A stretch of DNA of 33,608 nucleotides, taken from Bacteroidota bacterium. Lineage in GTDB: Bacteria > Bacteroidota > Bacteroidia > Sphingobacteriales > Sphingobacteriaceae. The DNA lies in contig JARKUW010000119.1 of NCBI GenBank assembly GCA_029851965.1, positions 1-33,608 of the forward strand, read 5' to 3'. Both the position numbers and the translations under genes were made by a program. The first letter of the stretch is position 1. Every line of letters begins with the position of its first letter. Below, piece by piece: positions 1-33,608 of this stretch. The notes beneath the pieces are model-generated. The model did no database searches. It was not told where the DNA came from and saw only the letters and a list, made by a program, of their open reading frames with translations.

Positions 1-469
1 CCGCTTCCTTGGCCAGATTCTGCGTTGTGAGCAAACGTTCCTGCATGGCAGACTGCTCTTCTAGTTTGTACCACAGCAGGTTTGCCAGCCCGCACCAGGC
101 GAGAAACATGAAGACGAACAGAAAATGAAAGGGTAAGGAAAGTTTAAGAAAGCTGATGTACGTTGGATCGTGTACCAGGTTCTGTAAAGCAAGTTTCGTC
201 AGAATGACGATTATGGCAGACAGAATGAAGGCAATTACGAGCACATACAGCGTTAGTTCATTCTTCGGCTGATAGTACCCGAGCAAGTTGCTAAAGGTCA
301 TGCAACCGAGGGCGAGGAGAACATTGCTGCAAATGCTGTCCATAGCCGAGATTGATGTATTGAAATTTAAAGTCAAGTGGTAGAACAATGCAATGAACAC
401 CGTCCAGCCGCACAAAATTGTAACTGCAATTTTCTGCGACTTTTTCGTCGAAAGCGGTCGGGTGGCCAT
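1..469 (-). CDS. LytS/YesM-like sensor histidine kinase, N-terminal membrane part (partial, runs off the left edge)
   Basis: Manual reverse-strand reading from ATG at 469 gives MATRPLSTKKSQKIAVTILCGWTVFIALFYHLTLNF...SFLKLSLPFHFLFVFMFLAWCGLANLLWYKLEEQSAMQERLLTTQNLAKEA: several TM helices then a coiled coil, typical of the start of LytS-like kinases. The kinase core is outside the window. Confidence 0.6.
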   Translation of the reverse strand, partial: MATRPLSTKKSQKIAVTILCGWTVFIALFYHLTLNFNTSISAMDSICSNVLLALGCMTFSNLLGYYQPKNELTLYVLVIAFILSAIIVILTKLALQNLVHDPTYISFLKLSLPFHFLFVFMFLAWCGLANLLWYKLEEQSAMQERLLTTQNLAKEA

Positions 470-475
470 AATCAT

Positions 476-1252
476 CTAGAAATTTCTGATGTCAACGCCA
501 CCAAACAGGGCAACACCTTTCAGGACAACTAATTTCTGTTCACCTCCCTGATAGGGAATTATAGAGGTTTTATCTTCTACCCCGCCGAAGACGGCTACGA
601 TCTCAGATTTCACATTCCAGGTCGGGGGTATAATGATCTTAACACCACCACAGATCGCCGTAATTTCGAGCATGATCGTACCTTGAAAATCTGCCTGACT
701 TAAATTCAGCGTGCAGCCGCCGAATATCGCAACAACCTCCCCGCCTTTTAAATCTTTTGTAAAAATATTCTGATGGGCACCGCCAAAAACATTCACGGAA
801 TCTATGACACTATCCAAATTCGGATTGGATGCCTTTATAAATTCTGGTTCCGGTTCACTAAGGCGAGTGACTACAGCTGGCTCTGTTTCAGCAGCCCGAT
901 TCCAGCGCTTTTTTTTTTCGGATGATTTCTTCGGCGTCAGGATCAGATACAGACCGAGGACAGCCAGCACAATCGCAAAATAATATTTCGTCCAATCCGG
1001 ACCACTAAGTGATTCCAGGGTAAAGTAAGTTCCGAGAAGTACCAGTGCAAGCCAGCCTCCACCTCGGAAATTGCGTTTGACACCCAGGTACAACCCAAGG
1101 CCAATCAGAAAAACATGCCAGCTGAATAGCCAGCCGGGAATATAAACACCTAAGTTCCTTAGAAAGAAGATGACCCCAATGATCAATAAAATCATTCCGC
1201 TCCATACCCGGCTGGCCTGATTGCATTTGGTTTTTACATTTGTGTTTTCCAT
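476..1252 (-). CDS. LiaF-like / DUF5668 transmembrane protein
   Basis: 258 aa; N-terminal TM helices (WSGMILLIIGVIFFLRNLGVYIP) and C-terminal repeated FGG segments (VNVFGGAH, VAIFGGCT, AVFGGVED, ALFGGVDI) characteristic of LiaF-like C-terminal domains. Confidence 0.8.
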   Translation of the reverse strand: MENTNVKTKCNQASRVWSGMILLIIGVIFFLRNLGVYIPGWLFSWHVFLIGLGLYLGVKRNFRGGGWLALVLLGTYFTLESLSGPDWTKYYFAIVLAVLGLYLILTPKKSSEKKKRWNRAAETEPAVVTRLSEPEPEFIKASNPNLDSVIDSVNVFGGAHQNIFTKDLKGGEVVAIFGGCTLNLSQADFQGTIMLEITAICGGVKIIIPPTWNVKSEIVAVFGGVEDKTSIIPYQGGEQKLVVLKGVALFGGVDIRNF

Positions 1253-1367
1253 TGCTTTAATTTTTATCTAAAGTACGGCGCCAGAGGAAACACAAAAATA
1301 ACTTATTCACGGATGCAGGTAAAACTCCGGTGAATGCCGCCTTAAACCCGGTGAATGATGTTGCCGG

Positions 1368-1811
1368 TTATTTCGACTTTAACAAATCTCTGATCTCAGA
1401 CAACAATACAACTTCATTGCTTGGTGGCGGAACAGGTTGCGGTGCTGCCTCCTGCTTTCTCTTCATGGTGTTTATCGCCTTCACCATCAGAAAAATGATG
1501 AATGCCAGTATAACGAAGTTGATGACCTCGGTGGCAAAATTTCCCCATGCAAAAACAGGCCCTGCTTTCCGGGCTTCCTCTAACGACAAATTGGGATTGC
1601 TTGCCAGCAAGGCCCGGACTTTCGAGGTGAGTGGAAAATAAAAATTGACAAAGCCTTTGTTTCCGATCAGTAAACTGATCGGGGGCATGATAAGATCGTT
1701 AACAGTGGAAGTAACTATTTTCCCGAAGGCGCCGCCGATAATCACACCGACAGCCAGGTCGATAACATTCCCTTTGACCGCAAACTCCTTAAATTCCTTA
1801 ATGAAACTCAT
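1368..1811 (-). CDS. mscL: Large-conductance mechanosensitive channel MscL
   Basis: [48 protein letters not shown] is the MscL signature. The ORF track extends to 1910, but the conserved N-terminus starts at the ATG at 1811. Confidence 0.95.
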
Positions 1812-1985
1812 ATACTTAAATTTAAATAATAAGATGCTTTTAGTATTTAAATGTATAAATAATAAACAATTAATTAAGATTCTATGTTCGAAAAAAAGGC
1901 CTTTTGACAATATTACAAGCAGGCATTAGTTTATATCTAAAGCAAATGCCTATTTTTGACCAGTTATAAATATCTTTTGCGAAAC

Positions 1986-3458
1986 ATGCTTAAACAACAT
2001 TTACAACAGAAATTACTTCAAAAACTATCTCCTCAGCAAATTCAATTTATCAAATTGCTGCAGGTACCTACTGTTGCTTTAGATACGCGTATAAAAGAAG
2101 AACTGGAAGAAAATCCTGCCCTTGAAGATCCAAGCTTGATGGTTGCCGAAGAACCAAAAAGCGAGTATGATGACCTGAATGATACGATAGATGACTTTGA
2201 TGCCAGCATAAAAGAAGAAAACACAGATGAATTCAATGTTGACGACTATTTGCAGGACGACAATACAAATGATTACAGCACTTCATATAGTAACGGCGAT
2301 GACGATGAGGATAAAAAAGAAACGCCTATCGCAATAGAAAGTACTTTCTTTGAAAGTCTTCAAGAACAACTGGACCTCGTACCCCTTTCAAATACGGATT
2401 TTATTATTGGAAAACAGATCATAGGAAGCCTCGATGATGATGGCTATCTAAGAAGGCCAATTACGTCTATGATCGACGATCTTGCTTTTTCTCAAAATGT
2501 GATGGTTGAGGAAGAAGATGTTTTGGAGATGTTAAAAGTCATTCAAAGCTTTGATCCTCCAGGCATCGCAGCCCGGGATCTACAGGAGTGCCTGACACTA
2601 CAGTTGAGACGAAAAGATGCATCCAATCCAATCATTCAGAAAGCCATCATTATCGTCGAGAACTACCTGGACGAGTTCACCAGAAAGCACTACGATAAAC
2701 TGGAAAAATCACTAGGCCTCAACAGTGAAGACCTGAAAGAAATCATCAATGAAATTCTACGCCTGAATCCTAAGCCCGGTGACTCCAATCAGGTGACAAC
2801 CAAACAGCTGCAGGTTATACCAGATTTTCATGTCTCAAACAATGACGGCGTGCTGATTCTCACCTTAAATTCGAAGAATGCACCGGAACTACGGGTCAGC
2901 AGATCCTACATCGACATGTTCGATCATTACGATAAGTCCGCTCAAAAAGATAAAAAGCTTAAAGAAGCCGTTCAGTTCGTTAAACAGAAATTAGATTCCG
3001 CGAAGTGGTTTATTGATGCGATTAAGCAAAGACAACAGACTTTGTTGAAAACCATGAATGCGATCATGCAATACCAGTACGAATATCTGCTTACAGGTGA
3101 TGAACGCAAAATGCGCCCCATGATCCTAAAAGACATTGCGGATAAGATCGATATGGATATTTCTACCGTTTCAAGGGTCGCCAATTCTAAATATGTGCAG
3201 ACAGAATTTGGCACATTCTTGCTCAAATCGTTCTTCTCCGAAGCCATCCAAACAGAGAGCGGCGAAGAAGTATCAAACAAAGAGGTTAAAAAGATCCTCG
3301 AAGATTGTATCGGTAATGAGGACAAGCGCAAGCCGCTTGCAGATGAAAAGCTGACAGATATCCTTAAAGAAAGAGGTTACAATATTGCCAGAAGAACAGT
3401 GGCAAAATATAGAGAACAAATGAATATTCCAGTTGCAAGGTTGCGTAAAGAACTTTAG
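1986..3458 (+). CDS. rpoN: RNA polymerase sigma-54 factor RpoN
   Basis: MLKQHLQQKLLQKLSPQQIQFIKLLQVP N-terminal Q-rich activator-interacting region; C-terminal RpoN box RRTVAKYREQMNIPVARLRKEL. Start assigned at the internal Met (1986); the ORF opens at 1956. Confidence 0.96.
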   Translation: MLKQHLQQKLLQKLSPQQIQFIKLLQVPTVALDTRIKEELEENPALEDPSLMVAEEPKSEYDDLNDTIDDFDASIKEENTDEFNVDDYLQDDNTNDYSTSYSNGDDDEDKKETPIAIESTFFESLQEQLDLVPLSNTDFIIGKQIIGSLDDDGYLRRPITSMIDDLAFSQNVMVEEEDVLEMLKVIQSFDPPGIAARDLQECLTLQLRRKDASNPIIQKAIIIVENYLDEFTRKHYDKLEKSLGLNSEDLKEIINEILRLNPKPGDSNQVTTKQLQVIPDFHVSNNDGVLILTLNSKNAPELRVSRSYIDMFDHYDKSAQKDKKLKEAVQFVKQKLDSAKWFIDAIKQRQQTLLKTMNAIMQYQYEYLLTGDERKMRPMILKDIADKIDMDISTVSRVANSKYVQTEFGTFLLKSFFSEAIQTESGEEVSNKEVKKILEDCIGNEDKRKPLADEKLTDILKERGYNIARRTVAKYREQMNIPVARLRKEL

Positions 3459-3531
3459 TTCTTTACGGCATCCGCTGGTTACCTAAAAATCATATATCTT
3501 TTATTTGGATGCGCATTCGGCATCCGGATGG

Positions 3532-3999
3532 TTAGGAAAGCAGGTTTTGACGGACTAAAAATTCCAACTGTTTATTGGCCACAAGTAGTGCTTCGGTTAA
3601 TTCTTTATTTTCCTTTCTAAGCGCATATATTTCGTAGGCCTTCTCAATATTGATCCGAAGATCTTCATCCATCCATGGCTTCTGAATGTATTTATACACC
3701 TGACCTTTATTGATTGCATCAATAACCGCATTGATGTCTGCATATCCGGTGAGCAGTATTCGGATCGGATCCGGAAACTCTGGAATGATAGACTCCAGGA
3801 ATTCAATCCCTGTCATGACCGGCATCCGCTGATCTGTTATGATCACATGGATAAGTTCGGTTTCCAATACCTTCCTTCCCTCAACGGCAGATTCTGCTGT
3901 GAATATGTTGAATTTCCTTCTAAAGCCGGCTTTAAAGGAGTTTAGATTATGAACTTCATCATCCACGTAAAGCACATTTATTGAGGTATCGGAATTCAT
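3532..3999 (-). CDS. Stand-alone response regulator (REC plus coiled-coil tail, no output domain)
   Basis: INVLYVDDEVHNL...VIITDQRMPVMTGIEFLE...DPIRILLTGYADINAVIDAINKGQVYKYIQKPW: conserved acidic pair, phospho-acceptor Asp, Thr and Lys; ends after a short coiled coil. Confidence 0.9.
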   Translation of the reverse strand: MNSDTSINVLYVDDEVHNLNSFKAGFRRKFNIFTAESAVEGRKVLETELIHVIITDQRMPVMTGIEFLESIIPEFPDPIRILLTGYADINAVIDAINKGQVYKYIQKPWMDEDLRINIEKAYEIYALRKENKELTEALLVANKQLEFLVRQNLLS

Positions 4000-4121
4000 C
4001 AGTATTGTTGTATTTTTTGTTAAATATATTGCTTTAATAAATTTTAAAAAACTAATTTCGGAAAATTATTTTAAAAGAATAATGGAGCAATTTTAAGCAA
4101 AAGCTTACAGAATATAGCAAA

Positions 4122-5288
4122 ATGGATAATATTAATTCTTTTATTAGCGCTACAGATCGTTCTGCAATTTACCGGCCAGTTTATTTTAGACCCTCGAACC
4201 CAGAAGATAATGCTTCATTAAACGCCTTATTAGAAGGCAATTCCGGCCTCGAAATCTATGATCAAATTTATAGCCAGCTTACGGAACTGATCAAACTAAA
4301 TAATCCTACAAGAAAGCTTACTGCTGAAGAATACACATCTTTGATTGCCCTTCATGTCAATGGAGAAATCAAAAATTACGGCGTATGGGTCTATTTCCCC
4401 TGGTCAAACAAGCTTGTACACATGCTGGATGAGCAGGAATTTGCGCAGGTGAGAACCAACCGGAACATCCACAAGATCACGCCCGCCCAGATTGAAACCC
4501 TAAAAACGAAAAAGATCGGTATCATCGGGCTTTCTGTTGGTCAGAGCGTCGCGTTGACCCTGGCAATGGAACGTACCTGCGGGGAACTCCGCCTCGCCGA
4601 CTTCGATGAGATCGAACTGAGCAACATGAACAGGATAAAGGTGACGGTCTACGACCTTGGTGTGAACAAGGCCATTGTTGCGGCCCGGCAGATCGCAGAG
4701 CTTGACCCCTTTATCAATGTGGTGTGCTATACGGAAGGCATCACAAATGAGAATATTGACGATTTCTTCACACTTGGTGGTAAACTGGATATTCTCGTAG
4801 AAGAATGCGACGGGATTGACATTAAAGTACTTAGCCGGATAAAAGCGAAATCCCTGGGCGTACCAGTGGTGATGGATACCAACGACAAAGGAATGCTGGA
4901 TGTAGAACGCTTTGATCTTGAACCGGAAAGACATATCTTCCATGGCAGCGTTAATGAGCTGGAAGAACTTAGTCCTGAAGAATTGAAATCAAAACTGAAT
5001 TCCCTGACAATTCCCGAGAAAGTAGGTTATCTTGCCCGCATCATCGGGTATGAAAATCTTTCGGAAGGAATGAAAATCTCCCTCGGAGAAATGAATAAAT
5101 CCATTGTCGGATGGCCGCAGCTTGCTTCTGCAGTGACCCTGGGTGGCGCAATGGTAACGGAGATCAGCAGAAAGATTTTGCTCGACCAATTCACGTCATC
5201 GGGAAGATTTTTCGTTGACTTCGATGAACTGTTTACAGAAGAATTCAATACAATCAGTTATATAGACGGAGACAATGATACACATTAG
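4122..5288 (+). CDS. E1-like/ThiF-family adenylyltransferase, Rv1355c-like
   Basis: KKIGIIGLSVGQSVALTLAMERTCGELRLADFDEIELSNMNRI is a ThiF/E1 Rossmann nucleotide-binding motif with the D...L.N.R signature; EECDGIDIKVLSRIKAKSLGVPVVMDTNDKGMLDVERFDLEPERHIFHG resembles the Rv1355c subfamily. About 130 aa N-terminal extension; no nitroreductase domain is encoded. Confidence 0.85.
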   Translation: MDNINSFISATDRSAIYRPVYFRPSNPEDNASLNALLEGNSGLEIYDQIYSQLTELIKLNNPTRKLTAEEYTSLIALHVNGEIKNYGVWVYFPWSNKLVHMLDEQEFAQVRTNRNIHKITPAQIETLKTKKIGIIGLSVGQSVALTLAMERTCGELRLADFDEIELSNMNRIKVTVYDLGVNKAIVAARQIAELDPFINVVCYTEGITNENIDDFFTLGGKLDILVEECDGIDIKVLSRIKAKSLGVPVVMDTNDKGMLDVERFDLEPERHIFHGSVNELEELSPEELKSKLNSLTIPEKVGYLARIIGYENLSEGMKISLGEMNKSIVGWPQLASAVTLGGAMVTEISRKILLDQFTSSGRFFVDFDELFTEEFNTISYIDGDNDTH

Positions 5289-5970
5289 AACATTTAGAGC
5301 TCCAGATGACCCTGAGGCTTGTGCAAAATTCATCACAGGTCATAAACGACTACTCGAAATCTACGGTATCTCTCAAATTACCTCCAACCGCCAGGACTGG
5401 GTCGATGATTACAACACCATCGTCATTCTTGTTGAAGACAAGGAAACTAAAATGGTATACGGTGGTGCACGGGTGCAAATGGTTTCCTCGCAATATCAAC
5501 TTCCAATTGAAACCGCTATTGGAAAATATGACCCCAAGATATTTGAAATGATTGAGGCAGACCAGGCCAGAGGTGGAACATGCGAAATCTGCGGATTGTG
5601 GAACTCCAGAGAGGTTGCTGGAATGGGCATCGGTAGCTACATTCTATCCAGGGTCGGCGTGGCAATATCTGCACAGCTCCCGGTAGCAAGCCTATTTGTA
5701 TTGTGCGCTCCTATTACCGTTAAAATGGGCATAAGGCTGGGATGCAGTGTCGAGACCACACTTGGTAATAACGGTTTATTCTATTACCCGAAAGAAGACC
5801 TCGTTGCAACGGTAATGCGTCTTAAGGACATCAACGACCTTAGCCTCGCCACCGAGACAGAACGGACAAAAATGCTCTCCCTTAGAGAAACGCCTCACCA
5901 GTTTAATGACGAAATCGGACCAAAAGGAACTTATAAGGTAGAATACAACATCAAAATTCCAAACTTGTAA
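5275..5970 (+). CDS. GNAT-fold N-acyltransferase, resembling AHL-synthase/N-acyl amino acid synthase-like enzymes
   Basis: 231 aa; GNAT motif-A-like REVAGMGIGSYILSRVGVAIS (acyl-CoA loop) preceded by CEICGLWNS, comparable in position to the 'E-x-S-R' beta strand of AHL-synthase-like acyltransferases. Overlaps the upstream ThiF gene by 14 nt. Confidence 0.7.
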   Translation: MIHIRTFRAPDDPEACAKFITGHKRLLEIYGISQITSNRQDWVDDYNTIVILVEDKETKMVYGGARVQMVSSQYQLPIETAIGKYDPKIFEMIEADQARGGTCEICGLWNSREVAGMGIGSYILSRVGVAISAQLPVASLFVLCAPITVKMGIRLGCSVETTLGNNGLFYYPKEDLVATVMRLKDINDLSLATETERTKMLSLRETPHQFNDEIGPKGTYKVEYNIKIPNL

Positions 5971-5977
5971 CGCCGAA

Positions 5978-8128
5978 ATGAAAATCAAAAAAGTATTCCT
6001 TTTACTTTTCTTATTGCTACATATTAGCGCTCTCACATTTGGATCCTCAACAGGCGACATCACATTCAGCGATGCTACAAAGCTCTCAAAACTTGAAAAA
6101 GGTGCCTCAATCTACATCGACCCTACCGGCAAAATGCCGTTTAAGCAGGTTCTTTCCCAGAAATTTACGGAAACCGACAGCAGCGTCCCCAATCTCGGCA
6201 TCACGTCAGCTACAATATGGGTGAAACTTGACATTCTGAACATGTCTGGTATTCAGGAACTCTTCCTGATGGTTCAGCAACCATCAATTGATCGCATAAG
6301 CCTCTTCGACCCCACCGATAACGGAACATGGACGGTTACAAACCTTGGTGAATATAAAAAGTACTCCAGCAGGATCATTGACAATCCAAATTTCATTTTC
6401 CCACTGAACATTAAGGTCGACTCGGTAAAGACCATTTACCTGCGCGTACAATCAAAAGACCAGATTCAGCTTCCCATTTTAATGGGTTCAGGGCCCTCCA
6501 TTCTGAACCAGAACCTGATTCAAAATCTTTTTTTCGGTATGTACATCGGTATCATCATCATTATGATGCTCTACAACTTGTTTGTCGCCTTTACCGTCCG
6601 GGATTCCAGTTACTACTACTACATTGTTTACATCTTGTTTGTAGGTCTGACACAATTTACCTTCCAGGGATTGTCTTACAAGTTCCTTTGGCCGGAAAGC
6701 CCCTGGATGGCAAACTACAGCTCTATACTGGTGCCCTTCTTCTCCGGATTATCTACCATAATCTTCCTGCAGAAGTTCCTGCAGACCAGAATTTACACGC
6801 CAAAACTTAATTACGGCATCCACGTGCTGTTCGTACTTTATTGCATTGCCTGTGTAGTCGGGATGCTCGGGTACTATGCGCCATCCATAGAATTGCTGCA
6901 GGTAACAGCACTATCAGGCTCATTGTACGTCCTGTATGTCGCCAATGTGATCCGGAGGAAAGGCTATCGCCCCGCGGTATTCTTCCTGATCGGATACTCC
7001 ATCTTTCTATCCTGCATCATCATTTTTGTCCTTCGGAATTTCAACATACTTCCGTTCAATAACTTCACCTCCTACATTCTTGAAATCGGCTCTGTACTGC
7101 AGATTACCTTGCTTTCCTTTGCACTGGCAGACAAGATAAACTTCTTCAGACTTGAAAATGAACAGAGTCAACGGCAGGCACTGGAGGTATCTAAAGAAAA
7201 TGAAAGACTCATTAAAGAGCAAAACATTGTCCTGGAAATTGAAGTCAACAAGCGGACTGAAGAACTCCAGAATTCAAACTTCACATTAAGTCATACATTA
7301 ACAGAACTGAAGGAGGCTCAATCTCAGTTGGTTGACGCAGAGAAGATGGCCGGACTCGGTCAGTTGACCGCCGGGATTGCCCATGAGATCAACAATCCAA
7401 TAAACTTTGTTACCTCAAACATCAAACCCCTGGAACTGGACATCAATGACCTCTATGATGTGATTCAAAAATATGAGGACCTGGATCCGGCCAAGGATAT
7501 CCAGCAGCAAATTGCGGAAGTCGAGAAATTCAAAAGACAGATCGATATTGATTTCATCAAAACAGAGATCAATTCTTTGCTTTCCGGAATTGGTGAGGGC
7601 GCCAAGCGGACTGCCGAGATCATCAGGAGCCTGAAGAACTTCAGCCGCCTTGATGAAAGTGATACTAAGCCGGTCGATTTAAATGAAGGGATCGAGTCTA
7701 CACTCGTGCTTCTTCGGAGCACGATCCCCGGCAACATGAAGGTCGTAAAAGACCTCAAAGAACTTCCGTTGGTGGAATGTTTACCAGGGAAGATCAATCA
7801 GGTGTTCATGAACCTCATAACCAATGCCATACAGGCAGTAAAGGTGAAGCAGCCACATCAACCAGAAGAGTTTCTCTACATTTCGACTTGGTCAGAAGAT
7901 GATCTGGTGAAAATCAGCATCAAAGATACAGGTCCTGGCATGACCGAGGAGATCAAACAGAAGATCTTTGAACCTTTCTTCACCACCAAGGAACCGGGAG
8001 AAGGTACAGGCCTCGGACTATCTATCGTGTTTACGATTGTTGAAAAACATAAAGGTAATATCGATATTGTCACAAAAGTAAACCACGGTACAGAATTTAT
8101 TATTACCTTGCCTGTAAAAAAGATCTAA
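5978..8128 (+). CDS. 7TMR-DISM-type membrane sensor histidine kinase
   Basis: Signal peptide MKIKKVFLLLFLLLHISALTFG; extracellular beta-rich domain (ATIWVKLDILN...ELFLMVQQPSIDRISLF, 7TMR-DISMED2-like); about 7 TM helices; coiled coil; H-box AGIAHEINNPINFV; HATPase motifs DTGPGM and GEGTGLGLSIV. Confidence 0.92.
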   Translation: MKIKKVFLLLFLLLHISALTFGSSTGDITFSDATKLSKLEKGASIYIDPTGKMPFKQVLSQKFTETDSSVPNLGITSATIWVKLDILNMSGIQELFLMVQQPSIDRISLFDPTDNGTWTVTNLGEYKKYSSRIIDNPNFIFPLNIKVDSVKTIYLRVQSKDQIQLPILMGSGPSILNQNLIQNLFFGMYIGIIIIMMLYNLFVAFTVRDSSYYYYIVYILFVGLTQFTFQGLSYKFLWPESPWMANYSSILVPFFSGLSTIIFLQKFLQTRIYTPKLNYGIHVLFVLYCIACVVGMLGYYAPSIELLQVTALSGSLYVLYVANVIRRKGYRPAVFFLIGYSIFLSCIIIFVLRNFNILPFNNFTSYILEIGSVLQITLLSFALADKINFFRLENEQSQRQALEVSKENERLIKEQNIVLEIEVNKRTEELQNSNFTLSHTLTELKEAQSQLVDAEKMAGLGQLTAGIAHEINNPINFVTSNIKPLELDINDLYDVIQKYEDLDPAKDIQQQIAEVEKFKRQIDIDFIKTEINSLLSGIGEGAKRTAEIIRSLKNFSRLDESDTKPVDLNEGIESTLVLLRSTIPGNMKVVKDLKELPLVECLPGKINQVFMNLITNAIQAVKVKQPHQPEEFLYISTWSEDDLVKISIKDTGPGMTEEIKQKIFEPFFTTKEPGEGTGLGLSIVFTIVEKHKGNIDIVTKVNHGTEFIITLPVKKI

Positions 8129-8131
8129 TAT

Positions 8132-9223
8132 ATGCCGCCGCTGCCTGTAAAAATACTATACATCGACGACGAAGAGAACAATCTCTTTGCTTTTAAAGCA
8201 ACTTTCCGGAGGCAGTATGAGATCTACACCGCAATTTCCGCGGCAGAAGGGATGAAAATTCTGGAAAATGTAGAAATGAATGTTGTCATTGCCGATCAGA
8301 AGATGCCCGGGATGACCGGTGTTCAATTCTTTAAGCACATCAAAGACAAATTCCCCGACCCCGTCCGCATTCTTTTAACCGGATATACCGATATCGAGGC
8401 ACTCGCTGATGCCATCAATCATGGAGATATCTACCGGTACATTACCAAACCATGGAGTGACCTGGAACTACACAACACCATAAAAAACGCTTACGATTCT
8501 TATAAGACCAAAATCGACCTTAGAAACAAGGTTGCCGAGCTGGAGAAAACCAATGATGAGCTGAATCGCTTTATTTACAGCATTTCTCATGAACTCAGGG
8601 CACCCCTGGTATCGGTCATCGGTATCGTAAATCTGGTTAAAATGGAGGAATTGTACGAGTCAAGCGGTGAGTACTGGAGCCTCATTGAAACCTGTTCCAA
8701 TAAACTCGACTACTATATCCAAAAAACGCTTCAATATTATAAGAACAACAAAACAGCCGCAGAAAACACGTCAGTCGACTTTTCTAAGTTGATTGCCGAA
8801 CTGATCAGCCTATATTCCTATACAGATAAGGAAACTAAATTTAATATCGATATCGATCAAAGCCAGGAATTTATTGGAGATGCCTTCCGTATAGAAGTTA
8901 TTTTAGGTAATCTGATCAACAACGCAATAAAATATCAAAAGGCCACAGAGGTAAACAAGAAAGTAAATATCGAGGTTAAGGTAAACCCAATGAACGCCGA
9001 AATCTCTATCAGTGACAATGGAATGGGGATCCTTAACGAACACCTGGAGAAGATCTTTACTCAATTTTTCAAGAGTAAGAATCACCACGGAAGTGGCCTT
9101 GGCTTGTTTATTGTAAAGGAAGCACTAAACAAAATCAACGGTAGAATATCTGTAAGTTCAGACCTTCATGTAGGTACAACTTTTAAAATCTCAATTCCGA
9201 ATGCTAGAGCACACTCCGAGTAA
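8132..9223 (+). CDS. Hybrid response regulator / histidine kinase (REC-HisKA-HATPase_c)
   Basis: N-terminal REC KILYIDDEENNL...VVIADQKMPGMTG...ILLTGYTD...ITKPW; H-box FIYSISHELRAPLVSVIG; ATPase motifs DNGMGI and HGSGLGLFIVKEA. Confidence 0.93.
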   Translation: MPPLPVKILYIDDEENNLFAFKATFRRQYEIYTAISAAEGMKILENVEMNVVIADQKMPGMTGVQFFKHIKDKFPDPVRILLTGYTDIEALADAINHGDIYRYITKPWSDLELHNTIKNAYDSYKTKIDLRNKVAELEKTNDELNRFIYSISHELRAPLVSVIGIVNLVKMEELYESSGEYWSLIETCSNKLDYYIQKTLQYYKNNKTAAENTSVDFSKLIAELISLYSYTDKETKFNIDIDQSQEFIGDAFRIEVILGNLINNAIKYQKATEVNKKVNIEVKVNPMNAEISISDNGMGILNEHLEKIFTQFFKSKNHHGSGLGLFIVKEALNKINGRISVSSDLHVGTTFKISIPNARAHSE

Positions 9224-9611
9224 CAATAAGGTAATGCTTATTGATGATAATGCGATTGATCTGAAAATCAATTCCAAGATCATTTCCATTACCGGTCATT
9301 TTGAACAGGTAATTACCTGTTTGTCTGCTGAGTCTGCCTTAGCACATCTGCACGGCTGTCTCGATGCATCATTTCCGTTCCCGGAACTCATTCTTCTCGA
9401 CATTCAAATGCCGGAAATGAGCGGCTTCGAATTTTTGGAACAGTACAAACGCTTCCCTGACATATATAAGTCACAATGTACAATAGCCATGTTGTCTTCA
9501 ACACTTGACTTTGGTGACATCAAACGTGCAGAGGCAAATGTATACGTAGCCAAGCTGTTGAAAAAACCCTTGAATCCAGCGGATCTACAAGCACTTATAG
9601 CGAAGCTGTAG
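9201..9611 (+). CDS. Single-domain response regulator (REC)
   Basis: VMLIDDNAIDLKINSKII...ELILLDIQMPEMSGFEFLEQY...LLKKPLNPADLQALI. Overlaps the upstream hybrid kinase by 23 nt; an in-frame ATG at 9234 is an alternative start. Confidence 0.9.
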   Translation: MLEHTPSNNKVMLIDDNAIDLKINSKIISITGHFEQVITCLSAESALAHLHGCLDASFPFPELILLDIQMPEMSGFEFLEQYKRFPDIYKSQCTIAMLSSTLDFGDIKRAEANVYVAKLLKKPLNPADLQALIAKL

Positions 9612-9633
9612 CCGCACGATTAACTTCTTTCCT

Positions 9634-10239
9634 TTATTTCTTCCGTACTGCGATTTCTACCCTCCGGTTTTTCTGCCGGCCTGCTTTCGTATCATTCGAC
9701 GCAATTGGTTCTGCTTCGCCTACCGGATTTAGCGAGATTTGACCGGCCGGAATCTTGGTATTTTGGAGTATCCAGTTGCGAACGGCCTCTGCGCGGCGTT
9801 CCGCAAGTTTTTTGTTCGTTGCTGCATCTCCTGAAGCATCGGCATATCCATAAATACGAATCTCACCATTTGGAAACCGCTTCTCCGCAGAGCGCATGAT
9901 CTTCCCGATTTTCTCCACTGCTGCCGGCTTAATTGTGGTGTCACCAACATCGAAAACAATCGTTTCATCTAAGCTATAGACGGCGAGCTGGTCATTTCCC
10001 CTCACCGAAAGGTTGGTATCTTTCAGTTCATCAAATGACTCATCCGGAAGGTTCGGCTCAACACCTGTCCAGTGGTTATTGATGGTACTTTCAATTGTTG
10101 AAGAATCACTCGCGGCTTCTGCTGTCACTTCTGTATTCCGTTTGCTGAATACATAAAATCCAATGAGAATGAGGATAAGAAGAACGATCAACCAAATGAT
10201 CCAGTTGTTTCGTTTGGGTGAATTGGTTTCGTTGGCCAT
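9634..10239 (-). CDS. OmpA-family protein with N-terminal membrane anchor
   Basis: Single TM IIWLIVLLILILIGFYVF; C-terminal OmpA domain IRIYGYADASGDAATNKKLAERRAEAVRNWI...NRRVEIAV. Confidence 0.9.
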   Translation of the reverse strand: MANETNSPKRNNWIIWLIVLLILILIGFYVFSKRNTEVTAEAASDSSTIESTINNHWTGVEPNLPDESFDELKDTNLSVRGNDQLAVYSLDETIVFDVGDTTIKPAAVEKIGKIMRSAEKRFPNGEIRIYGYADASGDAATNKKLAERRAEAVRNWILQNTKIPAGQISLNPVGEAEPIASNDTKAGRQKNRRVEIAVRKK

Positions 10240-10408
10240 GGGTTAAAGATTTGGTAGTTAAAAAACAACGGCAGTTCGGTATTGTTTTCAGACGGCCTCA
10301 ACTTTACGCGGCTGGGCCTTGTTCGCCGCAGTAAAACAGGCGCTGTTCTCCTGGGCGGCAAACTGCACTTTTCAGCTGTGGAAAGCAGCCGTGATTCAGC
10401 TGCAATTT

Positions 10409-10471
10409 ACCCGCACCTTATCCGCAGGATACAGGGATTTTGTCCGGGTAAGGTGCGGGTAAGGTGCGGGT
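10409..10471. repeat. Intergenic inverted repeat with tandem 11-bp duplication of one arm
   Basis: ACCCGCACCTTA at 10409-10420; its perfect reverse complement TAAGGTGCGGGT at 10449-10460 and again at 10460-10471 (the copies share one base, 11-bp period). Confidence 0.85.
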
Positions 10472-10655
10472 AGGGTCCCTGCAAAGTGGGTGTAAGTTTA
10501 CAACGTTTTAAACGCAAGTTGTGGCCTTGTCTATGCCTTGCATTTACACGGAAAATAAGCATCAAATAAGGGGAAAATGATTCGTTAAGCATGGGCACCG
10601 GAACCTTGCCTTGCTGCTGTAAATTGGTCCGGGGATCCGGGAAAAGAAACGTTGG

Positions 10656-11417
10656 TTAGATTTCGAAAGAAAGGGTATCGAATGCCAGCTGCACACCTTC
10701 GGGAAGTTGATGCTGTACCACTTCATGGAAGCCCAGATTGTGGCTGATGTGGGTCAGGTAGGTTACATCGGCTTTTATCTTCGCCGCAAAGTCAAGTGCC
10801 TCCTGCAAGTTAAAGTGTGAAATGTGATTCTCCCGCTGCAAGGCGTTTATAACCAGCACCTTTGTGCCCTTAATCTTCTCCACAGAGGCCTCAGATATTG
10901 TCTTTGCATCCGTGATGTACGTAAAGTCGCCGATGCGATAGCCAAGAATTGGCAGTTTGTAGTGCATCACTTCTATCGGTGTTATTGAAGTGTTGCCAAT
11001 GGAAAAAGGTTCCCCATTGATTCGGTGAAGAACAATTCGCGGCAATCCGAAGTACGGCAGGTCTGAAAAGATGTATGAAAATTCCTTCTTTAAAGCGGTT
11101 TCTACGCGTTGATCAGCATAGACTGCGATATCCTTGTTCAGCAGATAGTTAAATGGCCTGATGTCATCTAAGCCAGCCACGTGATCCTTATGTTCATGTG
11201 TAAAGACAATGGCATCCAGATCCTTTACGCCAGCCCGAAGCATTTGATATCTGAAATCAGGCCCGGAGTCAATGACAAAGGTCTTGTCTTCGGTCTCCAC
11301 CATCACGGAGGTCCGCAACCTCTTGTTCTTAGGGTCCTCAGATGTACAAACTTCACAAGTGCAAGTAATGACAGGGATTCCCTGCGATGTTCCGGTGCCT
11401 AAGAATGTGATTTTCAA
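10656..11417 (-). CDS. MBL-fold metallo-hydrolase (PhnP/RNase Z-like superfamily)
   Basis: MKITFLGTGTSQGIPVITC..CEVC, FTHEHKDHVAGLDDIRPFN (HxHxDH), YITDAKTI, LTHISHNLG. Confidence 0.9.
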   Translation of the reverse strand: MKITFLGTGTSQGIPVITCTCEVCTSEDPKNKRLRTSVMVETEDKTFVIDSGPDFRYQMLRAGVKDLDAIVFTHEHKDHVAGLDDIRPFNYLLNKDIAVYADQRVETALKKEFSYIFSDLPYFGLPRIVLHRINGEPFSIGNTSITPIEVMHYKLPILGYRIGDFTYITDAKTISEASVEKIKGTKVLVINALQRENHISHFNLQEALDFAAKIKADVTYLTHISHNLGFHEVVQHQLPEGVQLAFDTLSFEI

Positions 11418-11437
11418 ATTGGGCTGCTGGTTTATGT

Positions 11438-12088
11438 TTATCTTAAATCTACGACCTCTACCCCCGGGAACTTCTTGGCGTCAAAAACGAAAGTGGATTC
11501 CGGAATATTGGCAGTAGGTGAAAATGTGTTAATTGCGTAGGTGTAGTTACTTCCGTTCTTGTCAAATATCAGGACGCTGGAGATCTGTTTCGCAGCCTTA
11601 TCTATGCTAAGACGGATCTTGTAGTATGACTTTTTCGTATCCACCGGCGATAGGTCGATCATCTGGTATACCTTAGCTCCTGCTTTGCGTTCGCCGGTGT
11701 ACAGGTATTTAAAGCCCTTTTCATACATGGTAAATACCTGAGCCGGGTTTAGCGCATCGTCCGTCGTGCCGGCTTTACTTACCTGTACTTCCTGATCGCC
11801 TTTCAGGTAAGTCCACTGGGTTTTGCCATCACTGATGATATCTTTGTCGGACATAGACACCTTGTATTTGTTCGCCACTGCATTCACATACAATGTACCC
11901 TTCTGGCTCTCGTTTACATTTGCAGCCTTGTTCTGTATGCTAAAGGTAAAGTCTGTTTTAATCGTTTTATAGGAGCGATACTTTTTGCTGACCTGGGCAA
12001 GGATTGATTTGGCCTGTGGATCGGTTTGCGCGGAGGCCATGGAGCAGAGGCCGGTTAGTATAAGTATGCAGGATATTATTCTTCTCAT
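11438..12088 (-). CDS. LolA-like outer membrane lipoprotein carrier protein
   Basis: Signal peptide; AKSILAQVSKKYRSYKTIKTDFTFSI, KGTLYVNAVANKYKVSMSDKDIISDGKTQWTY typical of the LolA family in Bacteroidota. Confidence 0.85.
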   Translation of the reverse strand: MRRIISCILILTGLCSMASAQTDPQAKSILAQVSKKYRSYKTIKTDFTFSIQNKAANVNESQKGTLYVNAVANKYKVSMSDKDIISDGKTQWTYLKGDQEVQVSKAGTTDDALNPAQVFTMYEKGFKYLYTGERKAGAKVYQMIDLSPVDTKKSYYKIRLSIDKAAKQISSVLIFDKNGSNYTYAINTFSPTANIPESTFVFDAKKFPGVEVVDLR

Positions 12089-12091
12089 TAA

Positions 12092-14677
12092 TTAGCTATT
12101 TTGATCCAGGTTGTTCAAGAACTGTTCCAAAGCGTAGTCATCTGGCAGTAAAACTTCCCTGGCTTTGCTGCCTTCGAACGGTCCAACTACCCCTGCCGCT
12201 TCCAGCTGGTCAATGATTCTTCCAGCCCGGTTGTAGCCGAGCTTAAGCTTGCGCTGGATGAGTGACGTAGATCCCTGCTGATGCATGACAATCAGCCTTG
12301 CCGCATCTTCAAACATCGAATCCCGTTCCGAAGCACTGAATTCCAGTTTGGCATTGTCAGCAGCCTCATCTACGTATTCAGGAAGCTGGTATGCTTCCGG
12401 ATAGCCACGCTGATTCCCGATAAATTCAGAGATCCGGTCTACCTCCGGCGTGTCTACAAATGCACACTGCAAACGGATAAGGTCGTTTCCGGTGGAAAGC
12501 AGCATATCCCCGCGGCCAATCAGCTGATCGGCACCGCCGCTGTCCAGAATGGTTCTCGAGTCAATTTTGGACAATACCCGGAAGGCAAGCCTGGCGGGGA
12601 AGTTGGCCTTTATCGTACCGGTAATGATGTTCACGGATGGACGCTGGGTGGCGAGCACCAGGTGTATGCCCACGGCACGTGCCAGCTGGGCGAGCCTTGC
12701 AATCGGTGTTTCCACTTCCTTACCTGCGGTCATCATTAAATCTGCAAATTCATCAACGATAAGCACGATGTATGGCAGGAAACGGTGTGAATTATTCGGG
12801 TTCAGCCTGCGCTTGATGAACTTCTCGTTGTACTCCTTAAGATTTCGCACTTGAGCATCTTTGAGCAGATCGTAACGCTGATCCATCTCTATACACAGGG
12901 AATTTAGAGTTGTAATTACCTTTTTCGTATCTGTAATGATTGCATCAGCCTCGCCAGGAAGTTTGGCTAAGAAATGGCGTTCAATTTTGTTGAACAGGGT
13001 TAACTCCACCTTTTTAGGATCCACCAGTACAAACTTCAACTGCGAAGGATGCTTCTTATAAAGCAGGGAAACCAGAATGGCATTGATACCGACAGACTTA
13101 CCCTGTCCGGTCGCACCAGCAACCAGTAGGTGAGGCATTTTCGAGAGGTCGGCGATATAGACCTCGTTCGAAATGGTTTTGCCCAACGCAATTGGAAGGT
13201 CCATCTGGGTCTGCTGGAACTTCTCTGTAGCCAGAATACTGCGCATAGAGACCATTTCGGGATGTAAGTTCGGTACCTCGATACCAATGGTACCCTTTCC
13301 GGGCATTGGCGCAATGATACGGATTCCAAGCGCAGCAAGACTCAACGCGATATCATCCTCCAGATTTTTAATTTTGGAAATGCGGACGCCCGGTGCCGGG
13401 ATAATCTCGTACAGGGTAACGGTTGGCCCGATGGTGGCCTTGATCTTATCAATTTCTATATTGTAGTGATTCAGCGTCTCGACAATTTTATTCTTGTTTG
13501 CTTCAAGCTCATTTGCATCAACAGAAATCTTATGCCCGCCATGGTTCTCCAGAAGGTCGAGGTGCGGATATTTATAGCTGGCCAGATCCAATGTCGGGTC
13601 GTAAGTGCCAAATTGTTCCACCAGTTCTTCAGATTTCTTTTCATCCTCCGTTTTCTCGATGGTTAATTCAGGAACAGGTTTAACAGCTTCTACCGCTACC
13701 GCGGTGTCAAACTTCTCATTTGGCCTAAGTGCCGGGGAAGTTCCAACTGTTGGAGAGAGCACAATCGGCACGTTCGTCAGGTTTGCTGCCAGAGGCACGG
13801 GCGGAAGAACCGCAACATCCAACTCCTGCTCCGAAGCTCTGGAAGGCGTAACAACCAGGTTTTGTTCCCGTTTTTTCTGCGTATTCTTTCTTTCAGATAA
13901 GTTGAACTCTACAGGTTGCGAAGGTATTTCATTTTCAACCGTAACACGTGGAGGTTCATCAGCAACAGCCACTTCCTTTGGCTGGCGTGTCGGTATTTTA
14001 AAATCGATGTTGTAGGCTACGATCAGGATGGTGAGCGCCAAAAAGGCAAGCAGGCCCCCAACGCCGGCATATCCGATCTGTGCAACAAGGATCAGGTTCG
14101 TCCAGTAACCGAACTCCCCTTCCAGAAAATGCGGCGCATCTGAGAAAAAAGAGTGTGAGAACCCGAAGGTTAAAGAAAGGAACAACAGAAAGAATAAGCT
14201 GTAGCCAAAAGTTTTCTCGAGGGAGAAGATGGTGACCTTAAACAGCAGGCGGTATCCGATGACGAAGAAAACGAAGATGAATAAGAAAGAAGCCACGCCA
14301 AACCACTCATAGATGAACTGATGGGCCAGCAGCGCACCGAATTTACCCAGCCAGTTCTGTACGACCGGCGCAATATGAAGGTCTTTAAGTTCGTCGTATG
14401 TTTTGAAGAGGTTTCCCCATCCCCCATTGGCATCGATCACATAGCTGTGGTCGTCTTCCCAGGTGAACAAATAGGACGTAAATGCGATAAGAAAGTACAG
14501 CGAAAGGATTAGAAAGAATAAACCGGCGATCTTGATAAATCTTCCATCGGCGAAATTGAACGAGGGCAGCTGTTCAAACCGTGCTCTTGGACCCTTGGCG
14601 GATGGTCTGGAAAATTGCTTTTCCCCGGATTCGTTTTTGAATGAATTAGACTTAAATTGGTTTGCCTTTAACGCCAT
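12092..14677 (-). CDS. ftsK: DNA translocase FtsK
   Basis: 861 aa; N-terminal TM helices; Walker A LLVAGATGQGKSVGINAIL; Walker B LIVDEFADLMM; C-terminal winged-helix gamma domain (TSLIQRKLKLGYNRAGRIIDQLEAAGVVGP). Confidence 0.97.
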   Translation of the reverse strand: MALKANQFKSNSFKNESGEKQFSRPSAKGPRARFEQLPSFNFADGRFIKIAGLFFLILSLYFLIAFTSYLFTWEDDHSYVIDANGGWGNLFKTYDELKDLHIAPVVQNWLGKFGALLAHQFIYEWFGVASFLFIFVFFVIGYRLLFKVTIFSLEKTFGYSLFFLLFLSLTFGFSHSFFSDAPHFLEGEFGYWTNLILVAQIGYAGVGGLLAFLALTILIVAYNIDFKIPTRQPKEVAVADEPPRVTVENEIPSQPVEFNLSERKNTQKKREQNLVVTPSRASEQELDVAVLPPVPLAANLTNVPIVLSPTVGTSPALRPNEKFDTAVAVEAVKPVPELTIEKTEDEKKSEELVEQFGTYDPTLDLASYKYPHLDLLENHGGHKISVDANELEANKNKIVETLNHYNIEIDKIKATIGPTVTLYEIIPAPGVRISKIKNLEDDIALSLAALGIRIIAPMPGKGTIGIEVPNLHPEMVSMRSILATEKFQQTQMDLPIALGKTISNEVYIADLSKMPHLLVAGATGQGKSVGINAILVSLLYKKHPSQLKFVLVDPKKVELTLFNKIERHFLAKLPGEADAIITDTKKVITTLNSLCIEMDQRYDLLKDAQVRNLKEYNEKFIKRRLNPNNSHRFLPYIVLIVDEFADLMMTAGKEVETPIARLAQLARAVGIHLVLATQRPSVNIITGTIKANFPARLAFRVLSKIDSRTILDSGGADQLIGRGDMLLSTGNDLIRLQCAFVDTPEVDRISEFIGNQRGYPEAYQLPEYVDEAADNAKLEFSASERDSMFEDAARLIVMHQQGSTSLIQRKLKLGYNRAGRIIDQLEAAGVVGPFEGSKAREVLLPDDYALEQFLNNLDQNS

Positions 14678-14755
14678 TGTAGGTTACAAGTATTAATAAT
14701 CAACAAATATAAAATATATACTTGTATGTGTTGAGTTATTATGGCCTCAATATAT

Positions 14756-14977
14756 TTAAACGTCCCATATCCGCAGGCGAATTCGCTTGATGTAATGGCG
14801 GACGTCCAGTACCAACGCGGCCAGCACATAAAAAATTATAGGGAACCCTACGGCCAGAAAGGACGAGTAGATGAAAAACAGACGGATCTTGCTGGTGGAA
14901 ATGTTAAATTTATCTGCAATGTAAGTACAAACGCCAAAACTCCGCTTCTCGAAATACGTGATGATCTTCTGGTACAT
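14756..14977 (-). CDS. Small PspC-domain-like membrane protein
   Basis: 73 aa; RSFGVCTYIADKFNISTSKIRLFFIYSSFLAVGFPIIFYVLAALVL matches PspC-domain organisation. Confidence 0.7.
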   Translation of the reverse strand: MYQKIITYFEKRSFGVCTYIADKFNISTSKIRLFFIYSSFLAVGFPIIFYVLAALVLDVRHYIKRIRLRIWDV

Positions 14978-14978
14978 T

Positions 14979-16259
14979 TTACTTTCTTAAAATTTTAATT
15001 CCAATACCACAATTTAAACATTTTTTCTGAGTGCAATAGCTTTTATTTAGTTGGAGCAGTGCCTGTGAATCGTAAGCATTTTCAATTTTAATGCCGGATT
15101 CCCTATATCGCTGAATAATGTTGTTTTTTTCTGGATGTAACTGTGCTAAGAAACTGAATGCCTGATCCATAAAGGCGGTCTGACCCATGTGTTTTCCGTA
15201 GGAAAACAGCAGCAGGCATACCGTGTTGATGATAATGTTTTCTACGGAAAGTTTTCCGAGCTGGGTTTGTACCGCCGTGGTTCTGGAAGTAAAATGATAG
15301 TGATTTCTCCAGTACGAGTGTACGGGAAGATGTTCAAAGCAGGCCCTTACCGTTTCGAGGTCTTTCGCGTTGAGTAATCTGGAGAATAGGTGTTGCGATT
15401 TAATCATCAGGCCTGCGAACTGTGCCAGCCGCAGGGTTGGAAAACTTGCCGGACGCATCCGCAGAAACTTCCATATGGAAACATCTATGGGATGGAGACT
15501 GAATTTCTTTCTGAGGAATTCATATTCCGCTTTCATTTGTGCGGGATAACTGTCCTGAAAAGGGCCAGTCAGAAAGCCGGCTTGTCCGAAAATCAGTGCC
15601 TCCAGCTGGAGCGGGTTATCTTTATACCGGTCGAGGAGCTGGTGGTCGAGCGCGTTGGCAAGCATTTCAAAAGGGGTGCTGTTAACCTTAAATCCGAAGC
15701 TTCTGGCCAGCAAAAAATACATGGTCGCATTCCAGCTGCCTTTATTTTGCTCCAGGATGGACAGCACATCAAGGTACTTTTGTTCGAAACGCTCGACAAG
15801 GACACCGGATAAAGAGCTGATGATTATCATGGGTTCAACTGCTGCAATCTGGTTTTCACAGGGAAAAGCCGCTTTCGACGACAGAAGTACATGGTACCGG
15901 TCGAACACCAGCGGCGATGATATATGCTTCAGAACCAGGGTGGGAATCTCCGTTCCGTCCACCCGGTATACCGAAGTATCCTGTTCGTAAACCACATGAA
16001 GCACGACATTGTCGTACGCGCGGTTGCTGCTGTGTCCGTGAAGAAGCCAGTCGGACGACTTGACATGAATTTCAATGTTTCCCACCCAGCTTGTTGAACC
16101 AATTCTAAGTTTGGCGTTGAAGAAGTCCGGGCCGGCATGTTTGTTCTGGAGCCCGGGCTGGATGATGACCAGGGGCTCTCCGGAACTACAATGGAGCTGA
16201 TTTGTGGTAAATAGCCGAAATTGCCAGATAAAGCTGAGTAAGTCTTCCTTTAATACCAT
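14979..16259 (-). CDS. DUF2851 family protein
   Basis: 426 aa; LVIIQPGLQNKHAGPDFFNAKLRIGSTSWVGNIEIHVKSSDWLLHGHSSNRAYDNVVLHVVYE is typical of DUF2851. Confidence 0.85.
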   Translation of the reverse strand: MVLKEDLLSFIWQFRLFTTNQLHCSSGEPLVIIQPGLQNKHAGPDFFNAKLRIGSTSWVGNIEIHVKSSDWLLHGHSSNRAYDNVVLHVVYEQDTSVYRVDGTEIPTLVLKHISSPLVFDRYHVLLSSKAAFPCENQIAAVEPMIIISSLSGVLVERFEQKYLDVLSILEQNKGSWNATMYFLLARSFGFKVNSTPFEMLANALDHQLLDRYKDNPLQLEALIFGQAGFLTGPFQDSYPAQMKAEYEFLRKKFSLHPIDVSIWKFLRMRPASFPTLRLAQFAGLMIKSQHLFSRLLNAKDLETVRACFEHLPVHSYWRNHYHFTSRTTAVQTQLGKLSVENIIINTVCLLLFSYGKHMGQTAFMDQAFSFLAQLHPEKNNIIQRYRESGIKIENAYDSQALLQLNKSYCTQKKCLNCGIGIKILRK

Positions 16260-16296
16260 GATTAAAGTTAGCGCAGCGAAAAGGATTGGTGTTAAA

Positions 16297-17127
16297 TTAT
16301 ATGATCTCTTTCCGGATGAGCCATTGCTCCATCTGCTGCTGCAGGATTAAAGCCTCTTCCCGCGCCCTTTCGGCGAAATCAGTTCCTTTTGATGCATATA
16401 TAATTCCCCTTGAAGAGTTGATCAGTAAACCGCAATCCGCGTTTAAACCAAAGGTACAGACGTCATCGAGGCTTCCACCCTGCGCACCTACACCAGGGAC
16501 AAGAAGAAAGCTGTCCGGCACCAGGCTTCTGATGTTCTGAAACTCCGCACCACGTGTCGCACCAACGACATACATCAGCTGATCACTGTTGTTCCAGCCT
16601 GCAGAAGTTTTCAGTACGCTTTCATAAAGTCTTTCAGATCCGACATCCTTCAGCTGGAAGTCCTTGTGCCCCGCATTCGATGTAAGGGCCAGAAGTATCA
16701 CCCATTTATCTTTATGCTGCAGAAAAGGGCTTACAGAATCCTCACCCATATAAGGCGCCACCGTAATGGAATCGAAGCTCATTCCTGATCTGTCTTTGTT
16801 GAAGAATGCTTCCGCGTACATATTGGATGTATTGCCGATATCCCCTCTTTTGGCGTCAGCAATGCTGAAAACATCCTTCGGAAAATATTTCCAGGTTTCC
16901 ACCAGTGTGTTCCAGCCAGAAACGCCGAGGCATTCGTAGAACGCGGTATTCGGCTTATAGGCAACACAAAGGTCTTTCGTGGCATCAATAATCTGCTTGT
17001 TAAATTCCAGTATCGGGTCTTCGTATTTAAGAAGGTGTTGCGGAATTTGCTCCATGACCGGATCGAGGCCTACACACAGGAAAGATTTCTTCGCTTTAAT
17101 TTGTTCGACTAACTGCGCTTTATTCAT
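16297..17127 (-). CDS. pyrF: Orotidine 5'-phosphate decarboxylase
   Basis: [57 protein letters not shown] motifs of the long-form PyrF. Confidence 0.95.
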
Positions 17128-17395
17128 TCAGATTGCTTTTGCGACAAATATCATAAATTTTCGAGAGGTACGCAGTGCAATGTTTTAAACAGGCATGTAA
17201 TTTGTTTATAACAATTTGTTGTTTTTCTTGGAGATTAAATAACTATTACATACAATTGCATCATAATTCTCTATATGTTCATCTGAACAATCGGAAAATC
17301 TCAAGAAAACTAAGTTTTATTTCGTATTCTAAATTGCATTAACTTGCTTTTATTCAATTGGAAAATCCCTTTAAAAATTTCTCTACAACCATATA

Positions 17396-19087
17396 ATGTT
17401 TAATAAAACAGAATTAAATGAAAAGCTGACGGCTGAACTGCGTGAGCTTGCCAAAGCCAATGGTATCTTAAATGTTGACGCACTAAGAAAAGCAGAATTA
17501 GTCGAAATCATATCCCAGATCAAAGCGCAGGAGGCAGAAAGTGCCGCAGTTCCTGTTGCCGATATCGCTGAAGCTAAAGCACCTAAAGCCAGGATCAGCA
17601 AAGCCAGCTCAACAGAAAAACCTGTAAGAAAACGTACACGTATCGCTGTAAAGGACGAGGCTGAAACAAATACGACATCAACCTTTAACCGGGCGGCAAT
17701 GTTCGACAATGAGTCGCCTGCGCCTGTTGAAGCAAGACAGGAACAACAGCCGGAAAAGCCAGAGAAAGAAGAACAACCAAAAAAACCGGAGCATGCAGCA
17801 GAGAAGGCAGAGCCACATAAAAAGGTGGAAAATCCTGCAATTCAACCCTCCCCTGCACCTGCAAACACTCCAGATCAGAAAAAACAGCGGCCAGCAAGAG
17901 AAGACAACCGGGCTAAAAACGGAAATACGAGCAACAGCAAACAAGCTGAAAACAGCTACTCGAACTTAGATTTCGACAACACGATTACCAATGAGGGCGT
18001 GCTGGAAATCATGCCGGATGGTTACGGCTTCCTGCGATCCGCAGATTACAACTACCTTTCTTCCCCTGACGATATATATGTATCTCAATCGCAGATTAAA
18101 CTTTTCGGCCTGAAGACCGGTGACACGGTAAAAGGAAGTATCCGACCACCAAAAGAAGGTGAGAAATACTTTCCGCTAGTCCGTGTAGAATCGATTAACG
18201 GCCGTTTACCGGCAGATGTGAGAGATCGGATTCCTTTCGATTACCTGACACCGCTTTTTCCTACAGAACGCCTGAATCTGTTTACAGAGACCAACAATTA
18301 CTCAACCCGTATCATTGACCTTTTTACCCCAATCGGTAAAGGACAGCGTGGATTGATCGTTGCACAACCGAAAACAGGTAAAACCAACCTTTTGAAAGAA
18401 GTTGCAAACGCCATTGCGAAAAACCACCCGGAAGTTTACCTGATCATTCTATTGATTGACGAGCGTCCGGAAGAGGTGACCGACATGGCGAGAAGCGTTC
18501 GGGCAGAGGTTATCGCGTCGACATTTGATGAACCTGCAGAACGCCATGTGAAGATTGCAAACATTGTACTTGAAAAAGCAAAGCGCCTTGTAGAATGCGG
18601 TCATGATGTGGTAATACTGCTGGATTCCATTACCCGTTTGGCAAGAGCATACAACACAACGGCGCCGGCATCAGGAAAGATCTTATCTGGTGGTGTTGAT
18701 GCCAATGCATTACATAAGCCGAAAAGATTCTTTGGTGCTGCACGGAACATAGAAAAAGGTGGTTCATTAACCATTCTGGCTACGGCATTGACCGATACAG
18801 GTTCTAAAATGGACGAGGTGATCTTTGAAGAATTTAAAGGTACCGGAAACATGGAGCTTCAACTGGATCGTAAATTATCCAACAAGCGTATCTTCCCAGC
18901 CATCGATATTACGGCTTCGAGTACCAGAAGAGATGATTTACTACATGACAGAGATACTTTGCAACGTGTTTGGATCTTGCGTAACCACCTTGCAGACATG
19001 AATGCTCAGGAGGCCATGGAATTTGTCCAGTCTCAGATCAGAAACACGAAGAGCAACGAAGAATTCCTGATCTCTATGAACAGCTAA
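17396..19087 (+). CDS. rho: Transcription termination factor Rho with a long low-complexity N-terminal insertion
   Basis: N-terminal [32 protein letters not shown]; disordered K/E/P/Q/N-rich segment; [55 protein letters not shown]. Confidence 0.97.
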
Positions 19088-19091
19088 ATCC

Positions 19092-19772
19092 ATGAAGAGA
19101 CTGATCCCGAATGCATTAACTTGTGCCAATCTCCTTTCCGGATGCATTGGGATCGTTTTTGCATTTAAAGGGAGTTTAGACATCGCAGCTTACAGCGTTC
19201 TGATATCAGGCATATTCGACTTCTTTGACGGGTTTACGGCCCGCATACTGAATGTGAAGACGATGATCGGAAAAGAGCTGGACTCGCTTGCCGATATGGT
19301 AAGCTTTGGCTTTTTGCCGGGTGTAGTGATGTATAAACTTCTAGAACAAAGCGACTATTCCTCTCCCTATCTGCCGTTTATCGGGTTTTTGATGACGATA
19401 TTTTCCGCCTTGCGGCTGGCGAAATTCAACCTCGATACAAGGCAGACGGAAGATTTTATTGGGCTGAATACCCCGATGAACACCTTGTTTATCGTATCTC
19501 TCCCATTTATACAGAAAGACTATCCGGCAATAATCAACTCTACGATTTTGCTGATTGCCATAACGGTGTTGATGTGCTGGCTGCTGGTGTGTGAGATTAA
19601 GATTTTCTCGCTTAAATTTGGCTCCATAAAATGGATCCACAATAAAACTAAATTCGTTTTCCTTATTATATCAGCAGTGTTAATTGCTTTTCTTAAATTT
19701 GCCGCCATACCATTTGTTTTGGTATTGTACATTGCCTCTTCCATTATACATTTTAGAAGCAATCACGTTTAA
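19092..19772 (+). CDS. pssA: CDP-diacylglycerol--serine O-phosphatidyltransferase
   Basis: CDP-alcohol phosphotransferase motif DFFDGFTARILNVKTMIGKELDSLADMVSFG; multiple TM helices. Confidence 0.93.
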   Translation: MKRLIPNALTCANLLSGCIGIVFAFKGSLDIAAYSVLISGIFDFFDGFTARILNVKTMIGKELDSLADMVSFGFLPGVVMYKLLEQSDYSSPYLPFIGFLMTIFSALRLAKFNLDTRQTEDFIGLNTPMNTLFIVSLPFIQKDYPAIINSTILLIAITVLMCWLLVCEIKIFSLKFGSIKWIHNKTKFVFLIISAVLIAFLKFAAIPFVLVLYIASSIIHFRSNHV

Positions 19773-19807
19773 GACGAAAAATAATTAGCCACCATAAAAA
19801 CATATAG

Positions 19808-20059
19808 ATGAGATTTATTGCAGAAATAGACGTAATGCCAAAAAAAGAAATCCTTGACCCTCAAGGTAAGGCGGTGACCGGAAGTATGAAAAATATTGGG
19901 TTACCTGAAGTTACGAACGTACGGGTTGGGAAACACATTACGCTTGAAGTAGTTGCAGATAGCAGAGAACAGGCTGAAGAGAAAGTGGACGCCGCATGCA
20001 AGAAATTGCTCGCGAACCTGATCATGGAAAGTTATGAATTCGAAATAGCAGCTATTTAA
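19808..20059 (+). CDS. purS: Phosphoribosylformylglycinamidine synthase subunit PurS
   Basis: 83 aa; RFIAEIDVMPKKEILDPQGKAVTGSMKNIGLPEVTNVRVGKHITLEV is the PurS signature. Confidence 0.92.
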   Translation: MRFIAEIDVMPKKEILDPQGKAVTGSMKNIGLPEVTNVRVGKHITLEVVADSREQAEEKVDAACKKLLANLIMESYEFEIAAI

Positions 20060-20433
20060 AGCTGCTTTTCCAATTCTATTTTGGTAGCGTCAAGCTGCTT
20101 GTTTAGGATTAACAAAAAACGGTTAAGTTCTGCTACAGCTTGTGGCAGTTCTTCAATATTTTTAAGTTCACGTGCATTTTGCTCGATCATTTGCATGTGA
20201 TTTTTGACATCATCTCTCCCCACGTAAGCAAAAGTAGGTTTTATCTTGTGGGCGCTGCTCGATACTTTTTGCCAGTTTTCTTCTTCCAGGGCCTGCTCCA
20301 ACTCAGCGACATACAATGGCGTCTGTTGCTTGAACATATCGAGCATTTCAATCATGAACTCAACACTATCGCCCGACATTTCTCTTAAATAAGACAAATC
20401 CAGTGGCATGCCATTTTTTTCCTCATCGATCAT
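20056..20433 (-). CDS. Stand-alone Hpt (histidine phosphotransfer) domain protein
   Basis: DLSYLREMSGDSVEFMIEMLDMFKQQTPLYVAELEQALEEENWQKVSSSAHKIKPTFAYVG: Hpt domain with phospho-accepting AHKIK motif. Confidence 0.9.
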   Translation of the reverse strand: MIDEEKNGMPLDLSYLREMSGDSVEFMIEMLDMFKQQTPLYVAELEQALEEENWQKVSSSAHKIKPTFAYVGRDDVKNHMQMIEQNARELKNIEELPQAVAELNRFLLILNKQLDATKIELEKQL

Positions 20434-20442
20434 TCTACAAAA

Positions 20443-20949
20443 TTAGAAATTATATCTTTTTACTGCCGATTTATCGGTTAAACTTTCAAACAATTCTTTG
20501 ATGCTTCGGTTCAATACCGGGTGGATGAACTCCGGCGCGATTTCACAGAGTGGCTCCAGTACAAATTTCCGATTCTGCATTTCCGGATGTGGAATGCGTA
20601 GCCGATCCTCGATCCGGATAACATCTGCATTGTAAAAGATGATGTCTATATCGATTATTCTGGATCCCCATCGCTCCAGGCGCACCCTACCGAGTTGCTC
20701 CTCGATCGACAGCGCTTTTTCCAGCATCTGTATTGCAGAAAGTCCTGTGCTTATTTTCAAAGCCAGGTTTAAAAAGCCTGGCTGGTTGGTATTGCCCCAG
20801 GGCTCTGTTTCATAAACCGAGGATTGCGCGTCAATAAAGCCAATCTGTTCCGAGATGTGTTGTATCGCCTGCCGGATTACCGCTTCGCGATCCCCTAAAT
20901 TACTTCCAAGTAACAAATAGGCCGTGTTACGATCCAATTCTATATCCAT
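20443..20949 (-). CDS. folK: 2-amino-4-hydroxy-6-hydroxymethyldihydropteridine diphosphokinase
   Basis: AYLLLGSNLGDREAVI, SSVYETEPWGNTNQPGFLNLAL, EEQLGRVRLERWGSRIIDIDIIFY. Confidence 0.95.
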   Translation of the reverse strand: MDIELDRNTAYLLLGSNLGDREAVIRQAIQHISEQIGFIDAQSSVYETEPWGNTNQPGFLNLALKISTGLSAIQMLEKALSIEEQLGRVRLERWGSRIIDIDIIFYNADVIRIEDRLRIPHPEMQNRKFVLEPLCEIAPEFIHPVLNRSIKELFESLTDKSAVKRYNF

Positions 20950-20998
20950 GCGGCGTGCTAAAATTCATATATTTACAAATTAAAGGTTAAACACACAG

Positions 20999-22768
20999 AT
21001 GAGAGAATTTTTTAAGTATGTTTTTGCCACTGTTGTGGGCTTCGTGATATCTATTGTCTTCTTATTTATTTTCTGCCTGATCATCATCGCGGGAATTGTA
21101 TCCTCCCTGGGCGACGATAAAAAAGTGGAAATCACCAACAATTCCGTGTTGTACTTAAACCTGGATCAAGCCATCCTGGAACGGACACCGATTAAAAGAT
21201 TTGGAAACCTTCCCATCATTGGATCAATTGCGGATAAGGCCATTGGCTTCAATGATGTTATCAAGTCACTGAAGAAAGCGAAAACGGATGACCGTATAAA
21301 ATGCGTGTACATCAATGTTTCTGCACCCGTAGCGGGAAAGGCGACATTGAAAGAGATACGGGATGCACTGATCGACTTTAAAAAGAGCAATAAACAGATA
21401 ATTGCCTATAGTGAAGTGTACAACCAGAATGCCTATTACCTGGCATCCGTCGCCAGTAAAGTGTATATGAATCCGGAAGGTTCCCTTGAATTTAAAGGCT
21501 TTGATTCGCAGCTGATGTTTTTTAAAGGGGCCCTGGAGAAGCTGGGTGTTGAAGCACAGATCATTCGTGTAGGTAATTATAAGAGTGCAGTGGAGCCCTT
21601 TATTAATGATAAGATGAGCGACTACAACCGCCAGCAGGTTACGGCATATGTAGGTGGTTTGTATAACGTATTCCTTGAGGGCATTGCCTCCTCCAGAAAA
21701 ATCTCCAGAGACAGCTTGTATGCCTATGCAGATAGCTACAGGATACAACGCGCGGAGGATGCGGTGAAATACAAACTGGTTGATGGCTTAAGATACAAGG
21801 ACGAGCTGATTGCTGAACTGAAATCACTAACGGGAAACCCGAAAGCAAAGAAATTAAATACGATAACCATCAATGATTATGCGGAGGACGTTTCTACGGA
21901 GAATGCTGGTGCGGACGACAAGATAGCCGTCATTTATGCAAACGGGGATATCGTTGGCGGTGAAGGCTCGGATGAATCCATTGGGTCGGAGAAGATTTCC
22001 CGAGAGATCAGAAAAGCAAGACAGGACAGCAGCGTTAAGGCCATCGTTCTACGTGTAAATTCCGGCGGTGGAAGTGCACTTGCATCCGATGTGATGTGGA
22101 GAGAAATTGTGTTAAGCAAGAAAGTGAAGCCTGTTATCGCTTCATTCGGGGACGTTGCCGCCTCCGGGGGTTACTATATTGCATGTGCTGCAGATTCTAT
22201 ATTTGTGCAGCCGAATACCATTACTGGTTCAATAGGCGTGTTTGGTATTATTCCGAATTTCCAGAACTTACTAAATAACAAGCTCGGCATTACGTTCGAC
22301 GGGGTGAAAACGGGTAAATATGCAGATATCATGAGTACCACCCGCCCATTGACACCGGCTGAGCGTTTGATCATTCAACGGGATGTGAACCATGTCTATG
22401 ACACCTTTATCTCCAGGGTGGCCGACGGGCGTAAAAGAAGCAGCGAGTATGTGAATTCAATTGCCGGAGGCCACGTATGGGTGGGTACGGACGCGGTAAG
22501 GATCGGCCTTGCGGACCGTTTGGGCAATTTCCAGGATGCCATAGCAGCTGCAGGAAAAAAGGCTAAACTTAAGAAATACCGGGTTGTGGAATATCCCGCG
22601 AAAGCGGACCCGCTTAATAACTTCCTGTCTGACAGCAAGGATAATGTACGTACCTACTTTGCCAAACAGGAACTCGGCGACAACTATCTGATCTATGAAC
22701 AGATGAAAAAAGCGATCAAGAACTCCGGAATGCAGGCGAGGCTTCCCTACGAAATCCAGGTACATTAA
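20999..22768 (+). CDS. sppA: Signal peptide peptidase SppA (67 kDa type)
   Basis: 589 aa; AVIYANGDIVGGEGSDESIGSEKISREIRKARQDSSVKAIVLRVNSGGGSALASDVMWREI...VIASFGDVAASGGYYIACAAD; tandem S49 domains. Confidence 0.95.
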   Translation: MREFFKYVFATVVGFVISIVFLFIFCLIIIAGIVSSLGDDKKVEITNNSVLYLNLDQAILERTPIKRFGNLPIIGSIADKAIGFNDVIKSLKKAKTDDRIKCVYINVSAPVAGKATLKEIRDALIDFKKSNKQIIAYSEVYNQNAYYLASVASKVYMNPEGSLEFKGFDSQLMFFKGALEKLGVEAQIIRVGNYKSAVEPFINDKMSDYNRQQVTAYVGGLYNVFLEGIASSRKISRDSLYAYADSYRIQRAEDAVKYKLVDGLRYKDELIAELKSLTGNPKAKKLNTITINDYAEDVSTENAGADDKIAVIYANGDIVGGEGSDESIGSEKISREIRKARQDSSVKAIVLRVNSGGGSALASDVMWREIVLSKKVKPVIASFGDVAASGGYYIACAADSIFVQPNTITGSIGVFGIIPNFQNLLNNKLGITFDGVKTGKYADIMSTTRPLTPAERLIIQRDVNHVYDTFISRVADGRKRSSEYVNSIAGGHVWVGTDAVRIGLADRLGNFQDAIAAAGKKAKLKKYRVVEYPAKADPLNNFLSDSKDNVRTYFAKQELGDNYLIYEQMKKAIKNSGMQARLPYEIQVH

Positions 22769-22769
22769 A

Positions 22770-23393
22770 CTACAGCCTTCTCCAGCCGGGATAAATGGTC
22801 AGGTAGGTATTGCTGACACTTTTGTTGGGGAAGTGAACGTATACTGCGGTGCTGACCTGCCTTCCTGCCCTATTTCTAATGTCAAAAGCGATTCCTTTGG
22901 AGATATCATCGTATACTTCAAGCGTATCGTGTTCAGAATCGTTGACGTACCGGGCCACTGCTTTCAGCGATGGGAATTGCTTTTTGATGCTATCCAGAGG
23001 CATTCCCGTTTTTAATCCGTTTGCCGTTTCGTATACTGGCGCTGTAGCTAATATCTCTTTGGCAGATTTACCCATCATGGTGCTGTCTTTGTAAGATGAA
23101 AAAACAGCGACTTGATCTTTGGACCCGCTTCCGGTTGCTTCTGACAACCAGATACTCCAGGCCTTTCCCATAGCAGCATCCCCTGCATCTGCCTTGCCCA
23201 TGATGTGAAAAACACTATCCATGTCCTGGTTCAGGTATAATTTACCAATAGACTTTCCTGGGATTATGAGGTTACTGGAATCTACTGTTGTTAGTTCTTG
23301 CTGAGGCTCAGCTTTGGACTGCGTTTCTTTATCCGCTGGTGTACAGGCTGCAATGCTGGCGGCGACGAAAGTTGAAAGAAGAATCTTTTTCAT
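22770..23393 (-). CDS. Putative lipoprotein of unknown function
   Basis: 207 aa; lipobox-like N-terminus MKKILLSTFVAASIAAC; remainder not recognised. Confidence 0.65.
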   Translation of the reverse strand: MKKILLSTFVAASIAACTPADKETQSKAEPQQELTTVDSSNLIIPGKSIGKLYLNQDMDSVFHIMGKADAGDAAMGKAWSIWLSEATGSGSKDQVAVFSSYKDSTMMGKSAKEILATAPVYETANGLKTGMPLDSIKKQFPSLKAVARYVNDSEHDTLEVYDDISKGIAFDIRNRAGRQVSTAVYVHFPNKSVSNTYLTIYPGWRRL

Positions 23394-23467
23394 GCCTACA
23401 TGGCAGAGAAAACTATGCCAGTATATGGTTTATAAATCCTGATTCCTTTTCTTTAATTTAGCAGACT

Positions 23468-25159
23468 ATGGAAAATAAGACCATTGCCCGCAGCCTCCGC
23501 CTGCTTTCCCAGTTGATGGAGTTGCATAATGAGAACCCCTTTAAGATTAAATCTATTGCCAACGCCGCTTTAAAGGTTGATAAACTGCCTTTCCCCGTGG
23601 CAGGTAAAACACTGGGAGAGCTGGAGAAAATAGACGGGCTTGGCAAGAGTATATCTACTAAAGTTCATGAATTGATGGAGACGGGTGTCTTGTCTGACCT
23701 GGAGAATATCAAGGCGAACACACCAGAGGGGATTGTAGAGATGCTTGGCATCAAGGGCATTGGCCCCCGGAAAATCGCCGTGATCTGGAAGGACCTCGAG
23801 ATCGAAAACATTGGTGAGCTTTATTATGCTTGCAATGAAAACAGGCTGATTGAGGCGAAAGGCTTTGGATTAAAGACTCAGGACGAAATTAAGAAGATCA
23901 TTGAATTTAAGATGGCTGGCCATGGCAAGTTTCTGTATGCCCAGGCAGAGCATCTGGTTGAAACTTTGTCTGCCGACCTGCTGGTGTGGTTAAGCAACAT
24001 CGAAGATGCCGCTTTTCTGCAGGTCGCGGGAGGTTACCGGCGACGTTGTGAGATCATCGATAACATTGACCTGGTTGTTGGGTCCGCCAATCCGGAGGTT
24101 GTTGTGCAGGAAATCAATAGCTACAGTCCGCTGAAGTTCGAACGTCATACAGACCATGTATTTATAGCTGAGAGCGAGCTGGGCCTGAAAATTCACTTAC
24201 ACATCTTTGTAAAGGAAGACTTTTTCATCAATCTGTTTAAGCTTACCGGCAATGAGGCCCATGTGGAAGCGGTATTGAAGCTTGCGGGCACAGGTTCCTT
24301 TTCGGATGAGCATGACATTTATAAACACGCCGGACTGGCTTACGTGGCACCTGAGCTTAGGGAAGGTTTTGATGAAATTGAGCTGGCAAAGGCGGGTAAG
24401 TTACCTGTGCTGATCGGGTACCAGGATCTGAAGGGCAGTCTGCACAACCACTCTACCTGGAGCGACGGGGTTCATACCCTGGAACAAATGGCTTTGTACT
24501 GCAAGGAAGAACTGAACATGGCCTATTTTGGCATTTGCGATCACTCGAAATCTGCATTCTATGCAAAGGGCTTGTACGAGGACAGGGTCGCTGCGCAGCA
24601 TCGGGAAATCGATATGCTCAATGAGAAACTTGCACCCTTCAGGATATTTAAGGGCATTGAGAGTGATATTCTGAATGATGGGTCCTTAGACTACAGTGAT
24701 GAGGTGCTAAGGACATTTGATTTTGTAGTCGCATCCGTGCACAGCAATTTGAGAATGACGGAGGAAAAAGCTACGGCAAGGTTAATTAAGGCGATCGAGA
24801 ACCCATTTACAACGATACTTGGGCATCCCACCGGGAGATTGCTTCTCAGCCGGAAGGGTTATCCGGTGGATTTCGAAAAAGTCATCGATGCCTGTGCCGC
24901 CAACAAGGTTGTCATTGAGATCAATGCAAATCCACTGCGCCTGGACCTGGATTGGAGATGGCATCGATATGCACTGGAAAAGGGGGTACTGTTGTCGATC
25001 AATCCTGATGCACACCGGATGGAAGGTTTTAAAGACATGCATTACGGCGTATTTGCAGGAAGAAAGGGCGGCCTTACTGCAGCTCGATGTTTAAATGCAT
25101 TTTCACTGGAGGAGATCTCCGAGTATTTCAACTCCGTTAAGCCAGATCAGTCTGTTTGA
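23468..25159 (+). CDS. polX: PolX-type DNA polymerase/3'-5' exonuclease (HhH + X-family + PHP)
   Basis: HhH regions (LGELEKIDGLGKSISTKVHEL, MLGIKGIGPRKIAVIW); C-terminal PHP domain LKGSLHNHSTWSDGVHTLEQMA, GICDHSKSA, GHPTGRLLLSRKGYPVDFEKVIDAC. Confidence 0.9.
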   Translation: MENKTIARSLRLLSQLMELHNENPFKIKSIANAALKVDKLPFPVAGKTLGELEKIDGLGKSISTKVHELMETGVLSDLENIKANTPEGIVEMLGIKGIGPRKIAVIWKDLEIENIGELYYACNENRLIEAKGFGLKTQDEIKKIIEFKMAGHGKFLYAQAEHLVETLSADLLVWLSNIEDAAFLQVAGGYRRRCEIIDNIDLVVGSANPEVVVQEINSYSPLKFERHTDHVFIAESELGLKIHLHIFVKEDFFINLFKLTGNEAHVEAVLKLAGTGSFSDEHDIYKHAGLAYVAPELREGFDEIELAKAGKLPVLIGYQDLKGSLHNHSTWSDGVHTLEQMALYCKEELNMAYFGICDHSKSAFYAKGLYEDRVAAQHREIDMLNEKLAPFRIFKGIESDILNDGSLDYSDEVLRTFDFVVASVHSNLRMTEEKATARLIKAIENPFTTILGHPTGRLLLSRKGYPVDFEKVIDACAANKVVIEINANPLRLDLDWRWHRYALEKGVLLSINPDAHRMEGFKDMHYGVFAGRKGGLTAARCLNAFSLEEISEYFNSVKPDQSV

Positions 25160-25301
25160 TCCAAACGTTGGTTTCAATACCCGTGTTTAGCTCTATGCGG
25201 TGCAATCGTTGGCTACTGCTTCATCAATGTAAGGGGCTAAATGGCTGCGCGCTTAGTTGCAGTAAAGAACATAAGCTGATCTATATAAATGCCTTTATAA
25301 C

Positions 25302-25309
25302 TATATTTG
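25302..25309 (+). promoter_or_regulatory. Candidate Bacteroidota -7 promoter element (TAnnTTTG) upstream of rfaE1
   Basis: TATATTTG at 25302-25309, 18 bp before the rfaE1 ATG; matches the Bacteroidota consensus TAnnTTTG. No clear -33 TTG seen. Confidence 0.35.
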
Positions 25310-25326
25310 ACCATTAACAAATCAGA

Positions 25327-26310
25327 ATGCTTGCAGAAAGACTTCAAAGTGCACATCTAAATAACCCGAAACCGAAAATACTTGTTATAGGTGACCTGAT
25401 GCTTGACCACTATATTTTTGGTTCGGCAACACGGCTTTCCCCGGAAGCGCCTGTCCCTGTAGTAAACGTTGAGAGAGAAGATAGAATAATCGGCGGAGCC
25501 GCAAATGTAGCTAGTAATCTGATAGACTTAGGTGCTCATGTTTTTCTGGCTGGGCTGACCGGCGACGATATTGCTGCTGAAGAAATTGCAGCCATCTTAA
25601 AGACGAAGGAAATAGACACCAGCCGGATTATCAGGGATGCGGAACGGTCCACCACCGTGAAAACAAGGATTATAGCATCAAATCACCAGATCGTTAGAAT
25701 AGACAGAGAAGACATTGCTGATATTTCAGAAGCACTGGAAGATGAGTTTTTTAAAGCGCTTGTTCCTTGTATGGAAAAGAGCGACCTCGTTATCCTATCC
25801 GACTACAACAAAGGATTGCTCACACCAACCCTGTCGCAGCGCATTATCGAACATTGCACTACATCCGGCAAACGGATATTTGTTGATCCCAAAGGTCTTG
25901 ACTACGCGAAGTACAAAGGTGCTTTCATCATCAAGCCAAACCGGAAGGAACTTGCGGACGCTGCAAAGATGGACAAGATCCAAACGGAAAACGATCTGGT
26001 GCGGGCAGCCCGGATTGTCTTACACCTGACGGAGGCCAGTTATCTGATCGTTACCCTTTCTGAAGCCGGAATTGCGATCATCACCCAGGAGGACTGTAAA
26101 ATCCTTCCCGTAGTGGCTACAAAAGTATATGATGTTACGGGCGCTGGTGATACCGTCATGGCTACATTGGCCTATGGTATGGCGCTGGGCTTTTCTATTG
26201 AAGAGGCATGTACGCTGTCCAATTACGCCGCTTCGATCGTGATCAAGCATATTGGTAGTGCCACGACAAACGTAGCAGATATCGTTAAGGCAATGAACAA
26301 GCAACATTGA
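25327..26310 (+). CDS. rfaE1: D-glycero-D-manno-heptose-7-phosphate kinase (RfaE1/HldA-like, PfkB family)
   Basis: ILVIGDLMLDHYIFGSATRLSPEAPVPVVNVEREDRIIGGAANVASNLIDLGA; VYDVTGAGDTVMATLAYGMALG. Confidence 0.92.
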   Translation: MLAERLQSAHLNNPKPKILVIGDLMLDHYIFGSATRLSPEAPVPVVNVEREDRIIGGAANVASNLIDLGAHVFLAGLTGDDIAAEEIAAILKTKEIDTSRIIRDAERSTTVKTRIIASNHQIVRIDREDIADISEALEDEFFKALVPCMEKSDLVILSDYNKGLLTPTLSQRIIEHCTTSGKRIFVDPKGLDYAKYKGAFIIKPNRKELADAAKMDKIQTENDLVRAARIVLHLTEASYLIVTLSEAGIAIITQEDCKILPVVATKVYDVTGAGDTVMATLAYGMALGFSIEEACTLSNYAASIVIKHIGSATTNVADIVKAMNKQH

Positions 26311-26410
26311 GGCAGTAGCACAGTTTGGCCCCTACGTTCCTGAAAAAAAGCCTCGTAGATGATGGGTGAGAAAAAACAGTAATAATCTTTTTAAAATAGA
26401 ATCATTAAAT

Positions 26411-26424
26411 AATTTCCGGAAATT
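26411..26424. repeat. Perfect 14-bp palindrome upstream of gmhA
   Basis: AATTTCCGGAAATT, 10 bp upstream of the gmhA ATG at 26434. Confidence 0.6.
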
Positions 26425-26433
26425 GTACTACTT

Positions 26434-26988
26434 ATGGTATTAGAAGAATTAGTTCAACATAGAAACACCATTGACACGCTGATTAAAGGGCTCGTATCAG
26501 ATATTGAAACAGGCTGTAAAATGGTCACTGACGTACTTACTGCCGGAGGAAAAGTATTGATCGCCGGTAACGGTGGCAGCGCCGCAGATGCACAGCATAT
26601 CGCTGCCGAACTGACGGGCAGGTACGTTAAGGAGCGGGTGGCCCTGCCTGCAATTGCACTGACTGTCGATACCTCTGCTCTAACGGCCATAAGCAACGAC
26701 TACGGCTTTAAAAAGGTTTTTTCAAGGCAGCTTGCCGCACTTGCAAGGCATGATGACCTCTTTATAGCCATTTCGACCAGTGGAAACAGTGAAAATGTTA
26801 TCGATGCTTTGCACACCGCTAAAGAGTTAAATTGCAAAACGCTTGGTTTATCAGGAAGAGACGGCGGACAAATGAACAATTTATGTGATCTGAACATCGT
26901 TGTAGATAGCGACACTACTGCACGAATTCAGGAAATGCATATTCTCATTGGACACATCTTCTGCAAAGCCGTAGACGAGATTTTTTAA
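26434..26988 (+). CDS. gmhA: D-sedoheptulose 7-phosphate isomerase
   Basis: SIS domain: GGKVLIAGNGGSAADAQHIAAELTGRYVKERVALPAIALTVDTSALTAISNDYGF; AISTSGNSENVI. Confidence 0.95.
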   Translation: MVLEELVQHRNTIDTLIKGLVSDIETGCKMVTDVLTAGGKVLIAGNGGSAADAQHIAAELTGRYVKERVALPAIALTVDTSALTAISNDYGFKKVFSRQLAALARHDDLFIAISTSGNSENVIDALHTAKELNCKTLGLSGRDGGQMNNLCDLNIVVDSDTTARIQEMHILIGHIFCKAVDEIF

Positions 26989-26997
26989 GCACATAAA

Positions 26998-27489
26998 ATG
27001 AACGCACATACTACGTTGGCACACAAGATCTTTTCCTTACCTGAACTGGCTACCCAGGTTCAAAAGTGGAAGGCTGAAGGAAGGAAGATTGTCTTTACCA
27101 ATGGTTGTTTTGATCTGCTTCATGCAGGCCATATCGCCTATCTGACCGAAGCAGCAAACCTGGGAGATGTGCTGATTGTCGGACTGAACAGTGATCAGTC
27201 CGTTCAAAGAATCAAAGGCCCGGAACGGCCCGTTAATGACGAAAACACCAGGTCGGCTGTACTCGCAGGGATGTTCTTCATTGATGCTATTGTATTCTTT
27301 AGTGACGATACTCCTTTGGAGCTCATCAAAGCGCTTATGCCGGATGTACTGGTTAAAGGCGGCGACTATGAGATCGACCAGATTGTAGGTGCAAGGGAGG
27401 TACTAGACAATGGAGGGCGTGTTAAAGTGCTTTCTTTTTTACCGGGATACTCATCCACATCCATCATCGAAAAAATAAGGAGAGTTTAA
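26998..27489 (+). CDS. rfaE2: D-glycero-beta-D-manno-heptose 1-phosphate adenylyltransferase
   Basis: KIVFTNGCFDLLHAGHIAYLTEAANLGDVLIVGLNSDQSVQRIKGPERPVNDENTRSAVLAGMFFIDAIV; GYSSTSIIEKI. Confidence 0.94.
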   Translation: MNAHTTLAHKIFSLPELATQVQKWKAEGRKIVFTNGCFDLLHAGHIAYLTEAANLGDVLIVGLNSDQSVQRIKGPERPVNDENTRSAVLAGMFFIDAIVFFSDDTPLELIKALMPDVLVKGGDYEIDQIVGAREVLDNGGRVKVLSFLPGYSSTSIIEKIRRV

Positions 27490-27492
27490 GAA

Positions 27493-28473
27493 TTGAAAGC
27501 GCCTAAGAAGATACTGGTCATTCGTTTCAGCTCCATGGGCGATATTATCTATACCACGCCGGTGATCCGTTGCCTAAAAGAACAACTTCCAGGTACTGAA
27601 ATCCACTTTTTAACGAAGGAGCAGTTTAAATACATATACCAGCAAAACCCTTACCTCACGAAGCTTCACTTCCTGAAGCCGACATTGAAAGAGACGATAT
27701 CGGATATCAAAGCCGAAGGGTTCGATCTCATCATCGACCTACACAACAATCTTAGGACGACCCTCATCAAAATAGCCACGCAGATTCCGTCTTCAACGTA
27801 CAGAAAGGACGCAATACGGAAATGGCTCGCGCTCAAATTTAAGTGGCACACGCTTTTCGCTAAAGATCACCTGGTGGATCGCTATATGGAAACCGTAAAA
27901 TTCCTTGGTGTAGTAAATGACGATAAACCGATAGACTATTACATCTCCGGAAACTACAAGTTATCCGATGTGCTGCCTGAAACACATTTAAACGGCTATA
28001 TCGGGTTTGTCATTGGTGCCACACACAATACGAAGAGAATGCCGAATGAGAAAATCATTGACATCTGCAAAGGCATTGCAGGTCCGATAGTGTTGCTCGG
28101 TGGAACAGATGTTAAAAATAATGCTGAGGAGATTGCCAGGGCAGTCGGTAACCGCGTCTACTCTACCTGTGGAGTCACAAATCTGGATCAGTCTGTATTT
28201 GTTGCGTCAAAGGCAAGGAAAATCATAGGTTTCGACACTGGATTGACGCATATTGCGGAAGCCTTCGACCTGCCGATTGCATCTGTCTGGGGCAGTACCA
28301 CACCAGATCTGCTGGGGGTGTTTCCATATAAGGTCAGGGATTCCATTGTGGTAGGCATCGACCTCCCCTGCCGTCCATGTTCCAAGTTCGGACAGGAAAG
28401 ATGTCCGCTCGGGCATTTCAAATGTATGAAAAACATTCCCAACCAGACAATTGTTGACTTTGCTAACGATTAA
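27493..28473 (+). CDS. Glycosyltransferase family 9 (ADP-heptose:LPS heptosyltransferase-like)
   Basis: KILVIRFSSMGDIIYTTPVIRCLKEQLPGTEIHFLTKEQF; FDTGLTHIAEAFDLPIASVWGSTTPDLLGVFPY. ORF opens with TTG at 27493. Confidence 0.92.
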   Translation: MKAPKKILVIRFSSMGDIIYTTPVIRCLKEQLPGTEIHFLTKEQFKYIYQQNPYLTKLHFLKPTLKETISDIKAEGFDLIIDLHNNLRTTLIKIATQIPSSTYRKDAIRKWLALKFKWHTLFAKDHLVDRYMETVKFLGVVNDDKPIDYYISGNYKLSDVLPETHLNGYIGFVIGATHNTKRMPNEKIIDICKGIAGPIVLLGGTDVKNNAEEIARAVGNRVYSTCGVTNLDQSVFVASKARKIIGFDTGLTHIAEAFDLPIASVWGSTTPDLLGVFPYKVRDSIVVGIDLPCRPCSKFGQERCPLGHFKCMKNIPNQTIVDFAND

Positions 28474-28478
28474 TCCAT

Positions 28479-28970
28479 ATGGCTAAACAATTAATGCTTG
28501 TGAGACACGGAAAAGCCACGCATGGTTTCTCCGAAAAGTCCGACTTTGACCGAAAACTTACAGAATCTGGTCGTCAGGATGCCATTGAGATGGCTTTAAA
28601 GGTTAAGGATAGCCAATTCTTTCCGGAGCTAATAATCAGCAGCCCGGCAGCGAGGGCACTCGAAACGGCTATCCGGTTTGCCAATGTATGGAAATCGCCG
28701 GTTGAAGCGATCAGTAGGGACATTTCAATCTATGAAGCCGATACAAAAAGCCTACTTGATGTAATCGTGAACATAGATGATAATTATGAAAAGGTTGCAT
28801 TATTTGGCCATAACCCTGGGATTACAGATCTTGCCAGCTATTTAGCCGGTGCAAACAGTCCGGATATGCCGACTGCTGCAGTCGTATGGATCGAATTCGC
28901 CGTAGAAGAATGGAAATATATCAGCCAGGATACTGGAACGATACTGCTATTTGACTACCCACAAAGCTGA
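28479..28970 (+). CDS. SixA-like histidine phosphatase family protein
   Basis: QLMLVRHGKATHGFSEKSDFDRKLTESGRQDAIEMA (RHG motif); LIISSPAARALETA; VALFGHNPGITDLASYL. Confidence 0.9.
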   Translation: MAKQLMLVRHGKATHGFSEKSDFDRKLTESGRQDAIEMALKVKDSQFFPELIISSPAARALETAIRFANVWKSPVEAISRDISIYEADTKSLLDVIVNIDDNYEKVALFGHNPGITDLASYLAGANSPDMPTAAVVWIEFAVEEWKYISQDTGTILLFDYPQS

Positions 28971-28995
28971 GGGCAGGTCTACAATACACCTGCCC
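28971..28995. terminator. Hairpin between convergent sixA-like and amn genes
   Basis: GGGCAGGT (28971-28978) pairs with ACCTGCCC (28988-28995); no strong T-tract. Confidence 0.4.
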
Positions 28996-29021
28996 CATGA
29001 CAACATCTTCATTATCCGTAG

Positions 29022-29885
29022 TTAAAACTTCAAATGCTTTACCGTCAACCCGTTATTACTTAACTGCTTAAGGGAATCTATTCCGATCTTCAAATGTGTT
29101 TCCACGTATGTGTTGGTCACATTGCTGTCGCTTTCAGCAGTTTTTACTCCTTCCGGAATCATTGGCTGATCAGATACCAGGAGTAAGGCACCTGTAGGTA
29201 TCTTGTTTGCGAAACCCGTGGTGAAAATCGTTGCCGTCTCCATATCTACCGCCATTGCCCGCAAGGTCTTCAAATACTTCTTAAACTGTTTGTCATGTTC
29301 CCATACCCTGCGGTTGGTCGTGTAACAGGTCCCGGTCCAGTAGTCGCGGGAGTGGTCCCTGATCGTTGTAGAAATGGCTTTTTGCAAGGCAAAGGACGGC
29401 AATGCAGGAACCTCTGGTGGCAGGTAGTCGTTTGAGGTACCTTCTCCACGTATTGCTGCGATCGGCAAGATTAAATCTCCAAGCTGGTTTTTCTTTTTCA
29501 ACCCACCGCACTTTCCTAAAAATAGAACAGCTTTCGGCGCGATAGCTGTCAGTAAATCCATCATCGTCGCTGCCAGCGGACTTCCCATTCCAAAGTTAAT
29601 GATCGTTATTCCATTTGCAGTTACGCTTTGCATTGGTTTTTCAAGCCCCATAATCGGTGCATTATCATTCCACTCCGAAAACATTTGTAAGTACTTGCTG
29701 AAATTAGTGAGCAGGATATACTTGCTGAAATCCTCAAGTGGACGGCCCGTATACCGGGGAAGCCAGTTTCTTACAATCTCTTCCTTAGACTTCATTCCCG
29801 ATTTTACGGGAGATTCTACTTCTTTAGGCTTTTTAACTTTCGCTTTCTCTTCACTGTTCTTATTTACCTCTATTTCTTCATTCAT
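29022..29885 (-). CDS. amn: AMP nucleosidase
   Basis: VTANGITIINFGMGSPLAATMMDLLTAIAPKAVLFLGKCGGLKKKNQLGDLILPIAAIRGEGTSNDYLPPEVPALPSF; AVDMETATIFTTGF. Confidence 0.9.
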   Translation of the reverse strand: MNEEIEVNKNSEEKAKVKKPKEVESPVKSGMKSKEEIVRNWLPRYTGRPLEDFSKYILLTNFSKYLQMFSEWNDNAPIMGLEKPMQSVTANGITIINFGMGSPLAATMMDLLTAIAPKAVLFLGKCGGLKKKNQLGDLILPIAAIRGEGTSNDYLPPEVPALPSFALQKAISTTIRDHSRDYWTGTCYTTNRRVWEHDKQFKKYLKTLRAMAVDMETATIFTTGFANKIPTGALLLVSDQPMIPEGVKTAESDSNVTNTYVETHLKIGIDSLKQLSNNGLTVKHLKF

Positions 29886-30002
29886 ATATTTCTCCTTTTC
29901 AATTTTAGCTTAAGCCATTCAAGATTCCTGATGCTACCCGTTCGGAAGCATTGTTGCAAATCCGTACTAGGTCCATAGTAAATCGGTGGCTAAAGTCAAT
30001 GT

Positions 30003-30034
30003 AAAAAAAAATCCCCGGTCAATTAACCGGGGAT
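30003..30034 (-). terminator. Rho-independent terminator downstream of clpX
   Basis: ATCCCCGGT/ACCGGGGAT stem (30011-30019 / 30026-30034) followed on the minus strand by a run of eight T. Confidence 0.85.
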
Positions 30035-30039
30035 CTAAT

Positions 30040-31281
30040 TTAAGCTGCTTTTAGTTTCTTAAAATCAGCCTTCTCAAATTTCTCCACCGCATAATCAAGC
30101 GATATGTTGAGCTCCTTCACCGTCTGATCGGACGGGATGTCAAACATGGCATCCAGCATAATAGCCTCACAAATCGATCGAAGCCCTCTGGCCCCAAGTT
30201 TATATTCCATCGCTTTGTCCACGATGAAATCTAAAACATCATCTTCGAAAATTAGTTTTACACCTTCGTATTCAAATAACTTGACATACTGACGCAATAG
30301 CGAATTCTTTGGCTCCGTCAGGATATTACGAAGTGCCTGTTTATCCAGCGGGTTCAAGTGGGTTAACACTGGTACACGACCAATCAGCTCAGGAATCAAG
30401 CCAAACGATTTCAAATCCTGAGGGGTTATATACTTGTAAAGATTCTCCAGATCAAGTTCTGAGTCATCTTTCTTCACTTTATAACCCACCGCCTGCGTCC
30501 TCAAACGATTGGCAATCTTGCGTTCAATACCATCAAAAGCACCACCACATATAAACAGTATGTTATTTGTATTCACCGGGATCATTTTTTGATCCGGGTG
30601 TTTACGTCCGCCCTGTGGTGGAACATTGACAACTGTACCTTCAAGTATTTTCAACAACGCCTGTTGGACACCTTCACCAGAGACATCTCTGGTAATAGAT
30701 GGGTTGTCACTTTTACGTGCAACTTTATCTACCTCATCAATGTATACAATCCCCCGTTCTGCGGAAGCAACATCATAGTCAGCAGCCTGCAACAACCTGG
30801 TGAGTATACTTTCCACATCTTCCCCCACATAGCCTGCTTCTGTCAACACCGTAGCATCACAAATACAGAAAGGCACATGTAAGATCTTGGCAATCGTTTT
30901 CGCCAGTAAGGTTTTTCCGGTGCCAGTTTCACCAACAAGCATGATGTTCGATTTCTCAATCTCCACCTCATCATCCTTGTTGATTTTTTGACTCAAACGC
31001 TTGTAGTGGTTATAAACTGCTACAGAAAGCACCTTTTTAGCATCATCCTGACCGATTACGTACTGATCAATGTGTTGTTTTATTTCCAAAGGCTTTAACA
31101 ATTTCAATGAAGCCTCAACGTTCTTAGTTTTCGAATTTCCAAATTCCTGCAATACCAGCTGATTCGCCTGCACAACACATTTGTCGCAAATGTATGCATC
31201 CAGCCCTTCAATAAGCATAAGTGTATCCTGCTTACTTGAGCCACAAAAAGAGCAACGAGATTCTTTAATTTGTTTAGCCAT
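30040..31281 (-). CDS. clpX: ATP-dependent Clp protease ATP-binding subunit ClpX
   Basis: Zinc-binding [10 protein letters not shown]...[60 protein letters not shown]. Confidence 0.97.
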
Positions 31282-31287
31282 TATATA

Positions 31288-31977
31288 TTATTTACTGTTT
31301 GCGCTTAATACCTCATCAATCATTCCAAAACTTTTCGCCTCATCAGCTTTCATCCAGTAATCACGATCAGAAGCTTTTTCTACCCATTCGTATGTCTGAC
31401 CGGAATGATTGGAGATAATGTCATAAAGTTCCTTTTTCAACTTCAACATCTCCCTCAGGTTAATCTCCATATCAGAAGCCACCCCTTGTGCACCACCCGA
31501 TGGCTGGTGTATCATCACCCTCGAATGCGGCAGCGCTGCACGCTTTCCTTTTGCACCTGCAACCAGCAACACGGCACCCATAGAAGCCGCCATACCGGTA
31601 CAAATCGTAGCCACATCCGGCGAGATGTACTGCATGGTGTCATAGATACCAAGTCCTGCATAAACCGATCCTCCAGGTGAATTGATGTAAATCTGGATAT
31701 CTCTATTGTTATCTGTCGATTGTAAAAACAAGAGCTGTGCCTGAATGATGTTAGCGTTTACGTCATGGATCGCATCTCCCAAAAAGATAATCCGGTCCAT
31801 CATCAAACGGGAAAAAACATCCATTTGCGCAACATTTAACTGACGCTCTTCAATAATGTAAGGTGTCATGCTTTTCGGCGAACTATTGGTTTGCCCAATA
31901 TAGCGATCTACATTTAACCCGTTGATACGATGATGCTTAACAGCATATTTTCTAAATTCGTCTTTATCTATATTCAT
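31288..31977 (-). CDS. clpP: ATP-dependent Clp protease proteolytic subunit ClpP
   Basis: ERQLNVAQMDVFSRLMMDRIIFLGDAI; INSPGGSVYAGLGIYDTMQ; ATICTGMAASMGAVLL; HSRVMIHQPSGGAQG. Confidence 0.97.
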   Translation of the reverse strand: MNIDKDEFRKYAVKHHRINGLNVDRYIGQTNSSPKSMTPYIIEERQLNVAQMDVFSRLMMDRIIFLGDAIHDVNANIIQAQLLFLQSTDNNRDIQIYINSPGGSVYAGLGIYDTMQYISPDVATICTGMAASMGAVLLVAGAKGKRAALPHSRVMIHQPSGGAQGVASDMEINLREMLKLKKELYDIISNHSGQTYEWVEKASDRDYWMKADEAKSFGMIDEVLSANSK

Positions 31978-32067
31978 CTGTATATTATTTCTTTTTTATA
32001 AACCAATAGTAATGATACTAAATTGATAATTTATTGTGATAATGTAAAATTTGAAGGTACCTATATG

Positions 32068-32098
32068 AATAAGGCGGCCTTCAGAAGGCCGCCTTATT
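32068..32098. terminator. Strong GC-rich hairpin between tig and clpP
   Basis: AATAAGGCGGCCTT - CAG - AAGGCCGCCTTATT: perfect 14-bp stem, 3-nt loop. Confidence 0.75.
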
Positions 32099-32131
32099 GT
32101 TAAAATCAGTAAAAGTTGTCGTAGAAAACGA

Positions 32132-33478
32132 TTACACCATTTCTATAAACTTGTTATAAGGTACTTCTTCTTGATTCAGTGTTGCTACAGACTTAATGTG
32201 GTTAAACACTTTCAGTGCTTTCACCTCTTCGAAAATCCGGTTTGCGTTATCCTTTTCTTTCAAAAAGGTTGCGGTATATTGTCCCAGCTGATCTTCAGGC
32301 ATTGGGCTTGGGCTGTACATTCTGAACTGTGCATCCAGACGTTCTTTTGCAGTCGCAAATACGTCTTCATATTTAATCTCGATGCTGTTGTCCTTAATGA
32401 TTTTATTCTCTATCAAAGTCCATTTAAGGTTCTTCGCAAAGTCATCATACCCTTCAGCCAACTCCTCGTCTGTTAATTTTTCATTGGTAGCTTTAAGCCA
32501 CTTACGTAAAAACTCATCAGGTAGCTCGATGTTTACACTTTCGATTAATTTGGTATAGATGTCATTCTGCAGTTTGCGGTCCGCATCTTGTTTAAACATA
32601 CCTTCTATCTCTTCCGTGATTTTAGCTGTAAATCCAGCCTCATCTGTCACTACCCCTTCACCAAATATTTTATCAAAGAACTCCTGATTCAAATCAGCTT
32701 CTTCCAAACGGTTTACGTTCTTAATGGTTGCTTTAAAGGCTGACTGAAGATCTTTTGCTTCTTCATCTGTGATGTTCAACAGCTTGGAGATGATCGTTTC
32801 ATTGTTACCAAACGCTTTTTGCAAATCCAACTGTAACTCATCATCCTTCTTAAGGCCGATCAACGATTGTTTAATTGCATCATCAACAACCTGATCTAAA
32901 CGGATAGAACCTGTTTGCTGAATACCGCCTTCAAAAATTGAACCATCCGGAGAAAGTTGGGTTAATTCTGCATATAGCACATCTTCCTCTGCCGAAACTT
33001 CCGGGTTTGTCATTTTGCCATAACTCTTACGAATATTTTTGATGCGGGATGCCAAAGTTTCTTCGTCGGCTTTCACAACATATTCTGTAAACGTATTTTC
33101 AGAACCGATATTTAACTCAATCGCCGGAGCTAAACCCAGTTCATACTCAAATTCAAACTCATCCGTGTTGTCCCACTTGAATTCTTTCGAATCATCCATT
33201 ACCGGCAAAGGCTGGCCAAGTATGTCAACTTTGTTTTCTGTTAAATAAGTATTCAGTGTCTCACTTAGCAGGGTATTTATTTGTTCGACCAAAATGCTTC
33301 TGCCATACATTTTCTTGATATGTGCTGCAGGAACCATTCCTTTACGGAATCCTGGAAGGTTGGCTTTTTTTGCTTGTTCTTTTATTGATTTATCAACCTT
33401 TTCAGTATAGTCCTCAGGTGCAATCTGTATTTTAACAATTGCATTTAAGTCATTTATTTTTTCCTGTGTAATGTTCAT
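32132..33478 (-). CDS. tig: Trigger factor
   Basis: MNITQEKINDLNAIVKIQIAPEDYTEKVDKSIKEQAKKANLPGFRKGMVPAAHIKKMYGRSILVEQI: trigger-factor ribosome-binding signature. Confidence 0.93.
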   Translation of the reverse strand: MNITQEKINDLNAIVKIQIAPEDYTEKVDKSIKEQAKKANLPGFRKGMVPAAHIKKMYGRSILVEQINTLLSETLNTYLTENKVDILGQPLPVMDDSKEFKWDNTDEFEFEYELGLAPAIELNIGSENTFTEYVVKADEETLASRIKNIRKSYGKMTNPEVSAEEDVLYAELTQLSPDGSIFEGGIQQTGSIRLDQVVDDAIKQSLIGLKKDDELQLDLQKAFGNNETIISKLLNITDEEAKDLQSAFKATIKNVNRLEEADLNQEFFDKIFGEGVVTDEAGFTAKITEEIEGMFKQDADRKLQNDIYTKLIESVNIELPDEFLRKWLKATNEKLTDEELAEGYDDFAKNLKWTLIENKIIKDNSIEIKYEDVFATAKERLDAQFRMYSPSPMPEDQLGQYTATFLKEKDNANRIFEEVKALKVFNHIKSVATLNQEEVPYNKFIEMV

Positions 33479-33512
33479 TTTTTCTGAATCAATATTTACA
33501 ATTTCTTAAATA

Positions 33513-33548
33513 AAAAAATTCCCCCGAAATACAACGGAGGAATTTTTT
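33513..33548 (-). terminator. Rho-independent terminator downstream of tRNA-Leu
   Basis: Minus strand AAAAAATTCCTCCG-loop-CGGGGGAATTTTTT, with one G-U pair and a terminal T-run. Confidence 0.8.
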
Positions 33549-33550
33549 AG

Positions 33551-33608
33551 TGCGGATGAAGGGACTCGAACCCCCACGCCGTGAAGCGCCAGATCCTAAG
33601 TCTGGTGC
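33551..33608 (-). tRNA. tRNA-Leu(UAG), partial (5' part beyond the window)
   Basis: Reverse complement GCACCAGACTTAGGATCTGGCGCTTCACGGCGTGGGGGTTCGAACCCCTTCATCCGCA: anticodon stem CCAGA/TCTGG with loop CTTAGGA (anticodon TAG), long variable arm, T-arm GTTCGAA. Confidence 0.92.

Follow-up and report, generated by a model that had tools for sequence, protein, structure and literature searches.

Small acyl signals are produced by one-gene synthases in the CqsA/CqsS and LuxI-type acyl-HSL systems, and in the former CqsS acts as a linked multi-transmembrane kinase receptor. To our knowledge, no established acyl-type autoinducer synthase is known in Bacteroidota. In the ComQXPA system of Bacillus, comQXP is a polymorphic region, in contrast to the conserved 3' part of comP, and the variants are termed 'pherotypes' (PMC12935306). 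Acyl-oxazolones are made by a biochemically proven pathway, exemplified by TyzA/TyzB and TrzA/TrzS (PMC10404671, PMC12856293). Rv1355c (TrzS) cyclizes an N-acyl-tryptophan and then desaturates it, Rv1356c (TrzA) is the acyltransferase (PMC12856293), and the related enzymes TyzA, TyzB and TyzC make tyrazolones (PMC10404671). What these compounds do physiologically is described as a major open question, for which signalling is no more than a suggestion (PMC12856293). The locus described here combines enzymes resembling those of the TrzAS, TyzACB and OxzAB systems (M. tuberculosis, Rhodococcus, Pseudoalteromonas rubra) with a linked receptor kinase, a gene absent from the actinobacterial loci examined.

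The window locus and its enzyme pair

The window, that is, the whole 33,608-nt stretch of DNA that was analysed, corresponds to contig C169 in an assembly that is fragmented (3.37 Mb in 294 contigs, 78.6% complete, 4.2% contaminated), and named neighbours assign it to Pedobacter. Six open reading frames lie exactly where a sequence-only reading had placed them, and the junctions it gave are likewise borne out by the coordinates: ThiF and GNAT overlap by 14 nt, gaps of 7 and 3 nt separate GNAT from the sensor kinase and the latter from the second kinase (HyHK), and HyHK overlaps REC2 by 23 nt. The features, in window coordinates, are as follows.

3532..3999, minus strand: RR1, divergent receiver protein with a short C-terminal extension (Response_reg 6.7e-17; phospho-acceptor D56)
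4000..4121, no strand: AT-rich divergent spacer, presumed promoter region, read from the sequence
4122..5288, plus strand: ThiF/E1-like cyclase of the Rv1355c/TrzS family, stand-alone, without the flavin-oxidase half (NCBIfam NF005901; Pfam ThiF PF00899 1.6e-20)
5275..5970, plus strand: GNAT-fold N-acyl amino acid synthase/AHL-synthase-like acyltransferase, as predicted from an AF2 model and Foldseek
5978..8128, plus strand: 7TMR-DISM sensor histidine kinase (Pfam 7TMR-DISM_7TM 1.4e-50, 7TMR-DISMED2 7e-31, HisKA/HATPase)
8132..9223, plus strand: HyHK, REC-HisKA-HATPase kinase (Pfam HATPase_c, Response_reg; H-box SISHELRAP from aa 150)
9201..9611, plus strand: REC2, single-domain receiver (Response_reg 9.9e-12; phospho-acceptor D67)

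The short spacer across which the sixth gene, the stand-alone receiver, had been described as divergent measures 122 bp. Like other 7TMR-DISM receptors, the sensor kinase carries an extracellular DISMED2 domain (about aa 42-168) and a 7TM domain (183-386), followed by the H-box GIAHEINNP from aa 466. HyHK had been called a hybrid kinase; it does join a kinase to a receiver, but the receiver is located at the N-terminus. No output regulator lies within the six-gene cassette, and no exporter was identified for it. The same assembly carries a second cassette (C252, L052), the four proteins of which are 97-99.6% identical to those of another Pedobacter genome (L059), and mixed binning is more likely than the presence of two cassettes in one genome.

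The ThiF protein matches NF005901, the Rv1355c family model, with an E-value of 1e-136 across profile positions 5-341 of 722, corresponding to the ThiF half only, and its score of 457 bits falls below the cut-off of 476 because the FDO half (a nitroreductase-superfamily oxidase) is absent. Its ATP-site residues G136, S138, G140, D160, D162, R171, K183 and D230 are common to fused Bacteroidota and actinobacterial Rv1355c proteins, invariant across 20 stand-alone ThiF proteins, and also kept in the alignment with a stand-alone Streptomyces ThiF. The AF2 model (pLDDT 86.1) has AclA (9egb), PaaA, ThiF and MccB as its top folds; a literature search found no paper on AclA. Models for ordinary ThiF, MoeB and tRNA-TcdA functions score far below NF005901, and an E1 activating ubiquitin-like proteins in a conjugation or defence system was likewise rejected, the best family being Rv1355c and the cassette containing no ubiquitin-like or protease gene. 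Judged from this family domain and the adenylation residues that accompany it, the protein is a TrzS/OxzB-type cyclase.

Many Bacteroidota relatives resemble the known oxazolone loci in carrying a ThiF-FDO fusion, but the window type has no fused or adjacent FDO. Supply in trans is ruled out for the 12 near-complete genomes of the stand-alone type that were searched, all 12 of which lack an FDO homologue; the PF00881 matches in them are mostly ordinary nitroreductases of about 200-230 aa. The window cassette is therefore not classed as a complete (desaturating) oxazolone pathway, and a saturated product is expected. As TrzS cyclizes before it desaturates, a cyclase operating without an FDO is chemically coherent.

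The GNAT assignment falls below the Pfam threshold by sequence (Acetyltransf_1, E=0.25) but draws support from an AF2 model of the protein (mean pLDDT 86.9), for which the top Foldseek matches are BjaI (5w8e, 4.4e-8) and FeeM (2g0b, 7e-8), with RpaI, TofI and LasI also recovered; 28 columns are invariant in an alignment of 23 GNAT sequences. BjaI and FeeM are the two structures named for the oxazolone acyltransferase TyzA (PMC10404671), and the model thus suggests that the window enzyme, which lies adjacent to ThiF as in the oxazolone loci, shares the FeeM/AHL-synthase fold reported for TyzA and probably transfers an acyl group onto an amino acid. By sequence it had no match in the PDB or plasmid collections and none to the actinobacterial ThiF-neighbour proteins tried, a set of proteins other than a true TrzA. 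Although the sequence-only reading recognised no named pathway in this combination, a TrzS/OxzB-type cyclase beside an acyltransferase of this fold points to N-acyl-oxazolone chemistry, in which formation of an N-acyl amino acid would be followed by ATP-driven ring closure, and the predicted product of the two enzymes is an N-acyl amino acid of the oxazolone type.

Distribution and co-inheritance

GNAT relatives were found in 162 of 301 genomes of the order and in 13 of 398 genomes sampled across the phylum, and a scan of the GTDB species set returned at least 525, the best 80 of which are nearly all from Bacteroidota. The cassette is kept across Sphingobacteriales, Chitinophagales and Cytophagales-type Bacteroidota. 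An orthologous 7TMR-DISM kinase follows GNAT on the same strand in 116 of 117 homologous loci, the single exception stopping at a contig edge, and hence the arrangement is not due to chance. REC2 lies downstream of HyHK in most homologous cassettes. The enzyme beside GNAT is interchangeable, being a stand-alone ThiF, a ThiF-FDO fusion, a SAM methyltransferase, an FAD_binding_4 oxidase, or none. Loci were recruited by GNAT similarity, synthase-less receptors being visible only in the 20 Pedobacter genomes checked, and L093 and L128 were excluded as having no GNAT in ORF calling.

Of the ThiF-GNAT-kinase synteny proposed as a check by the sequence-only reading, the link between GNAT and kinase holds across Bacteroidota. 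One observation that this reading had named as refuting, ThiF-GNAT pairs away from histidine kinases, is partly borne out beyond Bacteroidota: for a Streptomyces ThiF-GNAT pair and actinobacterial Rv1355c homologues, no histidine kinase was adjacent to ThiF in the stretches fetched around them (L159 being unannotated). The kinase link is accordingly a feature of the Bacteroidota family.

Pedobacter genomes hold synthase and relay together or hold neither. HyHK has an orthologue in 19 of the 20 genomes with the synthase and in 0 of the 20 without it, and RR1 is present in 10 of 10 cassette-positive and 0 of 10 cassette-negative genomes; synthase and receptor are genetically linked and co-inherited. 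Synthase-positive genomes of the order scan have one GNAT each, the assembly of the window alone having two. In Pedobacter, rpoN is found close to several loci, of both ThiF types, and downstream OmpA/MBL genes are common to the window and the F-type locus L059, so that the two ThiF types resemble alternatives occupying a single locus.

Such linkage could also serve resistance or immunity, with the sensor detecting the product for self-protection, as in toxin producers, instead of for population signalling. Matching of receptor and product would look identical in sequence under this explanation, and planctomycete N-acyl tyrosines have been reported as antimicrobial (PMC12856293); however, across the 117 loci the cassette contains no recurring gene for a dedicated exporter or for immunity, and the flanking genes vary; we consider self-protection improbable.

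Discordant histories of the two kinase halves

Distances were compared among about 93-94 cassettes with distinct GNATs and complete kinases, using permutation Mantel tests that do not preserve phylogeny. In the sensor kinase, the N-terminal half (extracellular domain and 7TM) varies in step with the biosynthetic enzymes and the C-terminal half in step with HyHK, with a crossover at about aa 390-450. Sensor and 7TM distances correlate with those of GNAT (rho 0.38 and 0.33; 0.36 and 0.31 when partial on HyHK; 0/300 permutations), whereas the kinase half correlates strongly with HyHK (rho 0.72-0.81) and weakly with GNAT (0.18). The putative ligand-binding part of the receptor thus co-diversifies with the synthase and the kinase part does not, as in ComQXPA, where biosynthetic genes and the sensor part likewise vary while the kinase part is conserved; no homology is implied, ComX being a modified peptide and the present cassette comprising a GNAT, a tailoring enzyme and a 7TMR-DISM sensor.

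Two Pedobacter types are 71-82% identical in the kinase half and relay but 41% in GNAT, 39% in the 7TM domain and 23% in the extracellular domain. Compared with Olivibacter the pattern is reversed, with identities of 77-80% for GNAT, 55-60% for 7TM, 50-52% for the kinase half and 32-34% for the hybrid kinase domain. In quick trees with SH-aLRT support only, the sensor unites Pedobacter-S, Olivibacter-S and Solitalea-S (99), and the kinase half with HyHK unites all Pedobacter (100). For clades picked after the identity table had been seen, AU tests reject a single Pedobacter clade on sensor and GNAT data (p 2e-4 and 4e-107) and reject Pedobacter-S with Olivibacter-S on kinase-half and HyHK data (p 3e-3 and 3e-4); a shared history of sensor half/synthase and kinase half/relay is rejected.

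The sensor also follows the tailoring enzyme, changes of enzyme type numbering 5 on the sensor tree, 8 on that of GNAT, 9 on that of the kinase half and 12 on that of HyHK. In Parapedobacter indicus (L082), a GNAT resembling that of the window (74%) is accompanied by a methyltransferase; the sensor clusters among sensors of the methyltransferase type (100), but the kinase remains in the Parapedobacter group. In this mosaic and in L048/L120, GNAT derives from one group and the tailoring enzyme and sensor from another.

Two other explanations can be weighed against these patterns. Block exchange between conserved flanks may have moved neighbouring genes jointly, with no matching of ligand and receptor. 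The tailoring-enzyme gene, GNAT and the sensor half lie side by side, and homologous flanks (RR1 and the kinase half) would favour such exchange, so that block recombination contributes; where the order is GNAT-ThiF-HK, the sensor follows the neighbouring ThiF, not the more distant GNAT. As a full account, however, block exchange is rather unlikely, since the exchanged segment stops within the kinase gene, where sensor and kinase parts meet, divergence is highest in the sensor, and in the stand-alone type (order ThiF-GNAT-HK) the distal ThiF predicts the sensor beyond GNAT (partial 0.34 for 7TM, 1/300; 0.39 for the extracellular domain, 0/300). Moreover, RR1 adjoins ThiF on its other side and yet behaves like the kinase half, following the relay (rho 0.77-0.82 against the kinase half and HyHK, 0.26 against GNAT), and linkage alone is therefore no explanation. 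Alternatively, the enzymes may be the output: the kinase would respond to some other cue and switch on production of an oxazolone or N-acyl amino acid that serves as an antimicrobial, membrane or stress lipid. Oxazolones are reported to be stress-inducible in some proteobacteria, where they have no known receptor (PMC12856293), and a divergent receiver beside the synthase genes would fit regulated expression; this possibility, to which we give somewhat more credence than to the other alternatives but still consider unlikely, gives no reason to expect the enzyme type to be followed by the sensor half in preference to the kinase half.

A putative self-sensing synthase-receptor cassette

A private synthase-receptor system would be expected to show just this pairing of a ligand-binding part that follows the enzymes with a kinase that follows the relay. 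Taken with the gene content, families, folds, conserved catalytic residues, synteny and co-occurrence observed, the discordant histories suggest that the locus is probably a self-sensing, autoinducer-like cassette of exchangeable specificity that employs oxazolone-pathway chemistry. From these observations we infer a course that runs from substrates and product through export and ligand binding to the direction of phosphotransfer and the output. GNAT would N-acylate an amino acid from acyl-CoA or acyl-ACP, and ThiF would activate the carboxylate with ATP and close the ring to an oxazolone (azlactone), which should stay saturated without an FDO partner. The hydrophobic product would leave the cell and bind to the linked kinase, at its extracellular domain and/or its 7TM bundle, and the kinase would signal via the REC-kinase and the receivers. 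As saturated azlactones are readily hydrolysed, the N-acyl amino acid or another product, not the oxazolone, may be the actual signal. Specificity would evolve when the tailoring enzyme, GNAT and the sensor half are swapped as one block, while each lineage keeps its kinase half and relay.

The earlier proposal that the two enzymes make an acylated or adenylation-activated metabolite sensed by the linked membrane sensor is thus partly supported: synteny is conserved, synthase and relay occur together or not at all in Pedobacter, and sensor and synthase have repeatedly been exchanged as one unit. The metabolite and its sensing remain putative. Unlike the CqsA/CqsS and LuxI-type systems, the cassette has other synthase partner enzymes, a sensor of another family and no LuxR-type receptor. 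A literature search found no paper linking 7TMR-DISM receptors to a co-encoded synthase or to acyl signals, and none on Pedobacter autoinducer synthases with kinases; the enzyme chemistry is already known, and its proposed coupling to a cognate receptor is new as far as the search reached.

There is perhaps an even chance that these loci represent a widespread family of Bacteroidota cell-cell signalling systems with private dialects, each combining a shared acyltransferase scaffold with one of several exchangeable tailoring enzymes (cyclase, cyclase-oxidase, methyltransferase or FAD oxidase) and a 7TMR-DISM receptor with a co-swapped ligand-binding half. If so, the ThiF members would be the first case in which acyl-oxazolone enzymes have a function tied to a receptor. 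The cassette places a dedicated candidate receptor beside the synthases, and natural swaps of enzyme and receptor in culturable Pedobacter, Olivibacter, Parapedobacter and Chitinophaga make the role of acyl-oxazolones directly testable.

Cassettes on other contigs

A second cassette is represented in the window's own assembly by a fragment of the ThiF-FDO type (contig C252, 1-4990), whose proteins are each 97-99.6% identical to those of a different Pedobacter genome (L059). Mixed binning is probably the source of this fragment, or else one cell carries two cassettes. A cassette was also observed on a contig labelled Azovibrio restrictus (L105; a MAG, Pseudomonadota); its close similarity is to loci from Bacteroidota, L106 among them, and the contig is likely mis-binned.

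Gene pairs and tailoring enzymes

Outside Bacteroidota, an oxazolone-like, FDO-less pair is carried by a Streptomyces plasmid (L156), where it is adjoined by a MerR-type regulator and its GNAT has no sequence relationship.

L156, 7992-9790: ThiF-GNAT pair, 4-nt overlap

No tailoring enzyme adjoins the GNAT in loci L144 and L145, of which only the former begins at a contig edge, suggesting that these cassettes would yield a plain N-acyl product.

Upstream gene and divergent receiver

1956-3458: rpoN (sigma-54), immediately upstream of the cassette
3532-3999: RR1, divergent receiver
8132-8510: corresponding receiver region of the hybrid kinase

Among the Pedobacter loci examined, the others with a stand-alone ThiF likewise have rpoN directly upstream. 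Because RR1 also matches the hybrid kinase receiver domain of other Pedobacter genomes (approximately 48-56% identity), it may be a duplicate that serves as a competing phosphate acceptor.

Follow-up and report, generated by a model that had tools for sequence, protein, structure and literature searches.

The window (the whole stretch of 33,608 nucleotides that was analysed) carries the following genes at the locus under study, listed by position, strand and content:

3532–3999, minus strand: divergent stand-alone receiver of 155 aa, upstream of the cassette (Pfam Response_reg)
4122–5288, plus strand: ThiF/E1-like adenylyltransferase-cyclase of the Rv1355c (TrzS) type without nitroreductase domain, 388 aa (homology by profile and structure comparison)
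5275–5970, plus strand: predicted GNAT-fold acyltransferase resembling FeeM and acyl-homoserine lactone (AHL) synthases, 231 aa (predicted structure)
5978–8128, plus strand: 7TMR-DISM histidine kinase with DISMED2 ectodomain, 7TM region and HATPase (Pfam)
8132–9223, plus strand: receiver-histidine kinase hybrid, 363 aa (Pfam)
9201–9611, plus strand: small receiver of 136 aa, overlapping the hybrid gene by 23 nt (Pfam)

The ThiF and acyltransferase genes overlap by 14 nt, and the ThiF stop codon (5286–5288) lies inside the acyltransferase gene; the reading frames had been placed correctly in a preliminary description made from the letters of the window. The tight coupling of ThiF to a GNAT-fold enzyme proposed there was borne out by this overlap, which recurs, along with the 388-aa ThiF length, in five further members of the genus (loci L028–L032). 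An acyltransferase gene and a ThiF gene stand side by side in the Oxz, Tyz and Trz clusters too, and the arrangement is recurrent. The operon runs past the pair into the 7TMR-DISM kinase, the receiver-kinase hybrid and the receiver (5978–9611), which the preliminary description had left out. In the kinase the domains 7TMR-DISM_7TM (172 bits), 7TMR-DISMED2 (107 bits) and HATPase_c (86 bits) were all matched above the Pfam cut-offs, and no recognised DNA-binding output domain was found by Pfam scan in any cassette gene. A receiver gene similar to that at 3532–3999 was found upstream in most cassette loci. Elsewhere in the window, a group of ADP-heptose-like genes (kinase, isomerase, nucleotidyltransferase and glycosyltransferase) was read by eye from the starts of the open reading frames at 25327–28473.

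The window ThiF was matched by the NCBIfam profile NF005901 ('Rv1355c family protein') with 457 bits (E = 1e-136) at profile positions 5–341 of 722; this sole strong full-length family match, restricted to the ThiF half, confirmed the Rv1355c-type E1 core assigned to the protein earlier. The fused flavin oxidase (nitroreductase) domain is truly missing, as had been noted, and the score stays below the 476-bit cut-off of the profile because that half is absent. Since the protein ends after the ThiF half and scores below the cut-off, it is a TrzS-type cyclase homologue and not a TrzS. Its structural model (pLDDT 91) was matched to AclA (9egb, Z 26.0), E. coli ThiF (1zfn, Z 23.2) and MoeB (Z 22.4), and TcdA was the best profile match among solved structures; no relevant paper was found on the product of AclA, the best structural match. 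TcdA (cyclic t6A synthase) is likewise an E1-like enzyme; it acts on tRNA, closing a ring at an amino acid carboxylate with ATP and taking no protein carrier as substrate. The ATP-site residues, whose loss had been named earlier as one outcome that would refute the proposal, were intact: D160, D162, N168, N170, R171, K183 and D230 were invariant in 94 of 94 ThiF domains, among them all 38 without nitroreductase. Two loci (L027 and L089) were excluded from the ThiF tree and from this count because a contig end cuts their ThiF. D230 was aligned with the TcdA aspartate; the equivalent residue lies at 199–202 in three plasmid homologues, and the adenylation-motif aspartate of M. smegmatis TrzS is D217. 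The actinobacterial plasmid homologues are about 40–45% identical to the window ThiF. According to the part of PMC12856293 that was available, Rv1355c is TrzS, which acts as a cyclase-desaturase in the synthesis of acyl-oxazolones and together with the acyltransferase TrzA yields acyl-tryptazolones; its ThiF domain cyclises N-acyl-tryptophan with ATP and the flavin domain then desaturates the product. Rv1355c thus has a characterised role and is no longer an orphan. The preliminary description had assigned no function to the pair; the published work on TrzAS and TyzACB provides one. From its sequence, the window ThiF is likely to activate the carboxyl group of an N-acyl amino acid and to cyclise it.

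For the acyltransferase no Pfam match was obtained up to E 0.01, including the Pfam FeeM family (PF21926), and no NCBIfam match at the thresholds used; its predicted GNAT nature is taken from the structural model (pLDDT 92). The first solved-structure match of that model was FeeM, itself an N-acyl amino acid synthase (E = 4.5e-8; Z 17.0, 2.6 Å over 172 residues). FeeM leads the next entry by 0.7 Z only, and further GNATs, together with the AHL synthases RpaI, LasI and BjaI, score at most about two Z units lower. FeeM and BjaI were also the nearest structures of TyzA in its authors' own search (PMC10404671, available part). In sequence, there was a weak link to an acyltransferase-like gene next to a TrzS homologue of Rhodococcus (HMMER E = 1.5e-5, with very few open reading frames searched; hhalign probability 11.9%), so that by sequence homology to TrzA is no more than tentative. 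Because of this weak link, its family membership is argued from fold and context. A search of plasmids with the acyltransferase gave no match, and sequence searches of the PDB returned nothing convincing. Its fold and neighbourhood suggest that it is an N-acyl amino acid synthase.

Related pairs were found in Actinomycetota. In Streptomyces sp. NBC_01471 (L095) a short ThiF of the window type adjoins a canonical GNAT with a 4-nt overlap, and on a plasmid of Streptomyces sp. NBC_01431 (L096:4164–6032) a nitroreductase-less ThiF is fused to an N-terminal domain. The search for ThiF-GNAT fusions proposed in the preliminary description was successful in part: the fusion exists, but its N-terminal half is GNAT-like only below threshold (GNAT and FeeM Pfam matches) and was not matched by the acyltransferase profile of the window. 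These two loci support direct transfer from one such enzyme to the other, even though their acyltransferase halves differ from that of the window. Downstream of the fusion gene lies a gene for a ketoacyl-ACP synthase III.

In a phylum sample of 395 genomes the acyltransferase was present in 13. Eleven genomes, all within these 13, had a strong Rv1355c-type ThiF (at least 140 bits), and in each of them the two genes are adjacent (in G164 the contig start truncates the ThiF). Co-occurrence, the absence of which had been named at the outset as telling against the pair, was strong. The division between strong and weak ThiF is clear because the next match confined to the ThiF half scored 63 bits; an NF005901-type match of any kind was found in 335 of the 395 genomes, the remainder of these being weak and due to other ThiF-like or nitroreductase-like proteins. 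Chance pairing was rejected (hypergeometric 1e-19 for 11 within 13 of 395, uncorrected for relatedness). In the two genomes with the acyltransferase and no ThiF (G438 and G181) a 213-aa protein is encoded between acyltransferase and kinase instead; that of G438, the one scanned, is a member of the isoprenylcysteine carboxyl methyltransferase (ICMT) family. Among 59 relatives, the window genome counted, the acyltransferase was found in 23.

For a wider survey, 84,980 species genomes were scanned with the acyltransferase profile, no neighbour being required, and of the 359 relatives obtained the best 80 were kept, the choice being based on how similar the acyltransferase was and on one peptide pattern; with 35 loci fetched from genomes and the window itself this gave 116 loci. 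Near-duplicates (for example L033/L147, L137/L139, L113/L117 and L121/L122) were removed only for the co-variation test (105 to 88 loci). A 7TMR-DISM kinase was encoded on the acyltransferase strand in 113 of the 116 loci, 80 of which are the best of 359, and the three exceptions are truncated by the end of their contig, which falls within the kinase in L109 and L172 and just after the acyltransferase in L144. The gap between kinase and acyltransferase was at most 50 nt in 54 of the 113 loci, and one slot gene lay between them in 45; ThiF comes before or after the acyltransferase, and the kinase after both. The slot of the tailoring enzyme was filled variously. Among the best 80 of 359 loci it held a ThiF-nitroreductase fusion in 38, ThiF alone in 25, a class I methyltransferase in six, an FAD_binding_4 oxidase in five (two of them scanned) and an ICMT-like protein in four; one locus (L157) had none and one (L169) begins inside a nitroreductase. 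The FAD_binding_4-type oxidases (536–568 aa; L110, L111, L112, L114 and L124) take the place of ThiF between acyltransferase and kinase. The cassette accordingly consists of the acyltransferase, one interchangeable tailoring enzyme, the 7TMR-DISM kinase, the receiver-kinase hybrid and usually small receivers. On this point the preliminary description, which had seen a core module of two enzymes, has to be revised: the receptor kinase is the invariant partner of the acyltransferase and ThiF is the replaceable part. Cassettes occur in the cultured genera Pedobacter, Chitinophaga and Mucilaginibacter. At L123:7741–9705 a tandem pair of acyltransferase genes was observed within one cassette. Locus L121, titled as a metagenome-assembled genome of Azovibrio restrictus (Pseudomonadota), carries a cassette of Bacteroidota type that is almost the same as that of L122, and is probably mis-binned.

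The sensor half of the window kinase was compared with the 59 relatives. The 23 best matches, down to 172 bits, were cassette kinases or a kinase at a contig start (G028), and the first clear kinase from a genome without the acyltransferase (G049) followed at 150 bits, level with the weaker cassette kinases. Over 88 loci, acyltransferase distances tracked those of the ectodomain (partial r 0.34) and of the 7TM region (0.375), given kinase and hybrid (both p 0.001), and did not track the hybrid (partial r 0.037, p 0.24). The co-variation is not confined to the sensor, because the kinase domain was tracked too (partial r 0.277, p 0.001). The effect of slot class was analysed in the 105 of 116 loci that belonged to one of five slot classes and had an acyltransferase, a kinase above 650 aa and a hybrid above 330 aa; it was not significant for the ectodomain (p 0.58) and small for the 7TM region (p 0.002), and with this mixed result a class-dependent divergence of the receptor was not adopted. 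The co-variation supports a receptor role in part. Shared descent of one operon can produce some of it, and the linkage taken by itself also fits a kinase that controls the pathway upon another stimulus.

The nitroreductase is lacking in 38 of the 94 ThiF domains, and the short and long states change at least seven times on the ThiF tree, three of these changes being forced by well supported branches. A nitroreductase-family desaturase was not found at the window locus, nor in trans in 11 of the 13 genomes searched; the exceptions were a second cassette of the window genome itself and a weak match in G023 (E = 7e-9). Given the frequency of the short form, its repeated changes on the tree and these 11 genomes, the missing domain is not a local accident.

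The reading we favour, and regard as probable, is that the window carries a synthase-receptor cassette in which the acyltransferase N-acylates an amino acid, ThiF cyclises the product and the resulting saturated molecule is sensed by the 7TMR-DISM kinase of the operon. For the enzyme roles there is support from homology, fold and context, and the signalling role is deduced from the near-universal linkage and from the co-variation of acyltransferase and sensor sequences. The acyltransferase, judged by fold and neighbourhood, would take acyl-CoA or acyl-ACP as donor and acylate the amino acid at its amino group. Going by homology, the intact ATP-site residues and the published work on TrzS, ThiF would then adenylate the carboxylate of the N-acyl amino acid, and ring closure through the amide oxygen would give a five-membered 5(4H)-oxazolone (azlactone), the reaction that TrzS carries out first. 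Because there is no nitroreductase at the locus, the product would keep a saturated alpha-beta bond, in which it would differ from tyrazolones and tryptazolones. The capped, uncharged molecule would leave the cell and be read by the kinase, from which phosphate would pass to the hybrid as well as to the stand-alone receivers. In other cassettes the cyclisation would be replaced by the action of the carboxyl-methyltransferase-like membrane protein, another methyltransferase or the flavin oxidase, or extended by desaturation where a ThiF-nitroreductase fusion is present, so that the signal would change while synthase and receptor stay. Saturated azlactones are prone to hydrolysis, and the real product may therefore be an open or trapped derivative. 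In the available part of PMC12856293, the saturated cyclised species was made by TrzS in vitro when the desaturase was disabled or oxygen was limited, and none was detected in vivo.

Two alternatives retain some weight. The enzymes may make a lipid of the acyl-oxazolone or N-acyl amino acid type with a function in envelope or defence, the kinase being a regulator that answers stress and does not sense the product. Lipid and antimicrobial precedents exist in tyrazolones, stieleriacines and kyonggic acids (available parts of PMC10404671, PMC12479983 and PMC12856293), and antibiotics induced oxazolones in Proteobacteria (PMC12856293, available part). We nevertheless consider this unlikely, since the kinase is kept in nearly all loci regardless of the tailoring enzyme, an exclusivity that the regulator of a lipid pathway would not need, and since the acyltransferase varies together with the sensor even after kinase and hybrid are allowed for. 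It is improbable to a similar degree that the activated N-acyl aminoacyl-AMP escapes cyclisation and is transferred to a different nucleophile, be it an amine, a thiol, a lipid or a protein, to give an amide, thioester or ester. E1-like enzymes widely do this, MccB, MoeB and ThiF are among the fold matches of the ThiF model, and a desaturase that would stabilise the ring is lacking at the locus and in the 11 genomes mentioned; yet cyclisation is what the closest homologue with a characterised activity performs, the locus showed no recognisable gene for a carrier or acceptor, and C229, the residue beside the ATP-site aspartate, is kept in 45 of 45 domains while a CxxC zinc-type motif occurs in just 1 of 96.

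That the short ThiF is a decaying copy of a full fusion carried elsewhere in the same genome is very doubtful. The window genome does hold a second cassette (L027, G000:C252:1–4990) with a ThiF-nitroreductase fusion cut by the contig end, an acyltransferase, a kinase and a hybrid, 40–52% identical to the window cassette in acyltransferase, ThiF and kinase and 86% in the part of the hybrid present. Against decay stand the conservation of the 388-aa form (74–77% identity) in the five related genomes, beside their only acyltransferase match, and the frequency and repeated changes of the short form described above; a pseudogene was rejected on the strength of the intact catalytic columns. Classical ubiquitin-like activation or sulfur transfer of the MoeB/ThiF type, for which the E1 fold and the ATP-site residues could be cited, is the least credible of all and was dismissed, in agreement with the earlier remark that a carrier or JAB partner is lacking: no ThiS, MoaD or ubiquitin-like carrier and no JAB gene lies at the locus, the only Pfam ThiS match of the genome is on contig C50 and none is in the window, the genome (about 79% complete) has no Prok-JAB match, the window has no GG-ending open reading frame of 40–130 aa, and the constant neighbours are the acyltransferase and the kinase instead.

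In AHL systems with a membrane kinase, a LuxI-type synthase is paired with a receptor encoded beside it. The window shares with these pairs the GNAT-like synthase fold and the neighbouring receptor; it differs in that its substrate and ring chemistry are predicted to be different and its receptor is a 7TMR-DISM kinase. TrzA-TrzS (Rv1356c-Rv1355c; tryptazolones; Mycobacterium and Rhodococcus) likewise combines a ThiF cyclase of the same family with an adjacent acyltransferase, whereas the window has no nitroreductase, its acyltransferase is only weakly alike in sequence and its operon has a dedicated receptor kinase. N-acylation and ThiF cyclisation are also common to the window and the tyrazolone systems TyzACB (M. 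tuberculosis) and OxzAB (Pseudoalteromonas rubra), in which TyzA, according to its authors, folds like FeeM and BjaI; these systems include a desaturase and the window locus does not. TyzB falls in a ThiF subcluster different from that of TrzS (PMC12856293, available part). In the NasY-ThiF-nitroreductase clusters (stieleriacines, thalassotalic and kyonggic acids) an acyl amino acid synthase accompanies ThiF, as in the window, but a nitroreductase is present and, in the available part of PMC12479983, no oxazolone was seen. The enzyme pair is a variant of oxazolone biosynthesis that lacks the desaturase. Mention of a kinase, a sensor or a two-component system was not found in the available text of PMC12856293, PMC10404671 and PMC12479983, and a search covering largely non-subscription papers, preprints excluded, returned nothing that joins oxazolone-type genes to a 7TMR-DISM receptor. 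Neither the near-exclusive tie to such a kinase nor the exchangeable tailoring slot was found in the literature searched.

A broader proposal is offered tentatively, at slightly less than even confidence: the cassettes may represent a widespread, unrecognised class of signalling systems in Bacteroidota, in which N-acyl amino acid synthase and 7TMR-DISM receptor are constant and an exchangeable tailoring enzyme sets the dialect, the window signal being a short-lived and saturated azlactone that the receptor may sense by becoming acylated. What acyl-oxazolones do in the physiology of bacteria is named as a major unresolved question in the available part of PMC12856293, where signalling is suggested from structural likeness. 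The cassettes would offer candidate oxazolone receptors inside the same operon, in cultured genera. To our knowledge, the ligands of 7TMR-DISM receptors are mostly unknown, and we know of few small-molecule quorum signals in Bacteroidota; the cassettes would give ligands to this receptor class, and the exchange of tailoring enzymes within an otherwise fixed operon would make specificity testable through gene swaps.
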